A DNA stretch of 62,241 nucleotides. Source: Chloroflexota bacterium (GTDB lineage: Bacteria > Chloroflexota > Dehalococcoidia > DSTF01 > JACRBR01). Below are positions 1-62,241 of this stretch, piece after piece. The first letter of the stretch is position 1; each line of letters begins with the position of its first letter. The position numbers and the translations under genes were made by a program. The notes under the pieces were generated by a model. It ran no database searches, had not been told where the DNA came from, and saw only the letters and a program-made list of their open reading frames with translations. Location: contig JAGWOC010000010.1 in assembly GCA_028872875.1 (NCBI GenBank), positions 1 through 62,241 on the forward strand, given 5' to 3'.

Positions 1-2071
1 TGCTCCAGCGCGCCAGGCGCTGCGTCTTGCGCCAGAGCCGCGCCGGCTCCGGCAGGTCCGCCATCCCGAAGTCCCACGCAAGCCTGCCGCCGCCCGCGAG
101 CGCCAGCGCCAGGGCGCCAATCACGGCCAGCGGCAGCCACAGCGGCCAGCCGGGACCGCCCGCAGGCCGCGAGGCCGCGGCCGGCGCCGGCTTGCCAGAG
201 GCGCCGCCCAGCCCCGGGTCGAGCGCCAGCGCGCCGAGGTCGATCGGGTCCTTCGCGCGGCCCGGCGTGATCGCGCCGGCCGCCGCCTGCGGCGTGCCCG
301 GACGGTCGATCAGCGGCTGGCTCGGCGTCGGGCTGAACTCAACCCAGCCGATGGCGGGGAAGTACACCTCGGGCCAGGTGAAGGCGTTCCGCTCCGTGAG
401 CTGGTAGGTGTCGGACGTACCCTGCCGCGCGCTCGGGTCGATGGCGTAGCCCGTCGCGACGCGCGCCGGGATGCCCAGCGTCCGCAGCATCACCGCCATC
501 GCCGAGGCGTGGTAGTCGAAGTAGCCGCGCCGTGCGTCGAACAGGAAGTAGTCGACGCTGTCCTGCCCGGGCGGCGCCGCGGGCACGCTGTAGTCGATGG
601 GGAACGTGCGCAGGTAGCGCTCGATCGCGGCCGCCGCGTCGTACGGCGTGGCGGCGCCCGCCGTCACCTGCTCCGCCTTGGTGCGCACGCGCTCCGGCAG
701 GTTGGCGGGCAGCGACAGGTAGCGCTGGCGCACCCACACCGGGTACTGGCTGCCGGCCGCGCGCAACTGGTCGATCGACGCGATGTTCACGCTGCCCGTC
801 ACGGAGTACGCATCGCCGTTCTTCAATTGCCCCTGCGGCTTGAGCGACGTGACGTCGCGCGGGTTGGCGCCGATCCGCGCCTCGCTCGGTGCGCTCGCCT
901 GCACCGGCTGCCCGAGGCTGAAGAGCACGCCGTTGTTGCCCCCCTCGACCTTCACGTTGACCGTCACCTGCTGCCGCGCGCCGGCGGCGTTCGCCTGCGA
1001 TACGTCGGTGGTCGCCCCGGGCGGCAGCGGCACGTTGCCGTCGATGTTCACCTTCCAGCCGTTCGAGGTGTACTGGTCGAACGACTGCGCGCGCAGGAAC
1101 GCCGCCATCTGCGGCGTCAGCTTGACGTTCAGCTCCACCGCCTGGCGGCCGCTGAGCTTGATCGCGCCCTGCAGCGCCAGCATGTCCTGCAGGTTGTGGA
1201 TCTCGATCGGCTTCTTCGCGTTGAGCGAAACGAAGAGGCGCGCGAACGGCGCGAGGCGTTCCGTGTACGGTGCGGCAAAGTCGCGCCAGCGCTGGCTCGC
1301 CGTCGCCGAGCGGTCGGCCAGCGGCATCAGCCAGACCGCGCCGAGCAGCGCCAGCGTCACCCAGAACGTCGCGTTCAGCACGGAGAGGCTGATGAACTCC
1401 GGGTAGCGGACGCCGCCACGCTCCCATTCCGCCTCCTTGCGTGCCACGTGCATCCGCATCAGCAGGAGGACGGCGCCGAAGACGAAGACGACGAAGGCGT
1501 AGCTGAACTGCCCCGGCAGGAAGCTGATGTTCCACATCAGCGCCGTACCGCCCGGCACCAGCCCCAGCCACGGATTGCGCCAGCGGAAGATCGCCCACGA
1601 CGAGAAGAACGTGCCCACCCACATCAGCACGAGCGTCAGCACGATGAACGGCAGCGGGTCCGAGCTGATGCCGTTGTTGGTCACCGCGTACCACCAGATG
1701 TGCATCCGGTCGAGCAGGTTGTCCGTCCGGACGTACAGCGAGTGCCCCGGCAGGACCGCCATGAGCTGCAGGTACACCAGCGTCGCGCCGATGAGCAGCG
1801 CCGCCGGCAGCAGCACCAGCCCGCGCCAGTGCAGGCGCGACAGCAGGTAGCCGGCGAGCAGCGCCGCCAGCCCCATCGGGTACAGCGACGGCATGTGGTT
1901 GACCCAGTGCGCGCTGTCGATGGACTGCACGACACTGAGGAAGACGACGGCCGTGATGAGCAGGGTGAGCCAGTCCTCCCACGGGACGATCGCGCTCAGG
2001 CGGTCGTCGTCCGTGGGGCCCGCCTCGGCCTCGCGCCGCTGGAAGATCTGGTCCCAGTTGGCCTCACGCAT
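1..2071 (-). CDS. Membrane protein with DUF3488/TgpA-type N-terminus and degenerate transglutaminase-like domain (3' end cut by window)
   Basis: The reading frame starts with ATG at 2071 (MREANWDQIF) and runs off the left edge; 690 residues are visible. The first third has several hydrophobic segments, then a long extracytoplasmic part, a transglutaminase-like core at about residues 505-585 and another membrane helix at about 630-655. The core is recognised by GYFDYHASAMAVMLR, GIPARVATGYA and GWVEFSPTPS. In active family members the first motif is GYC, the second contains HAW and the third is FDPT. Here the Cys is Phe518, the His is Phe564 (AFTW) and the Asp is Ser580, so no catalytic triad is visible. 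The start overlaps the DUF58 gene by 8 bases, in a MoxR-DUF58-transglutaminase operon. The family is confident; activity is doubtful. Confidence 0.88.
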   Translation of the reverse strand, partial: MREANWDQIFQRREAEAGPTDDDRLSAIVPWEDWLTLLITAVVFLSVVQSIDSAHWVNHMPSLYPMGLAALLAGYLLSRLHWRGLVLLPAALLIGATLVYLQLMAVLPGHSLYVRTDNLLDRMHIWWYAVTNNGISSDPLPFIVLTLVLMWVGTFFSSWAIFRWRNPWLGLVPGGTALMWNISFLPGQFSYAFVVFVFGAVLLLMRMHVARKEAEWERGGVRYPEFISLSVLNATFWVTLALLGAVWLMPLADRSATASQRWRDFAAPYTERLAPFARLFVSLNAKKPIEIHNLQDMLALQGAIKLSGRQAVELNVKLTPQMAAFLRAQSFDQYTSNGWKVNIDGNVPLPPGATTDVSQANAAGARQQVTVNVKVEGGNNGVLFSLGQPVQASAPSEARIGANPRDVTSLKPQGQLKNGDAYSVTGSVNIASIDQLRAAGSQYPVWVRQRYLSLPANLPERVRTKAEQVTAGAATPYDAAAAIERYLRTFPIDYSVPAAPPGQDSVDYFLFDARRGYFDYHASAMAVMLRTLGIPARVATGYAIDPSARQGTSDTYQLTERNAFTWPEVYFPAIGWVEFSPTPSQPLIDRPGTPQAAAGAITPGRAKDPIDLGALALDPGLGGASGKPAPAAASRPAGGPGWPLWLPLAVIGALALALAGGGRLAWDFGMADLPEPARLWRKTQRLARWS

Positions 2072-3356
2072 CGCGCGTCCCCCGGCCGCCGCGCCGCGGT
2101 GGCGGCGCGCTCGCCTCGACGGGCGGTGCCGCGCCGAGCGCCGCCAGCAGGTCGTCGCTGCGCTGCACCATGTACGTGAACACGTCGATCGCCGCGAGCG
2201 ACGCGAACACGCCAAGCGAGCCCTCGACAGCGCCGAAGGTGCTCGGTTCGAGCAGGATGGCGGCGAGCTTGACGCCGCGCTGCTGCAACATGCCCATCGC
2301 CTCCACCCACGAGTCCCGCGTCGAGGGCGTGATGACGACGACCGTCGTGTGGCGGCCAAAGCGGCGGGACTCGCCCGTGAGCAGGTCCGCCAGCGGCACG
2401 TCGCCCCACGCCCGCGCCATCGCCAGGTCCTCGAGGATGCGCGTGTACTGCTGCACGCCGCGCTCCGCGTCCTCCGCGTCGAACTGGCGCCCGACCGAGA
2501 GGAAGCCGACGGTGCGGTTCGCCATCAGGAAGTAGCGTGCGACCGAGGCGGCGACGCGCACGCCGTACTCCTCCGTCGACTCGTCGCCCTCGCCGGCGTG
2601 GATGCCGCGCTCCATGTCCAGCACGATCCAGATGTCGCTGGCGGGGTCCAGCTCGAAGAGCTTCACCATCAGCTCGCCGGTGCGTGCCGTGCTCTTCCAG
2701 TGGATGCGGTTGAAGCTGTCGCCGAACTCGTACGGCCGCACCCCCGACGCGTTCGGCGTCACGTAGTGGGTGCGTCGCCGGAAGCGCCCCTCGCCTGGCA
2801 GGTTCGCCGCCGGCACGCTGAAGTTCGGCAGGTCGACGGCGCGCGGGTACACCAGCACGTTCTGCGCACGTCCGAACCGGCGCGTGACGCGGAACAGGCC
2901 GAACGGGTCGCCCGTCGTGACTTCGACCGGCCCGACGGCGTAGAGACCCCGCCGCCGCACGATCGAGTCCGCGCGCCAGGTCTTCGTGCCGCGCGCCGGC
3001 ACCGTGACGACGCGCTTGGCGCTGTGGCCCGGCATCTCGCTCGGGTCATCGACCTCGAGCCAGACCTTGGTGAACCAGCTCCTGTTGCGGATCGTGATCC
3101 GCTCCTCGAAGTGCCCGCCCTCCTGCAACCGGTCGGCGCTGCGGTCCGGCGCGACCTCGATCCCGAGGAGGTTGATGCGGGACCACAGGTACGCGACCGG
3201 CACGCCGACCAGCGCGACGTACGCCAGCCGCCACGTCAGCCAGAAGCCGGTGGAGAGCGCGATGACGATGCAGGAGACGAACAGGATCGCCACCGCGGTC
3301 AGCGAGCGGTGCGTGACGAAGAGTGAGCGCCAGAGCCGCGCGACTGGCCGCAGCAT
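2064..3356 (-). CDS. DUF58 domain protein (vWA-like)
   Basis: This 430-residue protein begins with two closely spaced hydrophobic segments at about residues 19-55. The C-terminal half carries the DUF58 signature: VRPYEFGDSFNRIHWKSTAR at about 215-235, followed by a hydrophobic strand ending in IVLDME, as in a von Willebrand A-like fold. DUF58 proteins are regularly encoded between a MoxR ATPase and a transglutaminase-like membrane protein, exactly as here, and are thought to assist assembly or folding of surface complexes; the exact function is unknown. It lies 9 bases after the MoxR stop and overlaps the next gene by 8 bases, so the three are almost certainly one transcript. Confidence 0.9.
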   Translation of the reverse strand: MLRPVARLWRSLFVTHRSLTAVAILFVSCIVIALSTGFWLTWRLAYVALVGVPVAYLWSRINLLGIEVAPDRSADRLQEGGHFEERITIRNRSWFTKVWLEVDDPSEMPGHSAKRVVTVPARGTKTWRADSIVRRRGLYAVGPVEVTTGDPFGLFRVTRRFGRAQNVLVYPRAVDLPNFSVPAANLPGEGRFRRRTHYVTPNASGVRPYEFGDSFNRIHWKSTARTGELMVKLFELDPASDIWIVLDMERGIHAGEGDESTEEYGVRVAASVARYFLMANRTVGFLSVGRQFDAEDAERGVQQYTRILEDLAMARAWGDVPLADLLTGESRRFGRHTTVVVITPSTRDSWVEAMGMLQQRGVKLAAILLEPSTFGAVEGSLGVFASLAAIDVFTYMVQRSDDLLAALGAAPPVEASAPPPRRGGRGTRDA

Positions 3357-3365
3357 CGTGCCGCG

Positions 3366-4349
<984 letters not shown>

Positions 4350-4422
4350 CCGGTCCTCCGGGCTCGCCGCTGGTGGCGCGCGTCACCCCCCGATACGCGC
4401 GCGGAGGGGACAAGGTTCTGCG

Positions 4423-4431
4423 AGTATAGCA
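4423..4431 (-). promoter_or_regulatory. Extended -10 promoter element for the moxR operon
   Basis: On the minus strand the sequence reads TGCTATACT, an extended -10 hexamer (TGn-TATACT), about 75 bases before the moxR ATG. No good -35 is seen at the expected distance, which is usual for extended -10 promoters. This is a motif match by eye only. Confidence 0.4.
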
Positions 4432-4567
4432 GTTGTCCGCCGCGCCGTTCCCGACGGATCGGCGACGCGATCCGTGCGCGAATACGACGCTCACAACTTC
4501 GTAACGGCCGTGGCGGCCCAAGTCAGGCGCCGCATCCGTGAAGGAGGCATCACGTGCGCACCGGAGC

Positions 4568-4583
4568 GCGGGCTTCAGCCCGC
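4568..4583. repeat. Short perfect inverted repeat in the moxR-thrC intergenic region
   Basis: The bases GCGGGCTTCAGCCCGC form a 7-base stem with a 2-base loop. This motif type is common between genes of GC-rich bacteria. It lies in the 288-base gap 4350-4637, downstream of the thrC stop (minus strand) and upstream of the moxR promoter, so it could help end thrC transcription, but there is no T tract. Apart from this and the -10 element I see nothing in the gap. Confidence 0.35.
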
Positions 4584-4637
4584 ACGGTCGCACGCCGCCC
4601 GCCCGATACTGGTTCACCCGGCCGGAGCGAGGCGGCG

Positions 4638-5747
4638 CTACGCCCAGCCCATCTCCCGCTCGATGGCGGCCATCTCGGCCGGCACGCGGTGGATCGCGGG
4701 CTCCGCGCGCAGCGCGGTCTCCGGGTCCTTGAGCCCGCTGCCCGTGATGATGCAGACGACCGTCTGCCCCGCGAAGCGCTGTCCCGCCGCCGCCGCCTTC
4801 AGGACGCCCGCCACGCATGCCGCCGACGCGGGCTCGCAGAAGATCCCTTCTTCGCGCGCCAGGCGCCCGTATGCGGCCAGGATCTCGTCGTCCGTGACGG
4901 CGCTGATGCTGCCGCCCGAGGCGTCGCGCGCCTCGATTGCCGTCTTCCACGAGGCGGGGTTGCCGATGCGGATCGCGGAGGCGACGGTCTGCGGGTCCTG
5001 GACGGGCGTGCCCTCGACCAGCGGCGCCGCACCGGCGGCCTGGAAGCCGAGCATGCGCGGACGGCGGCTCGTGCGCTCCAGCCGGTGGTACTCGACGAAC
5101 CCCTTCCAGTACGCCGTGATGTTGCCCGCGTTGCCGACCGGGATCGCCAGCACGTCCGGCGCGTCGTCCAGCGCGTCGGCGATCTCGAAGGCCGCCGTCT
5201 TCTGGCCCTCGATACGGAACGGGTTGACCGAGTTTACGAGCGCAATCGGGTGCCTCGCCGTGATCTCCCGGGCCACGCGCAGCGCCGCGTCGAAGTTGCC
5301 CTCGACCGCGATGATCTCGGCGCCGTGCACGACGCCCTGCGCCATCTTCCCGCGTGCGATCCCAGACGGGCTGCCCGGCTTGCCGCCGGGCACGATGACG
5401 TAGACCGCCAGTCCGTAGCGTCCCCCATAGGCGGCTGCCGACGCACTGGTGTTGCCGGTCGAGGCGCACATCAGCGCCGTCGCGCCGTCCTCGATCGCCT
5501 TGGCGACGGCCACGACCATGCCGCGGTCCTTGAACGACCCGGTCGGGTTGCAGCTTTCGAGCTTGAAGTACAGCTCCGCGCAGCCAACGTCCTTCTCGAT
5601 CGAGGTGGACCGCACGAGCGGCGTGTCGCCCTCGCCGAGCGAGATCAGCGGCGTGCGCGCGCTCAGCGGCAGGTGCTCGCCGTAGCGCCGGAGCACGCCG
5701 CGCGACGGCGCGTCGCCGTGCGTGCGGGAGGCGATGTCCGCGTTCAT
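4638..5747 (-). CDS. thrC: Threonine synthase
   Basis: This 369-residue protein is a fold-type II PLP enzyme converting O-phosphohomoserine to threonine. The PLP lysine lies in NPTGSFKDRGM at about residues 70-80, and the phosphate loop/nucleotide-contact region reads CASTGNTSASAAAYGGRYGL. GEGDTPL near the N-terminus and IPVGNAGNITAYWKGF are typical of the shorter bacterial ThrC (about 350-370 residues). Its ATG overlaps the stop of the coiled-coil gene by 4 bases, placing it last in the operon after homoserine dehydrogenase, the enzyme two steps earlier in the same pathway. No homoserine kinase gene is present in this window. Confidence 0.95.
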   Translation of the reverse strand: MNADIASRTHGDAPSRGVLRRYGEHLPLSARTPLISLGEGDTPLVRSTSIEKDVGCAELYFKLESCNPTGSFKDRGMVVAVAKAIEDGATALMCASTGNTSASAAAYGGRYGLAVYVIVPGGKPGSPSGIARGKMAQGVVHGAEIIAVEGNFDAALRVAREITARHPIALVNSVNPFRIEGQKTAAFEIADALDDAPDVLAIPVGNAGNITAYWKGFVEYHRLERTSRRPRMLGFQAAGAAPLVEGTPVQDPQTVASAIRIGNPASWKTAIEARDASGGSISAVTDDEILAAYGRLAREEGIFCEPASAACVAGVLKAAAAGQRFAGQTVVCIITGSGLKDPETALRAEPAIHRVPAEMAAIEREMGWA

Positions 5748-6769
5748 TCGTCGGTGTTCTTCAGGTAGGTCGACTGCGTGCGCAGCTCCTTGACGTCGCG
5801 GTCCAGCTCCTCCATGCGGCGGCGCTTCATGCGCTCGATCATCACGTTGAGCTTGAGGATCTGCTCCGTGAGCGTGCGCCGGTAGTCGAGCGTCGTCGCG
5901 TGCACGTGTTCGAGCCGCGCCTCGATCGCCTTCAGCCTCACGTCGATGTGCTGCGTCGATTCCTCCTGCCGCTCGAGCCGCAGGCGCGCGTCCTCCAGCG
6001 ACTCCTCGGCGTGCGAGGTGCGGTCCTCGAGCCGCTGGCGCTCGGCGCGGAGCAGCTCCACCCGCTCGGCGAGCAGCGGCAGCGCGCGGTACTCCTCCTG
6101 CTGCGCGTGCAGCTCCGTCTCCAGGCGTCCGGCCACCTCCTGCGCCAGCCGGACGCGCTCGGCGATGACGTCGTCCTCGCGCCGGAGGGCGCGGATGGCG
6201 GCCTCGCTCTCGCCGTGGAGCTGCTCGAGCCGCACGAGCGACTCGGCGCTGCGCGCGGACTTGCTCTCCACCGTCTCGACGCGCTGGTTGATGCCCTGGA
6301 GCTGGATGTGCGTGCGCGAGACCTCCTCCTGGTAGCGGCGGTTCCCCTCGTCGACGCTCGTCTGGCGCTCGCTCAGCCCCTCCGCGCGCCGCTCCAGGTC
6401 CTGCACGCGCTTGTAGAGGTCGTTCTTCTCGCCCTGGTCCCGCGCCCGCTCCTCCGCGTTCTGCCGTTCGAGCACCTCGAACTTGGTGTCGATCAGCACC
6501 TCGGCGTCCTGGATCCGGTCGAGGAGCCCGGAGACCTGCCGGAGCTGTTCCTGCATCGTCGGCAGGCCCATCGTCCTGGCCGCCATCTCGCGCAGCTTCG
6601 CTTCGGCGTCGCGCACCGTCTCGTTGATGTCGACGATCGCCGCCTGCGCCTGGTCGTTCTGCTGCTGCATGCGCCCGATCTGCGTCTTGAGCTGCGAGAT
6701 CTGGTCGTGCAGCCAGGTCATCAGGTCAGCGCTCGCGCGCGGGTCGCCCTGCGGCTCATGCATCGTCAT
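5744..6769 (-). CDS. Coiled-coil protein of unknown function between hom and thrC
   Basis: This 341-residue protein is almost entirely charged heptad-like sequence, rich in Glu, Arg, Gln and Leu, from about residue 15 to 335 (for example LHDQISQLKTQIGRMQQQND). No signal peptide, membrane segment or catalytic motif is visible. It overlaps homoserine dehydrogenase upstream and threonine synthase downstream by 4 bases on each side, so it must be translated with both. I do not recognise a named family. A structural or scaffolding role is possible, but a link to threonine synthesis rests only on position. Confidence 0.8.
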   Translation of the reverse strand: MTMHEPQGDPRASADLMTWLHDQISQLKTQIGRMQQQNDQAQAAIVDINETVRDAEAKLREMAARTMGLPTMQEQLRQVSGLLDRIQDAEVLIDTKFEVLERQNAEERARDQGEKNDLYKRVQDLERRAEGLSERQTSVDEGNRRYQEEVSRTHIQLQGINQRVETVESKSARSAESLVRLEQLHGESEAAIRALRREDDVIAERVRLAQEVAGRLETELHAQQEEYRALPLLAERVELLRAERQRLEDRTSHAEESLEDARLRLERQEESTQHIDVRLKAIEARLEHVHATTLDYRRTLTEQILKLNVMIERMKRRRMEELDRDVKELRTQSTYLKNTDE

Positions 6770-8061
6770 GCGTGCACCCTCAGCATCTGCTCGACGCCGC
6801 CGACGCCATCGAGGGCCGCGATCGCAGCGAGCGCGCCGCGCATCGACGCTTCCCGCGCGCCGTGCGTCATGATCACGACCTCCGCACCGCCTTCCGCTGC
6901 TTCCTTCTGGATCACCGACGCGATACTGATCTCCGCGTCCGCGAGCGCGCGCGCGATCTGCGCCAGCACACCCGGCCGGTCGGCGGCGCCGATGCGCAGA
7001 TAGTAGCGCGTCACGACGTCGTCCATGGGCATCACCGTCAGCCCCGCCTCGCGGCGTGACGAGTGCGGCCAGTAGACCTGGTTGCTGATGCTGACCGCCG
7101 CATCGAGCGCGTCGGCCACGACCGCCGATGTCGTCGGCAGCGACCCGGCCCCGGGGCCCTGGAAGAGCACGCGGTCCATCAGGTCGCCTTCGATCTGCAC
7201 GGCGTTCAGCGCCCCGTCGACCCGCGCCAGCAGCTCCTCTTGCGATACCAGGGCGGGGTGGACGCGGAGCTGCACGCGGTCGCCGTCCTTGCGCGCGACC
7301 GCCAGCAGCTTGATCGCGTACCCCAGGTCCCGCGCGTAGGCGAAGTCGGCGCCCGTGAGGCGCGTGATGCCCTCGCGGTGCACATCCTCGGGGTGCGCGT
7401 CCATGTGGAAGGCGAGCGTCGCCAGGATCGCCAGCTTGTACGCGGCGTCGATGCCCTCGACGTCGTCCGTCGGGTCGCTCTCGGCGTAGCCGAGGCGCTG
7501 CGCCTCGGCCAGCGCTTCGGCGAAGCCGCCGCCGCCCTTGCCCATCGACGTGAGGATGTAGTTCGTGGTGCCGTTGATGATCGCCGTGACGGCCACGATG
7601 TCGTTGGCCAGCAGGTCGCGCTTGAGCGGTGCGATGATCGGGATGCCGCCGCCGACGCTCGCCTCGTACAGCAGGTCGACGTTGTGCTCGCGCGCCAGCG
7701 CGAGCAGTTCGCCGCCGTGCTTCGCCATCACTTCCTTGTTGCCGGTGACGACGAACTTGCCGGCCGAGAGGGCCTCGCGCAGGTACGCATACGCCGGCTG
7801 CTCGCCGCCCATCACCTCGATGATCATCTCGACGCCGGGGTCCGCCAGCAGGTCGGCCGCGTCCGTCGTCAGCAGCGGCGCCTCGACCTCGAAACGGCGC
7901 TGCTTCTTGGGGTCGCGCACCAGCACGCGCCGCAGTGTCAGCGGGTAGCCGATCTGGCGCGCGTAGACATCGGCCTTCTCGTGCAGGATGCGGGCGACGC
8001 CGCTGCCGACCACGCCCAGGCCCATGAGGCCGATGCCGATGGCCCCGCGCTCACCGCCCAT
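6766..8061 (-). CDS. hom: Homoserine dehydrogenase with C-terminal ACT domain
   Basis: The 431-residue enzyme reduces aspartate semialdehyde to homoserine. The Rossmann motif is GLMGLGVVGSGVA near the N-terminus, and the family signature GTTNYILTSM and the substrate-binding region (GYAESDPTDDVEGIDAAYKL) are present. The last 85 residues form an ACT domain (RPGVLAQIARALADAEISI), the usual site of feedback by threonine. I chose the ATG at 8061, which overlaps the preceding gene by 11 bases; an upstream start at 8088 would add 9 residues and overlap by 38. The next two genes overlap by 4 bases each, ending with thrC. Confidence 0.95.
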   Translation of the reverse strand: MGGERGAIGIGLMGLGVVGSGVARILHEKADVYARQIGYPLTLRRVLVRDPKKQRRFEVEAPLLTTDAADLLADPGVEMIIEVMGGEQPAYAYLREALSAGKFVVTGNKEVMAKHGGELLALAREHNVDLLYEASVGGGIPIIAPLKRDLLANDIVAVTAIINGTTNYILTSMGKGGGGFAEALAEAQRLGYAESDPTDDVEGIDAAYKLAILATLAFHMDAHPEDVHREGITRLTGADFAYARDLGYAIKLLAVARKDGDRVQLRVHPALVSQEELLARVDGALNAVQIEGDLMDRVLFQGPGAGSLPTTSAVVADALDAAVSISNQVYWPHSSRREAGLTVMPMDDVVTRYYLRIGAADRPGVLAQIARALADAEISIASVIQKEAAEGGAEVVIMTHGAREASMRGALAAIAALDGVGGVEQMLRVHA

Positions 8062-9289
8062 TGCCGCCACCGGGCGCGACGGGCGCATTCGGGACCGGCG
8101 GATTGCCGGCCGGGGCCGTGGCCGCCGGCTGCGCGGCCGCGGTGCCTTGCGGCGCCGGGCTGGCGCCGGCGTGGGCGGTCGGATGCGGCGCCGGCGCGCT
8201 CGGGGCCGGCGCCGCCGCGGCGGTTGGCGTCGGCGGCGGCAGCGCCTTCAGGACCGAGATCAAGGCATCAGTTTGCGACGTCTGATCCCAGTGGTTGGTG
8301 ATGACCATCTTGGCCTGCATGTCGCTGAGCCACTTGCTGTACCGGCTGTTGACCTCGCCCGGCTTCTGCTGCGCCGTCAGGGGTTTGTCGGCGCGGTCGA
8401 CGAGGCGCACGACGTAGTACGTGGCAGCGCTCGACGAGCCCGCGGTGATGACGTCGCTGATCTGGCCGGGCTTCGCGGAGAAGGCGAATCCGCTGTACGC
8501 GGGGTTCATGTCGCCCTCGGTGGTGTAGTCGTGGAGGCCGCCCGTCGTCGCCTTGTTCGGCTCCGTCGAAACCTCCTTCGCGACCGTCGCCCAGTCCTGG
8601 CCGGCCTTGACGCGGAAGAGGGCCGCGTCCGCCGCTGCTTTCGTGGCGACCTGGATCACCTCGACCTTCGCTTGCGGTACGGTCGCCGGCAGCTCCTGCG
8701 TGATCTTCGCCCGGATCTTCCCCTCGATCATCTGGGCGAGCACCATGCGCCGGTACTCGTCCTCGTGGAGGCCCGAGCGCTGGAGGACGCCGCGGAACGC
8801 CGCGGCGAACTGCTGCAGGCTCGCATCCTTGGCGACGCCGATCTTCGTCCGCAGTTGGAGGTCGAAGTCGGCGGGCGAGATCTGGATGCCCTGGTCGCTC
8901 GGCCCGCGCGTCACGAGGACGATCTCGTCGAGCAGCTCCTGGTACACGGCCTGGGGAAGGCTGGCGAGGGCGGCCTGCGACTGGAGGTACGAGGGGTTCT
9001 GCTGCAGGTCGTACGCCATGCGGCGCTTCATCGCCAGGTAGCTGATCGAGATGCCGTCGGCCGCCAGCACCGTGCGATGGCGCGGCCGGATGACGGTGTA
9101 GTAGTAGCCGAATCCGATGAAGCCCGCGGCGATGAGGATGATCAGCGCCACGCCGCCCCAGAGCAGCAGCCGCGAGGCGCGGTCTGAGTCCAGCGCCACC
9201 ATGTCACGCAGGCCCGACCGCTTCCGGGGTAGCGGCCGCTTCGGTGGTGCCGGACGTGCGGGGCGGCCCCGCTTGCTCTCACTGCTCAT
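8051..9289 (-). CDS. Membrane-anchored parvulin-type peptidyl-prolyl isomerase (SurA/PrsA-like)
   Basis: This 412-residue protein has a basic, proline-rich N-terminus, one membrane helix at about residues 43-65 (LLLWGGVALIILIAAGFIGF) and an extracytoplasmic SurA-type N-domain. It then has a parvulin-like segment around 250-300, with GLHDYTTEGDMNP, FSAKPGQISDVI and YYVVRLVDR. The last 60 residues are an Ala/Pro tail. Such proteins help fold exported proteins at the outer face of the membrane. It is 63 bases after rpsR and overlaps hom, so it may be read with either group. The family is good; the enzyme's activity cannot be judged from sequence. Confidence 0.82.
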   Translation of the reverse strand: MSSESKRGRPARPAPPKRPLPRKRSGLRDMVALDSDRASRLLLWGGVALIILIAAGFIGFGYYYTVIRPRHRTVLAADGISISYLAMKRRMAYDLQQNPSYLQSQAALASLPQAVYQELLDEIVLVTRGPSDQGIQISPADFDLQLRTKIGVAKDASLQQFAAAFRGVLQRSGLHEDEYRRMVLAQMIEGKIRAKITQELPATVPQAKVEVIQVATKAAADAALFRVKAGQDWATVAKEVSTEPNKATTGGLHDYTTEGDMNPAYSGFAFSAKPGQISDVITAGSSSAATYYVVRLVDRADKPLTAQQKPGEVNSRYSKWLSDMQAKMVITNHWDQTSQTDALISVLKALPPPTPTAAAAPAPSAPAPHPTAHAGASPAPQGTAAAQPAATAPAGNPPVPNAPVAPGGGNGR

Positions 9290-9352
9290 CGTTCACCAAC
9301 CCGCCGCGGCCTCATCGGCGCGGGCTACGCGCACACGCTCCACTTGTCCGTC

Positions 9353-9754
9353 CTAGGTGCGGGCGGAGGAGGTGCTGCTCACCCGGATATGATCGGCGGT
9401 GTACGGGAGCAGCGCCAGATGGCGCGCCCGCTTGATCGCGATCGTCAACCGCCGCTGGTGGCGGGCGCAGTTGCCCGTCTTGCGGCGCGGTTCAATCTTT
9501 CCGCGATCGGAGATGAACCGGCGGAGCTTCATCGGTTCCTTGTAGTCAATGAAGTCGATCTTGTCCACGCAGAAGGCGCAGACCTTCTTGCGCTGCCCGA
9601 AGCGGCCCCGGCCGCCCCCTCCGCCGCGGCGGAACCCGCCCGCGGGTCGCTCCTCGGTCCGGCCGCCTTCGCTGGGCCGGGACGGCGCAGCCCCCGCGTT
9701 GGTGGGCGCCGCCGGAGCAGTCGGCTCGCTGCTCTCGCTCGTATCAGTCGTCAA
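9353..9754 (-). CDS. rpsR: 30S ribosomal protein bS18 with long N-terminal extension
   Basis: Residues 55-125 of this 133-residue protein are a standard bS18: [56 protein letters not shown]. The cysteine pattern (CAFC plus the later NC) is the zinc-binding type. bS18 is usually about 75-80 residues; here about 50 extra N-terminal residues are Ala/Pro/Ser-rich followed by a Gly/Arg stretch ([19 protein letters not shown]). It is the third gene of the conserved rpsF-ssb-rpsR operon. Confidence 0.95.
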
Positions 9755-9816
9755 TGTCCTGTGTCCTCCCTACCTCCGGGGCGGCGCATCGTGGATCCGC
9801 CGTCCCTCATCTTCGC

Positions 9817-10242
9817 TCATTCGAACGGCAGGTCGTCCGGGTCCACGTGGCCCGCTGCCCCGGCCGCTGCCGTATCGTCGAAGCTCTCGAGCCGCGCCGC
9901 CGAACCGCCGGGCGCGCCGCCGAGGAAGAGCACCGTCTGCGCGACGACCTCGGTCTTGTAGCGCTTCTGGCCGTCCGGCCCCTCCCACGACCGCGTGTGC
10001 AGGCGCCCTTCGACGTACGCCTGGCGGCCCTTCTGGAGGAACTGGCTGCACAGCTCGGCCAGCTTGGTCCATGTGACGATGTCGAACCAGTCCGTCTCTT
10101 CCCGCCGCTCGCCGTCCGCACCGGTGAACGTCCGGTTGCAGGCGAGCGAGAAGGTGGTGACCGCGCTGCCGTTGGCGGTGTACCGCATCTCGGGATCCTT
10201 CCCCACGTTGCCGATGAGCATGACCTTGTTCAAACCCGCCAT
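9817..10242 (-). CDS. ssb: Single-stranded DNA-binding protein
   Basis: This 141-residue OB-fold protein binds single-stranded DNA in replication and repair. It starts MAGLNKVMLIGNVGKDPEMR, continues with DWFDIVTWTKLAELCSQFL and YVEGRLHTRSW, and ends with the acidic tip DPDDLPFE, the tail that recruits partner proteins. The linker between core and tail is unusually short, about 25 residues. It lies between rpsF and rpsR as in most bacteria, and a GAGGGAG site precedes the ATG. Confidence 0.96.
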   Translation of the reverse strand: MAGLNKVMLIGNVGKDPEMRYTANGSAVTTFSLACNRTFTGADGERREETDWFDIVTWTKLAELCSQFLQKGRQAYVEGRLHTRSWEGPDGQKRYKTEVVAQTVLFLGGAPGGSAARLESFDDTAAAGAAGHVDPDDLPFE

Positions 10243-10285
10243 CTGAACTCCCTCTCGTCGTTACGCGGGTCCCCCGCCCGGGCGC

Positions 10286-10576
10286 TCAGTCTTCGTCCGT
10301 GCGGATCAGCAGATGCCGCACGATGTCGTCCGAGATCGCGAACCCACCCTCGAGCTCGTGGGTGCGGTCAGGATCGAGCCGCATCTGCGTCAGCACGTAG
10401 TTGCCCTCGGTGTAGCGGCCGATCGGGTAGGCCAGCTTGCGCCGCCCCCAGGGTGTCACCTCGACGACCTCGCCGCCGCGGCTTGTGACCGCCGACGTCA
10501 CGCGCTCGATGGCCGCCGGCACGTCTTCCTCCGCGATATCGGGGTTCATCACCACGACCAGTTCGTATTCGTGCAA
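10286..10576 (-). CDS. rpsF: 30S ribosomal protein bS6 (TTG start)
   Basis: The mature sequence HEYELVVVMNPDIAEEDV to LIRTDED is a normal-length bS6 of 96 residues, with GRRKLAYPIGRYTEGNYVL as the family core. I chose a TTG start at 10576 because GGGAGGTGA lies 5 bases before it (GGAGG-TGACC-TTG). The only in-frame ATG, at 10627, would add 17 residues unlike bS6 and has no ribosome site. It is the first gene of rpsF-ssb-rpsR, behind the promoter at 10689-10717. Confidence 0.93.
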   Translation of the reverse strand: MHEYELVVVMNPDIAEEDVPAAIERVTSAVTSRGGEVVEVTPWGRRKLAYPIGRYTEGNYVLTQMRLDPDRTHELEGGFAISDDIVRHLLIRTDED

Positions 10577-10688
10577 GGTCACCTCCCGACCCGGCGTCAA
10601 ATGAAATCGCCCGTGCCCTCCGGGCATCCGCTCGGAGGCCGGGCTCTCGAAGCTGCATCAACGCGGCCGAAGGTTCGACAGCGGAAGA

Positions 10689-10717
10689 AGTATAGGAATT
10701 GCCCCTCCGCAAGTCAA
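10689..10717 (-). promoter_or_regulatory. Sigma70-type promoter for rpsF-ssb-rpsR
   Basis: On the minus strand TTGACT (-35) is followed after exactly 17 bases by TATACT (-10). The -10 lies about 112 bases before the rpsF start. It is the best promoter match in the window, and it fits the strong expression expected of a ribosomal protein operon. The roughly 105-base leader could hold bS6:bS18-type feedback, but I cannot identify a structure. Confidence 0.75.
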
Positions 10718-10760
10718 CGCGTCCACGGGGCGGATTCCCGCCGGCCCTGCCCGGCCCCCG

Positions 10761-11432
10761 TTACGACGGCAGGACGTAGAAGGCGATGATCGAGAAGTGG
10801 ATCAGTCCGCCGGCGACGACGAGCAGGTGGAACACCTCGTGGTAGCCGAAGACGCGCGGGAACGGGTCCGGCCGCTGCGCACCGTAGACCAGCGCCCCGA
10901 CCGAGTACAGCACGCCGCCGGCGACGAGGAGGAGCAGCGGCGCCAGCGCGAGCGCCGAGGCAATCGGCGCCACCGCGACGACTGCCACCCAGCCGACGGC
11001 CAGGTAGAGGGATACGCTCAGCCAGCGCGGCGCCGACGGCCAGGCGATCTTGAGCAGCATGCCGGCGGCCGCGAGGCCCCACACCACGCTCAGGATCGAG
11101 ATGCCCCAGGCGTTGTTGAGGACGAGCAGGGAGAACGGCGTGTACGTGCCCGCGATCAGCGCGAAGATCATCGCGTGGTCGAGACGCTTGACGACGCCGC
11201 GAAGCGCGCGCGGCCACGGCGCCAGGTGGTAGCCGGCGCTGACGCCGTAGCAGGCGATCAGGCTCGCGCCAAAGACCGCCGCGGCGACGTAGGCGCGCGG
11301 CGAGCGCGCCAGCAGCAGCATGACGGCGAGCCCGAACGGCGCGGCTATCGCCGCCGCAAGGTGAAACGTGCCGCGCAGCAGCGGCTTCGGCGGCTCGACG
11401 GCGAGCGCGCCGGCCCGCGTCTCCCCGCTCAT
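10761..11432 (-). CDS. Hemolysin III / PAQR-type membrane protein
   Basis: The 223-residue protein has about seven hydrophobic segments. It carries the family histidines in SAGYHLAPWP (about residue 67) and GYHEVFHLLVVAGGLIHF near the C-terminus, plus RLDHAMIFALIAGTYTPF. These mark the YqfA/hemolysin III branch of PAQR proteins, putative metal-dependent membrane hydrolases; the hemolysin name is historical. The ATG at 11432 overlaps the stop of the preceding small gene (ATGA). It is the last gene of a run starting with a TetR regulator. Confidence 0.88.
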   Translation of the reverse strand: MSGETRAGALAVEPPKPLLRGTFHLAAAIAAPFGLAVMLLLARSPRAYVAAAVFGASLIACYGVSAGYHLAPWPRALRGVVKRLDHAMIFALIAGTYTPFSLLVLNNAWGISILSVVWGLAAAGMLLKIAWPSAPRWLSVSLYLAVGWVAVVAVAPIASALALAPLLLLVAGGVLYSVGALVYGAQRPDPFPRVFGYHEVFHLLVVAGGLIHFSIIAFYVLPS

Positions 11433-11779
11433 TGGCCGCCCTGCTTCTTCCCGGCCGTGCGCGTGCGCGGGATCGACTGCATCCATGCCTGCACGATGGC
11501 CTCCGGGCGCATGCCGAGCAGCGCATCGGACCAGGCGGCGTAGCGCCGTGCCGTGCCGCTGCCCATCCGCATCAGCTCGACCTGCGCCCGCAGCGATTCG
11601 GCGCGCGCGCCGAGGAACTCGCCCAGCGCGAGCATGGCGCGGCTCTCCTGCTTCCACACCTCCTGGTACTTCTCGACGAAGGCGATCATCTCGTCCGTGA
11701 CGTCGAGCAGGTCGCCGAAGCGCGGGATGGCGCTCAACGGCGACCGCGCGCGGGACTTGCGGGCGCGCTCCTCGGGCAT
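11429..11779 (-). CDS. Small helical protein of unknown function
   Basis: This 116-residue protein has a basic N-terminus, a central helical region at about residues 25-85 (EMIAFVEKYQEVWKQESRAM) and a basic C-terminus (RTRTAGKKQGGQ). It has no signal, membrane segment or known motif. The ATG at 11779 is chosen because GGAGGAG lies 6 bases before it; the upstream in-frame GTG would sit inside that site. It overlaps the hemolysin-III gene by 4 bases. The amphipathic, weakly acidic core is somewhat phasin-like, but I would not name it. Confidence 0.7.
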   Translation of the reverse strand: MPEERARKSRARSPLSAIPRFGDLLDVTDEMIAFVEKYQEVWKQESRAMLALGEFLGARAESLRAQVELMRMGSGTARRYAAWSDALLGMRPEAIVQAWMQSIPRTRTAGKKQGGQ

Positions 11780-11874
11780 GTGCGACTCCTCCTCCACGGT
11801 GTGGACGTCTGCGGCGCCGCTCCGTTGCCGTCCTGCCGATGCTGGCGCGGCGCCGCGCGGCGGGCCGCAGCCGG

Positions 11875-12813
11875 CTACTCCGCGGCCGGTTCGTCCGCTG
11901 CCGGCTGTTCGAGCGCCTCCGCGCCGATCGTCGCGATGAACGGCAGGTTGCGGAACTTCTGGAAGTGGTCGAGCCCGTAGCCGACGACGAACGCGTCGGG
12001 CACCTCGAACCCCACGTAGTCGAGCCGCACATCGACGAGCCGCCGCACGCGCTTGTCGAGCAGGGCGCAGACGCGCAGGCTCGCCGGCTCCCGCGCTTCG
12101 AGCTGGAGTAGCAGGTGGTGCAGCGTCATCCCCGTGTCGACGATGTCCTCGACGATCAGCACGTCCCGGCCGGCGATGTTCTCCGTCAGGTCCTGGACGA
12201 TGCGGACGGCACCGCTGCGGTCGCCCTCGTACGACGAGATGGTCATGAAGTCGATGCTAAGCGGCAGCGAGAGGTGCCGCATCAGGTCGGCCATGAAGCA
12301 GGTGACGCCCTTGAGCACGCCAACGAGCAGCGGCTCCTTGCCGGCGTAGTCGCGCGTGATCTCCAGCCCCAGCTCGTTGACGCGCCGCTCGATCTCGCTG
12401 CCGGTGATCAGTACGTCGCGCAGGCCCATCACCTCCTGCTCGTGCGCCGCGCCGATGCCGTACTTGGCGAGCAGGCTCAGGTAATCGCGCTTGTGCAACA
12501 GCTTGATCCGCACGTCCGGATAGAGCGCTCGCAACCGGCGCAGCTTGCGGTGCTTGTCCGTCACCAGCCCCTGCTTCAGCGTCGTCAGCTCGATGTAGAG
12601 GCCGAGGTCGGTCAGGTAGAAGTCCGGTGAGAACGCCTCGATCACCCGTCCGTCGTCGCTGCGTCTGAGCGGGAAGGTACGCGGCTCGTACTGCCAGCGC
12701 ACGTTGTAGAAGTCCAGCAGCCGCGCGAACTCCTCCTCGCTCTCGTGCGCGAACCTGGCATCTTCGATGCGGCTGGCGGAGGCGGGGCGGGCCTGGGCGA
12801 GCGGACGGCTCAT
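11875..12813 (-). CDS. hpt: Hypoxanthine phosphoribosyltransferase fused to an N-terminal nuclease-like domain
   Basis: Residues about 130-300 of this 312-residue protein are a full HPRT: LVGVLKGVTCFMADLMRHL, the flexible loop SSYEGDRSGAVRIVQDL and the PRPP-binding motif VLIVEDIVDTGMT. It makes IMP or GMP from hypoxanthine or guanine and PRPP. The first 125 residues are extra. They read like a PD-(D/E)XK fold: YEPRTFPL, then SPDFYLTDLGLYIELTTLK (Pro63-Asp64, Glu75), then a basic helix DKHRKLRRLRALYP. The usual Lys of E-x-K is Thr77, so catalysis is uncertain. Ordinary HPRT is about 175-185 residues. The gene follows the TetR regulator by 7 bases. Confidence 0.88.
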   Translation of the reverse strand: MSRPLAQARPASASRIEDARFAHESEEEFARLLDFYNVRWQYEPRTFPLRRSDDGRVIEAFSPDFYLTDLGLYIELTTLKQGLVTDKHRKLRRLRALYPDVRIKLLHKRDYLSLLAKYGIGAAHEQEVMGLRDVLITGSEIERRVNELGLEITRDYAGKEPLLVGVLKGVTCFMADLMRHLSLPLSIDFMTISSYEGDRSGAVRIVQDLTENIAGRDVLIVEDIVDTGMTLHHLLLQLEAREPASLRVCALLDKRVRRLVDVRLDYVGFEVPDAFVVGYGLDHFQKFRNLPFIATIGAEALEQPAADEPAAE

Positions 12814-12820
12814 GTCGCTC

Positions 12821-13495
12821 CTACACGGCGATGCCGTTGACGATGTGACGCATCGCGATCTCGATGTGGCGGGTGAGATCGGGGGGCACGGCGCCGTCTG
12901 CCGGCGGCTCGGCGGGCGACATCATGCAGTCGGCGAAGGCACCGACGACCGTCATGACGAGTTGCTTGGCCAGCTCGTCGGCGTCGTCGCTGGAGAGCGC
13001 GCCGCGGTCCATGTAGTGCTTCAGCATGCGCGCTTCCGCCCGCGTCCAGCGGGTGACGAGCATCCGGTACTCCTCCATCGCCACGGGGTCTTCGGCGATG
13101 GCCTGGACCAGCAGTACCTTCATCAGGTCGCGGTTGGCGTACATCAGCGCCAGCGCGCTCGCGGCGATGCCGGAGATGGCCTCCAGCGGCCCGATCGTCA
13201 GCTCGTGCATCTCGGCGCGTTCCAGCCCTTCGATGGCCGAGGTGAAGCCGCGCTCCTCAATCAGCGCTTCGAGTAGGTCTCGCTTGGACTCAAAGTGGTA
13301 GTAGATCGCGGCGTCCGTGATCCCCGCGGCCTGGGCGATGTCACGGACGCTCGTCCTCGCGAACCCCTTCTCGGAGAAGAGCTTGAGCGCGGCGTCGAGA
13401 ATCTGCGTGCGCGTGAGCGGGCCGCGGCGCAGCTTCCGCGTGCGCCTGGCGGTTGGCGGCAGGGAGTCCCTGGCAGCGGTCGTCGTTCCGTCCAT
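12821..13495 (-). CDS. TetR/AcrR-family transcriptional regulator
   Basis: The 224-residue protein has a typical N-terminal TetR helix-turn-helix at about residues 28-75: ILDAALKLFSEKGFARTSVR, then DIAQAAGITDAAIYYHFESK. The C-terminal ligand domain is not similar to anything I can name. The ATG at 13495 follows AAAGGAG by 5 bases. It is the first gene of a probable operon with hpt, so it may regulate that run and itself, but no operator palindrome was identified. The ligand is unknown. Confidence 0.92.
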   Translation of the reverse strand: MDGTTTAARDSLPPTARRTRKLRRGPLTRTQILDAALKLFSEKGFARTSVRDIAQAAGITDAAIYYHFESKRDLLEALIEERGFTSAIEGLERAEMHELTIGPLEAISGIAASALALMYANRDLMKVLLVQAIAEDPVAMEEYRMLVTRWTRAEARMLKHYMDRGALSSDDADELAKQLVMTVVGAFADCMMSPAEPPADGAVPPDLTRHIEIAMRHIVNGIAV

Positions 13496-13631
13496 CGTGC
13501 TCCTTTGACGACTCAAGCGTAGGGCAGACTCCGCCATGCTGTCAAACTGCTCATCGGCATATCTCGTTGCCGCGAGGGTCGGGGCGCAGCGACCGCGGTC
13601 CCGGCGCGCCTGCCGCGAGGGGAGCCTGCCT

Positions 13632-15038
13632 CTATCGCGGGTCGACCGGCGTGAACACGCCGACACGCGCCTCGACGGCCTCCGCCGCGTCGAGGCAGAC
13701 GTCCTCGCGGTAGGCACGCCCGATGAGCTGCACGCCCTGCGGCAGCCCATCGGCGACGCCGACGGGGATGGCCACGGAGGGTAGGCCCAGCAGGTTCACC
13801 AGCCCGCACAGGCGGAAGTCGCGGATGATCGTCGCGACCTCCGTCGCACCCGCGACGTCGAAGCCGACCGGGAACGGCGGCGAGGTCACCACCGGCCCGA
13901 GCACGAGGGGATAGCGGTCCATGAACAGGCTCCACGCCCGCGCGAGCGCGCTCCGCCGGACGAACGCGTTGACGTAGCCGGCATAGTCCAGCTCCGGAAC
14001 GACGGAGAACACGAGGTCGAGGAAGCGCACCGCGTCCGGCGAGGCGAACGCCTTCAGCAAGGGGTACAGGGACACCTTGAGGTCGGCCACGAGCATGCTG
14101 GCGAAGAGGTCCCGGCCCTCTGCCACCATGGGCGGCTCCACCTCCTCGACGGCATAGCCCGCGTCCCTGAGGGCACCGGCCGCGATGCGCACCGCCGCGG
14201 CGACGTCGGGATGCACCCCCTCGCCGGCCGGGTCGCTGGTCACCGCCACCCGCACGGGCGCTGCGAGCCGCGGCGATTCGAGCGGCGCCGGTACCCAGCG
14301 CGGGTCGCGGGCATCCGGGCCGGACATGCAGGACAGGGCGAGGCGCAGGTCGCGGGCGTGCCGGGCGAGCGGGCCCTGCACGGACATGAGCTGGACCGTC
14401 GCCGTCGTATCCTCGGGCGGGATCGCCGAGGCGGCGGCGACGCGCCCGTACGTCGTGCGGATTGCCGTGACGCCGTTGCACTGCGAGGGCCAGCGCAGCG
14501 AGCCGCCGAGGTCGCCGCCCATGCCGAGCGGGCTCATACCGGTGGCGAGCGCGACAGCCTCGCCGCCGCTCGATCCTCCGGGCGTGCGCGTCGCGTCCCA
14601 GGGGTTCTTCGTCGCGCCGCGCAGGGCGTTGTCGGTGTGGTAACGCAGGCCGACGTCCGGCATGTTCGTGCGCGCCATGACGATGGCGCCCGCGGCCCTG
14701 AGTTGCGCGATGTGCGGGGCGTCGACCGCCGGCACGGCATCCTTCAGCGCCACGACGCCCTGCGTCGTCGCGGACCCGGCGACGTCGACGTTCTCCTTCA
14801 CGGTGATCGGCACGCCGTGCAGCGGGCCAAGGTCGCCGCCGGCGGCGAGCGCGGCGTCGGCCTGGTCCGCTGCCGCCAGCGCCTGCTCGGCGAGGACGAC
14901 GGTAACGGCGTTGACGGCCGGGTTGACCGCCTCGATGCGCGCGAGATGCGCGGCGACCACCTCGCGGCTCGATACCCGCTTCGCCCGGATCGCCTCCGCG
15001 AGGGCGGAAGCCCCCAGGCGCCACAGCTCCGTTTCCAT
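13632..15038 (-). CDS. Amidase (amidase signature family)
   Basis: This 468-residue enzyme carries the amidase signature Ser-cisSer-Lys triad. The lysine is in PITVKENVDVAG (about residue 82), the cis-serine region is GGSSGGEAVALA, and the nucleophile is in GGDLGGSLRWPSQCNG. The family consensus there is GSDxGGSxRxPA, so the first Ser is Gly here, though the nucleophilic Ser in GGS is kept. The substrate is not predictable and it lacks GatA-type context, so it is not assigned to tRNA amidation. The ATG at 15038 follows AAGGAGG by 7 bases. It is divergent from the mutase gene. Confidence 0.9.
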   Translation of the reverse strand: METELWRLGASALAEAIRAKRVSSREVVAAHLARIEAVNPAVNAVTVVLAEQALAAADQADAALAAGGDLGPLHGVPITVKENVDVAGSATTQGVVALKDAVPAVDAPHIAQLRAAGAIVMARTNMPDVGLRYHTDNALRGATKNPWDATRTPGGSSGGEAVALATGMSPLGMGGDLGGSLRWPSQCNGVTAIRTTYGRVAAASAIPPEDTTATVQLMSVQGPLARHARDLRLALSCMSGPDARDPRWVPAPLESPRLAAPVRVAVTSDPAGEGVHPDVAAAVRIAAGALRDAGYAVEEVEPPMVAEGRDLFASMLVADLKVSLYPLLKAFASPDAVRFLDLVFSVVPELDYAGYVNAFVRRSALARAWSLFMDRYPLVLGPVVTSPPFPVGFDVAGATEVATIIRDFRLCGLVNLLGLPSVAIPVGVADGLPQGVQLIGRAYREDVCLDAAEAVEARVGVFTPVDPR

Positions 15039-15158
15039 CGGTCGCCTCCTTGTCAGCCTGGACGTGTCCGGGCGCCATGATAGCGGCTGCTGGCTGCCAT
15101 CGTCAGGGCCGCATGGACGGAGGCAGAGGGCGAGGTGCGCCGGGGCGGCGGCTTGGGA

Positions 15159-15164
15159 TACCAT
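15159..15164 (+). promoter_or_regulatory. Candidate -10 hexamer (TACCAT) for the mutase gene
   Basis: TACCAT ends 9 bases before the ATG at 15174, with no Shine-Dalgarno sequence between. This spacing would give a leaderless or nearly leaderless mRNA. Motif match only. Confidence 0.3.
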
Positions 15165-15173
15165 TCCGGCACC

Positions 15174-16859
15174 ATGACCAGCACCAACGGCCACACGGAC
15201 CCCGGCGAGCTGCGGGCCGCGCTCGCGCGCTGGGAGCAGGGCACGCTGCGCAAGGCGCTCGACCGCGGCGGTGAGCGGCAGGCGCGCTTCGCGACGACGT
15301 CGACCGAAACACGGCGGCTCTACACCCCGCTCGACGCCGCCGGCGTGGACTACGACCGCGACCTCGGTCTCCCGGGCGAGTATCCGTACACGCGCGGCGT
15401 CCAGCCGACGATGTACCGTGGCCGCCTCTGGACGATGCGGCAGTACGCCGGCTTCGGCACGGCGACCGAGTCGAACGAGCGCTTCAAGTTCTTGCTCTCG
15501 CAAGGGCAGACCGGCCTTTCCGTCGCCTTCGACCTGCCGACCCAGATCGGCATGGATTCCGACGACCCGGACGCCGAGGCCGAGATCGGCCAGGTCGGCG
15601 TCGCCATCGACTCGCTGGCCGACATGGAGGAGATGTTCGCCGGCATCCCGCTGGACCGCGTGTCGACGTCGATGACCATCAACGCCCCCGCGTCCGTGCT
15701 GGTGGCGATGTACATGGTCGTGGCGGAGAAGCAGGGCGTGCCCTCGGGCGACATCATGGGTACCGCGCAGAACGACGTGCTGAAGGAGTACGTCGCCCGC
15801 GGCACCTACATCTACCCGCCGCGTGCCTCGCTCCGGCTCGCCGCCGATCTCATCACCTACTGCGCGCGTTACGCCCCGAAGTTCAACAGCATCTCGGTCA
15901 GCGGCTACCACATCCGCGACGCCGGCGCGACCGCCGCGCAGGAGATCGGCTTCGCCTTCGGCAACGCGATCGCGTACCTCGAGGCGTGCCAGCGGGCGGG
16001 CGTCGGCATCGACGAGGTGGCGCCGCGCATCTCCTGGATCTTCAACACGCACAACAACTTCTTCGAGGAGGTCGCCAAGTACCGCGCGCTGCGCCGCATG
16101 TGGGCGAGGCTGCTGCGCGGCCGCTTCGGCGCGCAGGATCCGGCGTCGTGGAAGCTGCGCACGCACGTCCAGACCGGCGGTGCGACGCTGACGGCGCAGC
16201 AGCCGGAGAACAACATCGTCCGCGCCTCGCTGCAGGCGCTCGCCTCCGTGCTCGGCGGCGTCCAGTCGATGGCCCTCTCCTGCTACGACGAGGCGCTCGC
16301 CATCCCCACCGAGGACGCCCAGCGCATCGCCCTGCGGACGCAGCAGATCATCGCCCACGAGACGGGGGTCACCGACACTGCTGACCCGCTCGGTGGCTCC
16401 TACTACGTCGAATCGCTGACGGACGAGATCGAGCGCAAGGCGCAGGAGTACATCGACCGCGTCGAGGATCTGGGGGGCGCCGTCGCGGCGATCGAGGCCG
16501 GCTACGTGCAGGCGGAGATCCAGGAGGCCGCCGTGCGCCAGCAGCGAGAGGTCGAATCGGGCGAGCGCGTCGTCGTCGGCGTCAACAAGTTCCGGAGCGA
16601 CGAAGGGCGCGAGCCGACGATCTTTCGCGTCAACACCGAGGTCGCGCGCGGCCAGGTCGAGCGCCTGCGCCGCGTCCGCGCCGGCCGCGACGCGGCTGTG
16701 GCCGCGACGGCGCTGCGGCGCCTCAACGACGCGGCGCACGGCGACCAGAACCTCATGCCGGCGATCCTCGAAGCCGTGCGCGCCTACGCCACCCTGGGCG
16801 AGATCTGCGGCGAGCTCCGCCAGACGTGGGGCGAGTACCGCCCGCCGACGGTGGTGTAG
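15174..16859 (+). CDS. mcmA1: Methylmalonyl-CoA mutase, large (catalytic) subunit without B12 domain
   Basis: The 561-residue protein is the TIM-barrel half of the B12 enzyme that interconverts methylmalonyl-CoA and succinyl-CoA. Tyr81 in PTMYRGRLWTMRQYAGF and Arg221 in YIYPPRASLR match the residues that select methylmalonyl-CoA (Tyr89 and Arg207 in the Propionibacterium enzyme), whereas isobutyryl-CoA mutases have Phe and Gln. His246 in SGYHIRDAG matches the catalytic His244. The C-terminal cobalamin domain (DxHxxG) is absent, so a separate small subunit must be encoded elsewhere. A diverged copy of its 3' end follows at 17392-17451, beyond hicAB. An upstream in-frame start at 15135 would add 13 residues. 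Confidence 0.93.
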   Translation: MTSTNGHTDPGELRAALARWEQGTLRKALDRGGERQARFATTSTETRRLYTPLDAAGVDYDRDLGLPGEYPYTRGVQPTMYRGRLWTMRQYAGFGTATESNERFKFLLSQGQTGLSVAFDLPTQIGMDSDDPDAEAEIGQVGVAIDSLADMEEMFAGIPLDRVSTSMTINAPASVLVAMYMVVAEKQGVPSGDIMGTAQNDVLKEYVARGTYIYPPRASLRLAADLITYCARYAPKFNSISVSGYHIRDAGATAAQEIGFAFGNAIAYLEACQRAGVGIDEVAPRISWIFNTHNNFFEEVAKYRALRRMWARLLRGRFGAQDPASWKLRTHVQTGGATLTAQQPENNIVRASLQALASVLGGVQSMALSCYDEALAIPTEDAQRIALRTQQIIAHETGVTDTADPLGGSYYVESLTDEIERKAQEYIDRVEDLGGAVAAIEAGYVQAEIQEAAVRQQREVESGERVVVGVNKFRSDEGREPTIFRVNTEVARGQVERLRRVRAGRDAAVAATALRRLNDAAHGDQNLMPAILEAVRAYATLGEICGELRQTWGEYRPPTVV

Positions 16860-16894
16860 CGGTCGGTGGCCGCAGGTGTCGCGTTGAGGGCTGA

Positions 16895-16900
16895 TAGAAT
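16895..16900 (+). promoter_or_regulatory. Candidate -10 hexamer (TAGAAT) for hicAB
   Basis: TAGAAT lies within ctgataGAATGcGAG. This is similar to the sequence before the second module (ctgataTGATGtGAG at 22139-22153), suggesting that the two TA modules share a promoter type. Motif match only. Confidence 0.35.
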
Positions 16901-16911
16901 GCGAGGGACAT

Positions 16912-17136
16912 CTGAGCGGCAGGCAGCTTCGTGGCGTCAGCGGTGGTCGCGCGATTCGTGCGTTCGAGAAGGCGGGGTATCACGTGGCCCGCACACGAGG
17001 CAGCCATGTCATCCTTGAACATCCAGATCGGAAGCCGCTCGTGATCCCACGCCACGGAGCGGTGAAGCCAGGATTATTGCTGGCGCGCGTCAAGGACGCG
17101 GGCCTGACGCCGGAGGCTTTCGCAGAACTGCTATGA
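16912..17136 (+). CDS. hicA: HicA-like mRNA interferase toxin, start codon unclear
   Basis: The frame from about 16888 to TGA at 17134 encodes a HicA-type small dsRBD-like protein: GVSGGRAIRAFEKAGYHVAR, then TRGSHVILEHPDRKPLVIPR, then LARVKDAGLTPEAFAELL. The catalytic histidine of the family is in RGSHVI. There is no in-frame ATG, GTG or TTG between the upstream stop (16885) and the core fold; the first is a GTG in the middle of the domain at about 16984. I set the start at CTG 16912, which gives 74 residues, a normal HicA length. Either a CTG start is used or the start has decayed. It is 7 bases before hicB. Base composition is less GC-rich than neighbouring genes. Confidence 0.7.
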   Translation: MSGRQLRGVSGGRAIRAFEKAGYHVARTRGSHVILEHPDRKPLVIPRHGAVKPGLLLARVKDAGLTPEAFAELL

Positions 17137-17143
17137 GGGACTG

Positions 17144-17368
17144 ATGTCCGACATCGAATACACGGTGATCGTGCACGAGGACGAAGACGGTGGCTTCTGG
17201 ACGGACGTCCCTGCGCTGCCGGGAACAGGGTCACAGGGCGACACCGTGGAAGAAGCCGTCCAGAACACGCGAGAAGCCGTCTCGCTCATGGTCGAGTACC
17301 TGCGCTCCCGTGGCGAGCCGATCCCGGCTCCGAAGGATCTCGTGGTGAAGATCACTGTCGCGGCGTGA
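17144..17368 (+). CDS. hicB: HicB-family antitoxin
   Basis: This 74-residue protein is a UPF0150/HicB fold: YTVIVHEDEDGGFWTDVPAL, then PGTGSQGDTVEEAVQNTREA. It neutralises HicA by blocking its active site. It lacks a clear C-terminal DNA-binding domain, so it is the short form, and autoregulation is uncertain. It follows hicA by 7 bases, preceded by GAGGGACTG as ribosome site, the common hicA-hicB order. Confidence 0.87.
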   Translation: MSDIEYTVIVHEDEDGGFWTDVPALPGTGSQGDTVEEAVQNTREAVSLMVEYLRSRGEPIPAPKDLVVKITVAA

Positions 17369-17391
17369 GCGCGCGACGGCGAGACTGCGCG

Positions 17392-17451
17392 TCGGCCATC
17401 GACGCCGCCCGCGCCTACGCCACACCGGGCGAGGTCTGCGGCGGATCCCGC
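17392..17451 (+). pseudogene. Diverged duplicate of the 3' end of the methylmalonyl-CoA mutase gene
   Basis: By hand alignment, about 48 of 60 bases match 16758-16820 of the mutase gene, with one 3-base gap. Read in the matching frame it gives SAIDAARAYATPGEVCGGSR against PAILEAVRAYATLGEICGEL in the intact protein. It lies directly after hicB and before the fabG promoter, so hicAB sits between the intact gene end and this relic. A parallel relic of lepA lies beside the second TA module. Confidence 0.7.
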
Positions 17452-17483
17452 GCGGACATTGACAGCGCCGGGCGCCCGCCCTG

Positions 17484-17511
17484 TTGCGACCCGCGGCCGA
17501 TCCGTTACAGT
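17484..17511 (+). promoter_or_regulatory. Probable promoter of fabG
   Basis: TTGCGA is followed after 16 bases by TACAGT, about 42 bases before the fabG ATG, which has its own GGGGAGGAG site. A TTGACA at 17459-17464 has no partner -10 at the right distance. Confidence 0.4.
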
Positions 17512-17553
17512 CTCCGCCGTTAGCGCGCCCGTGCGGCCAGGGGAGGAGATGAC

Positions 17554-18303
17554 ATGTCGGAACAGCGGCTTGAGGGCCAGGTGGCCATCGTCACCGGCGC
17601 CTCGCGCGGCATCGGGCGCGCCTGCGCCGAGGAGCTGGCGCGCGAGGGCGCGGCGATCGTCGTCAACTACTTCACCAACCAGGAGGCCGCGGACGCGCTT
17701 GTCGGCGACATCGTCTCGAAGGGCGGCCGCGCCGTCGCCGTGCGGGCGGGCGTCGGCCACCCCGACGACTGCAAGGCGCTGATCGAGCAGACCATCGAGT
17801 CCTTCGGACGCATCGACATCCTGATCAACAACGCCGGCGTCAATCGCGACCGCGTGCTCAAGCGCATGTCGATCGACGAGTGGCAGGAGGTGATCAACAC
17901 CGACCTCAGCAGCGCCTTCTACTGCACCTCGGCGGCGATCCCGCACATGATCGAGCGTAACTACGGGCGCATCATCCTCATGTCGAGCATCATCGGGCAG
18001 ATGGGGAACGCCGGGCAGGCGAACTACGCCGCCGCGAAGGCCGGCCTGATCGCCTTCGCGAAGTCAGCGGCGAAGGAGCTGGCGCGCAACAACATCACCG
18101 TCAACGCGATGTGCCCGGGCTTCGTCGAGACGGACATGGTGATCGCGCTGACCGACGAAGTGAAAGAGGCGCTGCTGAAGCAGATCCCGCTCGGCCGCTT
18201 CGGGCGCCCGGAGGAGGTGGCCTCGTTCGTGCGCTACCTCTGCACCGAGGGCGACTGGATCACCGGCCAGCAGTTCAACCCCAACGGCGGCCAGTACATG
18301 TGA
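17554..18303 (+). CDS. fabG: 3-oxoacyl-[acyl-carrier-protein] reductase-like SDR
   Basis: This 249-residue classical short-chain dehydrogenase has the cofactor motif TGASRGIGRA, the NNAGVNRD strand, the catalytic Ser in MSSIIGQMGNAGQANY and the YAAAK pair. The ending GQQFNPNGGQYM is typical of FabG/PhaB-type reductases. It reduces a 3-oxoacyl thioester with NADPH. It stands alone, not in a fab cluster, so a role in polyhydroxyalkanoate or another acyl-CoA pathway is equally possible. The ATG follows GGGGAGGAG by 6 bases. Confidence 0.88.
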   Translation: MSEQRLEGQVAIVTGASRGIGRACAEELAREGAAIVVNYFTNQEAADALVGDIVSKGGRAVAVRAGVGHPDDCKALIEQTIESFGRIDILINNAGVNRDRVLKRMSIDEWQEVINTDLSSAFYCTSAAIPHMIERNYGRIILMSSIIGQMGNAGQANYAAAKAGLIAFAKSAAKELARNNITVNAMCPGFVETDMVIALTDEVKEALLKQIPLGRFGRPEEVASFVRYLCTEGDWITGQQFNPNGGQYM

Positions 18304-18407
18304 GAGCACCCGCGCGAGCGGGCCGCCGGATCTGCGGCGCCCGCCCGCGCTAGACTGCCACCACAGCCCTGCGCCCGCGCGCCCGGCGGACAGTGACGAG
18401 CGAGCCC

Positions 18408-19397
18408 ATGCCCTCCACCATCTTCGCCGAAGGCCTCACGCGCTACTTCGGCGGCGACATCAAGGCCGTCGATGGCATTGACCTCGCGATCGACGAAGGG
18501 CAGATTTTCGGCTTCCTCGGCGCCAACGGGTCCGGCAAGACGACGACCGTCCGCATGCTGACGACGCTCCTGCGCCCGACGGCCGGCCGCGCGCAGGTCT
18601 GCGGGCTCGACGTGCTGCGCCAGCCGGCGGCCGTCCGCCGCAGCATCGGCGTCGCGCTGCAGGAGGCGGGGCTGGACGACATGCAGACGGGCCGCGAGCT
18701 GCTCCGCCTGCAAGCCCGCCTCTACCGCCTGCCGGCGTCCGACGTCGAGCCGCGCGTCGCCCAGCTCCTCGACATCGTCGACCTCGCCGACGCCGCTGAC
18801 CGCCGCATCAAGACCTACTCGGGCGGCATGAAGCGCCGCCTCGACCTGGCCGCCGCGCTCGTCCACCGTCCGAAGGTCGTCTTCCTCGACGAGCCCACGA
18901 CCGGCCTCGACCCGATCAGCCGCGAGGGCATCTGGCGCTACGTCAACGAGCTGAACCGGAGCGAGGGCGTGACCTTCTTCCTGACGACGCAGTACCTCGA
19001 AGAGGCGGACCGCCTGGCGCACGACGTCGCGATCATGTCGGCCGGCCGCATCGTGGCGCAGGGTTCGCCCGCCGCGCTCAAGGCCAGCATCGGCACCGAT
19101 GTCGTGACCGTGCGCATCGAGGACGGCGACGGCCTGCTCTTGCGCGCCGAACAGGCAGTCCGCCGCCTCGAGGGCATCGAGGAGGTGCGCATCGTCGATG
19201 ACAGCGTCGTCGTCTACGTGCGCGAGGGCAGCGCCGCGATCGCCCGCATCATCCTGCTGCTCAACGACGCATCGATCCCGGTGCGCGAGGTGACGCTGGC
19301 GCAGCCGACGCTCGACGACGTATTCCTCCGCAAGACCGGCCACCACATCGAGTCGGAGGCCGCGCTCGCCGGCCACGCGGCCGGAGCAGGGTCGTGA
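18408..19397 (+). CDS. ABC-2 type exporter ATP-binding protein (DrrA-like)
   Basis: The 329-residue ATPase has Walker A GANGSGKTTT, the Q-loop in GVALQEAGLDD, the signature YSGGMKRRLDLA, Walker B VVFLDEPTTGLD and the H-loop replaced by Gln in LTTQYLEEAD, as in many daunorubicin-type (DrrA) exporters. The C-terminal 90 residues are the small regulatory domain of this subfamily. It pairs with the permease that follows, sharing TGATG. A GTG at 18393 is an alternative start adding 5 residues. The substrate cannot be predicted. Confidence 0.9.
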   Translation: MPSTIFAEGLTRYFGGDIKAVDGIDLAIDEGQIFGFLGANGSGKTTTVRMLTTLLRPTAGRAQVCGLDVLRQPAAVRRSIGVALQEAGLDDMQTGRELLRLQARLYRLPASDVEPRVAQLLDIVDLADAADRRIKTYSGGMKRRLDLAAALVHRPKVVFLDEPTTGLDPISREGIWRYVNELNRSEGVTFFLTTQYLEEADRLAHDVAIMSAGRIVAQGSPAALKASIGTDVVTVRIEDGDGLLLRAEQAVRRLEGIEEVRIVDDSVVVYVREGSAAIARIILLLNDASIPVREVTLAQPTLDDVFLRKTGHHIESEAALAGHAAGAGS

Positions 19398-20158
19398 TGC
19401 ACGCGGTACGCGACTCCTGGTACCTGATGCTGCGCGGCCTGCGAGAGTCGTTGCGGCAGCCGGGCATCGAGATCGGCAACATCTTCATCCCGATGTTCTT
19501 CTTCGCGATCACCGTCGGCGCGATCAGCGGCATCGCCGCCAAGGCGTTCGGGGTCAGCAACTACGTAGGGTTCCAGATGCCGGTCGCGATCCTGCAGGGC
19601 GTCGCCGGCAGCGCGGGCAGCGGCGGCATGGGCATGGTCACGGACATCGAGCGCGGCTACTTCGACAAGCTGCTGCTGACGCCGGCGCCGCGCATCTCGC
19701 TCGTCATCGGTCGCCTCGCCGCCGACGGCGTGCGCGTCATGATCATCGCCGTGCTGCTGCTCATCGCCGGGCTCATCACCGGTTCGGGCATGGCGTCCGG
19801 GCCGGGCGGCGCGCTGCTGCTCATCGTCATGGCGGGGCTGTTCGGGCTGGCCTACTCCGGCATCGGCCTCGCGATCGCGCTCAAGACGGGCAGCGCGCAG
19901 GCGGCGCAGCTCAGCTTTCTCATCTTCTTCCCGCTGCTCTTCCTCTCGCCCGCGTTCGCGCCGAAGAGCGTCTTCAGCGGCTGGCTCCGCTTCCTGGCGA
20001 CGATCAACCCCGTCACCTACCTGCTCGAAGGCATGCGCGACCTCGTGCTGAAGGGCTGGGACCCCGCGTCGCTCGCCGCCGCCTTCGGCGCCATCCTCGG
20101 CATCGCTGCGCTGACGCTGACCGCCTCCGTGCTGGCGCTGCGCTCGCGCACGGCGTGA
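19397..20158 (+). CDS. ABC-2 type permease
   Basis: This 253-residue membrane protein has six hydrophobic segments and the ABC-2 conserved end ([20 protein letters not shown]). It forms the channel for the ATPase encoded just upstream, whose stop overlaps its ATG by 1 base. A GTG immediately before the ATG is an equally good start. Members of this family export drugs, lipids or polysaccharides; nothing nearby indicates which. Confidence 0.9.
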
Positions 20159-20201
20159 GCGCAGCGCGCCGAGCGCCCCGCCTCGTACGCGCACGGCTTG
20201 C

Positions 20202-20207
20202 TACCCT
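20202..20207 (+). promoter_or_regulatory. Candidate -10 hexamer (TACCCT) for lepA
   Basis: TACCCT ends 9 bases before the lepA ATG. The bases between (gcacgcacg) contain no ribosome site, so lepA may be transcribed as a leaderless mRNA. Motif match only. Confidence 0.3.
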
Positions 20208-20216
20208 GCACGCACG

Positions 20217-22052
20217 ATGGAACCCGCCCGCATCCGCAACTTCTGCATCATCGCCCACATCGACCACGGCAAGTCGACGCTCGCCGACCGCTTCCTCGAG
20301 CAGACCGGCACGATCGCCCGCCGCGACATGTCGGCGCAGGTGCTCGACGACATGGACCTCGAGCGCGAGAAGGGCGTCACCATCAAGGCCAAGGCCGTGC
20401 GCATGGCCTTCACCCACCGCGACGGCCGGGCGTACGAGCTGAACCTGATCGACACCCCCGGCCACGTCGACTTCGGCTACGAGGTCTCGCGCGCGCTCGC
20501 CGCCTGCGAGGGCGCGCTGCTCATCGTCGACGCCGCGCAGGGGATCCAGGCGCAGACCCTCGCCAACGTCTACCTGGCGCTCGATGCCGACCTCAAGCTG
20601 ATCCCCGTGGTCAACAAGATCGACCTGCCGAGCGCCGAGCCCGAGCGCGTCGCCCGGGAGCTGGCCGATACCCTCGGCTTCGACCCGGACGAGATCCTCT
20701 TCGCCTCCGCGAAGGAGGGCACCGGCACCCACGAGGTCCTGGAGGCCGTCGTCGACCGCATCCCGCCGCCCGCCGCCGACGCGGCGAAGCCCCTGCGCGC
20801 GCTGATCTTCGACAGCAAGTACGACGCCTACAAGGGCGTCATCGCCTACCTGCGCGTCGTCGATGGCGCCATCAGCCCGCGTCGCAAGCTGCGGCTGATG
20901 TCCAGCGGCCTCGCCGTCGAGCCGCTCGAGGCCGGCGTCTTCCGCCCGGGCTTCGACCCCGTGCCCGAGCTGACGGCGGGCGAGGTCGGGTACGTCGCGA
21001 CCGGCCTCAAGAACGTGAAGGACTGCCGCGTCGGCGACACGCTGACGGACGACGCGAAGCCCGCGGCCCACGCGCTTCCCGGCTACCGACCCGCCAAGCC
21101 GATGGTCTTCGCCGGCCTCTACCCGTCGCAGGCGAACGAGTACACGCTGCTCCGCGACGCGCTCGACAAGCTCCAGCTCAACGACGCCTCGCTGGTCTAC
21201 GAGCCGGAGTCGAGCGTCGCGCTCGGCTTCGGCTTCCGCTGCGGCTTCCTCGGTCTGCTGCACATGGAGATCGTCCAGGAGCGCCTCGAACGCGAGTACA
21301 ACCTCAACCTCCTCGCGACGGCGCCGAGCGTCGAGTACCAGGTGACGAAGACGGACGGCCAGGAGATCGTCATCGACAACCCCGCCGAGCTGCCGCCGCC
21401 GCAGGAGATCGAGCAGGTCCGCGAGCCGTGGATGGACATCTCGGTCGTCGTGCCGGACCGCTACATCGGCGCCGTCATGGAGCTGGTGACGGGCAACCGC
21501 GGCGAGTTCAGGCGCATGGAGTACCTGCAGCACAGCATCCTGCAGGCCGACGGCTCGAAGAAGGGCGAGGGGCGCGTCGTCATCGACTATCGCATCCCGC
21601 TGTCGGAGATCCTGGTGGACTTCTACGACCAGCTCAAGTCGCGGACGCAGGGCTACGCTTCGCTCGACTACAGCTTCTCGAAGTACGAGCCGGCGCCGCT
21701 CGTGAAGCTCGACATTCTGGTGAACGGCGAGCCCGTCGATGCGCTGTCGCTGATCACGCACCGCGAGGCCGCCGTCGCGCAGGGCCGCCAGCTCGTCGAG
21801 AAGCTGCGCACGCTGATCCCGCGGCAGATGTTCGACGTGCCGGTGCAGGCCGCGATCGGCGGCCGCGTGGTCGCCCGCGAGACGATCCGGGCGATGCGCA
21901 AGAACGTGCTGGCGAAGTGCTACGGCGGCGACGTCACCCGCAAGCGCAAGCTGCTGGAGAAGCAGGCCGAGGGCAAGCGCCGCATGAAGCGCGTCGGCAA
22001 CGTGGACATCCCGCAAGAGGCCTTCATGGCGGTGCTGCGGCTGGAGAAGTAG
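20217..22052 (+). CDS. lepA: Elongation factor 4 (LepA)
   Basis: The 611-residue translational GTPase back-translocates or remodels stalled ribosomes. G1 is [17 protein letters not shown]3 is [16 protein letters not shown] and G4 is VVNKIDLP. The LepA-specific C-terminal domain is present ([20 protein letters not shown], then [20 protein letters not shown]). Length matches the usual ~600 residues. A degenerate copy of its last codons follows at 22076-22120, in another frame. Confidence 0.97.
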
Positions 22053-22075
22053 GCGGCACCTGAATGGGGCACGAT

Positions 22076-22120
22076 ATGCCCAGCAAGGAGGTGTTCACGG
22101 CGGTGCCGCGGCTGGAGGAC
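22076..22120 (+). pseudogene. Diverged duplicate of the 3' end of lepA
   Basis: The stretch encodes KEVFTAVPRLED, against [12 protein letters not shown] at the true lepA C-terminus. In DNA, 28 of 36 bases match (22085-22120 against 22014-22049) in a hand alignment. It has its own ATG (22076) and TGA (22145) but no ribosome site. It lies 24 bases after the lepA stop and immediately before the hicBA promoter. Confidence 0.6.
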
Positions 22121-22142
22121 CAGGTGGCGGGCGGGCGCCTGA

Positions 22143-22148
22143 TATGAT
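22143..22148 (+). promoter_or_regulatory. Candidate -10 hexamer (TATGAT) for hicBA
   Basis: TATGAT ends 9 bases before the ATG at 22158, so transcription would start close to the start codon. The surrounding bases resemble those before the first TA module. Motif match only. Confidence 0.35.
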
Positions 22149-22157
22149 GTGAGAGCG

Positions 22158-22403
22158 ATGAACGAAATCCTCATCTCGCTCCATATCGAGCCGCTGGACG
22201 AAGGCGGCTATCTCGCCACCAGCGACGACGTGCCGGGTCTGCTGGCGCAAGGGCGCACGATGGCGGAGACGCTCGAAATCGCGCAGGACGTGGCTCGTAA
22301 GCTGATCGAGTCGTACCGAGAGCATGGCGACGAATTGCCGCCCGCGCTGCGCACTTCGGCGATCTCGGCCGGGGACACGCTGATTCCGGTCTCTGTCGCA
22401 TAA
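22158..22403 (+). CDS. hicB: HicB-family antitoxin (second module)
   Basis: This 81-residue UPF0150 protein begins MNEILISLHIEPLDEGGYLA and continues with SDDVPGLLAQGRTMAETLEI, the partial RNase-H-like fold of HicB. It is longer than the HicB at 17144 and not closely similar to it. Its stop overlaps the hicA ATG by 1 base (TAATG). A GTG at 22149 is an alternative start. The order here is antitoxin first, the reverse of the first module. Confidence 0.87.
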   Translation: MNEILISLHIEPLDEGGYLATSDDVPGLLAQGRTMAETLEIAQDVARKLIESYREHGDELPPALRTSAISAGDTLIPVSVA

Positions 22404-22627
22404 TGGGGCGACTGGCGGGGCTCAGCGCCGCTGACGTGTTGCGCAAACTGCGACGGGCCGGGTTCACGTTCGACCGGCATGCGAAGGGCAGTCACGAGAT
22501 CTGGTGGAACCCCACGACACGGGCACGCACCACCGTCCCTAACCATCCCGGCGATCTGCCCGAAGGGACGGTGCGAGCTATCGTCAGGCAAGCCGGACTC
22601 ACAGCCGATGAGTTCTTGAGCCTCTGA
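22403..22627 (+). CDS. hicA: HicA mRNA interferase toxin (second module)
   Basis: This 74-residue protein has the full HicA fold: LSAADVLRKLRRAGFTFDRH, then AKGSHEIWWNP with the catalytic His, then GTVRAIVRQAGLTADEFLSL. HicA cleaves mRNA when HicB is lost. Its start (ATG) is normal, unlike the other HicA. It ends 1 base before the birA GTG, so birA may be translated from the TA transcript. Confidence 0.9.
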   Translation: MGRLAGLSAADVLRKLRRAGFTFDRHAKGSHEIWWNPTTRARTTVPNHPGDLPEGTVRAIVRQAGLTADEFLSL

Positions 22628-22628
22628 C

Positions 22629-23450
22629 GTGGCAGCCGCCTTCGACCTCGACCGCTTCCGCGCCGCGCTCCGCACCGATACCTTCGGCCGCAACCTGATC
22701 TTCGAGCCCAGCGTCGGCTCGACGATGGACGTCGCGCGCGGCGCGGCCGGGCAGGGTGCGCCCGAGGGCACGCTCGCACTCGCCGACGAGCAGACCGCCG
22801 GCCGCGGCCGCCTCGGCCGCTCGTGGCTGGCGCCGCCGGCGGTGAACCTGCTGTCCACGCTGCTGCTGCGTCCGCCCGCCGCCGTCCTCCGCCAGGTCGC
22901 GATGATCGCCCCGCTCGCGGTCTGCGACGCCGTCGAGGAGTGCCATGGCCTGCGGCTCGACATCAAGTGGCCGAACGACGTGCAGGCGCACGGCAAGAAG
23001 CTCGCCGGCATCCTCATCGAGGTCCCGCACCCCCCGGTCCCATCTCCGGCAGGGGGAGAGGGGGAGAGCGTCGTGCTCGTCGGCGCCGGCATCAACGTCA
23101 ACTTCGACCCGCGCCCGTACGAGGAGGTGCGCGACATCGCGACGAGCGTCGCCGTCGAGCTGGCGCGCGAGGCCGGGCGGCCCGTGTGGGTCGAGCGCGA
23201 GCCGCTGCTCGCCGCCTACCTCGCGCACTTCGAGCGCATGTACGCGGCCGCGAGGGCCGGCGCGTCGGTGCGCGACGCCTGGCGCGCGCGCCTCGTCACG
23301 CTCGGCAGGGAGGTGCGCGCCGCCTGGCCCGGCGGCAGCGCGGAAGGCACTGCGGAAGACGTCGACGACGCCGGCGCGCTCATCGTCCGCACGGCCGGCG
23401 GCGAGCGGGTCACCGTCGAAGCGGGGGACGTGACGCTGCGGGGGGAGTAG
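22629..23450 (+). CDS. birA: Biotin-[acetyl-CoA-carboxylase] ligase, catalytic type without HTH
   Basis: The 273-residue enzyme attaches biotin to carboxylase carrier domains. Motifs are EQTAGRGRLGRSW (biotinyl-AMP loop), LDIKWPNDVQAHGKKLAGIL and VGAGINVNF. It starts directly at the catalytic domain, so it is the monofunctional form lacking the DNA-binding domain of E. coli BirA. Start is GTG at 22629, 1 base after hicA. Residues at about 133-147 (HPPVPSPAGGEGES) are encoded by an in-frame purine-rich repeat, see 23025-23068. Confidence 0.93.
   Translation: MAAAFDLDRFRAALRTDTFGRNLIFEPSVGSTMDVARGAAGQGAPEGTLALADEQTAGRGRLGRSWLAPPAVNLLSTLLLRPPAAVLRQVAMIAPLAVCDAVEECHGLRLDIKWPNDVQAHGKKLAGILIEVPHPPVPSPAGGEGESVVLVGAGINVNFDPRPYEEVRDIATSVAVELAREAGRPVWVEREPLLAAYLAHFERMYAAARAGASVRDAWRARLVTLGREVRAAWPGGSAEGTAEDVDDAGALIVRTAGGERVTVEAGDVTLRGE
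23025..23068 (+). repeat. Intergenic-type repeat inserted in frame within birA
   Basis: The stretch contains CCCGGTCCC followed by CTCCGGCAGGGGGAGAGGGG. This resembles the C-rich/G-rich hairpin repeats usually found between genes. It falls between the two conserved birA motifs KLAGILIE and VVLVGAGINVN, where other BirA proteins have a short loop, and keeps the frame open. Confidence 0.5.
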
Positions 23451-23546
23451 TCATGCTGCCACCTGCCGTCTGTCGTCCTCGCTTCCCCACACTCTGGTAG
23501 AGTGTCGCCGGCCGCCGCGGGCGCGTGCGCGGCGGAGGGTGCTGTG

Positions 23547-24314
23547 ATGGCCGTCCAACGTTCGGTAACGCTCGTGGCCGCGCTCGCGGCGCTGGCCTTC
23601 GCGCTCGCGGCGTGCGGCGGCGGCAAGGGCGACGCCAACGCGCCGGCGGCCGGCGCCACGCCCATTGCATCGGCGGCGGCAGCCCGAGGCGCCGATGCGT
23701 CTGCGCTCGCCGCGCTCGGACAGAAGTTCGCCGCGAGCACCTTCAATGCGCAGTACACGCTGACGTCGAGCGGCGGCAGCCAGCCGCTCAACGGCACGAT
23801 GACGATGTACAAGCAGGGCGGCGACAAGTTCCGCTTCGATATCGCGGGCAGGCAGGGCGGTCAGGACGTCTCCCTGACGCTGATCGAGACGAAGGATGCG
23901 TCCGTCTTCTGCTTGCAGGACGCCGGCGAGTTGGCGCCAGTCCTCGGCGTCCAGGCGGGCAAGGGCGTCTGCTTCAAGAACGAAACGGCCGGCGGCACCA
24001 CGCGCCTGACGGACATCACCAACACGTTCAAGAACCTGTCGGCGGGCGGCGCCGTCGTCACGGGCAAGAGCACACGCACCATCGCCGGCCAGGCGGCGCA
24101 GTGCTTCCAGTACAAGAACAACGCCGCGGCCGAAACCGATGAGACGTGCTTCTCGGCCGATGGCGTGCTGCTCTACGACAGGACCCGGAGCAGCGCCGAC
24201 AGCACGACCGTCGAGGCGACGCAGGTGCAGGGTGCCGTGCGGGCCAGCGATTTCAACGTGCCGTACGCCATCAAGCAGCTCCCGGACCTCGGCAACGCCA
24301 CGCCCGCACCCTGA
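23547..24314 (+). CDS. Lipoprotein of unknown function
   Basis: The 255-residue protein has a lipoprotein signal: a hydrophobic stretch at about 6-20 ending in LAFALAAC, with Cys21 as the lipid site. An Ala-rich spacer follows. The mature part (TMTMYKQGGDKFRFDIAGR and later DVSLTLIETKDASVFC) alternates polar and hydrophobic residues as in the LolA/LppX beta-fold, but the match is by impression only. It has four further cysteines (in ASVFC, GVCFK, QCFQ and ETCF), perhaps two disulfides. The ATG follows GGAGGG at 23534-23539; an upstream in-frame start would lack the signal. A -10-like TAGAGT lies at 23498. Confidence 0.75.
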   Translation: MAVQRSVTLVAALAALAFALAACGGGKGDANAPAAGATPIASAAAARGADASALAALGQKFAASTFNAQYTLTSSGGSQPLNGTMTMYKQGGDKFRFDIAGRQGGQDVSLTLIETKDASVFCLQDAGELAPVLGVQAGKGVCFKNETAGGTTRLTDITNTFKNLSAGGAVVTGKSTRTIAGQAAQCFQYKNNAAAETDETCFSADGVLLYDRTRSSADSTTVEATQVQGAVRASDFNVPYAIKQLPDLGNATPAP

Positions 24315-24387
24315 GGCGCCGCCCGACAGAGTGGGCGAGGCCGTACCAAGGCGGAGCGGGAGCTCCGTAGCGACGCTGTTCAGCCCG

Positions 24388-25470
24388 CTACTGGGGCCCC
24401 GGGTTGGCGGACAGCGTCGGCGTCACCTGCATCGGCGGGCCAGCCGGCACCGCGACCGCGGTGCCTGCGCTCGCCCAGCCGCTGCCGGAAGCGCCTGCAG
24501 CCGGCGTCGTGCACGACAGGGCGCCGTCGCTCGATACCGCGCACGACGGCGGCACTGGCGTCGGGCAGAGGGGCGCGATCTGCGGCTCGACGCCGGACGG
24601 TGCGCCGGGAGCGGGCGCGATGCAGGGCGGCGGTGAAGGTGGCGGACACACCTGGATGCACGGCGGCGGGCAGGTCGTCGGCGCGGGCTGCGGCTCGCTG
24701 CCGGGCGCGCCGGGCGCGGGTAGGATGCACGGCGGCGGCGGACACGTGGGCGCGACGTGCGGCTCGACGCCGGGCGCGGGCAGGGTGCACGGCGGCGGGC
24801 ATGCCGGCGCGGTCTGCGGGTCGATGCCGGGCCCGGGCACGCCGCACGGCGGCGGCATCGGACAGGCATGTTCCACCGCCGGCGTCGCCGGCAGTGGCTC
24901 GACGCATGGGAGCGGCGGCGGGCAGGCGGGCGCGATCTGCGGCTCGATGCCGGATGGTGCGCCGGGAGCGGGCAGGATGCACGGCGGCGGCGGGCAGGCG
25001 GGCGCACGCCGCGGCTCGACGCCAGGCGGGGGTCCCATTGCGGCCGGCGTACACGCGAGGCAGATCCCCGGCACGGCGCCGCTGCTCTCCGGCGTGCGCG
25101 TGGCCGGCTGCGGCGTCGGCACGCACCACGGCGGCCGGCAGGTCGTGCTGCCGCCGGCAGGTGCCTGCACGCAGACGTACGGCCCGGCCGGACGCGCGCC
25201 CGGGTAGCACTCCGCGGGCGGCAGGGAGTCGGCGCACACCGCGCCCGGCCGCGACGGCGCGGCGGTTGCGCAGGCGACTGCCTCGTTGCAGCTCAGTTCC
25301 GGCTGGGGCGTCGCACGCACGGCTCCCGCCGTCGGCGTGGCGGTCGCGGCGACCTGTCGAGGCGCTGTCTGGGCGCCGCCGCCCATCGCGAACGCCGCGA
25401 TGCCTCCGGCCGCTACGAGCGCCGCTACCGCGACCAGCGCCGCCGCAAGCTTCCGATTCCAGTGCCGCAC
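24388..25470 (-). CDS. Exported or anchored Pro/Cys-rich repeat protein
   Basis: The 360-residue protein starts with GTG at 25470 after AAGGAGGTG and has an N-terminal hydrophobic segment at residues 6-30 (LAAALVAVAALVAAGGIAAF). It may be a signal peptide or an anchor. From about residue 125 to 320 it consists of imperfect repeats of the form CPPPPCILPAPGAPSG-EPQIAPA, with two cysteines in most units. It has no similarity I can name. The Cys-Pro pattern suggests an extended, disulfide-linked or metal-binding surface protein. It is divergent from the Rieske-like gene at 25697. Confidence 0.75.
   Translation of the reverse strand: MRHWNRKLAAALVAVAALVAAGGIAAFAMGGGAQTAPRQVAATATPTAGAVRATPQPELSCNEAVACATAAPSRPGAVCADSLPPAECYPGARPAGPYVCVQAPAGGSTTCRPPWCVPTPQPATRTPESSGAVPGICLACTPAAMGPPPGVEPRRAPACPPPPCILPAPGAPSGIEPQIAPACPPPLPCVEPLPATPAVEHACPMPPPCGVPGPGIDPQTAPACPPPCTLPAPGVEPHVAPTCPPPPCILPAPGAPGSEPQPAPTTCPPPCIQVCPPPSPPPCIAPAPGAPSGVEPQIAPLCPTPVPPSCAVSSDGALSCTTPAAGASGSGWASAGTAVAVPAGPPMQVTPTLSANPGPQ
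24571..24990. repeat. Coding tandem/dispersed repeats in the Pro/Cys-rich gene
   Basis: The clearest pair is 24571-24633 and 24928-24990: 58 of 63 bases are identical by hand count. Related but shorter units lie between them (for example around 24690-24740 and 24755-24800). They encode the CPPP...APGAPSG...EPQIAP blocks. Near identity at the DNA level suggests recent duplication or gene conversion inside the gene. Confidence 0.75.
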
Positions 25471-25696
25471 GTCACACCTCCTTGCCCCCAGCACCTTCCC
25501 GGACGCTCGCGGGGCGCGGAATGTTCCCGATGCGCCGCGTCCGGCTTTCGGTTGCGGCCCTGCCGCCGCATACTGTGCGCATGCCCGAGCGCCCCCCGTC
25601 CCGCCCCCGCACGTCCGCGCTCCGCAGCGCCTGCGCCGGCGGCTGCGCCCGGTGTGCGGGCGTCCACCACGGCCCTGACCGGAGGCTCGGGGCAGT

Positions 25697-26254
25697 GTGC
25701 TGAGCGCGCGGACCGGCGCCGCGGCCGCCATTGTGCTGTCGATCGTCGCGCTTGCGGTCGGCCTCGCGGCGCTGATGCAGGATGTGCGGGGCGGCGGGCC
25801 GGCGCACGGCCGCCTGGTGCAGACGCGCATCACAAATGCGCTCACCGGTGACCCGGTGCGGTTCCCGCTCGACCACTTCTACATGAGCCCCGACGGCCAC
25901 GGGCGCGTCGTCGCCCTGTATGAGTACCCGCCCGGGTTCTTCGGCCACACGCGCGGCTGCCCGCTCGTCTGGCAGCGCGATGCCGTCGTGGTCGTCGGGA
26001 CGAAGACGTACAGTGGGCTCTTCACCGACCCGTGCAGCGGCGCCCACTTCGACCGCTCCGGCGCGCTCGTCAACGGGCCCGCCGACCGCGACCTCGACCG
26101 TTTCCCGATGACGCCGGAGCCCGACGGGATGCTCGTCGATACGCGCACGCTGCTCTGCGGCGACAATCTTCCGGACCACGCCGCGGACGTGACGCCGACG
26201 CCGACGCCCGCAACGCCAGCGCGTTGCCCGCTCGTCTCCCCCGACAGCCCGTAG
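25697..26254 (+). CDS. Anchored Rieske-like protein lacking the histidine ligands
   Basis: The 185-residue protein has one N-terminal membrane helix (residues 8-27) and an external domain. Residues 112-137 read PCSGAHFDRSGALVNGPADR, then DLDRFP. This strongly resembles the second half of a Rieske domain, where the family has CPCHGSxF...G.....GPA...L. The first box is GCPLVW (Cys88). The two cysteines remain (Cys88, Cys113), but the histidines of both C-x-H and C-x-x-H boxes are missing, so a [2Fe-2S] Rieske cluster is not expected. The C-terminus is a TPTPTPATPA tail. Start is GTG, with GGAGG about 10 bases upstream. Confidence 0.7.
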   Translation: MLSARTGAAAAIVLSIVALAVGLAALMQDVRGGGPAHGRLVQTRITNALTGDPVRFPLDHFYMSPDGHGRVVALYEYPPGFFGHTRGCPLVWQRDAVVVVGTKTYSGLFTDPCSGAHFDRSGALVNGPADRDLDRFPMTPEPDGMLVDTRTLLCGDNLPDHAADVTPTPTPATPARCPLVSPDSP

Positions 26255-26259
26255 CTGAG

Positions 26260-26276
26260 GCGCCGCCGGGCGGCGC
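26260..26276. terminator. Possible bidirectional terminator hairpin
   Basis: GCGCCG-CCGGG-CGGCGC lies in the 93-base gap between two convergent gene ends. There is no T tract on either side, so the call is weak. A direct repeat (gctcaggctcaggct) follows it. Confidence 0.3.
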
Positions 26277-26347
26277 TCGGGCTCAGGCTCAGGCTGTAGC
26301 TGGCTGCCGACGGCGACGGGATCCGCAGGGGTGGGGTCGCCGGGTCG

Positions 26348-27538
26348 CTACCGCCGAGCGTGCGCCGCCAGCGCCCGCTCGTGGCGGGCGATCTCCCAGT
26401 CGCCCCAGCGATTGATGAGGTGCCGCAGCGGCCCCAGCTTGCGCGGCAGGTCGGGGTAGTTGATCTCGCCGCGGATGATCTCGGTCATGTAGCGCCAGAA
26501 GGTGCCGTTGTGCTTCAGCATCAGCACGGAGAACGACGGCAGCCGTTGCAGGATCGCCTGCAGCCGCCGCGAGGCGAGGATCTCATCGCGCATCTTCGCA
26601 TCGAGCGCGTGCTGGTAGCCCGCGAGGCCGGGCGCCTCGCCGGCGAGGTAGCGCCGCGCCTCCTCCGCCGCCAGGCGCCCGCTGACGAACGCGGCCCAGA
26701 TGCCCTCGCCCGACAGCGGGTCGACGAGGCCGGCGGCATCGCCCGCGAGCATCGCCCCCGAGCGGACGATGGGCGCGCCGTCGCGCCGCAGCGGCAACTG
26801 GTAGCCGCGAAATCCGTACAGGCGCGACGCGTCGAAGCCGTAGAAGGCGCAGAGCTTCGCGAGGCGCGCGCGCAGCGTCGGCCCGACGTGCTTCCAGCCG
26901 CCGACGCCGATGTTCAGGTGGTCGGCCTTCGGGAACACCCAGCCGTAGCCGCCCGGGATCCCGGTCAGGTCCAGCGCGATGGAGCGCGACCAGTGGTCGA
27001 GCGTGCGCGCGTCGGCCGGAAAGTTCGCCTCGAACGCCACCGCGTGCTCGGAGAGCGGCGCGAGCCCGAGGGCCCTTGCGGTCTGGCCGTTGACGCCATC
27101 GGCGCCGACGAGCACCGGCGCCTCGTAGACGTCGCCGTTGACGCGTGCCCGCATCGTCGCGCCGTCGACCTCCACCGCCCGCACGGCCGACCCGTCGCGG
27201 AAGTCCGCGCCCGCGGCCGCGGCCTCTGCCGCGAGGTAGGCGTCGAGCCTGCTGCGCTGCGTCATGCGTGCCAGCACGCGGCGGCTGTGACGCTCGAACG
27301 GGCGCCGCATGTCGATGCTCACCCGCACGCCGTAGATCTCGCGCTCGGTGACGGGCGCCAGGTCGATGCCGCTCGCCGCGCCGGCGCGGAACGTGACGCC
27401 GCCGCCGCACGGCTTGTCGCGCGGGAACCTGGCGCCGTCGAGCAGCACGACGCGCGCGCCCGTGCGGGCGAGCTTCCGCGCCGCCGTGCTGCCTGCCGGC
27501 CCGGCGCCCAGGACGATCGCGTCGTATCTGTGTGTCAC
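26348..27538 (-). CDS. Geranylgeranyl reductase family FAD-dependent oxidoreductase
   Basis: The 396-residue flavoprotein has the FAD-binding motif VLGAGPAGSTAARKLARTGA at the N-terminus, DKPCGGGVTFRA (family hallmark), and GDAAGLVDPLSGEGI for the flavin phosphate/ribitol contact. Family members reduce isoprenoid double bonds in chlorophylls, menaquinone side chains or archaeal-type lipids. The neighbour is cytochrome bd, divergent by about 110 bases, so a role in quinone tail reduction is an attractive but unproven idea. The GTG start at 27538 was chosen because the flavin-binding strand begins 6 residues later. Confidence 0.88.
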   Translation of the reverse strand: MTHRYDAIVLGAGPAGSTAARKLARTGARVVLLDGARFPRDKPCGGGVTFRAGAASGIDLAPVTEREIYGVRVSIDMRRPFERHSRRVLARMTQRSRLDAYLAAEAAAAGADFRDGSAVRAVEVDGATMRARVNGDVYEAPVLVGADGVNGQTARALGLAPLSEHAVAFEANFPADARTLDHWSRSIALDLTGIPGGYGWVFPKADHLNIGVGGWKHVGPTLRARLAKLCAFYGFDASRLYGFRGYQLPLRRDGAPIVRSGAMLAGDAAGLVDPLSGEGIWAAFVSGRLAAEEARRYLAGEAPGLAGYQHALDAKMRDEILASRRLQAILQRLPSFSVLMLKHNGTFWRYMTEIIRGEINYPDLPRKLGPLRHLINRWGDWEIARHERALAAHARR

Positions 27539-27648
27539 GAACGAATTGTACGTTGCCGGCGAGCTTAGCGGCCCCGCCCGGGGATGATGTACGAGACCCT
27601 GCGCGCGAGTAGACTGCCGGGGGCGCCGCATCCGTCTGTAGAAGGGGT

Positions 27649-28980
27649 GTGGGTTTGTTCGACACCGTGACCTCGGCCCGCGCGCTGATGGGGATGTCGC
27701 TGGCGTTCCACATCTCGTTCACGGCCGTCGGCATCGGCCTGCCGTTGATGCTCTTCCTCGCGGAGGGCATCGCGTTGCGGACGGGCAACCCGATGTACCG
27801 GGAGATGGCGAAGCGCTGGACGCGCGTGGCGGCCGTGCTGTTCGCGGTCGGCGCCGTCTCCGGGACGATCCTGTCGTTCGAGTTCGGCCTGCTCTGGCCG
27901 ACCTTCATGGATTTCTCGGGCGCCATCATCGGCTTCCCGTTCGCGCTCGAAGGCTTCGCCTTCTTCACCGAGGCGATCTTCCTCGGCATCTACATCTACG
28001 GCTGGGACCGGCTGTCGCCGCGGGCGCACTGGCTGTGTACGGTGCCGATGATGGTCAGCGCGGCGGCGTCGGCGCTGTTCGTAATCAGCGCGAACGCCTG
28101 GATGAACCAGCCGGCGGGCTTCGAGGTGGTGAACGGCAAGGCGGTGAACGTCGACCCGATCGCCGCCATGTTCAACCGGGCGATGCCGTACGAGGTGACG
28201 CACGGGACGCTGGCAGCGTACGTGACGACCGGCTTCGCCGTCGCGGGCGTCTACGCCGTGGCGATGCTGCGTGGCCATCGCTCGGAGTACAACAAGCGCG
28301 CGCTCGTGCTGGCGCTCGCCGTCGCGGCCGTCTTCACGCCCCTGCAGATCGTGAGCGGCGACCTCAGCGCGCGCTTCCTGGCGCACCGCCAGCCGGAGAA
28401 GTTCGCGGCGATGGAGGGCCAGTTCAGGACGGAGCGCGGTGCGCCGTTGCGCATCGGCGGCTTCCCGGATCCAGGCGCCCGGGAAACGAAGTACGCGATC
28501 GAGATCCCACGCCTGACCAGCATCCTTGCGTTCGAGAACGCCGATGCCACGGTGCGGGGCCTGGACAGCTTCCCGCAGGACGCGATCCCGGACGTCCGGC
28601 TCGTCCATTATCCGTTCCAGGTGATGGTCGCGAGCGGATCCTTCATGCTCTTCGTGGTCACCTGGTTCTTTGGCATCGCCTGGTGGCGTAAGCGCATCGA
28701 TCCGGGGCGCTGGCTGTTGCGCGCCCTCGTCGCCGCCGCGCCGCTGGGGTTCGTGGCGATCGAGGCGGGCTGGTTCGTCACGGAGTTCGGCCGCCAGCCG
28801 TGGATCATCTGGCACCTGATGCGCACCGATCAGGCGGCGACGCCGCGCGAGGGCGTGGCGTTCCTGCTCCTCGTCTTCTTCCTGGTGTACGTTGCGCTGA
28901 CGATCGGGCTCGGGCTGCTCCTGCTGCGGCCCTCCGGAAGCGCGGCACGGCCGCCGCAGGAGGCGCCCGATGTCGCTTGA
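27649..28980 (+). CDS. cydA: Cytochrome bd ubiquinol oxidase subunit I
   Basis: The 443-residue membrane protein carries haems b558, b595 and d. The haem ligand His near residue 21 (LAFHISFTAVGIG), GRQPW in the quinol region and FEFGLLWPTF are present. The loop between helices VI and VII is the short Q-loop type, as in cyanide-insensitive CioA-like oxidases. Start is GTG with AGAAGGGG just upstream. It overlaps cydB by 11 bases. The pair transfers electrons from quinol to oxygen, usually at low oxygen tension. Confidence 0.95.
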   Translation: MGLFDTVTSARALMGMSLAFHISFTAVGIGLPLMLFLAEGIALRTGNPMYREMAKRWTRVAAVLFAVGAVSGTILSFEFGLLWPTFMDFSGAIIGFPFALEGFAFFTEAIFLGIYIYGWDRLSPRAHWLCTVPMMVSAAASALFVISANAWMNQPAGFEVVNGKAVNVDPIAAMFNRAMPYEVTHGTLAAYVTTGFAVAGVYAVAMLRGHRSEYNKRALVLALAVAAVFTPLQIVSGDLSARFLAHRQPEKFAAMEGQFRTERGAPLRIGGFPDPGARETKYAIEIPRLTSILAFENADATVRGLDSFPQDAIPDVRLVHYPFQVMVASGSFMLFVVTWFFGIAWWRKRIDPGRWLLRALVAAAPLGFVAIEAGWFVTEFGRQPWIIWHLMRTDQAATPREGVAFLLLVFFLVYVALTIGLGLLLLRPSGSAARPPQEAPDVA

Positions 28981-29989
28981 GGTGCTGGCGGCGGGCGTCG
29001 TCCTGATCGGCCTCATCGCCTACGCGATGTTCGCCGGCGCCGACTTCGGTGGCGGCGTCTGGACCGCGCTGGCATGGGGCCCGCGTGCGCGGGTCCAGCG
29101 TGAGGCGATCTTCCGGGCGATGGGGCCGGTGTGGGAGACGAACCACGTCTGGCTGATCTTGATCGTGGTCACGCTCTTCACCGCATTTCCGCGGGCCTTC
29201 GGCGACCTGTTCACGGCGCTCTTTATTCCGCTGTCGATCGCGCTCATCGGCATCGTGTTCCGCGGCGCCGCGTTCGCGTTCCGCCACTACGGTTCCGAAG
29301 GCGGTGCCCGTCTACCGGCGACCGGCATCGTCTTTTCGGCGGCCAGCATCCTGACGCCGCTGACGATGGGCATGGCGCTCGGCGCGATCGCCGGGGGCCA
29401 GATCACGATCCGCGGCGGGCAGGTGGCGACGGAGCTGTACGAGCCCTGGCTGCGGCCGTTCTCGATCGTCTGCGGGCTGATCGGCGTGGCGATGTGCGGC
29501 TTCCTGACGGCCTCCTATATGACGACGCGCACTGGCGGCGCGCTGCGGGAGGACTTCCGCAACCGGGCGCTGGCGGCGAGCCTCGTGCTCGGCGGCCTCA
29601 CCACGGCCGCTATCCCGGTGGCCTACGCCGATGCGCGGCCGTTCTTCGACCGTCTCGGGTCGCCGGCGCCCATCGCCGTCATGTCGGCGGCCGTGGCGAT
29701 GGGCGTGGCGTCGCTGGTCGTGCTGTGGCGGCGCTGGTACGCGCTGGCGCCGCCGGTGGCCGCGGGCACCGTCGCGCTGGTGATCGCGGCCTGGGGGGCG
29801 GTGCAGTACCCGTACTTCATCCTGCCCGACGAGCGCATCGACAGCGTCGCCGCCGGGCACGCGACGCTCGTCGCGTTCCTCGTCTCGCTGCCGATCGGGG
29901 CGCTGATCCTCATCCCGTCCCTCGTGCTGCTGTACTACACGTTCAGCGAGAGGACAGACCGCCCGGCCCCGGAAGGCCCGCCGTCCTGA
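28970..29989 (+). CDS. cydB: Cytochrome bd ubiquinol oxidase subunit II
   Basis: This 339-residue membrane protein has the CydB hallmark GADFGGGVW near residue 23 and ETNHVWLI near residue 56, plus about eight helices. It forms the heterodimer with CydA, whose 3' end it overlaps by 11 bases; its ribosome site GCAGGAGG is inside cydA. No cydX or cydDC genes are nearby. Confidence 0.95.
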   Translation: MSLEVLAAGVVLIGLIAYAMFAGADFGGGVWTALAWGPRARVQREAIFRAMGPVWETNHVWLILIVVTLFTAFPRAFGDLFTALFIPLSIALIGIVFRGAAFAFRHYGSEGGARLPATGIVFSAASILTPLTMGMALGAIAGGQITIRGGQVATELYEPWLRPFSIVCGLIGVAMCGFLTASYMTTRTGGALREDFRNRALAASLVLGGLTTAAIPVAYADARPFFDRLGSPAPIAVMSAAVAMGVASLVVLWRRWYALAPPVAAGTVALVIAAWGAVQYPYFILPDERIDSVAAGHATLVAFLVSLPIGALILIPSLVLLYYTFSERTDRPAPEGPPS

Positions 29990-30007
29990 GTTCGCGCCAC
30001 CGGCGCC

Positions 30008-30037
30008 TTGCAGGCAGCGCGCCCGCGCGTGTACCGT
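30008..30037 (+). promoter_or_regulatory. Promoter of the TPP riboswitch-thiC transcript
   Basis: TTGCAG (-35) and TACCGT (-10) are separated by 18 bases, and the predicted start lies just before the riboswitch. Motif match. Confidence 0.5.
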
Positions 30038-30055
30038 GCAGCTACAACTGAAGAG

Positions 30056-32035
<1,980 letters not shown>

Positions 32036-32054
32036 CCGGCCGGTGACGGGGCAG

Positions 32055-32642
32055 ATGATCGGCGAGCGTGCCACCGCCGTGCTCGCGCGGCTCGAAGAGC
32101 GCGATTCGCGCGAACGCGAGCAGGGCGTGGCGCGGGCGCTGCGGCTGCGGCAGGTCACGCAGGACGTCGGCCGATTCCTGCACGTGCTGGTGCTGGCGTC
32201 GCAGGCGCGATCGGTGCTCGAGATCGGCACGTCGGGCGGGTACTCGACGATCTGGCTGGCGCTCGCGGCGCGCGCGGCGGGCGGGTCCGTGGTGTCGCTG
32301 GAGCTTGACCCGGTGAAGGTGCGCCTGGCGCGCGAAAACATCGCTGCCGCCGGACTCTCGGAGACAACCGAAGTCATCGAAGGAGACGCGTTCGCGTACC
32401 TGCGGGCCCGCGGCGAGCCGGCGCAGTTCGTCTTCCTCGACGCCGAGAAGGAAGACTATCTCGCCTACCTCGACCTCATCGTGCCGCTGCTGGCCCCCGG
32501 CGGCCTGCTCGTCGCCGACAACCTGCTGTCGCACGCCGACGATCTGGCCGCGTTCCGCGCGCGCGCCCTCGCGCATCCGCAGCTCTCGGCCGTGGTCGTG
32601 CCGATCGGGCGCGGCGAGCTGCTGGCGGTGCGGACGGCGTGA
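32055..32642 (+). CDS. Class I SAM-dependent O-methyltransferase (COMT-like, family 3)
   Basis: The 195-residue protein has the SAM motif VLEIGTSGGYSTIWLALAAR, the acidic loop VSLELDPVKVRLARENI, FVFLDAEKEDYLAYLDLI and LLVADNLLSH, as in caffeoyl-CoA/catechol O-methyltransferases. The metal-binding Asp is in FLDAEKED and the Asn-Asp pair is changed to DN. The substrate is unknown. It starts 19 bases after thiC with no promoter of its own seen; GTG at 32043 is an alternative start. Confidence 0.85.
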   Translation: MIGERATAVLARLEERDSREREQGVARALRLRQVTQDVGRFLHVLVLASQARSVLEIGTSGGYSTIWLALAARAAGGSVVSLELDPVKVRLARENIAAAGLSETTEVIEGDAFAYLRARGEPAQFVFLDAEKEDYLAYLDLIVPLLAPGGLLVADNLLSHADDLAAFRARALAHPQLSAVVVPIGRGELLAVRTA

Positions 32643-32648
32643 TCCGCA

Positions 32649-35078
32649 TCAGGGCTCAGCGAGATTGCCCTCGACGCGCTTTAGCAGGACGGCGTTGGTC
32701 GCGACGATGATCGAGCTTACGGACATCAGCAGCGCCGACCACTCCGGCCGCAGCTCCAGCCGCAGCGACGGATACAGCGCGCCCGCGGCGATCGGGATGG
32801 CGAGCACGTTGTAGATGCTTGCCCAGAACAGGTTCTGCCGCATCTTGGTCACCGTCGCCCTGCTGATCCGCACCGCGCGAAGGATGTCGAACGGGTCGCT
32901 CTTCATGAGCACCACCCGCGCCGTCTCGATCGCCACGTCCGTGCCGGCGCCGATGGCGATGCCGATGTCGGCCTGCGCCAGGGCCGGCGCGTCGTTGACG
33001 CCGTCGCCGACCATCGCCACGACCTGGCCCTCGGCTTGCAGCTCGCGCACGTGACGCGCCTTGTCCGCGGGCAGGACGTCCGCGAACAGCCGTTTGATGC
33101 CGAGGCTGGCCGCCACCGCCTCGGCCGTGCGGCGGTTGTCGCCGGTCACCATCACGGGCTCGATGTCCAGCGCCTGGAGGCGCTCTACCGCCGCGCGCGC
33201 CGTGGGCTTGAGCGTGTCCGCGACCGCCACCACGCCGGCGGCGTGGCCATCGATGGCGACGTACAGCGCCGTGTTCCCCTGCCCTGCCAGCTCTTCCGCG
33301 CGGCCCGGCAGCCCATCGAGCGAGATGCCGCGCTCCGTCATCAGCGCCTGCTTTCCCACCAGCACGCGGCGGGCGCCGACCGATGCTTCGATCCCCTTGC
33401 CGGACATCGCCGTGAAGCTCGCCGCCGCCGGCACATCGAGCGCCCGCGCGCGCGCCGCCTCGACGATGGCCGAGGCGATGGGGTGCTCGCTGCCGGCCTC
33501 GGCGCTGGCCGTCAGGCGCAGTAGTTCGGCCTCATCGATGCCCTGCGGCACGAGGGCGGTCAGCGTCGGCCGCCCTTCGGTCAGCGTGCCCGTCTTGTCG
33601 AGCATCACCACAGTGATGCGTGATACGCCTTCGAGCGTCGCCGCGTCCTTGATCAGGATGTTGTGGCGGGCGCCGATGCCGGTGCCGACGGCGACGACCG
33701 TCGGCGTCGCCAGCCCGAGCGCGTCCGGACAGGCGATCACCACGGCCGAGATGGCGAACGTGAGTGCGAGCAGCGCCGTCTCGCCCGCGACGAAGTACCA
33801 GGTCACGAACGTGATGGCGCCGGCGCTGACCGCGAGGATGACGAGATACTGGGCGGCGCGGTCCGCCAGCCGCTGCCCGGGCGCCCTCGAGCTCTGCGCC
33901 TGCTCGACGAGGCGCACGATCTGCGCGAGCGCGGTCTCGGCGCCGATCTTCGTCGCGCGGAACGTCACCGCGCCGGTCTTGTTGATCGAGCCGCCGATCA
34001 CCTCGTCGCCCGGCGCCTTGTCGCGCGGTATCGACTCGCCGGTGACGAGCGCCTCGTCGATCGCGGTCTCGCCGGACTCGATGACGCCGTCCACCGGCAC
34101 TTTATCGCCGGGACGCAGCAGCACCCGGTCGCCGACGACGATCTCGCTTGTCGGCACCTGCACCTCGTTGCCGCCGCGGAGGACGGTCGCGGTCGGCGGC
34201 ACGAGGTCGAAGAGGGCGCGCAGCGCGTCGGTCGTGCCGCGGCGCGACTTCATCTCCATCCAGTGGCCGAACAGCACGAAGGTCACCAGAAGCACTGCGG
34301 CTTCATAGAACGTCTCGCCCAGGCCGCCGAGCGTGATCACCGCGCTGAATCCCCACGCGGCCAGCACGCCCGTCGAAACCAGCACGCTCATGTTGAGCGA
34401 GCGATGGCGCAGCGAGCGCGCCGCGCCGCCGATGAAGATCCAGCCCGCCCACCAGACGACCGGCGTCGATGTCACCAGCATGATCCAGTTGTTGCCGACC
34501 GGCCCGGACGGCAGATCGATGTGCAGGAAGCTCCTGGCCACGGGCGAGTACAGGACCGTCGGAATCGCCAGGGCGAGCGCGACGAAGAAGCGGTTGCGCA
34601 TGTCGCGCTCCATCGCCTTCGCCATCTTCGGGTCGGACATGTCGTGATCCATGCCCGCGTGCGCCGCCGCCTTGCCGTGGTCCATCTCGTGCGTCGCGTG
34701 GGCGGCGGTCGACGGCATCTCGTACTGCATCTGGTCGTGCGCGCCGCCCATCGTGAGCGGCGCCATCTGCGCCTGGTGCGCGATGTGCGTCATCGATGCG
34801 GACGCGTCTCCGCCCGCGCATGCGCAGCGCTCGCTCCCGTCGATGAGGGCGCGGATGCCCGCCTCGTCGATCATCCCGTCGTGAAACGCGACCTCGACCG
34901 TCTTCGCCGGATAGTCCACGCGCGCACGCACGATGTGCGGGTTGGCGCGCAGCTCGCGCTCGAGCGCCTCAGCGCAGGAGATGCAGTAGAGGTCAGAAAC
35001 GGCGATGGTCACCTGTCCGCTGGAAGGGTGCCCAGCGTGCGCGGCGGAATCGGTGTGGGCGGCGTGTTCGGAGTTCAT
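32649..35078 (-). CDS. P1B-type heavy-metal (probably copper) ATPase with CPD motif
   Basis: The 809-residue pump has an N-terminal HMA domain (Cys32 and Cys35 in LYCISCAEAL). A His/Met-rich linker follows at residues 95-160 (for example HATHEMDHGKAAAHAGMDHD). Eight membrane helices, the TGES actuator motif (346-349) and the phosphorylation site DKTGT (494-498) are present. The helix-6 metal motif, CPC in Cu(I) and CPH in CopB pumps, reads CPD (450-452) in ACPDALGLATPT. Soft-metal ligands in the linker point to copper or silver, but specificity cannot be assigned. It lies 145 bases after clpP on the same strand. The ribosome site is AAGGAG. Confidence 0.92.
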   Translation of the reverse strand: MNSEHAAHTDSAAHAGHPSSGQVTIAVSDLYCISCAEALERELRANPHIVRARVDYPAKTVEVAFHDGMIDEAGIRALIDGSERCACAGGDASASMTHIAHQAQMAPLTMGGAHDQMQYEMPSTAAHATHEMDHGKAAAHAGMDHDMSDPKMAKAMERDMRNRFFVALALAIPTVLYSPVARSFLHIDLPSGPVGNNWIMLVTSTPVVWWAGWIFIGGAARSLRHRSLNMSVLVSTGVLAAWGFSAVITLGGLGETFYEAAVLLVTFVLFGHWMEMKSRRGTTDALRALFDLVPPTATVLRGGNEVQVPTSEIVVGDRVLLRPGDKVPVDGVIESGETAIDEALVTGESIPRDKAPGDEVIGGSINKTGAVTFRATKIGAETALAQIVRLVEQAQSSRAPGQRLADRAAQYLVILAVSAGAITFVTWYFVAGETALLALTFAISAVVIACPDALGLATPTVVAVGTGIGARHNILIKDAATLEGVSRITVVMLDKTGTLTEGRPTLTALVPQGIDEAELLRLTASAEAGSEHPIASAIVEAARARALDVPAAASFTAMSGKGIEASVGARRVLVGKQALMTERGISLDGLPGRAEELAGQGNTALYVAIDGHAAGVVAVADTLKPTARAAVERLQALDIEPVMVTGDNRRTAEAVAASLGIKRLFADVLPADKARHVRELQAEGQVVAMVGDGVNDAPALAQADIGIAIGAGTDVAIETARVVLMKSDPFDILRAVRISRATVTKMRQNLFWASIYNVLAIPIAAGALYPSLRLELRPEWSALLMSVSSIIVATNAVLLKRVEGNLAEP

Positions 35079-35223
35079 GCGGCGCTCCTTGCCGTATCCC
35101 GTGGCAGGGTTGTCTGGTTCTCATGCTATTGCGTGGGCCGACGCCGGGGTAGGGTAGGTGCGTGGATGCCGCGCGGCGGGAGCCGCGTCGCAGGGTCGCG
35201 GGCGGTGCGATGCGGGTGGGGCG

Positions 35224-35847
35224 TTATGGACGGAGACCCGCGGCCGCGCGGGGCGTGATCGCCGGGGCCGAGAGGATCTGGTCGACGATCCCGTACTCTT
35301 TCGCGTGCTCCGGGTCCATGAAGAAGTCGCGGTCGAAGTCGTGGCGGATGCGCTCCTCGGACTGGCCCGTGTGCTGCACCATGATGCCGCGCATCAGCTC
35401 GTTGAGGCGCAGGATCTCGCGCGCCTGGATCTCGATGTCCGTCGCTTGCCCGGTGATGCCGCCGCCGCCGATCAGCGCCTGGTGCACGTGGACCGTCGCG
35501 TGCGGCATGCAGTAGCGCTTGCCCTTCGCTCCCGCCGCCAGCAGCACCGTCGCCCAGCTCGCGGTGACGCCGACGGCGAACGTCGCGACATCGGCGTGCG
35601 CGAGCTGCATCGTGTCGTAGATCGCGAGGCCGGCCTCGATGCCGCCGCCCGGCGAGTGGATGTAGAGGTTGATGTCCTTTCCGGGGTCCTCCCGGTCGAG
35701 GTAGAGGACCTGCGCGATGATCAGGTTTGCCACCTGGTCATCGATCGGCGCGCCGAGGAAGACGACGCGCTCGCGCAGCAGCAGCGAGTAGATGTCGAAC
35801 GCGCGTTCGCCGCGCGGGCTCGTCTCGATGACCGAAGGGATGATCAT
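35224..35847 (-). CDS. clpP: ATP-dependent Clp protease proteolytic subunit
   Basis: The 207-residue serine protease forms the chamber of ClpXP/ClpAP. The nucleophile is the Ser in FAVGVTASWATVLLAAGAKG (the usual form is GQAASMGA, so the flanking residues differ), the His is in PHATVHVHQAL and the Asp in RDFFMDPEHAKEYGIVDQIL region. The triad is therefore intact. The sequence is divergent from housekeeping ClpP (GVTASWAT for GQAASMGA), suggesting a second paralog. It overlaps the LuxR-type gene by 4 bases (ATGA), and its GGAG site is inside that gene. Confidence 0.93.
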   Translation of the reverse strand: MIIPSVIETSPRGERAFDIYSLLLRERVVFLGAPIDDQVANLIIAQVLYLDREDPGKDINLYIHSPGGGIEAGLAIYDTMQLAHADVATFAVGVTASWATVLLAAGAKGKRYCMPHATVHVHQALIGGGGITGQATDIEIQAREILRLNELMRGIMVQHTGQSEERIRHDFDRDFFMDPEHAKEYGIVDQILSAPAITPRAAAGLRP

Positions 35848-36230
35848 GCCGCGCGCTCCCTCCAACCCGGCGCTGCCGCCGCGGCGCCGATGCGCTCGTG
35901 CCACCGTCCGCAGGCAGCGTGCCGCGCGCGGCGCCGCCAGCGCGCACGCCCGAGCCGCGTACGCGGCGCGGCGGGCCTCGTACTGGCGAGGCAGGCGCCC
36001 GGTGGGGCCGGGGCCGTTGCCGGCTCGCCCGGCCAGCCGGCGGCCTCCCGCCGGCTGCTGACGCCGAGCTTGGTCAGGATCTCCGACACGTGGAACTTCG
36101 CTCCGTCGGTGCTGATGCCGAGCCTGCGGCCGATCTGCTCGTTCGAGAGCCCCTCGCGCACAAGCTCCAGCACCTCCCACTGGCGGGGCGTCAGGACGTC
36201 CGGGTGGGGTGGGCGGCCACGTCGCGTCAC
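35844..36230 (-). CDS. Small LuxR-type helix-turn-helix regulator without receiver domain
   Basis: The 128-residue protein has a GerE/LuxR HTH at residues 8-70: DVLTPRQWEVLELVREGLSN, EQIGRRLGISTDGAKFHVSE, ILTKLGVSSRREAA. No receiver or ligand domain precedes it. The remainder is a basic Ala/Arg/Pro-rich tail. Start is GTG at 36230 without a clear ribosome site; longer in-frame extensions do not look like protein. It overlaps clpP by 4 bases and so is co-translated with the protease. It may regulate clpP, or be a ClpP substrate; both are inference. Confidence 0.7.
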   Translation of the reverse strand: MTRRGRPPHPDVLTPRQWEVLELVREGLSNEQIGRRLGISTDGAKFHVSEILTKLGVSSRREAAGWPGEPATAPAPPGACLASTRPAAPRTRLGRARWRRRARHAACGRWHERIGAAAAAPGWRERAA

Positions 36231-36425
36231 GGCATCAGGATACGCGCCCTGCGCTTGATTTACACTACCCGCCGGGCCCGCTCGCGGCGCCCGGAACGCT
36301 GCTGCGGGACTTCTGTCGGAGCGCCGAGCCTGTACCTGAAGCAGGTGGATTTCTGGGAGCCGACCGCGTATGCTTAGGCACTCACAAAGTAATTTTGGGC
36401 GCGTGGGCCCGAACGAGGAGGCAGC

Positions 36426-37502
36426 ATGGCCGTCAGTCCTGGCATTCTGCAGGAGCTTCGCAAGGAATCCGGGGGCGAGGACCTCGACCTCTCGTGGCTC
36501 GACCGGCCGCTCGCCGAGCGCGGCCTGCGCGTCGCTCCGGGGAAGCGGGGTCTGACGCTCGAGGACATCGCGACCTCGTCGTACGGCGCCATCCCGGCTT
36601 CGACGAGCAACCAGAGCGGGCGCATGCGCGGCGCCGCGCCGCGCTCCGACGCGCAGCACACGCAGATGATCTGGCCCTCGAAGGCGGCATCGTGGTCGGA
36701 GTCGGCGATGCTGCTCTACGAAGAGGCGGTGCAACGCCAGTGGAGCAGCGCCGTCGACGTGCCCTGGGCGGACCTTCCCGACCTGCCCGAGGAGATCGAG
36801 CTGGCGATGTCGCAGCTCTGCACGTTCCTCACGCAGGTCGAGTTCATCGCCGGTGACGTCCCGGGCAAGTATGCCCCGAACGTCAGCGGCGAGTACTTCG
36901 AGATCGGCCTCTTCCTCGCCAGCCAGATCATGGACGAGGCGCGCCACCTCGACGTCTTCCGCAAGCGCGCGCTGGCAAATGGCATCGGCCTGCTGCAGGC
37001 GGGCCCGGGCGCGATCGGCCTGCTGACGGCGCAGGATTTCACGGAGATGGCGTCGACCCTGCACCTCGTCGGTGAGGGCTTCGTGCAGTCGATGTTCCGG
37101 ATGGGCGAGATGTTCGCGCAGAGCGAGGTCGACAAGCGCATGTTCCGGCTGGCGGCGCAGGACGAGAGCCGCCACGTCGCGTTCGGCGTCATGCACATGA
37201 AGTACGTGATCGAGATGCAGCCGGAGCGGCGCGACGAGATCCACACCTACCTCGACCGCATGGAGGGGCAGCTCGGCACCGGCTCGGCGCAGGCGGGGCT
37301 CACCGGCGGCGGCCAGACGGGCGAGGCGCTGGCGATCCTGCTCGGCGGCGGCACGAGCGAGACGCAGCTCCGCGAGGGCTACCTGAAGCTGCTGGCGATC
37401 CGCAAGCGGCAGGTGAACGAGTATATGCACCGGCTCGAAGTCGTCGGCCTCGGCGACCGCCGCCAGCGGATGGCGCCGATGATGCAGGCGCTGTTGAACT
37501 AG
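36426..37502 (+). CDS. Diiron ferritin-like oxidase (R2/R2-like or AurF-like), full ligand set
   Basis: The 358-residue protein is a four-helix diiron protein. Ligands in order are Glu99 (LLYEEAVQRQW), Glu171 and His174 (MDEARHLDVFRK), Glu217 (LVGEGFVQ), and Glu247 and His250 (QDESRHVAFG). This is the E / ExxH / E / ExxH pattern of ribonucleotide-reductase R2-like oxidases and AurF-type N-oxygenases. There is no large RNR subunit nearby, so dNTP synthesis is unlikely. The ATG follows CGAGGAGGC. A paralog with two altered ligands follows 101 bases downstream. The natural substrate is unknown. Confidence 0.85.
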   Translation: MAVSPGILQELRKESGGEDLDLSWLDRPLAERGLRVAPGKRGLTLEDIATSSYGAIPASTSNQSGRMRGAAPRSDAQHTQMIWPSKAASWSESAMLLYEEAVQRQWSSAVDVPWADLPDLPEEIELAMSQLCTFLTQVEFIAGDVPGKYAPNVSGEYFEIGLFLASQIMDEARHLDVFRKRALANGIGLLQAGPGAIGLLTAQDFTEMASTLHLVGEGFVQSMFRMGEMFAQSEVDKRMFRLAAQDESRHVAFGVMHMKYVIEMQPERRDEIHTYLDRMEGQLGTGSAQAGLTGGGQTGEALAILLGGGTSETQLREGYLKLLAIRKRQVNEYMHRLEVVGLGDRRQRMAPMMQALLN

Positions 37503-37603
37503 GGCTGACAGAGAGGCCGAGGTCGGGAGCGGATGCCGGCGCAGGTTCATGCGCCCGGCTGGTCCGCCGGCGGCGCCGTTCACGATCGCGGAGGGGCAAC
37601 GAC

Positions 37604-38689
37604 ATGGCTGACAGTGAGACGCAGGGACAGCCGCAGGCAGCGCCCATCGCCCCGGAGATCCCCGGCATCCCGGCGCCGCCCGCGCTGGACATGAGCTGGG
37701 CGAGGGTGCCGACGGCGCGGCCGGCGAAGCCGACGATCGGCGCGGAGGGCTTCACGCTGAAGATGGCGGACGCCGGCGAGTACGCGTACGCGCCGGACCA
37801 CTGGCCGTACGAGAACGACACGCCGCGTGGCTCGTACCCGGCGAAGGACCGCGGGCTGCCGGCGCCGTACACGATCTACGAGAAGGCCGAGGTCTGGGCC
37901 GAGAACTGCGCCGACCTCTACGAGGCGGCGATCCGCGAGCAATGGAAGCCGGCGACCCAGGTGTCGTGGTCGTCCATCGAGCCGCTCCCCGACCACATCG
38001 AGGCGTCGCTCGACCAGATCTTCTCGAACATCTCCGAGCAGCAGTACAACTCGAACGCCGTGCTGATGGGGTGGCTCAAGGAGATCTCGTACGGTTATCA
38101 CGAGGTCAAGCTCTACCTGGCGACGCAGACGTTCGACCAGGCGCGCCACGTCGAGGCGTTCCGCAAGCGCGCGCTGGCGAACGGCGGCGGCCTCGGCGTG
38201 CAGGCGCCGGGCTTCCTCAGCCGTGCGGTGTTCGCCGCGTTCAAGTTCACCGAGCTGACGGTCTACGTGAACATCATCCGCACCGCGTTCCTGCTCGCGC
38301 TGTGCGAGCGCGGGGACGCGATCGGCCGCTCGCAGGCGGACCGCCAGCTCTTCGAGTTGACGGCGAACGACCTGCGGCGCCACCTGGCGTACGGCGTCGA
38401 GCACCTGCGGCACTACCTGCTGCAGGGCGACGATGCGAAGCGCCGCAACGTGCGCGCGTGGCTGGAGCGCGGCGAGATCATGCTGGCGGCGGACCTGCGC
38501 CGGGACAGGCCGCTGCGTGAGGCGCTGATTCTCGTGCTCGGCGGCAGTGTGCAGGCCGGCAAGACGGCGCTGCGTGAGCTGCGGCAGGCCCAGCTTCGCC
38601 GGTACCTGCGCGCGCTCGAATCGGCGACGTTCGTCGGCCACGAGCAGCACGTCAACCCGGCGCTCACGGAGATCATCGACAACCCGTAG
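37604..38689 (+). CDS. Paralog of the diiron oxidase with altered metal ligands
   Basis: The 361-residue protein aligns along the fold with its neighbour: LYEAAIREQW, FDQARHVEAFRKRALANG, KFTELTVYVN and NDLRRHLAYGVEHL match in order. Glu107, His182, Glu217 and His260 are kept, but the two ExxH glutamates are Gln179 and Leu257. A standard diiron site is therefore not expected; it may be a non-catalytic partner. It also has a 60-residue Pro-rich N-terminus absent from the first copy. The ATG follows GGAGGGG. The two genes are probably one transcript. Confidence 0.82.
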   Translation: MADSETQGQPQAAPIAPEIPGIPAPPALDMSWARVPTARPAKPTIGAEGFTLKMADAGEYAYAPDHWPYENDTPRGSYPAKDRGLPAPYTIYEKAEVWAENCADLYEAAIREQWKPATQVSWSSIEPLPDHIEASLDQIFSNISEQQYNSNAVLMGWLKEISYGYHEVKLYLATQTFDQARHVEAFRKRALANGGGLGVQAPGFLSRAVFAAFKFTELTVYVNIIRTAFLLALCERGDAIGRSQADRQLFELTANDLRRHLAYGVEHLRHYLLQGDDAKRRNVRAWLERGEIMLAADLRRDRPLREALILVLGGSVQAGKTALRELRQAQLRRYLRALESATFVGHEQHVNPALTEIIDNP

Positions 38690-38715
38690 CGAGTCGGCGA
38701 GCCACGGGCCCGCGC

Positions 38716-39936
38716 TCAGGCGCCCAGCTCGTCGATGTGCGCGCGGACCTTCTCGATGGCATCGCACAGGTCGTCGATGTCCCCGGCCGTGCCGAGGAAG
38801 ACTTCGTGCGGCAGCCAGATCATCTCCCGGTACGCCGCCCGCTCCGCGACGGGGCAGTGGACATCAGAGTAGTCGACCGCGATCGGCGCATCCTTCCACG
38901 CGAAAAGGGGTGCGTCATAGACCGGCGTGTAGAAGGACGTGTAGAGCTTGACGCCTTCGGCGTGCAGCGCGGCGGCGAAGCGGTCGCGCGAGATGCCGCG
39001 CCAGTCCGCCTCGTCGTAGCGCAGGACCACACCGTAGCCGGAGCGCTGCGTGACGCGCGCGTCGTGCGCGAGGGTGCGCACGCCTTCGATGTGCGCCACC
39101 CGTTCCTCGAAGTGCGCGATGTTGTGTTCCCGCGTCGCGATCTGCTGGGGCAGCCGCTCGAGCTGTGCCAGCAGCACCGCCGCCTGGACCTCGGTGCTGC
39201 GGTAGTTCCAGCCGAATATCGTCCCTTCGGCCGCCTGCCGGTCGGTCGTGCTGCCGCGGCCGCTGTTCATGTACGCCTGGCAGCGTGCGGCGAGCTCTTC
39301 GTCGCCGGTGACGATGATGCCACCCTCGCCGCAGGTCATGAGCTTCGAGGACTGGAAGCTGAAGCATCCGGCGTCGCCCAGCGTGCCGGCGCCGTGCCCT
39401 CGCCAGAAGCCGCCGTGCATGTGCGCGCAGTCCTCGACGACGCGCAGGCCGTGCGCGCGGGCGATCTCGCCGATGCGGTCCATGTCCGCCATGCGCGATC
39501 CCAGGTGCACGGGCAGGATGGCGCGTGTGTCCGGCGTGATGTGCCGCTCGACGTCCCGGGGGTCGATGCACCAGGTGTCGGGGTCGATGTCGGCGAACAC
39601 CGGCTTGAAGCCCTGCACGAGCGCAGCAAACGCCGTCGCGTAGAACGTCAGCGCCGGCACGATCACCTCGTCGCCGCGCTCCAGGCCGAGCGCCCGCAAC
39701 GTGACCTCGAGTGCGGTGGTGCCGCTGGTGGTCGTGACCCCGAAGCGGGCGCCGTGGTAGGCGGCGAAGCGGCGCGCGAACTCGCCGCCGACCGTGTTCG
39801 GGGACGGGAAGCCTCCCCAGTTGCCGCTCTCGACGACCGCCGCGAGGTTTCGGACCTCTCGTTCGTCGTGCTGCGGCCACGCCGGCCAGGGCTTCGTGCG
39901 GACGGGCGTGCCGCCGCGCAGGGCCAGATGTGCCAT
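38716..39936 (-). CDS. DegT/DnrJ/EryC1/StrS-family PLP aminotransferase
   Basis: The 406-residue protein is a fold-type I aminotransferase of the sugar/cyclitol family: TTTSGTTALEVTLRALGLER, DEVIVPALTFYATAFA, VVEDCAHMHGG, and the PLP lysine in FSFQSSKLMTCGEGG. Family members transaminate nucleotide-linked keto-sugars or scyllo-inosose. No sugar-nucleotide genes are nearby, so the substrate is unknown. Its stop is 27 bases from the convergent diiron paralog. Confidence 0.9.
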   Translation of the reverse strand: MAHLALRGGTPVRTKPWPAWPQHDEREVRNLAAVVESGNWGGFPSPNTVGGEFARRFAAYHGARFGVTTTSGTTALEVTLRALGLERGDEVIVPALTFYATAFAALVQGFKPVFADIDPDTWCIDPRDVERHITPDTRAILPVHLGSRMADMDRIGEIARAHGLRVVEDCAHMHGGFWRGHGAGTLGDAGCFSFQSSKLMTCGEGGIIVTGDEELAARCQAYMNSGRGSTTDRQAAEGTIFGWNYRSTEVQAAVLLAQLERLPQQIATREHNIAHFEERVAHIEGVRTLAHDARVTQRSGYGVVLRYDEADWRGISRDRFAAALHAEGVKLYTSFYTPVYDAPLFAWKDAPIAVDYSDVHCPVAERAAYREMIWLPHEVFLGTAGDIDDLCDAIEKVRAHIDELGA

Positions 39937-39998
39937 GCCCGCAGCGTAGCCAACGGTGCTGCGACGGGACAGCCTGCACGCACGGGGCCGTGGCCGGG

Positions 39999-42392
39999 TC
40001 AGCGGCGCTTCCGGCCGTGCCCCCTGGCGGCCGGCTCCGGGGTCGCGGAGGCCGCTGGTGCGGCGCCGACCGCTGGCGTTACGGACGGCGATGGCGTGCC
40101 GGCCGGCGTGGCGGTCGTCTGCGCCGTGGGCGTTGGCGTAGGCGGTGCGCCGTACGCACGCAGGTATTCCTCCGCGAGATAGCGCTGCCAGCCGGTGATC
40201 CCGGCGGGGATGCCGTCGATGCGCGCGGAGAGCGGCATTGCCGACGGGAGCTCGCGGCCGCCCCACCAGCGGTCGTCCTGCTTCGAGAGCGCGTCCTGCG
40301 CGAAGAGGCCGGTGACCGTCGGGCAGTGTGCGCCCGGCGGCGCGACGATGCCGCTCGGCACGCAGACGGTCGCCTCGACGAGGCCGGGGGGACGTACAAA
40401 GGGATGGCGTTGTGGCAGCGACTTCAGCGCGTCGAGCATGATGTCGTGCCACGCCGCGCCGGCGATCGTGGTGCTGAAGAGGTTGTACATCGGCGCGTAG
40501 TCGCTGTTCCCGACCCAGACGCCGACGGCGATGTCCGGCGTGTAGCCGAGCGCCCAGGTGTCGCCGGTGGCGTCGCTGTTCGGGAATGGCTGGCTGGCGC
40601 CGGATTTGGCCGCGACGCGATACCCCGCGATGTGCAGGTCGCTGCCGGCGCCGAAGATGATCTGGCGGTTCGCGTCGTTCGAGATGATCTGCGTGATCAG
40701 GTAGGCATACGCGGGCTTGATGACCTGCAGCGTGTGCGGCCGGGTGTTGTTCAGCACCATCCTGCCCGTACGGTCGGTGACCCAGAGGACCGGGTTCGGG
40801 TCGAGCGTGCGGTTGCCCGCGGGCAGCGCGAGGACGGTCGGCACGCCCGCCATCGTGCCGGCGTTGGCGAACGTCGCGTAGCCGTACACCATGTCGAGCA
40901 GCTTGACGTCGCTGCCGCCGAGGGTGACGGCCGGGCCGAGCTGGTGGCCATCGAGCGTCGTGATCCCCATCGACTTGGCGGTGTTGATCATGTTCTGCAC
41001 GCCCGCCCAGAGGATGGTCTTGAAGGCCGGCACGTTGAGCGAGTTGCCGAGCGCCTCGCGGGCGGGGATGACGCCATGGCTGCGGTGGTCCGGGTTCACC
41101 GGCGTGAACGGCTGCGTGCCCGGCGCCGTGTAGGTGATGGGCGAGTCGACAATCGGCCACTCCGGCCCCCAGCCGTGCTCGAAGGCCGTGACGTATGTGA
41201 ACGGCTTGAGCGTGGAGCCCGGCGAACGGAGCGCGAGCGCGTTGTTGACGGTGCCATCGATCGCGGCATCGAAGTAGTTGCGGCTTCCGACCATCGCGAG
41301 GATCTGGCCGGTGGGCGGGCTGATGATGACGACGGCGCCGTTGTGGGCGCCGGTCGCGGCCTCGTGCCGCGCGATCTGCTGGTCGAGCACCGTCTGCGCC
41401 TGGTCCTGGAGGTTCAGGTCGAGCGTCGTCACGACGCTGAGCCCGCCGTGCATGAGCGCCTGCTCGCCGAGCGTCTTCCTGAGGTAGTCCGCCACGTAGA
41501 GCACGAAGTGCGGGGCGAGGAACGGCTGCGGCCTGGGGGTGAGCTTGATCTGCTCGAGACGCGCCCAGTTCGCCGTGGTCTGCGAGATGTAGCCGTGCTC
41601 CACCATCAGGTCCAGCACCTCGCTCTGCCGTGCCTTCGCGGCGGCAAAGTGCAGGAACGGGTCGTACTGTGATGGCGACTGCGGCAAGCCGGCGAGGAAC
41701 GCCGCCTGGCCGAGCGTGAGGTCCTTCGCGGGCACGCCGAAGTAGCCCTCGGACGCCGCCTCGATGCCCGTGAACTCGCTGCCGTACGGGATCTCGTTCA
41801 GGTACCAGTCGAGGATCTGCTGCTTGTTGTAGTCCCGCGTCAGCTTGAGCGCGATCACCGCCTCCCGGAGCTTGCGCGAGAGCGAGCGCTCCTGGCGCTC
41901 TTGCGGCGTGAAGTAGAGCTGCTTGACGAGCTGCTGCGTGATCGTGCTGCCGCCTGGGCCGTTCAGGAATCCGCTCCCCGGCGTCAGGTTCTCGATTGCG
42001 GCGCGTGCGATCCCGGAGATGCTGATGCCCGGGTTGGAATAGAAGCTCGCGTCCTCGGTGGCGATCGTCGCCTCCTGGACGAGCGGCGAGATCTGGTCGA
42101 GCGGCACGCGCTTCTGGTAGCCGTGCTGCGGGTCGAGGAACTGGTAGAGCAGCGTGCCGTGCCGGTCGTAGATCTTGGCGCCGCCGCCCTGCTCGGCGAT
42201 CGCCTGCTGCGGCGTCGGCAGGCTCGCGATCACGCTGTGGTAGTAGCTCGCCGCGGCCGCGGTGAGCCCGACGCCGGCGGCGAGCGCCGCGAGCAGCAGC
42301 GGCACGCCGACCGCGACGAGCGGCGAGCGCGAACCGGAGCGCCCGAGGGTGCGCCCATGCCGGATACGCCGGTGACGGCTGGCGCGTGTCAC
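39999..42392 (-). CDS. Class A penicillin-binding protein (transglycosylase/transpeptidase)
   Basis: The 797-residue PBP1A-type enzyme has one N-terminal membrane helix (residues 25-48). The GT51 domain has the catalytic Glu in EDASFYSNPG and GGSTITQQLVKQL. The transpeptidase domain has SxxK in SPGSTLKPF, SxN in SLN, and KSG in AAKSGASQ in place of the usual KTG. The C-terminus is a Thr/Pro/Ala-rich tail ending in basic residues. It polymerises and cross-links peptidoglycan. The GTG start follows AGAAAGAAGG. The 291-base gap upstream (42393-42683) shows no gene. Confidence 0.94.
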   Translation of the reverse strand: MTRASRHRRIRHGRTLGRSGSRSPLVAVGVPLLLAALAAGVGLTAAAASYYHSVIASLPTPQQAIAEQGGGAKIYDRHGTLLYQFLDPQHGYQKRVPLDQISPLVQEATIATEDASFYSNPGISISGIARAAIENLTPGSGFLNGPGGSTITQQLVKQLYFTPQERQERSLSRKLREAVIALKLTRDYNKQQILDWYLNEIPYGSEFTGIEAASEGYFGVPAKDLTLGQAAFLAGLPQSPSQYDPFLHFAAAKARQSEVLDLMVEHGYISQTTANWARLEQIKLTPRPQPFLAPHFVLYVADYLRKTLGEQALMHGGLSVVTTLDLNLQDQAQTVLDQQIARHEAATGAHNGAVVIISPPTGQILAMVGSRNYFDAAIDGTVNNALALRSPGSTLKPFTYVTAFEHGWGPEWPIVDSPITYTAPGTQPFTPVNPDHRSHGVIPAREALGNSLNVPAFKTILWAGVQNMINTAKSMGITTLDGHQLGPAVTLGGSDVKLLDMVYGYATFANAGTMAGVPTVLALPAGNRTLDPNPVLWVTDRTGRMVLNNTRPHTLQVIKPAYAYLITQIISNDANRQIIFGAGSDLHIAGYRVAAKSGASQPFPNSDATGDTWALGYTPDIAVGVWVGNSDYAPMYNLFSTTIAGAAWHDIMLDALKSLPQRHPFVRPPGLVEATVCVPSGIVAPPGAHCPTVTGLFAQDALSKQDDRWWGGRELPSAMPLSARIDGIPAGITGWQRYLAEEYLRAYGAPPTPTPTAQTTATPAGTPSPSVTPAVGAAPAASATPEPAARGHGRKRR

Positions 42393-42683
42393 ACGCCTTC
42401 TTTCTGCCCCACCCCGCGCTTATGCTACGCAAGCCCGGCCAGCGGATGGCCGCGCCCGATGTATGCGTGTCGCCTGCCGGCGCTGGCGCCCCGCGGCCCA
42501 AGGGCGTATGGGGTGCGGCTGCCGTGATCATATGGCGCGACCGCAATGGAGATCGTACCTCTGCGCGTGCCGCGGGTGCGGCTCCAGCGCCATTGCTTGG
42601 CGAATCTTAAGTCGTGATGCGTGCGCGACCGCCAGGATGCCGGCGCGCCGGTCTGCGCACCGGCTCCAGCCATGGCGGGGCGG

Positions 42684-43841
42684 TCAGTCCGCTCCGAGGA
42701 TCAGGGTGCCCGTGGCGCTGAGCGTGCCGCCGGTGCCATTGACGAGGGCGAGGCGGGCGTCGGGCACCTGGCGTGCGCCGCACTCGCCCCGGAGCTGGCG
42801 CACCGCCTCGATGAGGATGAACATGCCGTACATCCCGGGGTGGGTGTACGAGAGTCCGCCACCGTTGGTGTTCATCGGAAAGTCGCCCCCGGGCGCCGTT
42901 CGCTGGCCCGAGACGAACGGGCCTCCCTCGCCCTTCGCGCAGAAGCCGAGTTCCTCGAGCGTGACGAGCGCGGTGTACGTGAACGAGTCGTACACCTCGA
43001 CGACATCGATATCGGCGTGGGTGACGCCGGCCATCTCGAACGCCGCCTTGCCGGAGTAGCGGGCCGGGGTCGTCGTGATGTCGTCCATGCCGAGGAGAGA
43101 CTGGTGCGTGCTGGCCTCGCCGCTGCCCAGTACCCACACGGGCTTCTTCTTGAAGTCGCGCGCCCGCTCGGCGCCGACGACGACGACCGCGCCGCCGGCG
43201 TCCGTGACGAGGCAGCAGTCGTAGATGTGGAACGGGTAGGCGATCCAGCGCGACGATAGCACGTCTTCGATCGTCAGGTCGTCGCGCATCATCGCGCGCG
43301 GGTTGAGCTGTGCCCATTTGCGGGTCGCGACGGCGATCTCGGCGAGCTGCTCGCTCGTCGTGCCGTACTGGTGCATGTGGCGCATCGCCGCCATGCAGTA
43401 CGCGCTCGGTGCGCCGCCGACGCCGAACGGCACCTCGAACTGCATCGCCGGCAGCGTCGGGTCGAAGAAGCCGCCGCGCGGCCCGCGCCGCATGCGGCCG
43501 GAGTGGCCGGTCTCGCCGTGCGTGATCAGCGCCACGCTGCACAGGCCGGCGTTGATCGCCGCCGCCGCGTGCTCGACGTGGATCTCGAACGACGAGCCGC
43601 CCGTCATCGTGCTGTCGGTGTACTGCGGGACGATGCCCAGGTACTCGCAGAGCTGGGTGCTCGCCATGCCGCTGATGCCGCACGTCAGCACCGCATCGAC
43701 CTCTGACTTGTCGATGCCGGCGTCGCGCAGCGCGTTGCGCGCGGCCTCGGCGTGCAGCATGATTGGCGTCGCGTCGGGGATGATGCCGATCTGGTCCGTC
43801 TCATCGGCGCCGACGATCGCGACCTTCCGCTTGAGGCTCAT
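42684..43841 (-). CDS. Thiolase-fold protein (SCP2/Ltp2-like) lacking the nucleophilic cysteine
   Basis: The 385-residue protein has a full thiolase fold. Where thiolases carry the acyl-accepting Cys, it reads TDSTMTGGSSFEIHVEHAAA (residues 75-94), without Cys. The C-terminal part has VVEVYDSFTYTALVTLEELG, then FCAKGEGGPFV and NTNGGGLSYTHPG, closest to the lipid-transfer-protein thiolases such as the steroid retro-aldolase Ltp2. The next gene is a DUF35 protein 22 bases upstream in transcription order. Such pairs form complexes for aldol cleavage or condensation of acyl-CoAs. A C-C lyase/aldolase role is more likely than thiolysis, but the substrate is unknown. Confidence 0.85.
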   Translation of the reverse strand: MSLKRKVAIVGADETDQIGIIPDATPIMLHAEAARNALRDAGIDKSEVDAVLTCGISGMASTQLCEYLGIVPQYTDSTMTGGSSFEIHVEHAAAAINAGLCSVALITHGETGHSGRMRRGPRGGFFDPTLPAMQFEVPFGVGGAPSAYCMAAMRHMHQYGTTSEQLAEIAVATRKWAQLNPRAMMRDDLTIEDVLSSRWIAYPFHIYDCCLVTDAGGAVVVVGAERARDFKKKPVWVLGSGEASTHQSLLGMDDITTTPARYSGKAAFEMAGVTHADIDVVEVYDSFTYTALVTLEELGFCAKGEGGPFVSGQRTAPGGDFPMNTNGGGLSYTHPGMYGMFILIEAVRQLRGECGARQVPDARLALVNGTGGTLSATGTLILGAD

Positions 43842-43863
43842 CGTGTGTCCCTCGTGTCGATGC

Positions 43864-44274
43864 TCATGGCGCTGGCCGGAAGAGCGGCAGCGTGATCTCG
43901 CCGGTCGCGTCTTCCCACGTCACCTCGACCGGCATGTCGCAGCGGATCCTCTCCGGTGACGGCTCGATGCCGACGAGGTTCGTCATCAGCCGCGGGCCTT
44001 CCTCGAGCTGCACGATCGCCGTCACGTACGGCGGCGTGAAGCCGGGCACCTGGGGCCGGTACTGGATCGCGAAGGTGTACAGCGTGCCCCTGCCGCTGCA
44101 CGCGCGCCAGTCGATGTCCCACGAGAAGCAGCGCGGGCAGAACCGGCGCGGGTAGAAGAAGAAGCGTGCGCAGGCCCTGCAGTAGGGGAGCGACAGCTCG
44201 TGCCGCTTGCAGGCATCCCAGAAGGGCTGGGTCTCAGGACTGGGGTAGGGCAGTGGTTTCGCGTAGTCCGACAT
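43864..44274 (-). CDS. DUF35/OB-fold protein with rubredoxin-like zinc ribbon
   Basis: The 136-residue protein has the N-terminal helix, the zinc ribbon CRACARFFFYPRRFCPRC at about residues 32-49, and a C-terminal OB-fold (GTLYTFAIQYRP, then YVTAIVQLEEGPRLMTNLVG). DUF35 proteins bind acyl-CoA and bridge or activate thiolase-like partners. It precedes the thiolase-like gene by 22 bases, as in archaeal and steroid-degrading operons. The ATG follows GAGGTGG by 8 bases. Confidence 0.9.
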   Translation of the reverse strand: MSDYAKPLPYPSPETQPFWDACKRHELSLPYCRACARFFFYPRRFCPRCFSWDIDWRACSGRGTLYTFAIQYRPQVPGFTPPYVTAIVQLEEGPRLMTNLVGIEPSPERIRCDMPVEVTWEDATGEITLPLFRPAP

Positions 44275-44405
44275 AACGTGCGCCACCTCGTGCCAGGCGC
44301 CGCCACGCGCGGCCGCCGACCGGCATCCTACCTTGACGTGCACGTTAGGGGTAGGTGAAGAAAAATTGACTTGCCCCTTGACACAGGCCGCGCGCGAAGC
44401 CCGGC

Positions 44406-45434
44406 CTACGGGACGAGCACGATCTTGCCGAACTGCTCCCGCTGGAGGAGACGCGCCACGGCGTCGCGCGCCCGGGCGAGCGGGAAGACCGCGTCGACCA
44501 CGGGCTTCAGCCGCCCGTCCGCGAAGCACGGCGCGTAGCGCAGCAGCTCCGCCTTCGTGCCCATGAACGAGCCGTAGATCGTCTGGTGCGACAGGAAGAA
44601 TCGGCTGATGTTGAACGTCGCGTCGTTCCCCGCCGTGGCTCCGCACGTGACGACGCGGCCGTTGCGCGCCAGCGCGCGGATGCTCTTCTCCATGATCTCG
44701 GCGCCGACGTTCTCGACGACCATGTCGACGCCGCGGCCGCCGGTGAGCCGCCGCGCCTCCTCCGCGAGGTCGTGCGTGCTGTAGTTGATGCGCTCATCGG
44801 CGCCGAGCGCGGCTGCCTTCTCGAGCTTGGCGTCTGAGCCGGCGCTGGCGATGACGCGCGCGCCGTGCAGCTTCGCGACCTGGATCGCCGCCACGCCGAC
44901 ACCGCTGCCGGCCGCGTTCACCAGCACGGTCTCGCCGTAGCGCAGGCCGGCGCGCGTCAGGATCATGTGCAGCGCGGTGGTGAAGACCAGGGGGATTGAG
45001 GCCGCCTCCTCGAACGTCAGGTTCGCCGGCTTCGGGACGAGATTAGCCGCCGGCACGACCACCAGCTCCGCCATACCGCCGTCGCGGCCCTGACCGAGCA
45101 GCCGGTATTGGGGACAGAGATTGTCGTCGCCGCGGAGGCAGGCTTCGCAGACGCCGCAGCTCACGCCAGGGTGCAGCATCACCTCGGCGCCGACCTGCGC
45201 CGAGGCGACGCCCGGCCCGACGCGCTCAACCACGCCGGCGACATCGGCCCCGAGGATGCGTGGGTGGTCGTAGCGGACGCTCTGCGGCGCCTTCACGGCC
45301 CACGCCTCGAGGTGGTTGAGGGCGACGGCCCTGACGCGCACGCGCACCTCGCCCGGGCCAACATCCGGGTCCGGCGCGTCTTCGTAGACGTAGTTGTCGG
45401 CGCTGCCCGGCTGATGGATCCGCACGGCTTTCAT
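44406..45434 (-). CDS. Zinc-binding alcohol dehydrogenase / quinone oxidoreductase (MDR family)
   Basis: The 342-residue MDR protein has the structural zinc cysteines in SCGVCEACLRGDDNLCPQ and the NAD(P) motif AAGSGVGVAAIQVAKLHGA. The catalytic zinc ligands are partly atypical (ALNHLEAWAV in place of the usual Cys), bringing it near the quinone oxidoreductase branch. It probably reduces or oxidises an alcohol/enone with NADPH. The substrate is unknown. It is in the same orientation as the thiolase/DUF35 pair but begins 131 bases further upstream. Confidence 0.85.
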   Translation of the reverse strand: MKAVRIHQPGSADNYVYEDAPDPDVGPGEVRVRVRAVALNHLEAWAVKAPQSVRYDHPRILGADVAGVVERVGPGVASAQVGAEVMLHPGVSCGVCEACLRGDDNLCPQYRLLGQGRDGGMAELVVVPAANLVPKPANLTFEEAASIPLVFTTALHMILTRAGLRYGETVLVNAAGSGVGVAAIQVAKLHGARVIASAGSDAKLEKAAALGADERINYSTHDLAEEARRLTGGRGVDMVVENVGAEIMEKSIRALARNGRVVTCGATAGNDATFNISRFFLSHQTIYGSFMGTKAELLRYAPCFADGRLKPVVDAVFPLARARDAVARLLQREQFGKIVLVP

Positions 45435-45543
45435 CGGTGTTCCCCTTCGCTGTCTGGTACTGGACTCCCGGGCGATACAATATCCGCGCGCCGCCTCTGG
45501 GCACAGGGGCGAGGCGCCGGGTCTCCGGACCGGGAGGAGTGCT

Positions 45544-45999
45544 GTGGCGCAGGCGCCGTTTCGCAACCAGCCGCTGCTGACACCCGAGCAGCTCACAGCG
45601 AGGCTCGGCGAGTTCCAGCGGGCGATCGAGGAGTACAACGACGGCTACTACTTCGCCTCGCATGAGACGCTTGAGACGCTCTGGATGGTGACGCCGTGGC
45701 CCGAGCGGCAGCTCTTGCAGGCGATCATCCAGTTGGCCGCGGCGTTCGTGCATCTCGTGCGCGGCGAGTACGAAGGCGTGGTCAAGCTGCTCGACGCCTC
45801 GGAGGCGAAGCTGCTGGACTTTCTGCCGGAACGGTTGGGCGTGCAGACCGCCGCCCTGGCCGCCGACATCGCCGCCGCGCGCGAGGAGCTGGTCGCCCTC
45901 GGGCCGGCGCGCTTCCAGGAGTTCGACGAGACGCACGTCCCGCAGATCGCCGTCCGGGGGATCGAAGGCGGGCCGCGGCGGTTGCGGACGAAAGATTAA
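45544..45999 (+). CDS. DUF309 family protein
   Basis: The 151-residue helical protein carries the DUF309 signature EEYNDGYYFASHETLETLW near residue 30 and a second helix pair (LLQAIIQLAAAFVHLVRGEY). The function of DUF309 is unknown; the HE of the signature may bind a metal. Start is GTG after GGGAGGAG. It is 60 bases before the response regulator, with TAGAAT promoter between, so it is probably separate. Confidence 0.87.
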   Translation: MAQAPFRNQPLLTPEQLTARLGEFQRAIEEYNDGYYFASHETLETLWMVTPWPERQLLQAIIQLAAAFVHLVRGEYEGVVKLLDASEAKLLDFLPERLGVQTAALAADIAAAREELVALGPARFQEFDETHVPQIAVRGIEGGPRRLRTKD

Positions 46000-46032
46000 T
46001 GTGTTATCAATGCGGTTCCAATGTTACTCGAA

Positions 46033-46038
46033 TAGAAT
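46033..46038 (+). promoter_or_regulatory. Candidate -10 (TAGAAT) for the two-component operon
   Basis: TAGAAT lies in an AT-rich patch (46000-46040) rare in this window, 21 bases before the regulator ATG, which has its own AGGAGGTG site. Motif match only. Confidence 0.35.
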
Positions 46039-46059
46039 GGTCACCAGGAGGTGTGACTG

Positions 46060-46734
46060 ATGAAGATTCTTGTTGCCGAAGATGACCTGCGCCTGGCCCG
46101 CGCTATCAAGCGGGTGTTCGAGGAGGAGTCGCACAGCGTCAAGATCGTGGGGAACGGCCGAAACGCGGTCGACGCGGCGCGCCACGACGCCTACGACGTG
46201 CTGATCCTGGATGTCATGCTGCCGGAGATGGACGGGTTCGATGTCTCCCGCCAGTTGCGCAGCGCGGGCTCGGACATGCCGGTGCTGATGCTGACGGCGC
46301 GCACCGACATCACGGACCGCGTCAAGGGGCTCGACGCGGGCGCGGACGACTACATGGTGAAGCCCTTCGCGGTCGCGGAGCTGCTGGCGCGCGTGCGGGC
46401 GCTCGGGCGCCGCGGCGCGCGCGGGGGGAACGGCAACGGCAACCTGCGCGCCGGCGACCTCGTGCTCGACATCTCGAAGCACAGCGCGATCCGCAACGGC
46501 CAGGAGATCGAGCTGACCGTGAAGGAGTTCCAGCTCCTGGAGCTGATGCTCCGCCACCAGGGCCAGGTGCTCACGCGGGCGCAGATCCTCGACCATGTCT
46601 GGCAGTACGACCGCGATTTCGCCAGCAACGTCGTGGACATCTACGTCCACTACCTGCGCAACAAGGTCGACCGGGGGTTCAAGACGCAGCTCATCCGCAC
46701 CGTGCGTGGCGTGGGGTACACGCTCAAGGCGTAG
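46060..46734 (+). CDS. OmpR/PhoB-family response regulator
   Basis: The 224-residue regulator has a receiver domain with the phospho-acceptor Asp in VLILDVMLPEMDG (near residue 51), Thr in LMLTARTD and Lys in DDYMVKPF. A Gly/Asn linker (RGGNGNGNLR) leads to a winged helix with KEFQLLELMLRHQGQVLTRA and VDIYVHYLRNKVD. It is co-transcribed with the histidine kinase that follows with no gap. Targets and signal are unknown. Confidence 0.96.
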   Translation: MKILVAEDDLRLARAIKRVFEEESHSVKIVGNGRNAVDAARHDAYDVLILDVMLPEMDGFDVSRQLRSAGSDMPVLMLTARTDITDRVKGLDAGADDYMVKPFAVAELLARVRALGRRGARGGNGNGNLRAGDLVLDISKHSAIRNGQEIELTVKEFQLLELMLRHQGQVLTRAQILDHVWQYDRDFASNVVDIYVHYLRNKVDRGFKTQLIRTVRGVGYTLKA

Positions 46735-48027
46735 ATGTTCGAAGCCCTCCGCTGGCGGCTCACCGCGTGGTACGTCCTGGCGTTCACGGTGGTGTTCGTC
46801 GTCATCGGCGTCAGCGTCTTCTTCTGGGTCGACCGGCGGCTGTCCGACGAGGTGGATAACGCGGTCGCGGCAGTGACCGGTCAGGCCCAGGCGTCGCTGG
46901 CGAAGGTGGAGGCGACCGAGCCGGCCAGCGGCGCCGGCATCGGCCTCGGTGCGGACGAGGTCCGCGCGGTGCTCGCGCGGGCGGCGCTCGGTGGCTCCGC
47001 GGACGTGTTCATCCTGCTCGTGAACCCCGACGGATCCATCGCCGCCAACCCGGGCGACGTGCCTGTCGGCGGCTTGCCTGACCAGGCAGCGATCGCCCGC
47101 GCGCGCCAGACGGGCCAGGACTGGCGATCGGCGACGATCGATGGCCATGACCTGCGCATCCACACCGTCGCGATCTACACGAGGACCGGCGCGCTTGACG
47201 GCTTTGTGCAGGGCGGCAAGTCGCTCGAGGCGCGCGATCACTCGCTGCGCACGCTCGCGGTCGTCATGGCGAGCGGCGGTCTCGCCGGGCTCGTGCTGGC
47301 GACGCTGGGGGGCCTGGTCGTCGCCGGCATCGCCATCCGGCCGGTGCGCCGGAGCTTTCAGCGCCAGCGCGAGTTCGTCGCCGATGCGTCGCACGAGCTC
47401 CGGACCCCCCTCACCGTGATCCGCACGAATGCCGAAACGCTGTCCGCGCTGACTCCGGCCGATGAGGCGGTGGACGACATCGTGCAGGAATCGAAGTACA
47501 TGACGCGCTTGCTCGACGACCTGCTGCTCCTCGCCGGCAGCGACCAGGACGGTATCGCGCTCGTGCTCGCACCCGTCGACCTTGGCGAGCTGGCCCACAG
47601 CGCGGCACGCGCCGCGGCCACGCTCGCCGCCGACGCGGGACTCGCGTTCGACACGGCGTTCGATGGTGTGCTGATGGTACGCGCCGATGGCGAGCGGCTG
47701 CGTGAGGTGCTGCTGATCGTCCTCGATAACGCGGTCAAGTACACGCCGCGGGGCGGCCGCGTGGTCCTCCGCGCCTACCGGGAGCGCGGCGATGCCGTCG
47801 TCACGGTCGACGATACCGGCGTCGGCGTGGCGGCGGACGAGATCCCGCGACTCTTCGACCGCTTCTACCGGGTCGACAAGGCACGCTCGCGGGCGCTCGG
47901 CGGCGCCGGGCTCGGCCTCTCGATCGCCCGCGAGATCATGCACGCCCACGGCGGGTCGCTGCAGTTCAAGAGCGAGCTGGGCAAGGGCAGCAGCGTCGCC
48001 ATCAGGCTGCCGCTGGCGGCGGCATGA
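46735..48027 (+). CDS. Sensor histidine kinase
   Basis: The 430-residue kinase has membrane helices at about 11-33 and 178-202 with a 145-residue extracytoplasmic sensor between. The HAMP linker is very short. The H-box is FVADASHELRTPLTVIRTNA, the N-box EVLLIVLDNAVKYTPRGG, G1 VDDTGVGVAADEIPRLFDRF and G2 GGAGLGLSIA. It phosphorylates the regulator encoded directly upstream. The ATG is immediately after the regulator stop, and the 3' end overlaps yggS by 4 bases. Confidence 0.95.
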   Translation: MFEALRWRLTAWYVLAFTVVFVVIGVSVFFWVDRRLSDEVDNAVAAVTGQAQASLAKVEATEPASGAGIGLGADEVRAVLARAALGGSADVFILLVNPDGSIAANPGDVPVGGLPDQAAIARARQTGQDWRSATIDGHDLRIHTVAIYTRTGALDGFVQGGKSLEARDHSLRTLAVVMASGGLAGLVLATLGGLVVAGIAIRPVRRSFQRQREFVADASHELRTPLTVIRTNAETLSALTPADEAVDDIVQESKYMTRLLDDLLLLAGSDQDGIALVLAPVDLGELAHSAARAAATLAADAGLAFDTAFDGVLMVRADGERLREVLLIVLDNAVKYTPRGGRVVLRAYRERGDAVVTVDDTGVGVAADEIPRLFDRFYRVDKARSRALGGAGLGLSIAREIMHAHGGSLQFKSELGKGSSVAIRLPLAAA

Positions 48028-48752
48028 CCGTGGCCGCGCTCCCGGCCGGCGACGCGGCCGAGCGCCGTGTGTTGGCGGCGCGTATCGCCGCGGTGCGCGC
48101 ACGCATCGAAGCCGCCTGCGCCCGCGCGGGGCGCGACCCGGGCGCGGTGACGCTCGTCGGGGTGTCGAAGACGCACAGCGCCGCGACGATCGCGGCTGCG
48201 CACGCCGCCGGCCTGCGCGACTTCGGCGAGAACCGCGTGCAGGAGGCGGGGCCGAAGATCGAGTCGCTGCGCGCCGCCGGCGTCTCGCCGGTCTGGCACC
48301 TCGTCGGGCACCTGCAAACGAACAAGGTCCGGGCCGCGCTGGGGCTCTTTGCTATACTCCACGGCGTCGATTCGGAGCGTCTCGCGGCGGCGATCAGCCG
48401 CGCGGCGCCGCGCCCGGTGCGCGTGTTCCTGCAAGTCAACGTGGCGGAGGAGGCGTCGAAGCACGGTGCGGACCCCGCTGCAGCCCCGGCGCTCGCTGAG
48501 CGCATCGCACGCCTGCCGAACGTCGATCTGGCGGGGCTGATGACCGTCGCGCCGCGCGCCGACAATCCCGAGGACGTCCGTCCGGTCTTTCAGCGGCTCC
48601 GCATGCTGCGCGATGCCCTCGGCCTGCGAGACCTGTCGATGGGCATGACGGACGACTTCGAGGTCGCGGTCGAGGAGAGGGCGACGCTCGTGCGCGTCGG
48701 CCGCGCCATCTTCGGCGAGCGCCCCGCGGCGGGCGCGGAGGAGGAGCCGTGA
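48024..48752 (+). CDS. yggS: YggS-family pyridoxal phosphate homeostasis protein
   Basis: The 242-residue TIM-barrel protein binds PLP on the Lys of LVGVSKTHS; FGENRVQEAG and WHLVGHLQTNKV are family hallmarks, and LSMGMTDDFEVAVEE ends the barrel (the usual form is LSMGMSxD). It controls free PLP and amino-acid balance. It overlaps the kinase by 4 bases and proC by 4 bases, followed by yggT, an arrangement common to many bacteria. Confidence 0.94.
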   Translation: MTVAALPAGDAAERRVLAARIAAVRARIEAACARAGRDPGAVTLVGVSKTHSAATIAAAHAAGLRDFGENRVQEAGPKIESLRAAGVSPVWHLVGHLQTNKVRAALGLFAILHGVDSERLAAAISRAAPRPVRVFLQVNVAEEASKHGADPAAAPALAERIARLPNVDLAGLMTVAPRADNPEDVRPVFQRLRMLRDALGLRDLSMGMTDDFEVAVEERATLVRVGRAIFGERPAAGAEEEP

Positions 48753-49549
48753 AGGTCGGGCTGGTCGGCTGCGGGTTCATGGGCGAGGCGATGCTGAGCG
48801 CGACGCTGGGCAAGGCTGTCGTCGCGCCTGAGGACGTCTTCGTCGCGGAGCTCAACGACGACCGCTGCGCCGCCGCGAACAGCCGCTACGGCGTGCGCAC
48901 GACCACGGACCTTACGCAGGTCGTCGACGCCAGCGAGCTCGTGATCTTCGCGGTGAAGCCGCAGGAGTTCGCGCGCACCGCGCACCGCGTCGAGGGCCGC
49001 TTCCGCCGTGAGCAGACGATCCTCTCGATCATGGCGGGCGTGCCCATCGCGCGCATCGCGCACATGCTGAGCCACGCCGCCATCGTGCGGGTGATGCCGA
49101 ACACGCCCGCCTCCATCGGGCAGGGGATGAGCGTCTGGACGGCGACGCCGGAGGTCGACGGCACCGCGCGCGAGTGCGTGGCAGCGATCCTCGGCGCCAT
49201 GGGGCGCGAGATTCACGTCGACGACGAGAGCTACCTGGACATGGCGACGGCGCTTTCCGGTAGCGGGCCAGGGTTCGTCTTCCTTTTGATCGAGGCGTTC
49301 ATCGACGCCGGCGTGCAGGTGGGCTTCAAGCGCGAGGTCGCGGAGGTGCTGGCGCTCCAGACATTCATCGGCTCGGCGAAGTACGCGGAGGCGACGGGAA
49401 AGCACCCGGCCGTGCTGCGCAACGAGGTGACGTCGCCGGCGGGGACGACGGCGGCCGGCATCATCGCCCTGGAGAACGCGGGCATCCGGGGCGCTATCAT
49501 GGAAGCGGTGATGGCGGCCTACGAGCGGTCGCGCGAGCTGGGGGCCTGA
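48749..49549 (+). CDS. proC: Pyrroline-5-carboxylate reductase
   Basis: The 266-residue enzyme carries out the last step of proline synthesis. VGLVGCGFMGEAML binds NADPH, FAVKPQEF and VRVMPNTPASIGQGM follow, and the C-terminal signature ATALSGSGPGFVFLLIEAF and VTSPAGTTAAGI is present. GTG start overlaps the yggS stop (GTGA). Confidence 0.95.
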   Translation: MKVGLVGCGFMGEAMLSATLGKAVVAPEDVFVAELNDDRCAAANSRYGVRTTTDLTQVVDASELVIFAVKPQEFARTAHRVEGRFRREQTILSIMAGVPIARIAHMLSHAAIVRVMPNTPASIGQGMSVWTATPEVDGTARECVAAILGAMGREIHVDDESYLDMATALSGSGPGFVFLLIEAFIDAGVQVGFKREVAEVLALQTFIGSAKYAEATGKHPAVLRNEVTSPAGTTAAGIIALENAGIRGAIMEAVMAAYERSRELGA

Positions 49550-49828
49550 GTGTTCGGTCTGGGAACGTACAGCGGCACGAATCCCATCGCCTACGCGGTG
49601 AGCCTGGTGATCACGTTGCTGATCATCGCGATCTTCGTGCGGGCGATCCTGAGCTGGTTCAACATGGACCCGCGCAACCCCCTGATCCAGGCGCTGAACT
49701 CCATTACCGAGCCGATCCTGGAGCCGATCCGCCGCTTCATGCCGCACCTCGGCATCGACCTCTCGCCGATGATCGCGATCATCCTGCTCTCGGTCATCCA
49801 GTCCGCCATCAGCAGCAAGTTCGGCTGA
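49550..49828 (+). CDS. yggT: YggT family membrane protein
   Basis: This 92-residue protein has two hydrophobic helices ([20 protein letters not shown] and [16 protein letters not shown]) separated by the conserved [20 protein letters not shown]. YggT proteins occur beside yggS and proC or division genes and are linked to osmotic and membrane functions, without a known biochemical role. Start is GTG directly after the proC stop. Confidence 0.9.
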
Positions 49829-49956
49829 GGCAGTCCGGCGGGCGTATGTCGCACACGGGATCTATCGATCCTCCAACATCCGCCCTGCGGGCATTCATCC
49901 CCGCGGACGCAACACGCGCGACATAACCGCGCACCCGGATGCGCGCGCCGCCGCGC

Positions 49957-49962
49957 TATACT
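49957..49962 (+). promoter_or_regulatory. Candidate -10 (TATACT) for the pentose phosphate operon
   Basis: TATACT lies in the 295-base gap before tkt. No convincing -35 is present. It would give a leader of about 155 bases containing the small frame at 49993. The rest of the gap holds nothing I recognise. Confidence 0.35.
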
Positions 49963-49992
49963 GGCTGCGGAACTCCGTACGCGAAAAGAGGC

Positions 49993-50127
49993 ATGATGCC
50001 CGACGCCCCGGCCCCGCGGTCCCGCAGGCGCGCCCCCGGGCTTCCCCCGGCGTCATCTCGCGCCCACCCGCTGTCTCCTGCGCACCGTCCAGACTGTCGC
50101 CGCAGTTGCCGAAAGGGCGCCGCATGA
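49993..50127 (+). CDS. Possible 44-residue leader peptide upstream of tkt
   Basis: An ATG preceded by AAAAGAGG opens a frame rich in Arg, Pro and Ser ([16 protein letters not shown]...). It contains three cysteines if counted with the SCRKGAA end and overlaps the tkt start by 4 bases (ATGA). This spacing would couple tkt translation to it. There is no homology to anything known, and in such GC-rich DNA a frame this short is common by chance. Confidence 0.2.
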
Positions 50128-52157
50128 CCGACCCCAAGCTTGACGACCTGTGCGTGAACACGGTCCGCACGCTCTCGATCGACGCCGTGCAGAAGGCCAA
50201 CTCCGGCCACCCCGGCATGCCGATGGGCGCCGCGACGCTGGCGTACGTGCTCTGGGACCGCTTCCTGAAGCACAACCCGGCGGACCCCGCGTGGCCCGAC
50301 CGCGACCGCTTCATCCTCTCCGCGGGGCACGCATCGATGCTCCTGTACAGCATGCTGTACCTGACCGGATACGAGGGGATCACGCTCGACGATATCAAGA
50401 GTTTCCGGCAGTGGGGCAGCCCGACGGCCGGGCACCCGGAGCGGGGCTTGATCCCCGGCATCGAGGTGACGACGGGGCCGCTCGGGCAGGGGTTCGCCAA
50501 CAGCGTCGGCATGGCGATCGCCGAGCGCTTCCTGGCAGCGACGTTCAATCGCCCCGGTCACGCGGTGATCGACCATTACACCTACGTGCTGGCGAGCGAC
50601 GGCGACCTGATGGAGGGCATTTCTCACGAGGCGGCCTCCCTCGCCGGGCATCAGTGGCTGAGCAAGCTGATCTGCCTGTACGACTCGAACCTCGTCTCGC
50701 TCGACGGCCCGACGTCGCTCGCCTTCACGGAGGACGTCGCGACGCGCTTCGAGGCCTACGGCTGGCAGGTCCAGCGCATCGACGGCATGGATGCGCAGCA
50801 GGTGGAGGCGGCGCTGCGCCTGGCGCAGCAGGACACCGACCGGCCGTCGCTCATCGTCGCCCACACGCACATCGGCTACGGCAGCCCGCACAAGCAGGAC
50901 TCCAGCAAGGCGCACGGCTCGCCGCTGGGCGAGGAGGAGGTCGCGCTCGCGAAGCGCGCGTATGGCTGGCCCGAAGACAAGAGCTTCTACGTGCCGGACC
51001 AGGCGCTGGAGCACTTCCGGCTCGCGCGCGACCGCGGCGCGCGGCGGCAGCGCGAGTGGGAAGCGCGCATGGACGCGTACGCGCAGGCGTACACGGCCGA
51101 TGCGGCCGCCCTGCGCCGCGCACTCGCCGGCGAGCTGCCGGACGGCTGGGATGCCGCGCTGCCGTCCTACGCGCCGGAGGACAAGCCGCTCGCCACGCGG
51201 GCGGCGTCCGGCGCGGCGCTCAACGCCATTGCCGGCCGCCTGCCGCTGCTCATCGGCGGCTCGGCGGACCTCGGTGAGTCGAACAACACGGATCTGCACG
51301 ACCTGGGCGTCATGTCGGCGGAGACGCCGGCCGGGCGCAATATCTACTTCGGCGTGCGCGAGCACGGCATGGCCGGCGCGCTCAACGGCATGTCGGCGCA
51401 CGGCGGGGTGGTGCCCTTTGGCGCCACCTTCCTCGTGTTCTCCGACTACTGCCGCCCGTCGATCCGCCTGGCCGCGCTCAGCGGCTACAGCCCGATCCTC
51501 GTCTTCACGCACGACAGCGTCGCCCTCGGCGAGGACGGCCCCACGCACCAACCCATCGAGCACCTGATGGCGTTGCGGGCGATGCCGCATCTGACGTTGA
51601 TCCGCCCCGCCGACGGCAATGAGACCGTGATGGCGTGGAAGGCGGCCGTCGAGAACCGTCGCGGTCCGACGCTGCTCGCGCTCTCACGGCAGGCGCTGCC
51701 GCACCTCGCGGGCACGGCGGACGGCGGTGCGCGGGGGCTGCTGCGCGGCGCCTACGTTGTCAGCGAGGCGCCCGGCGCCGGAAGGCCCGACGCGATCCTC
51801 ATCGCCACCGGCTCCGAGGTGAGCCTGGCTGTCGAGGCGCAGGCGCAGCTCGCCGCCCGCGACGTGCGGGCGCGCGTCGTCAGCATGCCGTGCTGGAGCT
51901 TCTTCGAGGCGCAGGAGCAGGCGTACCGCGACGAGGTGCTGCCGCCCGACGTGCGGGCGCGCGTCTCCGTCGAAGCCGGCGTGACGCTCGGCTGGCGGCG
52001 CTGGGTCGGCGACGACGGCGACGCGATCGGCATCGATGGCCGCTTCGGCGCGTCGGCGCCGGGGGCGACGGTGCTGCGCAACCTCGGCTTCACGCCGGAG
52101 GAGGTCGCGCGGCGGACGCTCGCGCTCGTCGAGCAGTTCAGCGGAGCGAGGCGCTGA
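50124..52157 (+). CDS. tkt: Transketolase
   Basis: The 677-residue TPP enzyme moves two-carbon units between sugar phosphates. It shows [20 protein letters not shown] near the N-terminus, the TPP motif [20 protein letters not shown], and [18 protein letters not shown] of the pyrimidine domain. Length matches the family. I chose ATG 50124 with AAAGGG 6 bases before; TTG 50106 would add 6 residues. It opens the operon tkt-rpiB-tal-pgi-gnd-zwf-opcA, in which all junctions overlap or are within 4 bases. Confidence 0.96.
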
Positions 52158-52630
52158 TGCGCATCGCCGTCGCGACGGACCACGCGGGGTTCCCGCTGAA
52201 GCAGCCGATCATCGACGAGCTGCGGCGGCTTGGCCACGAGGTGCTCGACCTGGGCACGGACAGCGAGGCGCCCGTCGATTACCCCGACTACGCGGAGGCT
52301 GCCGGCGAGGCCGTCCGCGGCGGCCGCGCCGAGCGCGCGGTGCTGATCTGCGGCAGCGGCGTCGGCGCGTCGGTGGCGGCCAACAAGATGCCGGGCATCC
52401 GCGCCGCTGTCTGCCACGACACGTACTCCGCGCACCAGGGCGTGGAGCACGACGACATGAACGTCCTGACGCTCGGGGCGCGGGTCATCGGAGCGGCGCT
52501 GGCGCTGGAGCTGGTCGGCGCGTTCGTGCGTGCGGAGTTCTCGGGGGCGGAGCGGCACGTGCGCCGGCTGAACAAAGTGCTCGCCATCGAGGCGCGATTC
52601 ACGGAAGCAAAGGAGAAGGTCGATGGCTAA
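52157..52630 (+). CDS. rpiB: Ribose-5-phosphate isomerase B
   Basis: The 157-residue LacAB/RpiB enzyme interconverts ribose-5-P and ribulose-5-P. It has [20 protein letters not shown], the catalytic Cys in [17 protein letters not shown], and [20 protein letters not shown] with the acid/base His. The ATG overlaps the tkt stop by 1 base (TGATG). It overlaps tal by 8 bases. Confidence 0.95.
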
Positions 52631-53771
52631 TCCCATGGTCGAGCTGTATCAGAAGGAGCGGCAGTCTCCGTGGCTCGACTTCATCCGCCGAAACATGCTG
52701 GATGACGGCGGCCTCAGGCGCTACGTCGAGCGGGACGGCATCCGCGGCGTCACGGCCAACCCGACGATCTTCGAGAAGGCGATCGACGCCGGCGACGACT
52801 ACGACGCGCAGATCGCGCAGCTCGTCCGCGACGGCGTGCCCCAGCACGACCTCTTCGAGAAGATCGCCATCACCGACATCCGCCACGCGTGCGACATCCT
52901 GCGGCCGGTGTTCGACGCGTCGGGCCGGGCCGATGGCTTCGTCAGCATCGAGGTCTCGCCAGAGAACGCGTTCCGGACGCAGGAGACGATCGACGAGGCG
53001 AAGCGGTGGTGGGGCGAGATCGACCGCCCGAACCTGCTCGTCAAGATCCCGGCGACGGACCAGGGTCTGCCGGCGATCGAGGAGTGTCTCGCCGCCGGCG
53101 TCAACATCAACATCACGCTGCTGTTCGCGGTCGAGTACCACGAGCGTGTGATGGATGCCTACCTGCGGGCGCTCGAGAGGCGCGTTGCCGAGGGGCTCGA
53201 CGTGCGCGATGTCAACTCTGTCGCCAGCTTCTTCGTCAGCCGCGTCGACACGAATGCGGACAAGCGCATCGAGACGAAGATTGCGGCGGCAAAGACGGAC
53301 GCCGAGCGGTCGATGCTGGAGGGGTTGCGCGGCACCGTCGCCGTTGCGAACGCGAAGCTCGCGTACCACCGGTTCCGCGAGGTCTTTGGCAGCGAGCGCT
53401 ACCGGAAGCTCGAAGCGAAGGGCGCAAAGCTCCAGCGTCCGCTCTGGGCGAGCACCGGCACCAAGAACCCGAAGTACAGCGATGTCAAGTACATCGACGA
53501 GCTGATCGGGCCGGACACCGTGAACACGATGCCTCCGCAGACCATCGACGCCTTCCGCGACCACGGCGTTGTGCGGCGCACGATCGATGAGGACTACGAT
53601 GGAGCGCTTCGCGTGCTCGCAAGCCTGGAATCGGCGGGCATCTCACTGAAGGAGATCACCGACGAGCTGCAGCGAGATGGCGTCGACGCCTTCGCGAAGT
53701 CGTTCGACCAGATCCGCGCGACGACGGCCGCGAAGGCGGAGCGGATCAAGCAGAGGGCCGGCGCGGCATGA
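52623..53771 (+). CDS. tal: Transaldolase
   Basis: The 382-residue enzyme transfers dihydroxyacetone. [13 protein letters not shown], the Schiff-base Lys in [16 protein letters not shown], and [20 protein letters not shown] are clear, and length fits the TalB2/Tal subfamily of actinobacteria and Chloroflexota, which is often fused to Pgi. Here tal and pgi are separate genes overlapping by 4 bases. The ribosome site is AAGGAGAAGG inside rpiB. Confidence 0.96.
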
Positions 53772-55465
53772 AGTTCGAGCTGGGCGCGTATGCGGCGCGC
53801 GTCGAGCAGCGGCTGAGGCAACTTGCGGACGATGGCGCGCCCGGGCGCATCTGGCAGCGCGACGCGACGTTCTGGGGTGGCGACGCCGCGCGCCAGGCGT
53901 CGGTCTCGAACCGCCTCGGCTGGCTCGAGGTCGCGGCGCAGATGCGCGATCGCGTGCCGGAGCTGCGGGCGTTCGGCGAAGACGTCCGTGCGCAGTTCGA
54001 CGCCTGCGTGCTGCTTGGGATGGGCGGCAGCTCGCTCGCGCCCGAGGTGCTCCGCGGGAGCATCCCGCATCCGCACGGCTGGCCGCAGCTCTACGTGCTC
54101 GACACCACCGACCCGGCGACGATCGCGTCGGTGACGCGGCGCATCAACCCGGCGCGGACGCTCTTCTTCGTCTCCTCGAAGTCCGGCACGACGACCGAGC
54201 CCAACTGCCTCTTCGCGCGCTTCCACGAGCTGGTGGCCGCGGAACGGGGCGCCGGTGCGGGCGAGCACTTCGTCGCGGTGACGGACGCCGGCACCCCGCT
54301 GCAGGACCTCGCGCGCGAGCACGGCTTCCGCCGCGTCTTCACGAATCCGGGCGACATCGGCGGGCGCTACTCCGCGCTGTCGTACTTCGGCCTCGCGCCG
54401 GCCGCGGCGACAGGCGTCGATGTCGCGCGACTGCTCGACGCCGGGGTGCGTGCGGCCGATGACGCGCGGTCGCCCGCCAGCGACGCTCTCCGGCTCGGCG
54501 CCGCGCTCGGCGAGCTGGCGCGCGCGGGGCGCGACAAGTGCACGTTCCTCGTGACGCCGGCCATCGCCTCGGCTGGGCTCTGGCTCGAACAGCTCATCGC
54601 CGAAAGCACGGGCAAGCTGGGCACGGGCATCGTGCCCGTCGCCGGCGAGCCGCCCGGCACGCCACGGCACTACGGTGAGGACCGCGTGTTCGTGCGGCTG
54701 CGGATCGAGGGCGGCGACAACGCCGGGCTGGACGCGGTCGCCGGCGCGATGGTCGGCGAGGGGCACCCGGTAATCACGATCGGCCTCGACGACCCGTACG
54801 ACCTCGGCCGCGAGTTCATGCGCTGGGAGTTCGCGATCGCCGTCGCCGGCCGCGTGCTCGAGATCAATCCGTTCGACGAGCCGAACGTGCAGGAGTCGAA
54901 GGACAATACGAAGCGCGTGCTCGCGGAGTTCGAGCGCACACGAACGCTCGACGTGCAAGGGATCGACACTGCCGCGAGCCCGGTCGCGCTCGACCGGCAG
55001 GACGCGCACCCGTCGCACGACCTCGACGCGGCGCTCGGGAGGCTGCTCGGGCGGCTTTCTCCGGGCGATTACTTTGCGATCACCGCCTACATCGAGCCGA
55101 CCGCTGCCGCGCAGGCGGCGTTCGATGCGATCCGCGCCGGCGTGCGCGACGCGCGCCGCGTGGCGACGACGCTCGGCTATGGCCCGCGGTTCTTGCACTC
55201 GACGGGGCAGCTCCACAAGGGCGGGCCGCCGGGGGGCGTCTTCCTGCAGGTCACGGCGCCCGACGCTGAGGACGTCGCGATCCCGGGAGAGGCGTTTACG
55301 TTCGGTCAATTGAAGCGGGCGCAGGCGATCGGCGACCTGCAGTCGCTGGAGAAGCACGGCCGTCCGGCGCTGCGCGTCCATCTTCCGGCGGACGTCGCCG
55401 GCGGCCTCGAGCGTCTGCGGGCCGCCGTGCAATCGGCGGTCGCCGGCAGTGCAAGCGGGAGGTAA
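53768..55465 (+). CDS. pgi: Glucose-6-phosphate isomerase
   Basis: The 565-residue enzyme interconverts glucose-6-P and fructose-6-P. It has the two SIS domains: VLLGMGGSSLAPEVLR, FFVSSKSGTTTEPN and NPGDIGGRYSALSYFGL, with INPFDEPNVQESKDNTKRVL in the C-terminal part. The sequence type is that found in Tal-Pgi fusions. It overlaps tal by 4 bases and is 3 bases before gnd. Confidence 0.94.
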   Translation: MKFELGAYAARVEQRLRQLADDGAPGRIWQRDATFWGGDAARQASVSNRLGWLEVAAQMRDRVPELRAFGEDVRAQFDACVLLGMGGSSLAPEVLRGSIPHPHGWPQLYVLDTTDPATIASVTRRINPARTLFFVSSKSGTTTEPNCLFARFHELVAAERGAGAGEHFVAVTDAGTPLQDLAREHGFRRVFTNPGDIGGRYSALSYFGLAPAAATGVDVARLLDAGVRAADDARSPASDALRLGAALGELARAGRDKCTFLVTPAIASAGLWLEQLIAESTGKLGTGIVPVAGEPPGTPRHYGEDRVFVRLRIEGGDNAGLDAVAGAMVGEGHPVITIGLDDPYDLGREFMRWEFAIAVAGRVLEINPFDEPNVQESKDNTKRVLAEFERTRTLDVQGIDTAASPVALDRQDAHPSHDLDAALGRLLGRLSPGDYFAITAYIEPTAAAQAAFDAIRAGVRDARRVATTLGYGPRFLHSTGQLHKGGPPGGVFLQVTAPDAEDVAIPGEAFTFGQLKRAQAIGDLQSLEKHGRPALRVHLPADVAGGLERLRAAVQSAVAGSASGR

Positions 55466-55468
55466 CGC

Positions 55469-56380
55469 ATGGACATCGGGATGATCGGCCTCGGGCGCAT
55501 GGGCGCGAACATGACGGTGCGCCTGCTGCGCGGTGGGCATCGCGTCGTCGTGACGGACCTGAGCGCTGATGCGGTCGCGGCGTCGGTCGCGGAGGGTGCT
55601 GCCGGCGCTGCGTCGCTCTCGGAGCTGGTCGACAAGCTGCCGCCGCGTCGCGCTGTCTGGATGATGGTGCCGTCCGGGGCGCCCGTCGACTCGACGATCG
55701 CGCAGCTCGTGCCGCTGCTGGCGAAGGGCGATGTGCTGATCGATGGCGGCAACTCGAACTACCACGACTCGATGCGCCGCGCGGAGTCCGTGGCGGCGCG
55801 TGGGATCGAATACGTCGATGCCGGCACGAGCGGCGGCATCTGGGGGCTGAAGGAGGGTTACTGCCTGATGGTCGGCGGCTCCGACGACGCCTTCTCCTTC
55901 GTGGAGCCGGTGCTGAAGACGCTGGCACCGCCCGACGGCTACGCGCACGTCGGGCCGACCGGCGCCGGCCACTTCGTGAAGATGGTCCACAACGGCGTCG
56001 AGTACGGCATGATGGCGGCCTACGGAGAGGGATTCGAGCTGCTCGCCGGCTCGAAGTTCAACCTCGACCTGCACCAGGTCGCCGCGCTCTGGAACCGCGG
56101 CTCCGTCGTGCGCTCGTGGCTGCTCGAGCTGGCGGAGCGCGCGCTCGCGAGCGACCCGCGCCTGGAGTCGATCGCCGGTTACGTGCAGGACTCCGGCGAG
56201 GGCCGCTGGACGGTGCAGGAGGCGCTCGACCAGGATGTGCCACTGCCGGTCATCACGCTCTCGTTGATGCGGCGCTTCTCGTCGCGCCAGCAGTCGTCGT
56301 TTAGCGCGAAGCTGCAGGCGGCGCTGCGCAACGAGTTCGGCGGGCACGCCGTGAAAGCCGCGGGCACCAAACCGGCATGA
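55469..56380 (+). CDS. gnd: 6-phosphogluconate dehydrogenase, decarboxylating, short form
   Basis: The 303-residue enzyme oxidises 6-phosphogluconate to ribulose-5-P. GMIGLGRMGANMTVRLLRGG binds the cofactor; GTSGGIWGLKEGYCLMVGG, and GPTGAGHFVKMVHNGVEYGM with catalytic Lys and Asn, are diagnostic. At about 300 residues it belongs to the short (GntZ/YqeC-like) group; cofactor preference cannot be read with certainty. The ATG follows GGGAGG. It overlaps zwf by 4 bases. Confidence 0.95.
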   Translation: MDIGMIGLGRMGANMTVRLLRGGHRVVVTDLSADAVAASVAEGAAGAASLSELVDKLPPRRAVWMMVPSGAPVDSTIAQLVPLLAKGDVLIDGGNSNYHDSMRRAESVAARGIEYVDAGTSGGIWGLKEGYCLMVGGSDDAFSFVEPVLKTLAPPDGYAHVGPTGAGHFVKMVHNGVEYGMMAAYGEGFELLAGSKFNLDLHQVAALWNRGSVVRSWLLELAERALASDPRLESIAGYVQDSGEGRWTVQEALDQDVPLPVITLSLMRRFSSRQQSSFSAKLQAALRNEFGGHAVKAAGTKPA

Positions 56381-57903
56381 CCAGCCCGACGCGGAACCCG
56401 CTTCGCGCCGGCCTGCACATGCCGCGCACGCCCGACCCCTGCGCGCTCGTCGTCTTCGGCGCCACCGGCGACCTCACGGCCCGCAAGCTCGTGCCCGCGC
56501 TGTACAACCTTGCGCGCGAGCGGCTGCTTCCGATGGGCTTCTCCGTCGTCGGGTTCGCGCGCCGCGACTGGAGCGATGAGCAGTTTCGCGCGGCGATGAA
56601 GGATGGCGTCTCGAAGTTCTCGCGCGAGCCGCTGCAGGACGAGATCTGGGAGAGTTTTGCGCGCGACCTGCACTACGTCAGCAGCGACTTCGCCGACCCC
56701 GCCGGTTATCGGCGGCTCGGCGAGCGGCTCACGAAGCAGGATCAGGCGCACGGAGCCGGAGGCAACCGGCTGTTCTATCTTGCGACGCAGCCCACCGCGT
56801 ACGCGGAGATCGCCCAGAACCTCAAGGAGGCGGAGCTGTCACGCGTGGCGGACGGCAGCTGGACGCGCCTCGTCGTCGAGAAGCCGTTCGGCCGGGACCT
56901 GGAATCGGCGCGGAAGCTCGACCGGAGCCTGGGTGCGGTGTTTCGCGAGCGCCAGATCTTCCGCATCGACCACTACCTGGGGAAGGAGACCGTCCAGAAC
57001 ATCATCGTCTTCCGCTTCGGCAACGGCATCTTTGAGCCGATCTGGAACCGCCGCTACGTCGACAACGTGCAGGTGTCCGTCGGAGAGACGGTGGGCGTCG
57101 AGGGCCGAGGCGGCTACTACGAGGAGTCGGGCGCCCTGCGGGACATGGTACAGAACCACCTCATGCAGGTGCTCGCGCTCGTCGCGATGGAGCCGGTGGC
57201 GTCGTTCACGGGAGACGCCGTCCGTGACGAGAAGGCCAAGGTGTTCCACGCCATCATGCCCATCGAAGACATCGCAGGCTCGACCGTGCGCGCCCAGTAC
57301 ACGGCGGGCGCGGTTCTCGGCGAGCAGGTGCCCGGCTACCGCCAGGAGCCCGGCGTCGCGCCGGACTCTCGCATCGAGACGTACGTCGCGCTCAAGCTCA
57401 CGGTCGAGAACTGGCGCTGGGCCGGCGTGCCGTTCTACCTGCGCGTCGGCAAGCGCCTGCCGAAGCGGGCGACCGAAGTCGCCATCACGTTCAAGACGCC
57501 GCCGCTCCAGTTGTTCCGCCAGATGGGCAGCGAGGGCCCCACGCCGAACCTGCTGGTCCTGCGCATCCAGCCGGACGAAGGCATCTCGCTGCGCTTCGGT
57601 GCGAAGGTGCCGGGCACCCGCTCCGACGTACGGCCGGTGAACATGGACTTCCGGTACGGCACCTCGTTCGGCGTCGAGCCGCCGGAGGCGTACGAGCGCC
57701 TGCTGCTCGATGCCATGCTCGGTGACTCGACGCTCTTCACGCGCTGGGACGGTGTCGAGGCGGCCTGGGAGCTGCTGACGCCGGTGCTCGATGCCTGGGC
57801 CAGCGGCGTGTCGCCGCTCCGCTTCTACGAAGCGGGGAGCTGGGGGCCCGACGAGGCGCGCACGCTCATGGAGCGGGACGGACGCGAATGGCACCGGATG
57901 TAG
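56377..57903 (+). CDS. zwf: Glucose-6-phosphate 1-dehydrogenase
   Basis: The 508-residue enzyme makes 6-phosphogluconolactone and NADPH. VVFGATGDLTARKLVPALYN is the dinucleotide motif; VEKPFGRDLESARKL and FRIDHYLGKETVQNIIVFRF hold the catalytic Lys and His. Length is normal. The 3' end overlaps opcA by 16 bases, and OpcA is needed for its activity or assembly in cyanobacteria and actinobacteria. Confidence 0.97.
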   Translation: MTSPTRNPLRAGLHMPRTPDPCALVVFGATGDLTARKLVPALYNLARERLLPMGFSVVGFARRDWSDEQFRAAMKDGVSKFSREPLQDEIWESFARDLHYVSSDFADPAGYRRLGERLTKQDQAHGAGGNRLFYLATQPTAYAEIAQNLKEAELSRVADGSWTRLVVEKPFGRDLESARKLDRSLGAVFRERQIFRIDHYLGKETVQNIIVFRFGNGIFEPIWNRRYVDNVQVSVGETVGVEGRGGYYEESGALRDMVQNHLMQVLALVAMEPVASFTGDAVRDEKAKVFHAIMPIEDIAGSTVRAQYTAGAVLGEQVPGYRQEPGVAPDSRIETYVALKLTVENWRWAGVPFYLRVGKRLPKRATEVAITFKTPPLQLFRQMGSEGPTPNLLVLRIQPDEGISLRFGAKVPGTRSDVRPVNMDFRYGTSFGVEPPEAYERLLLDAMLGDSTLFTRWDGVEAAWELLTPVLDAWASGVSPLRFYEAGSWGPDEARTLMERDGREWHRM

Positions 57904-59006
57904 CTGCCGGAATCGAGCGCCTGGACGACCGGGCGATCGCCGTCGACCCCGGTGCGATCGAGGGCGAGTTCACGAAGATCTGGCGGGCGACCTCGGGCGC
58001 TGCCTCGGACGAGTCTTCGATCCGCCTCCGTGTGCTCAACTTCGTCGCGTTCGCGTACGAGGCCGCGGGCGCCAACCGCTTCCGGGAGGTGATGCGGGCG
58101 CTGCCCCAGCGCTACCCCTGCCGGGGCATCCTGGCCGTCGCCGCACCCGGCCAGCGGCAGCTCGATGCGTCGATCGCGGCCGGCTTCTGGCGCTCGTCGG
58201 GCGGCGCCCGCCACATCTGCTCGGAGGAGGTACAGCTCGTGGGCGGCGCCGCCCAGGAGCCCGAGCTGGCGTCGGCCGTGCTCGCGCTGCTCGTACCGGA
58301 GCTGCCCGTCGTGGCCTGGCTGATGGATGCGCCCGACTTCGGCGGCCGGATGAGCCGCGAGATCCTCGAAACCGCCGACCGCGCGTTCTTCGATACGGCG
58401 GGGCAGGTGGACACCGCGGCCGTCTTCGGCCACGTCCTGCGCGCGGGCGCGGGGCGGGAGGTGGAGCTCTGCGACTTCGCCTGGGGCCGCATTGCGACGT
58501 GGCGGGAGCTGGTCGCCCAGTTCTTCGACGGCGACGAGGGCCTGCGCCAGCTCAGCAAGATCCAGTCGATCGAGATTGACGGCGGCGGGGCGCGCCTGAG
58601 CAGCGAATCCCTGCTGCTCGCCGGCTGGCTCGTCTCGCGCCTCGGGCTCTCGCTCGCCTATCTCGCGCCCAGCGGCGGGCGCATCGAGGCGACGCTCTAC
58701 GATGGCACGCGCGGCGTCACGCTCAAGGTCGCCCGCGGCGCGGACGGCGGCGCGGCGCCCGTGCGTGAGGTGCGGATCCGCACCGGGACGGCGCTGCTCA
58801 GCGTCGGCATCCATCCGGAGAGCGGACACATGCACGTGCGCGAGCAGCGGGAGGGCGGGCTCTCCCGCCGCACCGTCGCGAGCCCGCGCGGCGACGACGC
58901 GTCTGCGATCGCCGCGGCGCTTGACGACCGGGCCGACCCCACGATCTACGCCGAGGCCCTGGGCAGCGCGCTGGCGCTGCTGGCCGCGCCCGCTCCCGAC
59001 GCCTGA
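57888..59006 (+). CDS. opcA: Glucose-6-phosphate dehydrogenase assembly protein OpcA
   Basis: The 372-residue protein matches OpcA in domain order: N-terminal RLRVLNFVAFAY, LAVAAPGQRQLDASI and SEEVQLVGGAAQEPELAS, then LVPELPVVAWLMDAPDFGG, then a C-terminal beta-rich part. It is a redox-linked activator of G6PDH in cyanobacteria, found also in actinobacteria and Chloroflexota. Its last 61 bases are overlapped by the convergent alpha/beta hydrolase gene. It closes the pentose phosphate operon. Confidence 0.92.
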   Translation: MAPDVAAGIERLDDRAIAVDPGAIEGEFTKIWRATSGAASDESSIRLRVLNFVAFAYEAAGANRFREVMRALPQRYPCRGILAVAAPGQRQLDASIAAGFWRSSGGARHICSEEVQLVGGAAQEPELASAVLALLVPELPVVAWLMDAPDFGGRMSREILETADRAFFDTAGQVDTAAVFGHVLRAGAGREVELCDFAWGRIATWRELVAQFFDGDEGLRQLSKIQSIEIDGGGARLSSESLLLAGWLVSRLGLSLAYLAPSGGRIEATLYDGTRGVTLKVARGADGGAAPVREVRIRTGTALLSVGIHPESGHMHVREQREGGLSRRTVASPRGDDASAIAAALDDRADPTIYAEALGSALALLAAPAPDA

Positions 59007-59863
59007 TCCTCGCGCAGGAAGCGCCAGACCTCGTCCATGAAGGCGTCGATCTGGTCGTGGTGCACCCAGTGTCCGGCATCTTTCACCAGTACCGTGCGGT
59101 ACGTGTGAAACGCCGACGCCTTGCCGTCGGCCTCCGGGTCGGATGCCCAGCTCTCGGAGCCGCGGACGAGCAGCACCGGGCAGCGGATCTGGTTCCAGAT
59201 CTCGCGCGCCTCGGCGATGTTGAACTCGTAGGGCGAATGCAGCCGCACGTAGTTGTCGAACTTCCAGGTGAGCGTCCCGTCCTCGTTCGCGCGCGCCCCG
59301 TGGACCGTCAGGTGGTGCGCCATCTCCGCGGTCAGGTGCGGGTTCTCTTCGCGCATCCGCTTGACGGCGTCGTCCACGGACGCGTAGCGGCGCGGCACGC
59401 GCTTGTCGAAGGCCTGCATGTCGCCGATCCAGCGCCGCATGCGCACGGAGGCGGCGGTCGGCACGCCGACGCTCGGCCCCAGGCCCTCGATGGCGACGAC
59501 CTTGAGCACGGCCTCGGGAAACACGCCGGCGTACTCGAGAGCGACGGCGCCGCCGAGCGAGTGGCCGACGATCGTCAGCGGGTCGCGCGCGAGCTCCTTC
59601 GCGAGCATGGCGACGTCAAGGACGAACTCGGGCAGGCTGTACTGGCCGCCTACCGCCCACGCGCTGTCGCCGTGGCCGCGCAGGTCGACGGCGTACACGC
59701 AGTACACGCGCTTCAGCCGCACGGCGACATCGTCCCAGGTGCGGGCGTGGTCGCGGTTGCCGTGGATGAGCAGCAGGGGCGGGTTGGCTTCGTCGCCCCA
59801 GACGGCGTAGTGGAGCTTCAGCCGCTGGGACGTGTAGTAGCGCGAGACGGGCTCTTCCGGCAT
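58946..59863 (-). CDS. Alpha/beta hydrolase
   Basis: The 305-residue hydrolase has the oxyanion HGNRDHARTW, the nucleophile elbow GHSLGGAVALEYAG, an acid in the C-terminal part and the catalytic His in KDAGHWVHHDQID. It resembles epoxide hydrolase/lipase-type proteins; the substrate is unknown. The ATG follows AAGGAG by 5 bases. The 3' end lies antisense to opcA over 61 bases, and the last 20 residues (Ala/Ser-rich) are probably dispensable. Confidence 0.9.
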   Translation of the reverse strand: MPEEPVSRYYTSQRLKLHYAVWGDEANPPLLLIHGNRDHARTWDDVAVRLKRVYCVYAVDLRGHGDSAWAVGGQYSLPEFVLDVAMLAKELARDPLTIVGHSLGGAVALEYAGVFPEAVLKVVAIEGLGPSVGVPTAASVRMRRWIGDMQAFDKRVPRRYASVDDAVKRMREENPHLTAEMAHHLTVHGARANEDGTLTWKFDNYVRLHSPYEFNIAEAREIWNQIRCPVLLVRGSESWASDPEADGKASAFHTYRTVLVKDAGHWVHHDQIDAFMDEVWRFLREDQASGAGAASSASALPRASA

Positions 59864-60007
59864 GGACGCTCCTTACCCCGCGACGACGGCACGCCGCGGC
59901 CCAAGCTACTTGAGCGGGCACGAAGGGTCAAGGATGACGCACGGTTCTGGAATCGGCGGTCACCGGTCGCAGCGCGAGGTGCGCGGGCAGAGTGCTGGAC
60001 AGGGCAG

Positions 60008-60931
60008 TCAGGATTGGCTCCCGCGCAGGCGTGGGTCGCCGATGTCGCGGATGGCGTCGCCGAGGACGTTGAATCCGAACACCGTGAGCGCGATCGCGGC
60101 GCCCGGGAAGAACGCGGCCGGGATGTTGATCGGGAAGCTGTTGCGCGCGTCGCTCACGTCGCGCCCCCACGAAGCCGCCGGCGCCGGGATGCCGAGCCCG
60201 AGGAACGACAGTGACGCCTCGGCGAGGATCGCCGCGCCCAGCAGCGTCGTCATGATGACGATCGCCAGCGCCATCACGTTGGGCAGGATATGACGGAAGA
60301 GGATGCGCGGCGTCGACGCGCCGGTCGCGCGCGCCGCCTCGACGTACTGGTTGTTCTTCTCGGACAGCGCTGCGCCGCGCACCACGCGGGTCACCCCGGG
60401 GATGATCGCCAGCATGATCGCGACCACCACCGTCCGCGCCGACGGGCCGAGCGCCTGCACGATGATGAGGAGCAGCAGGAGCGGCGGAAAGGCGATCGCC
60501 GTATCGACGGAGCGCTGGATCATCGAATCAATGACCCCGCCCATGTACCCGGAGATGATGCCGATCACCGTGCCGATCGCGGCGCCGCCGAGCACCGAGA
60601 TGAACGCGACGGAGAGGGAGATCCGGGCGCCGTAGATGTCGCGGCTGAGCACGTCGCGGCCGATCTGGTCCGTGCCAAACCAGTGGGCGAGCGACATGCC
60701 TTCGCTCGGCTGACCGGCCGTGAACTCGTTCAGGCCGTACGGCGCGATCCAGGGGGCGAGCAGGGCGATCGCCGCAAAGATGAGGATGATCACGAGCCCC
60801 ACGAACCCCAGCGGGTTCCGGCGAATGAGCGTCCCGGTTCTGCGCAGGAACGCGATGGCCCGGCCACGCTCCCGTTCGGGGAACGGCTCGGCGCCGATGC
60901 TGGGGGTCGCGACCGCGATGTCCTTCGCCAC
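60008..60931 (-). CDS. dppC: Oligopeptide/dipeptide ABC transporter permease (DppC/OppC type)
   Basis: The 307-residue permease has six helices, the N-terminal OppC domain (RRNPLGFVGLVIILIFAAIA), FGTDQIGRDVLSRDIYGAR, and the inner-membrane coupling motif EAARATGASTPRILFRHILP. The GTG start is 10 bases after the dppB stop, with GAGAGG as ribosome site. It works with DppB and the binding protein upstream; no ATPase gene is in the window. The substrate may be a peptide, nickel chelate or other. Confidence 0.93.
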   Translation of the reverse strand: MAKDIAVATPSIGAEPFPERERGRAIAFLRRTGTLIRRNPLGFVGLVIILIFAAIALLAPWIAPYGLNEFTAGQPSEGMSLAHWFGTDQIGRDVLSRDIYGARISLSVAFISVLGGAAIGTVIGIISGYMGGVIDSMIQRSVDTAIAFPPLLLLLIIVQALGPSARTVVVAIMLAIIPGVTRVVRGAALSEKNNQYVEAARATGASTPRILFRHILPNVMALAIVIMTTLLGAAILAEASLSFLGLGIPAPAASWGRDVSDARNSFPINIPAAFFPGAAIALTVFGFNVLGDAIRDIGDPRLRGSQS

Positions 60932-60941
60932 GATCAGCCTC

Positions 60942-61934
60942 TCACGAGTATCGGATGCGCGGGTCGAACCACGCGTAGCTCACATCGACGGCGAGGTTGA
61001 GCAGGATGACGGTCGCGCCGGCGTACAACGTCATCGTCTGCACGACCTGGAAGTCCTTGTAGAATAGCTCCTGGAACACGTACTGGCCGAGCCCCGGCAG
61101 CACGAAGATCTGCTCGATGATGATGGCGCCACCGAGCAGCCCGGCCATCTGGAGCCCCAGCACCGTCACCACCGGGATCAGCGAATTCTTGAGGCCGTGA
61201 CGGAGCACCACCGCGCGCTCCCGCAGTCCCTTCGCGCGCGCCGTCCGCATGTAGTCCTGCCGCATCACCTCCAGCAGTGACGACCGTGCGAGGCGCATGA
61301 TGCCTGCCGCCGACGCCAGGGCGAGCACGGCGGCCGGCGGTCCGAACTGCTTCAGGTTCTGGATCGGGCTGTCGAAGAAGCCGATCGTGCGCCCGAGCGG
61401 CGGCGAGTAACCCCAGAGCGCCACCGGCACGATGAGCACCAGGGTGCCCACCCAGAAGTTTGGCACCGACAGGCCGAGGATGGCCGTTACCCGCACCAGG
61501 TAGTCCATCGGCGAGTTGCGGAATACGGCCGAGATGATCCCGAAGGGGATGCCGACCAGGATCGTGAAGATCATCGTCAGCACCATCAGCTCGAACGTCA
61601 CCGGGAAACGCAGGCGCAGCGCCGTTGTCACGGGCTGGTTGTAGTACGACGAGATCCCCAGGTTGCCTGTGAAGACGTTCTTCACCCAATCGCCGTACTG
61701 GCTGCCGCCGAACTGGACGAACGGCGCCGACCCCTTGAACGCGATCGGGAAGAGCGGCTGGTCCAGACCTAACTCGTGTTCGATTGCCTTCAACTGCTCG
61801 GGCCTGCAGCTCAGCCCGCAGCGCAACTGCGCCGGGTTGCCTGGGACGACGTGCAGCAGCACGAAGACGATGAGGGACAAGAACACGAGGATCACGACCC
61901 CGATCAGCAGGCGGCGCAAGATGAACGTTTGCAT
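60942..61934 (-). CDS. dppB: Oligopeptide/dipeptide ABC transporter permease (DppB/OppB type)
   Basis: The 330-residue permease begins FILRRLLIGVVILVFLSLIV, has the OppB loop PGNPAQ and LGLDQPL, and the coupling motif RTARAKGLRERAVVLRHGLK followed by NSLIPVVTVLGLQMAGLLGG. It pairs with DppC. A small insert with two cysteines (RCGLSCRPEQ) follows the first helix. Gap to the binding-protein gene is 31 bases. Confidence 0.94.
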   Translation of the reverse strand: MQTFILRRLLIGVVILVFLSLIVFVLLHVVPGNPAQLRCGLSCRPEQLKAIEHELGLDQPLFPIAFKGSAPFVQFGGSQYGDWVKNVFTGNLGISSYYNQPVTTALRLRFPVTFELMVLTMIFTILVGIPFGIISAVFRNSPMDYLVRVTAILGLSVPNFWVGTLVLIVPVALWGYSPPLGRTIGFFDSPIQNLKQFGPPAAVLALASAAGIMRLARSSLLEVMRQDYMRTARAKGLRERAVVLRHGLKNSLIPVVTVLGLQMAGLLGGAIIIEQIFVLPGLGQYVFQELFYKDFQVVQTMTLYAGATVILLNLAVDVSYAWFDPRIRYS

Positions 61935-61965
61935 GATCCGGCCCCGTCCCCGGCGCCCGGGCCTC

Positions 61966-62241
61966 CTACTTGTTGAGCCACGTCCGGTTCAGGAAGTTGG
62001 CGGACGCCCCGATCCCGGTCGGGACGTTCATCACGTACGGCTGGTACAGCGTGAACGAGTACGGCGTGCAGATCGGCAGGAACATCGGCCCCTTCGAGTA
62101 GATCAGTTTCTGCACGTCGCGCACCTTCGCCGCCTGCGCCACCGGATCCGTGATCCCCTTCGAGTCGGTGATCCCCTGCTCGATCTCCGGGTACAGCTTG
62201 CCGAGCCCGATCGAGTAGATGTCGCTGCCAGCGGGACCGTG
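61966..62241 (-). CDS. Peptide ABC transporter substrate-binding protein, C-terminal part (SBP family 5; 5' end outside window)
   Basis: The last 91 residues are visible: GITDPVAQAAKVRDVQKLIY, then SKGPMFLPICTPYSFTLYQP and a final FLNRTWLNK. The pattern (a helix followed by strand with P(I)xP and aromatic residues, just before the C-terminus) is typical of DppA/OppA proteins, and the gene order binding protein-dppB-dppC supports it. The rest lies beyond the right edge. Confidence 0.85.
   Translation of the reverse strand, partial: HGPAGSDIYSIGLGKLYPEIEQGITDSKGITDPVAQAAKVRDVQKLIYSKGPMFLPICTPYSFTLYQPYVMNVPTGIGASANFLNRTWLNK

Follow-up and report, generated by a model that had tools for sequence, protein, structure and literature searches.

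Small toxin–antitoxin (TA) gene pairs in a Chloroflexota bacterium and some of its relatives are often flanked by two copies of a gene end, and these cassettes probably insert there with duplication of 30–200 bases of target DNA. We analyzed a 62,241-nucleotide stretch of DNA (the window) from the bacterium, together with the other hicA loci of its genome (G000), the genomes of relatives, and controls. The window contains two modules that we assign to HicAB from a HicA domain and an adjacent HicB-like antitoxin, with toxicity and its neutralization predicted. Module 1 lies between two copies of the 3′ end of the preceding gene, mcm. Module 2 lies beside a relic of the lepA 3′ end that is likely a separate, old duplication (Table 1).

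Table 1. Features of the window at and around its two hicAB modules.
Feature	Position	Strand	Basis or remark
Empty site (mcm leader and first codons)	15135–15213	+	single copy; duplicated in G001
mcm, methylmalonyl-CoA mutase	15174–16859	+	Pfam MM_CoA_mutase
Left target-duplication copy of module 1, within the mcm 3′ end	16768–16812	+	
hicA, module 1 (start of domain; start codon unsettled)	16951–17136	+	Pfam PF07927
hicB, module 1	17144–17368	+	Pfam PF15919, 47.4 bits
Right copy of module 1, relic of the mcm 3′ end	17399–17443	+	39/45 identical
lepA (elongation factor 4), intact	20217–22052	+	Pfam GTP_EFTU, LepA_C
Functional repeat copy, lepA 3′ end	22014–22049	+	36-mer comparison
Relic, diverged second copy of the lepA 3′ end	22085–22120	+	28/36 identical; weaker similarity to about 22146
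hicB-like antitoxin, module 2	22158–22403	+	Pfam PF15919, E 0.0013, under its curated cut-off
hicA toxin, module 2	22403–22627	+	Pfam PF07927, 70.7 bits
birA-like biotin protein ligase	22629–23450	+	Pfam BPL_LplA_LipB, BPL_C

The genome carries six hicA loci (Pfam PF07927), and at four of them the hicAB module is bracketed by direct repeats, 33 to 84 bp long, of the end of a flanking gene. The duplicated ends are the aroB 5′ end (L006, 74 of 75 positions identical), the 3′ end of a 388-aa ORF (L004, 76/84), the mcm 3′ end (L002, 39/45), and the mfd leader (L005, 29/33). Flanking repeats were absent from the two other hicA loci tested, lepA–hicBA and L003. A previous sequence-only reading of this DNA had placed module 1 next to a diverged copy of the 3′ end of the preceding gene, and the mcm repeats bear this out. 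The antitoxins of module 1 and L006 matched PF15919 above its cut-off and that of module 2 below it, and those of L004 and L005 had no Pfam match. A scan of L001 to L006 revealed no inverted repeats at the hicAB ends.

The lepA relic is real, yet it is an atypical case. The sequence-only reading had reported that the lepA end recurs downstream, at 28 of 36 positions and in a frame other than that of lepA. This observation stands: the second copy is shifted by 71 nt, the runner-up 36-mers in the window matched the lepA end at only 22 (plus strand) and 23 (minus strand) positions, and 5000 dinucleotide shuffles of the sequence downstream never gave a gapped alignment score as high as that of the pair, 21.5. 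The same score was reached in 26 of 5916 position-and-strand tests over 225 kb of this genome, at seven other places, which makes local duplications this strong uncommon, but not unique. The similarity may extend about 30 bases beyond the lepA stop codon, judging from a weaker, gapped alignment of 22017–22078 with 22088–22146, as a tandem duplication some 70 bp long would give. Because the relic is nearer to the lepA end of G002, a member of the same genus (30/36), than to that of its own genome (28/36), the duplication is probably old. Both copies lie 5′ of hicBA, and no direct repeat flanking hicBA itself was found. With its copies all on one side, the site has the look of an old tandem duplication rather than of an insertion scar; the mcm copies flank hicAB and the lepA copies do not, and modules 1 and 2 thus differ in structure.

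The interval between lepA and the birA-like gene, whose start codon lies one base past the hicA stop codon of module 2, spans 137 bp in G003 and 1080 bp in G001, where it contains another ORF. We saw no hicBA ORF in these two intervals, and the relic scored just 7 and 11 there. Replication slippage would account for the relic as nothing more than a tandem duplication of some 70 bp, unrelated to hicBA and adjacent to it by accident, and in our judgment this explanation has an even chance of being correct. It agrees with the location of both copies on the same side of hicBA, with a similarity that may pass the stop codon, with the equal scores elsewhere in the genome, and with the absence of the relic upstream of every hicB homolog examined (best score 9, versus 73 for the relic itself); however, the relic directly borders a TA module, in a genome with gene-end duplications at four of its six hicA loci. 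The scores of the hicB homologs also led us to reject, for these homologs, transport of a lepA-like stretch by hicBA. Most probably, the relic arose by tandem duplication on the spot or is left over from an earlier insertion; it is not a flanking scar of the present hicBA.

Single-copy empty sites cover the aroB, mcm 5′, and pth/mfd cases. In five relatives (G002 to G006), a shikimate kinase gene, named from its Pfam matches, adjoins aroB. The aroB start was single by BLAST in G002, G003, G004, and G006; in G005 the divergence is too great, and BLAST gave no match. G000 and its sister species G001 have a common hicAB insertion at this site, flanked on each side by a copy of the first 25 aroB codons. 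The copies agree at 74/75 and 65/75 positions within a genome and at 60 to 63 of 75 between the genomes. This greater likeness within genomes suggests gene conversion, and recombination between such repeats therefore probably occurs. At the 5′ end of mcm, G001 carries a 574-bp insert that is bounded by 79-bp copies of the target (76/79 identical) and contains an MqsA-type antitoxin along with a DUF4258 ORF. The window holds the empty counterpart of this insert, with one copy of the target, and both G001 copies have bases in common that differ from G000. The DUF4258 ORF of this module (L245:940–1448) contains an in-frame stop codon, and its MqsA-type antitoxin ORF is open.

The pth–mfd interval contains one hicBA cassette in both sister species (429 identical of 460 aligned columns), but at different places and with different duplications: in G000 it sits at the mfd leader, which is doubled, and in G001 at the 3′ end of pth, doubled likewise. 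Each of these targets is single in the stretch of the other species that was examined. The pth repeat is identical at 127 of 127 positions and starts at a contig end; 127 is a common assembly k-mer length, and the real repeat could thus extend further. This comparison of one cassette at two sites indicates that the repeats are those of the target and not of the cassette. Flanked cargo, a single-copy empty site, and a long duplication of variable length are the marks of insertion with long target duplication, and of these the flanking is lacking at lepA–hicBA.

One-sided homologous recombination predicts the identical structure. In this scheme, cassette-bearing DNA of a relative pairs at the gene end and is joined illegitimately on the opposite side, which doubles the end, and the two copies could differ from the outset. 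A donor with the same arrangement is required, however, and the aroB copies are closer within a genome than between species, and the two pth copies are fully identical. Copies that are more alike within a genome fit self-duplication, or later gene conversion. We regard one-sided recombination as unlikely, and insertion with duplication of the target as the better description of these sites.

The sequence-only reading had proposed that other hicAB loci be searched for duplicated gene ends and compared with random regions. In a survey of the relatives and of GTDB genomes, 31 of 113 hicA loci reached threshold (113 of 114 loci were tested, L097 being too short; L064 and L135 seem to be one locus, and L107 and L134 seem to be orthologous, so the loci are not fully independent), versus 79 of 3439 overlapping random windows (18/1379 and 61/2060, leaving out nine of 20 own-genome stretches that read N only). 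Part of the random-window matches are TA modules themselves. The hicA matches comprise 4/6 loci of G000, 5/29 and 12/39 loci of relatives, and 10/39 GTDB homologs of the window HicA; most of the genomes with G numbers consist of many contigs and are probably MAGs. Mutually overlapping windows in lepA loci passed in 1 of 448 cases. Matches were found at 4/25 ParE/RelE and 5/28 PIN/VapC loci and at 2/55 non-TA controls (cold-shock genes, 1/25; acetyltransferases, 1/30), the ParE, PIN, and cold-shock counts leaving out 5, 2, and 5 truncated loci, respectively. Relative to the cold-shock and acetyltransferase genes combined, enrichment was significant by Fisher's test for hicA (p = 9e-5) and for ParE plus PIN (p = 0.02). 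The threshold, a score of 23, was fixed after the first loci were known and was left unchanged thereafter; the further TA families, both sets of non-TA control genes, and the phylum sample were all added after it had been fixed. The notion of a common route by which these modules settle at gene ends is thus supported by four of the six loci of the genome and by the enrichment over controls, but not by the lepA site, which is without the flanking geometry.

The signal in a phylum-wide replicate, which included genomes of the same class, was weaker than in the hicA survey. Raw matches numbered 8/45 (3/26, from a first set of 27 given and 26 tested, plus 5/19), and the sole clean case was L330 (tRNA-Ala). 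By eye, L375, L377, and L383 have the look of dispersed repeats, L375 being the raw match of the single-contig genome G131, and L328, L386, L316, and L378 are without host-end assignment. In a further family-level set of 20 TA loci, at least three of which overlap earlier samples, two (L298 and L292) scored at least 20. None of four TA loci of E. coli K-12 (yafNO, mazEF, hicAB, and prlF-yhaV) passed. Clean cases beyond the class are few: L128 (Acidobacteria), L142 (Rubritepida), and L330.

To assign host ends, the repeats were matched against all loci collected, ORFs, Pfam, and ARAGORN. A gene or tRNA end was assigned for 20 of the 31 hicA matches (L006, L004, L002, L005, L124, L085, L128, L104, L061, L083, L071, L074, L067, L068, L045, L142, L108, L134, L107, and L040), with L108, L134, L107, and L040 assigned by eye and L067 by its similarity to L185. 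The other 11 (L090, L109, L091, L111, L132, L078, L129, L089, L056, L072, and L047) are dispersed repeats, TA paralogs, or matches without a host end. Six of nine ParE/PIN matches were assigned (L160, L155, L192, L194, L185, and L182) and three were not (L169, L157, and L184). By our own reading of the Pfam matches, the protein-gene hosts are aroB, mcm, nadC, uvrB, argJ, secA, uvrA, trmO, pyrD, leuD, queA, carA, and pth, a list that takes in cases outside the 113, namely uvrA (L291) and trmO (L289), both from random stretches, and pth (L298). The mcm gene also served as a target in G001 and at L124. ARAGORN identified tRNA-Asn, -Gln, -Lys, and -Ala as hosts (L068, L045, L142, and L330), with the genes or their ends doubled around hicA modules and inserts of about 470 to 650 bp. 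These results do not sustain the narrower form of the earlier claim, in which the duplications belonged to HicAB and to gene 3′ ends: RelE/ParE, VapC/PIN, and DUF4258–MqsA modules have them too, and the targets include 5′ ends and tRNA genes.

Among 19 protein-gene cases scored for orientation, a count that excludes PLD-gene and tRNA cases, 18 cassettes ran the same way as the host gene (exception, L128; p = 4e-5 versus even odds). Repeat lengths were 33, 45, 75, 79, 84, at least 127, and 207 bp, and the inserts of assigned cases measured 461 to 1195 bp. By our own reading, with start codons taken from the ORF caller or by eye, 19 of 23 repeats had their outer edge within 12 nt of the start or stop codon of the host gene; in older cases, quicker decay outside the gene could help to create this pattern. 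The 5′ end of a PLD/NgoFVII-like gene, identified by Pfam for L074 and by repeat similarity for L185 and L182, flanks TA modules at these three loci in three genera (G034, G040, and G043), as if it were a favored target.

Islands and ICEs that integrate at tRNA genes or gene 3′ ends, by means of an integrase and a fixed att site, also duplicate the gene end and leave the gene whole. By analogy, the cassette, or a larger element since lost, could have brought an att copy of the gene end with it. The tRNA genes among the targets and the frequent placement of the outer repeat edge at a start or stop codon are in keeping with such site-specific integration. However, the inserts of about 460 to 1200 bp are by length small for an integrase plus two TA genes, 5′ ends serve as well as 3′ ends, and the G001 mcm 5′ copies carry common bases distinct from G000. 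In addition, the one hicBA cassette has different repeats at its two sites, so the repeat is not fixed to the element. We consider integrase-mediated integration improbable. An IS or transposon with a short target duplication of fixed length does not fit repeats of 33 to 207 bp. Chance similarity of GC-rich coding ends, conceivable in a window of 70% GC with periodic coding sequence, is exceedingly improbable given the lepA shuffles (0/5000) and is refuted for the strong cases by repeats of 74/75, 127/127, and 197/207.

In the mechanism that we propose for insertion with duplication of the target, one copy would complete the host gene and the other would persist as a decaying relic. The duplication would arise at insertion, without a transposase, and its simplest maker would be a two-step template switch or, alternatively, break repair in which widely staggered ends lead to the target being copied twice. 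Ku is present in G000 and G001, and no Ku match was found in nine genomes with clean cases (G025, G028, G034, G035, G040, G044, G045, G054, and G057; completeness, 69–99%); Ku end joining is thus not required as the maker. Recombination between the repeats would eject the cargo, but the loss of a TA pair would be punished by the toxin, so that TA pairs would become over-represented while other inserts acquired in the same way would be lost. Survivorship of this kind, with the toxin penalizing loss through repeat recombination, would be the simplest explanation of the TA enrichment. As a broader and more tentative reading, type II TA modules could be transposase-free mobile cassettes that enter the ends of housekeeping and tRNA genes independently of Ku and that the toxin then locks in place for as long as the relic has not decayed. 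If true, mobility of this kind would supply the route, missing so far, by which TA modules become established in chromosomes. Such a scar is readable in the sequence and would show where the cassette ends and in what order the events took place, which makes the question testable; the prediction is that TA (and RM) pairs, and not neutral genes, endure between long direct repeats. As a caution for annotation, a short relic of a gene end next to a TA pair can be an insertion scar and not a gene.

Some RM systems insert with long, variable target duplications on the order of 100 bp, according to a passage in PMC3874152; there and in a passage of PMC3031569, this mode of insertion is credited to Nobusato et al. 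2000 and Furuta et al. 2010, and both passages claim it for RM, not for TA. The cases described here resemble it in that the cargo is an addictive gene pair, a transposase is unneeded, the duplication is variable at about 100 bp, and the event is recognized through filled and empty sites. They differ in that the cargo is type II TA (HicAB, RelE, VapC, and MqsA type), the assigned targets are the ends of protein and tRNA genes, and most of the hosts are Chloroflexota. The sequence-only reading knew of no mechanism described for HicAB; a closely similar process is in print for RM (PMC3874152), and we found none for HicAB in the literature searched. The mechanism of TA integration is called unelucidated in a passage of a TA review (PMC7167474). 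Makarova 2009 (PMC2701414) found recent HEPN–MNT insertions by strain comparison, and the term "direct repeat" is absent from its main text. Among the matches listed from the open-licence literature, judged mostly by title and abstract, we recognized no report of TA modules with long target duplication. As described in PMC2654758, TA cassettes of super-integrons also move as an entire operon, but the flanks here are copies of host genes.

We also noted further repeats. In the window, 36909–37010 and 38111–38212 form a direct repeat (81/105) with copies 1100 bp apart, and 24557–25032 is rich in internal direct repeats. Elsewhere in G000, at L292 (contig C185), a RelE/ParE module lies between repeats (68/69) that are 1131 bp apart. 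At L283:18922–19266, a 28-bp repeat (27/28) surrounds a small ORF that by eye has the look of a semiSWEET transporter and is possibly a non-TA cargo of the same process.

Follow-up and report, generated by a model that had tools for sequence, protein, structure and literature searches.

Gene Organization at the Locus

The window, meaning the whole stretch of 62,241 nucleotides analyzed here, is one contig among the 234 that make up a 3.4-Mb genome of the Dehalococcoidia (Chloroflexota). As an earlier sequence-only reading of this DNA had proposed, two complete open reading frames (ORFs) lie in tandem on the same strand of this window. Gene A (P1; positions 36426..37502, + strand) encodes a protein of 358 aa, which the ORF itself, its ligand residues, an AlphaFold2 (AF2) model, and VIA structure comparisons mark as a putative catalytic R2-fold dimetal subunit. 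Gene B (P2; 37604..38689, + strand) encodes a protein of 361 aa, which its ORF, a fused model, and its lost carboxylates mark as a putative metal-less partner subunit of the same fold. The two proteins are homologous (approximately 31–33% identity, E = 2.8e-42), and neither reaches the cut-off of any Pfam family. The host genome contains four A-type and two B-type genes.

A purine-rich, ribosome-binding-like stretch precedes the ATG of both genes; for B, this is the GGAGGGG motif within the 101-nt gap between the genes (37503..37603, + strand). A check of this gap revealed neither a promoter-like nor a terminator-like site. The genes that flank the pair on either side are all on the - strand. 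Those downstream of B are DegT-like and penicillin-binding-protein-like as judged from the ORF sequences, and those upstream of A are a LuxR-type HTH ORF and a ClpP-like gene (35224-35847). The LuxR-type ORF is small, starts with GTG (35844-36230, - strand), is divergent from A, and adjoins the ClpP-like gene. It is a possible regulator candidate, and no upstream neighbor of this kind is recurrent in the gene maps of the relatives. An antisense open frame of 579 aa (35844-37583, - strand) runs across gene A and is a typical shadow frame of high-G+C DNA.

Predicted Fold and Packing of the Two Proteins

The AF2 model of A (pLDDT 83.6, pTM 0.79) has the helix order of R2-like proteins. A Foldseek search with this model returned 27 matches at E ≤ 1e-3, nearly all of which are R2lox proteins; the search also gave R2 and the methane monooxygenase alpha subunit. 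In VIA comparisons, A matches solved R2-like proteins with Z scores of 19–23, the highest being that of VlmB/Protein 60 (6d9f, Z 23.1), followed by R2lox and the cyanobacterial aldehyde-deformylating oxygenase (ADO; both approximately 21) and methane monooxygenase alpha, which aligns over 268 residues (6vk4_A, Z 20.4). For the B half of the fused model described below, the Z scores are 20.0 with ADO and 19.6 with R2lox. These models suggest that both A and B have an R2-like fold. As far as sequence goes, the links between A and characterized enzymes are weak. The best profile match of A to a solved protein is again 6d9f (E = 7.7e-5, over a short stretch), and A scores just 38 bits with the NCBIfam model for R2lox, which has a cut-off of 194; the R2lox scores are weak in all 37 A members compared.

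Where A and B share a reading frame, as they do at some loci, reading the stop codons as glycine yields one A-linker-B chain. This fused chain was modeled for an ortholog (L077, genome G004) that is approximately 86% identical to the A and 72% identical to the B of the window. The model, a single covalent chain built from an alignment with 13 paired rows, has a mean pLDDT of 81.5 and a pTM of 0.84 over 778 residues, including a disordered linker of approximately 80 residues. Because two domains of equal size without a fixed orientation should score far lower, this pTM indirectly predicts a defined packing of A against B.

Metal Ligands of A and Their Counterparts in B

The putative metal site of A consists of Glu139, Glu171, His174, Glu217, Glu247, and His250, all of which are invariant among the 104 family members. 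They form the series E, ExxH, E, ExxH, with four carboxylates and two histidines distributed over four helices of the AF2 model (residues 122-152, 155-186, 205-225, and 234-264). In the DNA (all + strand), the codon for Glu139 is at 36840..36842, those for Glu171-x-x-His174 at 36936..36947, that for Glu217 at 37074..37076, and those for Glu247-x-x-His250 at 37164..37175. Four residues ahead of Glu217, His213 likewise never varies among the A proteins, is missing from most B proteins, and could be a seventh residue of the metal site.

The sequence-only reading had also counted six ligands and named five of these correctly, but it took Glu99 as the first ligand and omitted Glu139. We reject Glu99 in favor of Glu139 on grounds of helix position, alignment with ADO, and conservation. 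In the R2 fold, the first ligand is on the long helix immediately preceding the first ExxH helix; Glu139 is on the long helix 122-152, immediately ahead of the ExxH helix 155-186. Structural alignments with ADO begin at residue 118 of the A model, opposite residue 24 (4kvq) or residue 11 (4rc5). With these offsets, the first glutamate ligand of ADO, which we take to be Glu45 (4kvq) or Glu32 (4rc5), falls on residue 139 of A in both numberings. In a phmmer alignment of A with R2lox, Glu139 lands within one residue of the R2lox ligand Glu69, and the LYEEA motif that holds Glu99 pairs approximately 30 positions ahead of it. Glu139 is present in all 104 A proteins, but a glutamate occupies the aligned position in only three of 85 B proteins. 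By comparison, Glu99 is kept in 83 of the 85, which indicates that this residue is structural and independent of the loss of the metal site.

For B, the sequence-only reading had recognized that Gln179 and Leu257 replace the two ExxH glutamates, and had considered the other four ligands to be kept. However, four ligands are lost, not two. The positions of the four A carboxylates are occupied in the B of the window by Gln147 (38042..38044, replacing Glu139), Gln179 (Gln179-x-x-His182, 38138..38149, replacing Glu171-x-x-His174), Thr227 (38282..38284, replacing Glu217), and Leu257 (Leu257-x-x-His260, 38372..38383, replacing Glu247-x-x-His250; all + strand), such that only His182 and His260 are left over. 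Glu217 of B aligns with Glu207 of A, which is not a ligand. Of the 85 B proteins, those that have a glutamate where A has its four carboxylates number 3, 1, 0, and 0, respectively, whereas the two ligand histidines are kept in 48 and 67. None of them has the complete six-ligand pattern that is found in every A protein.

This loss stands out from the general divergence of B. Over the 72 columns that are invariant in A, B proteins keep 53% on average, compared with 4%, 1%, 0%, and 0% at the carboxylates. Only 12 of these columns are retained in 4% or less of the B proteins, and they include all four carboxylates (hypergeometric probability approximately 5e-4). As judged from the alignment, the carboxylate loss in B is not due to chance. 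Since all four carboxylates are gone, a dimetal site is not expected in B. The former metal site of B shows conserved, lineage-specific patterns, such as GAKKSH in 21 of the 85 proteins, and the invariant residues specific to B include Trp67, Tyr163, Gly164, and Gly198.

Distribution and Evolution of the Gene Pair

Loci were drawn from contigs of relatives and from named genomes; in the latter set, which comprises the best 80 of 317 matches, the relatives are Chloroflexota, mostly Dehalococcoidia. The search for the same tandem in other genomes found 71 distinct A-then-B tandems in Chloroflexota, nearly all of them in Dehalococcoidia. Two genomes of the phylum sample that belong to other classes (G278 and G293) also have the tandem. 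B is always downstream of A, with a median gap of approximately 73 nt; the negative gaps among the tandems are a product of mechanically assigned start sites. Such conservation, together with the defined domain placement in the fused model, agrees with the earlier proposal of an active subunit that is kept together with a metal-less sister. A search of plasmids returned only one distant ferritin-like protein, from Xenorhabdus.

Homologs of B do not occur mostly without A. After deduplication, 70 of the 85 B genes stand in tandem with A, and each of the remaining 15 shares its genome with an A gene. Solitary B genes belong mostly to one clade, present in 13 genomes (loci L010 and L205-L216); a non-tandem A gene accompanies them in 12 of these genomes, and this co-occurrence suggests pairing in trans. 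Another 29 genes are solitary A genes in which the ligand set is complete, so that A may function on its own in those clades at least. Two loci (L108 and L112) were scored as solitary by the script, yet overlapping B ORFs are present.

Midpoint rooting of the tree places A and B in two distinct clades (split supports 0.94 and 1.0), which points to an old duplication. The pairwise distances of A and B agree closely (r = 0.92, compared with a permutation maximum of 0.10), an agreement that is partly trivial given that the genes are linked. The mean distance is larger for B than for A (0.59 vs. 0.43), which makes B the faster-diverging member of the pair. At a distant outgroup locus (L222), the first gene of a tandem (9131-10309) is A-like and has the complete set of six ligands; its partner gene (10248-11573) has Q, Y, H, N, T, and H at the six ligand positions. 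This partner joins the outgroup in the tree (group support 0.91, 0.50 inside) and not the B clade. Its placement suggests, but is no proof, that it lost its ligands independently; metal-less partners may thus have originated a second time.

Gene neighborhoods vary. Apart from A and B themselves, just one partner recurs in diverged lineages, namely an orphan protein of approximately 147 aa that is encoded directly 3' of B at 16 loci. The 16 loci include the solitary B of the host genome (L010:9752-10195, contig C222). The orphan family has no Pfam match above the cut-off and no solved relative in the PDB. By eye, it resembles SCP2-type sterol carriers. However, Pfam gave such a match for one member only (E = 0.18), and an hhalign comparison with a small SCP2 set, several rows of which were poorly extracted, was negative, such that this identity is unproven. 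In one lineage (L188, L181, L192, L193, L098, and L187), CopC and CopC/CopD/cytochrome-c genes are upstream of the A-B pair, and an alpha/beta hydrolase gene is downstream.

Comparison with Known Systems

VlmB and Protein 60 of Kitasatospora setae (8wvr, 6d9f) share the R2-like fold and the ExxH motifs with A, although the identity is only approximately 18%. We know of no metal-less tandem partner for these proteins, and no valanimycin pathway genes were seen in the mapped A-B neighborhoods. R2lox likewise shares the fold and the spacing of the six ligands, but it is encoded by a single gene, whereas A and B form a pair. Moreover, the Tyr-Val cross-link of R2lox has no counterpart in A. Ala142 (104 of 104 proteins) and Met, Leu, or Val at position 212 occupy the positions that correspond to V72 and Y162 of Geobacillus R2lox, as counted from the ligands. 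On this basis, and considering the low NCBIfam score, membership of A in the R2lox family was rejected. R2lox proteins bind a fatty acid, and one of them has been reported to oxidize alkanes (PMC6060897, PMC10867098). The core helical bundle of ADO resembles that of A, and its first ligand maps to Glu139. However, ADO is only approximately 220 aa long, lacks the N-terminal part of A, and has no partner subunit of the same fold.

Two systems share the division into a metal-bearing and a metal-less member. In bacterial multicomponent monooxygenases (BMMs), a metal-bearing R2-fold subunit is combined with a metal-less paralogous partner, a trait that the A-B pair has in B, in tandem with A. This likeness is one of shared architecture and is not proof of a common origin. 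BMM alpha subunits are approximately 500 aa long, match PF02332, and work with a reductase and a coupling protein, none of which was seen for A and B. The class Ia R2 proteins Rnr2 and Rnr4 of yeast also resemble the pair in being paralogs that form a beta-beta' dimer, with Rnr4 lacking the residues needed for the diiron center (PMC3824934). They differ in being subunits of a eukaryotic ribonucleotide reductase with R1 as a partner, and arose through a duplication unrelated to that of A and B.

Proposed Function and Alternative Explanations

Our main reading, to which we assign a probability of approximately 0.6, is that A and B form a heteromeric, O2-using R2-fold dimetal oxidase or oxygenase in which A is catalytic and B is a pseudo-subunit. 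A would bind two metal ions, presumably Fe/Fe or Mn/Fe, through its six ligands, activate O2, and oxidize a substrate that is probably hydrophobic. The guess of a hydrophobic substrate is based solely on the binding of fatty chains by the fold neighbors R2lox and ADO. Electrons would come from a generic redox partner encoded elsewhere, which is favored by the lack of a recurrent reductase or coupling gene; no gene for an electron donor or a substrate was identified. B, as a duplicate of A that has probably lost its metal site, would pack against A, stabilize it, and shape the access of the substrate or the electron donor, thus acting as a structural and regulatory pseudo-subunit in an oligomer.

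Alternatively, B may be only a chaperone for assembly or stability, possibly with a role in metal loading, in which case A would be complete as a homodimer and the solitary A proteins would be the same enzyme. The full ligand set of the 29 solitary A genes is consistent with this, and a chaperone role has been suggested for Rnr4 (PMC3824934). However, B dates back to the A-B split and has been passed on together with A even where the pairs have diverged strongly (A distances up to approximately 0.5), the fused model has a confident packing, and the co-occurrence of solitary A and B genes fits pairs re-formed in trans. We thus consider a chaperone-only role to be unlikely. It is more doubtful still that B has a separate function, with a pocket that binds a ligand or cofactor through lysines or other residues and with A and B acting in sequence. 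Although the lineage-specific site patterns and the B-specific invariant residues could be explained in this way, the constant gene order, close spacing, and confident domain packing favor a complex.

The sequence-only reading had compared the pair with BMM alpha and beta subunits. The architectural part of this comparison holds, and the alignment of A with methane monooxygenase alpha adds to it, but family membership does not hold, as PF02332 matches none of 37 A and 36 B proteins (E ≤ 0.01). Neither PF02332 nor PF02406 was matched in 20 genomes, though no control genome gave a match to either model. Furthermore, VlmB-type and R2lox folds match A equally well or better, and no reductase- or MmoB-like gene was seen to recur among the neighbors scanned at the 103 mapped loci. 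A divergent BMM with its reductase and coupling protein encoded elsewhere is therefore very improbable. Least credible of all is that A is the small subunit (R2) of a ribonucleotide reductase, even though A has the R2 fold and 12 of 37 A members have a weak match to PF00268 (best E = 1.3e-4). The reductase of the host belongs to the B12-dependent class II (NF005122, 1421 bits vs. a cut-off of 859), and no protein of this genome matches PF00268, which excludes A as the R2 of the host. The presence of four A genes in one genome also argues against this role, as does the residue at the position of the radical Tyr of R2, which is Phe178 in every one of the 104 A proteins, although class Ic R2 proteins have a Phe at this position as well.

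We regard A and B as a family of their own, with a pseudo-subunit, within the superfamily of R2-like dimetal carboxylate proteins. Tentatively, the pair may stand for an undescribed class of heteromeric O2-activating enzymes that combine an R2-fold catalytic subunit with a metal-less twin, and that originated in Chloroflexota separately from the methane-monooxygenase type and from Rnr2/Rnr4. Given the degenerate tandem partner at L222, such a class may have arisen twice, and the orphan protein of approximately 147 aa may be a third subunit in one branch. We found no description of this or a similar bacterial pair in the literature covered, with subscription journals mostly outside it. Published surveys of SAR202 emphasize flavin monooxygenases, dioxygenases, and enolases, and diiron or ferritin-like proteins go unmentioned in the full texts consulted. 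Some of the most difficult oxidations in living cells are the work of R2-fold dimetal carboxylate enzymes. The A-B family is outside Pfam, and aerobic Dehalococcoidia, cultivable Tepidiforma isolates among them, have more than one copy of it per genome, several in all. The pair thus offers a candidate for a new oxidase or oxygenase, and its metal-less twin allows the contribution of a pseudo-subunit to be tested cleanly. Among 148 relatives, heme-copper oxidase subunit I (PF00115) is present in all 45 carriers of the family and in 57 of 103 non-carriers (Fisher p = 1e-9, with genomes counted regardless of phylogeny). Its presence in all carriers is in line with an O2-dependent enzyme.
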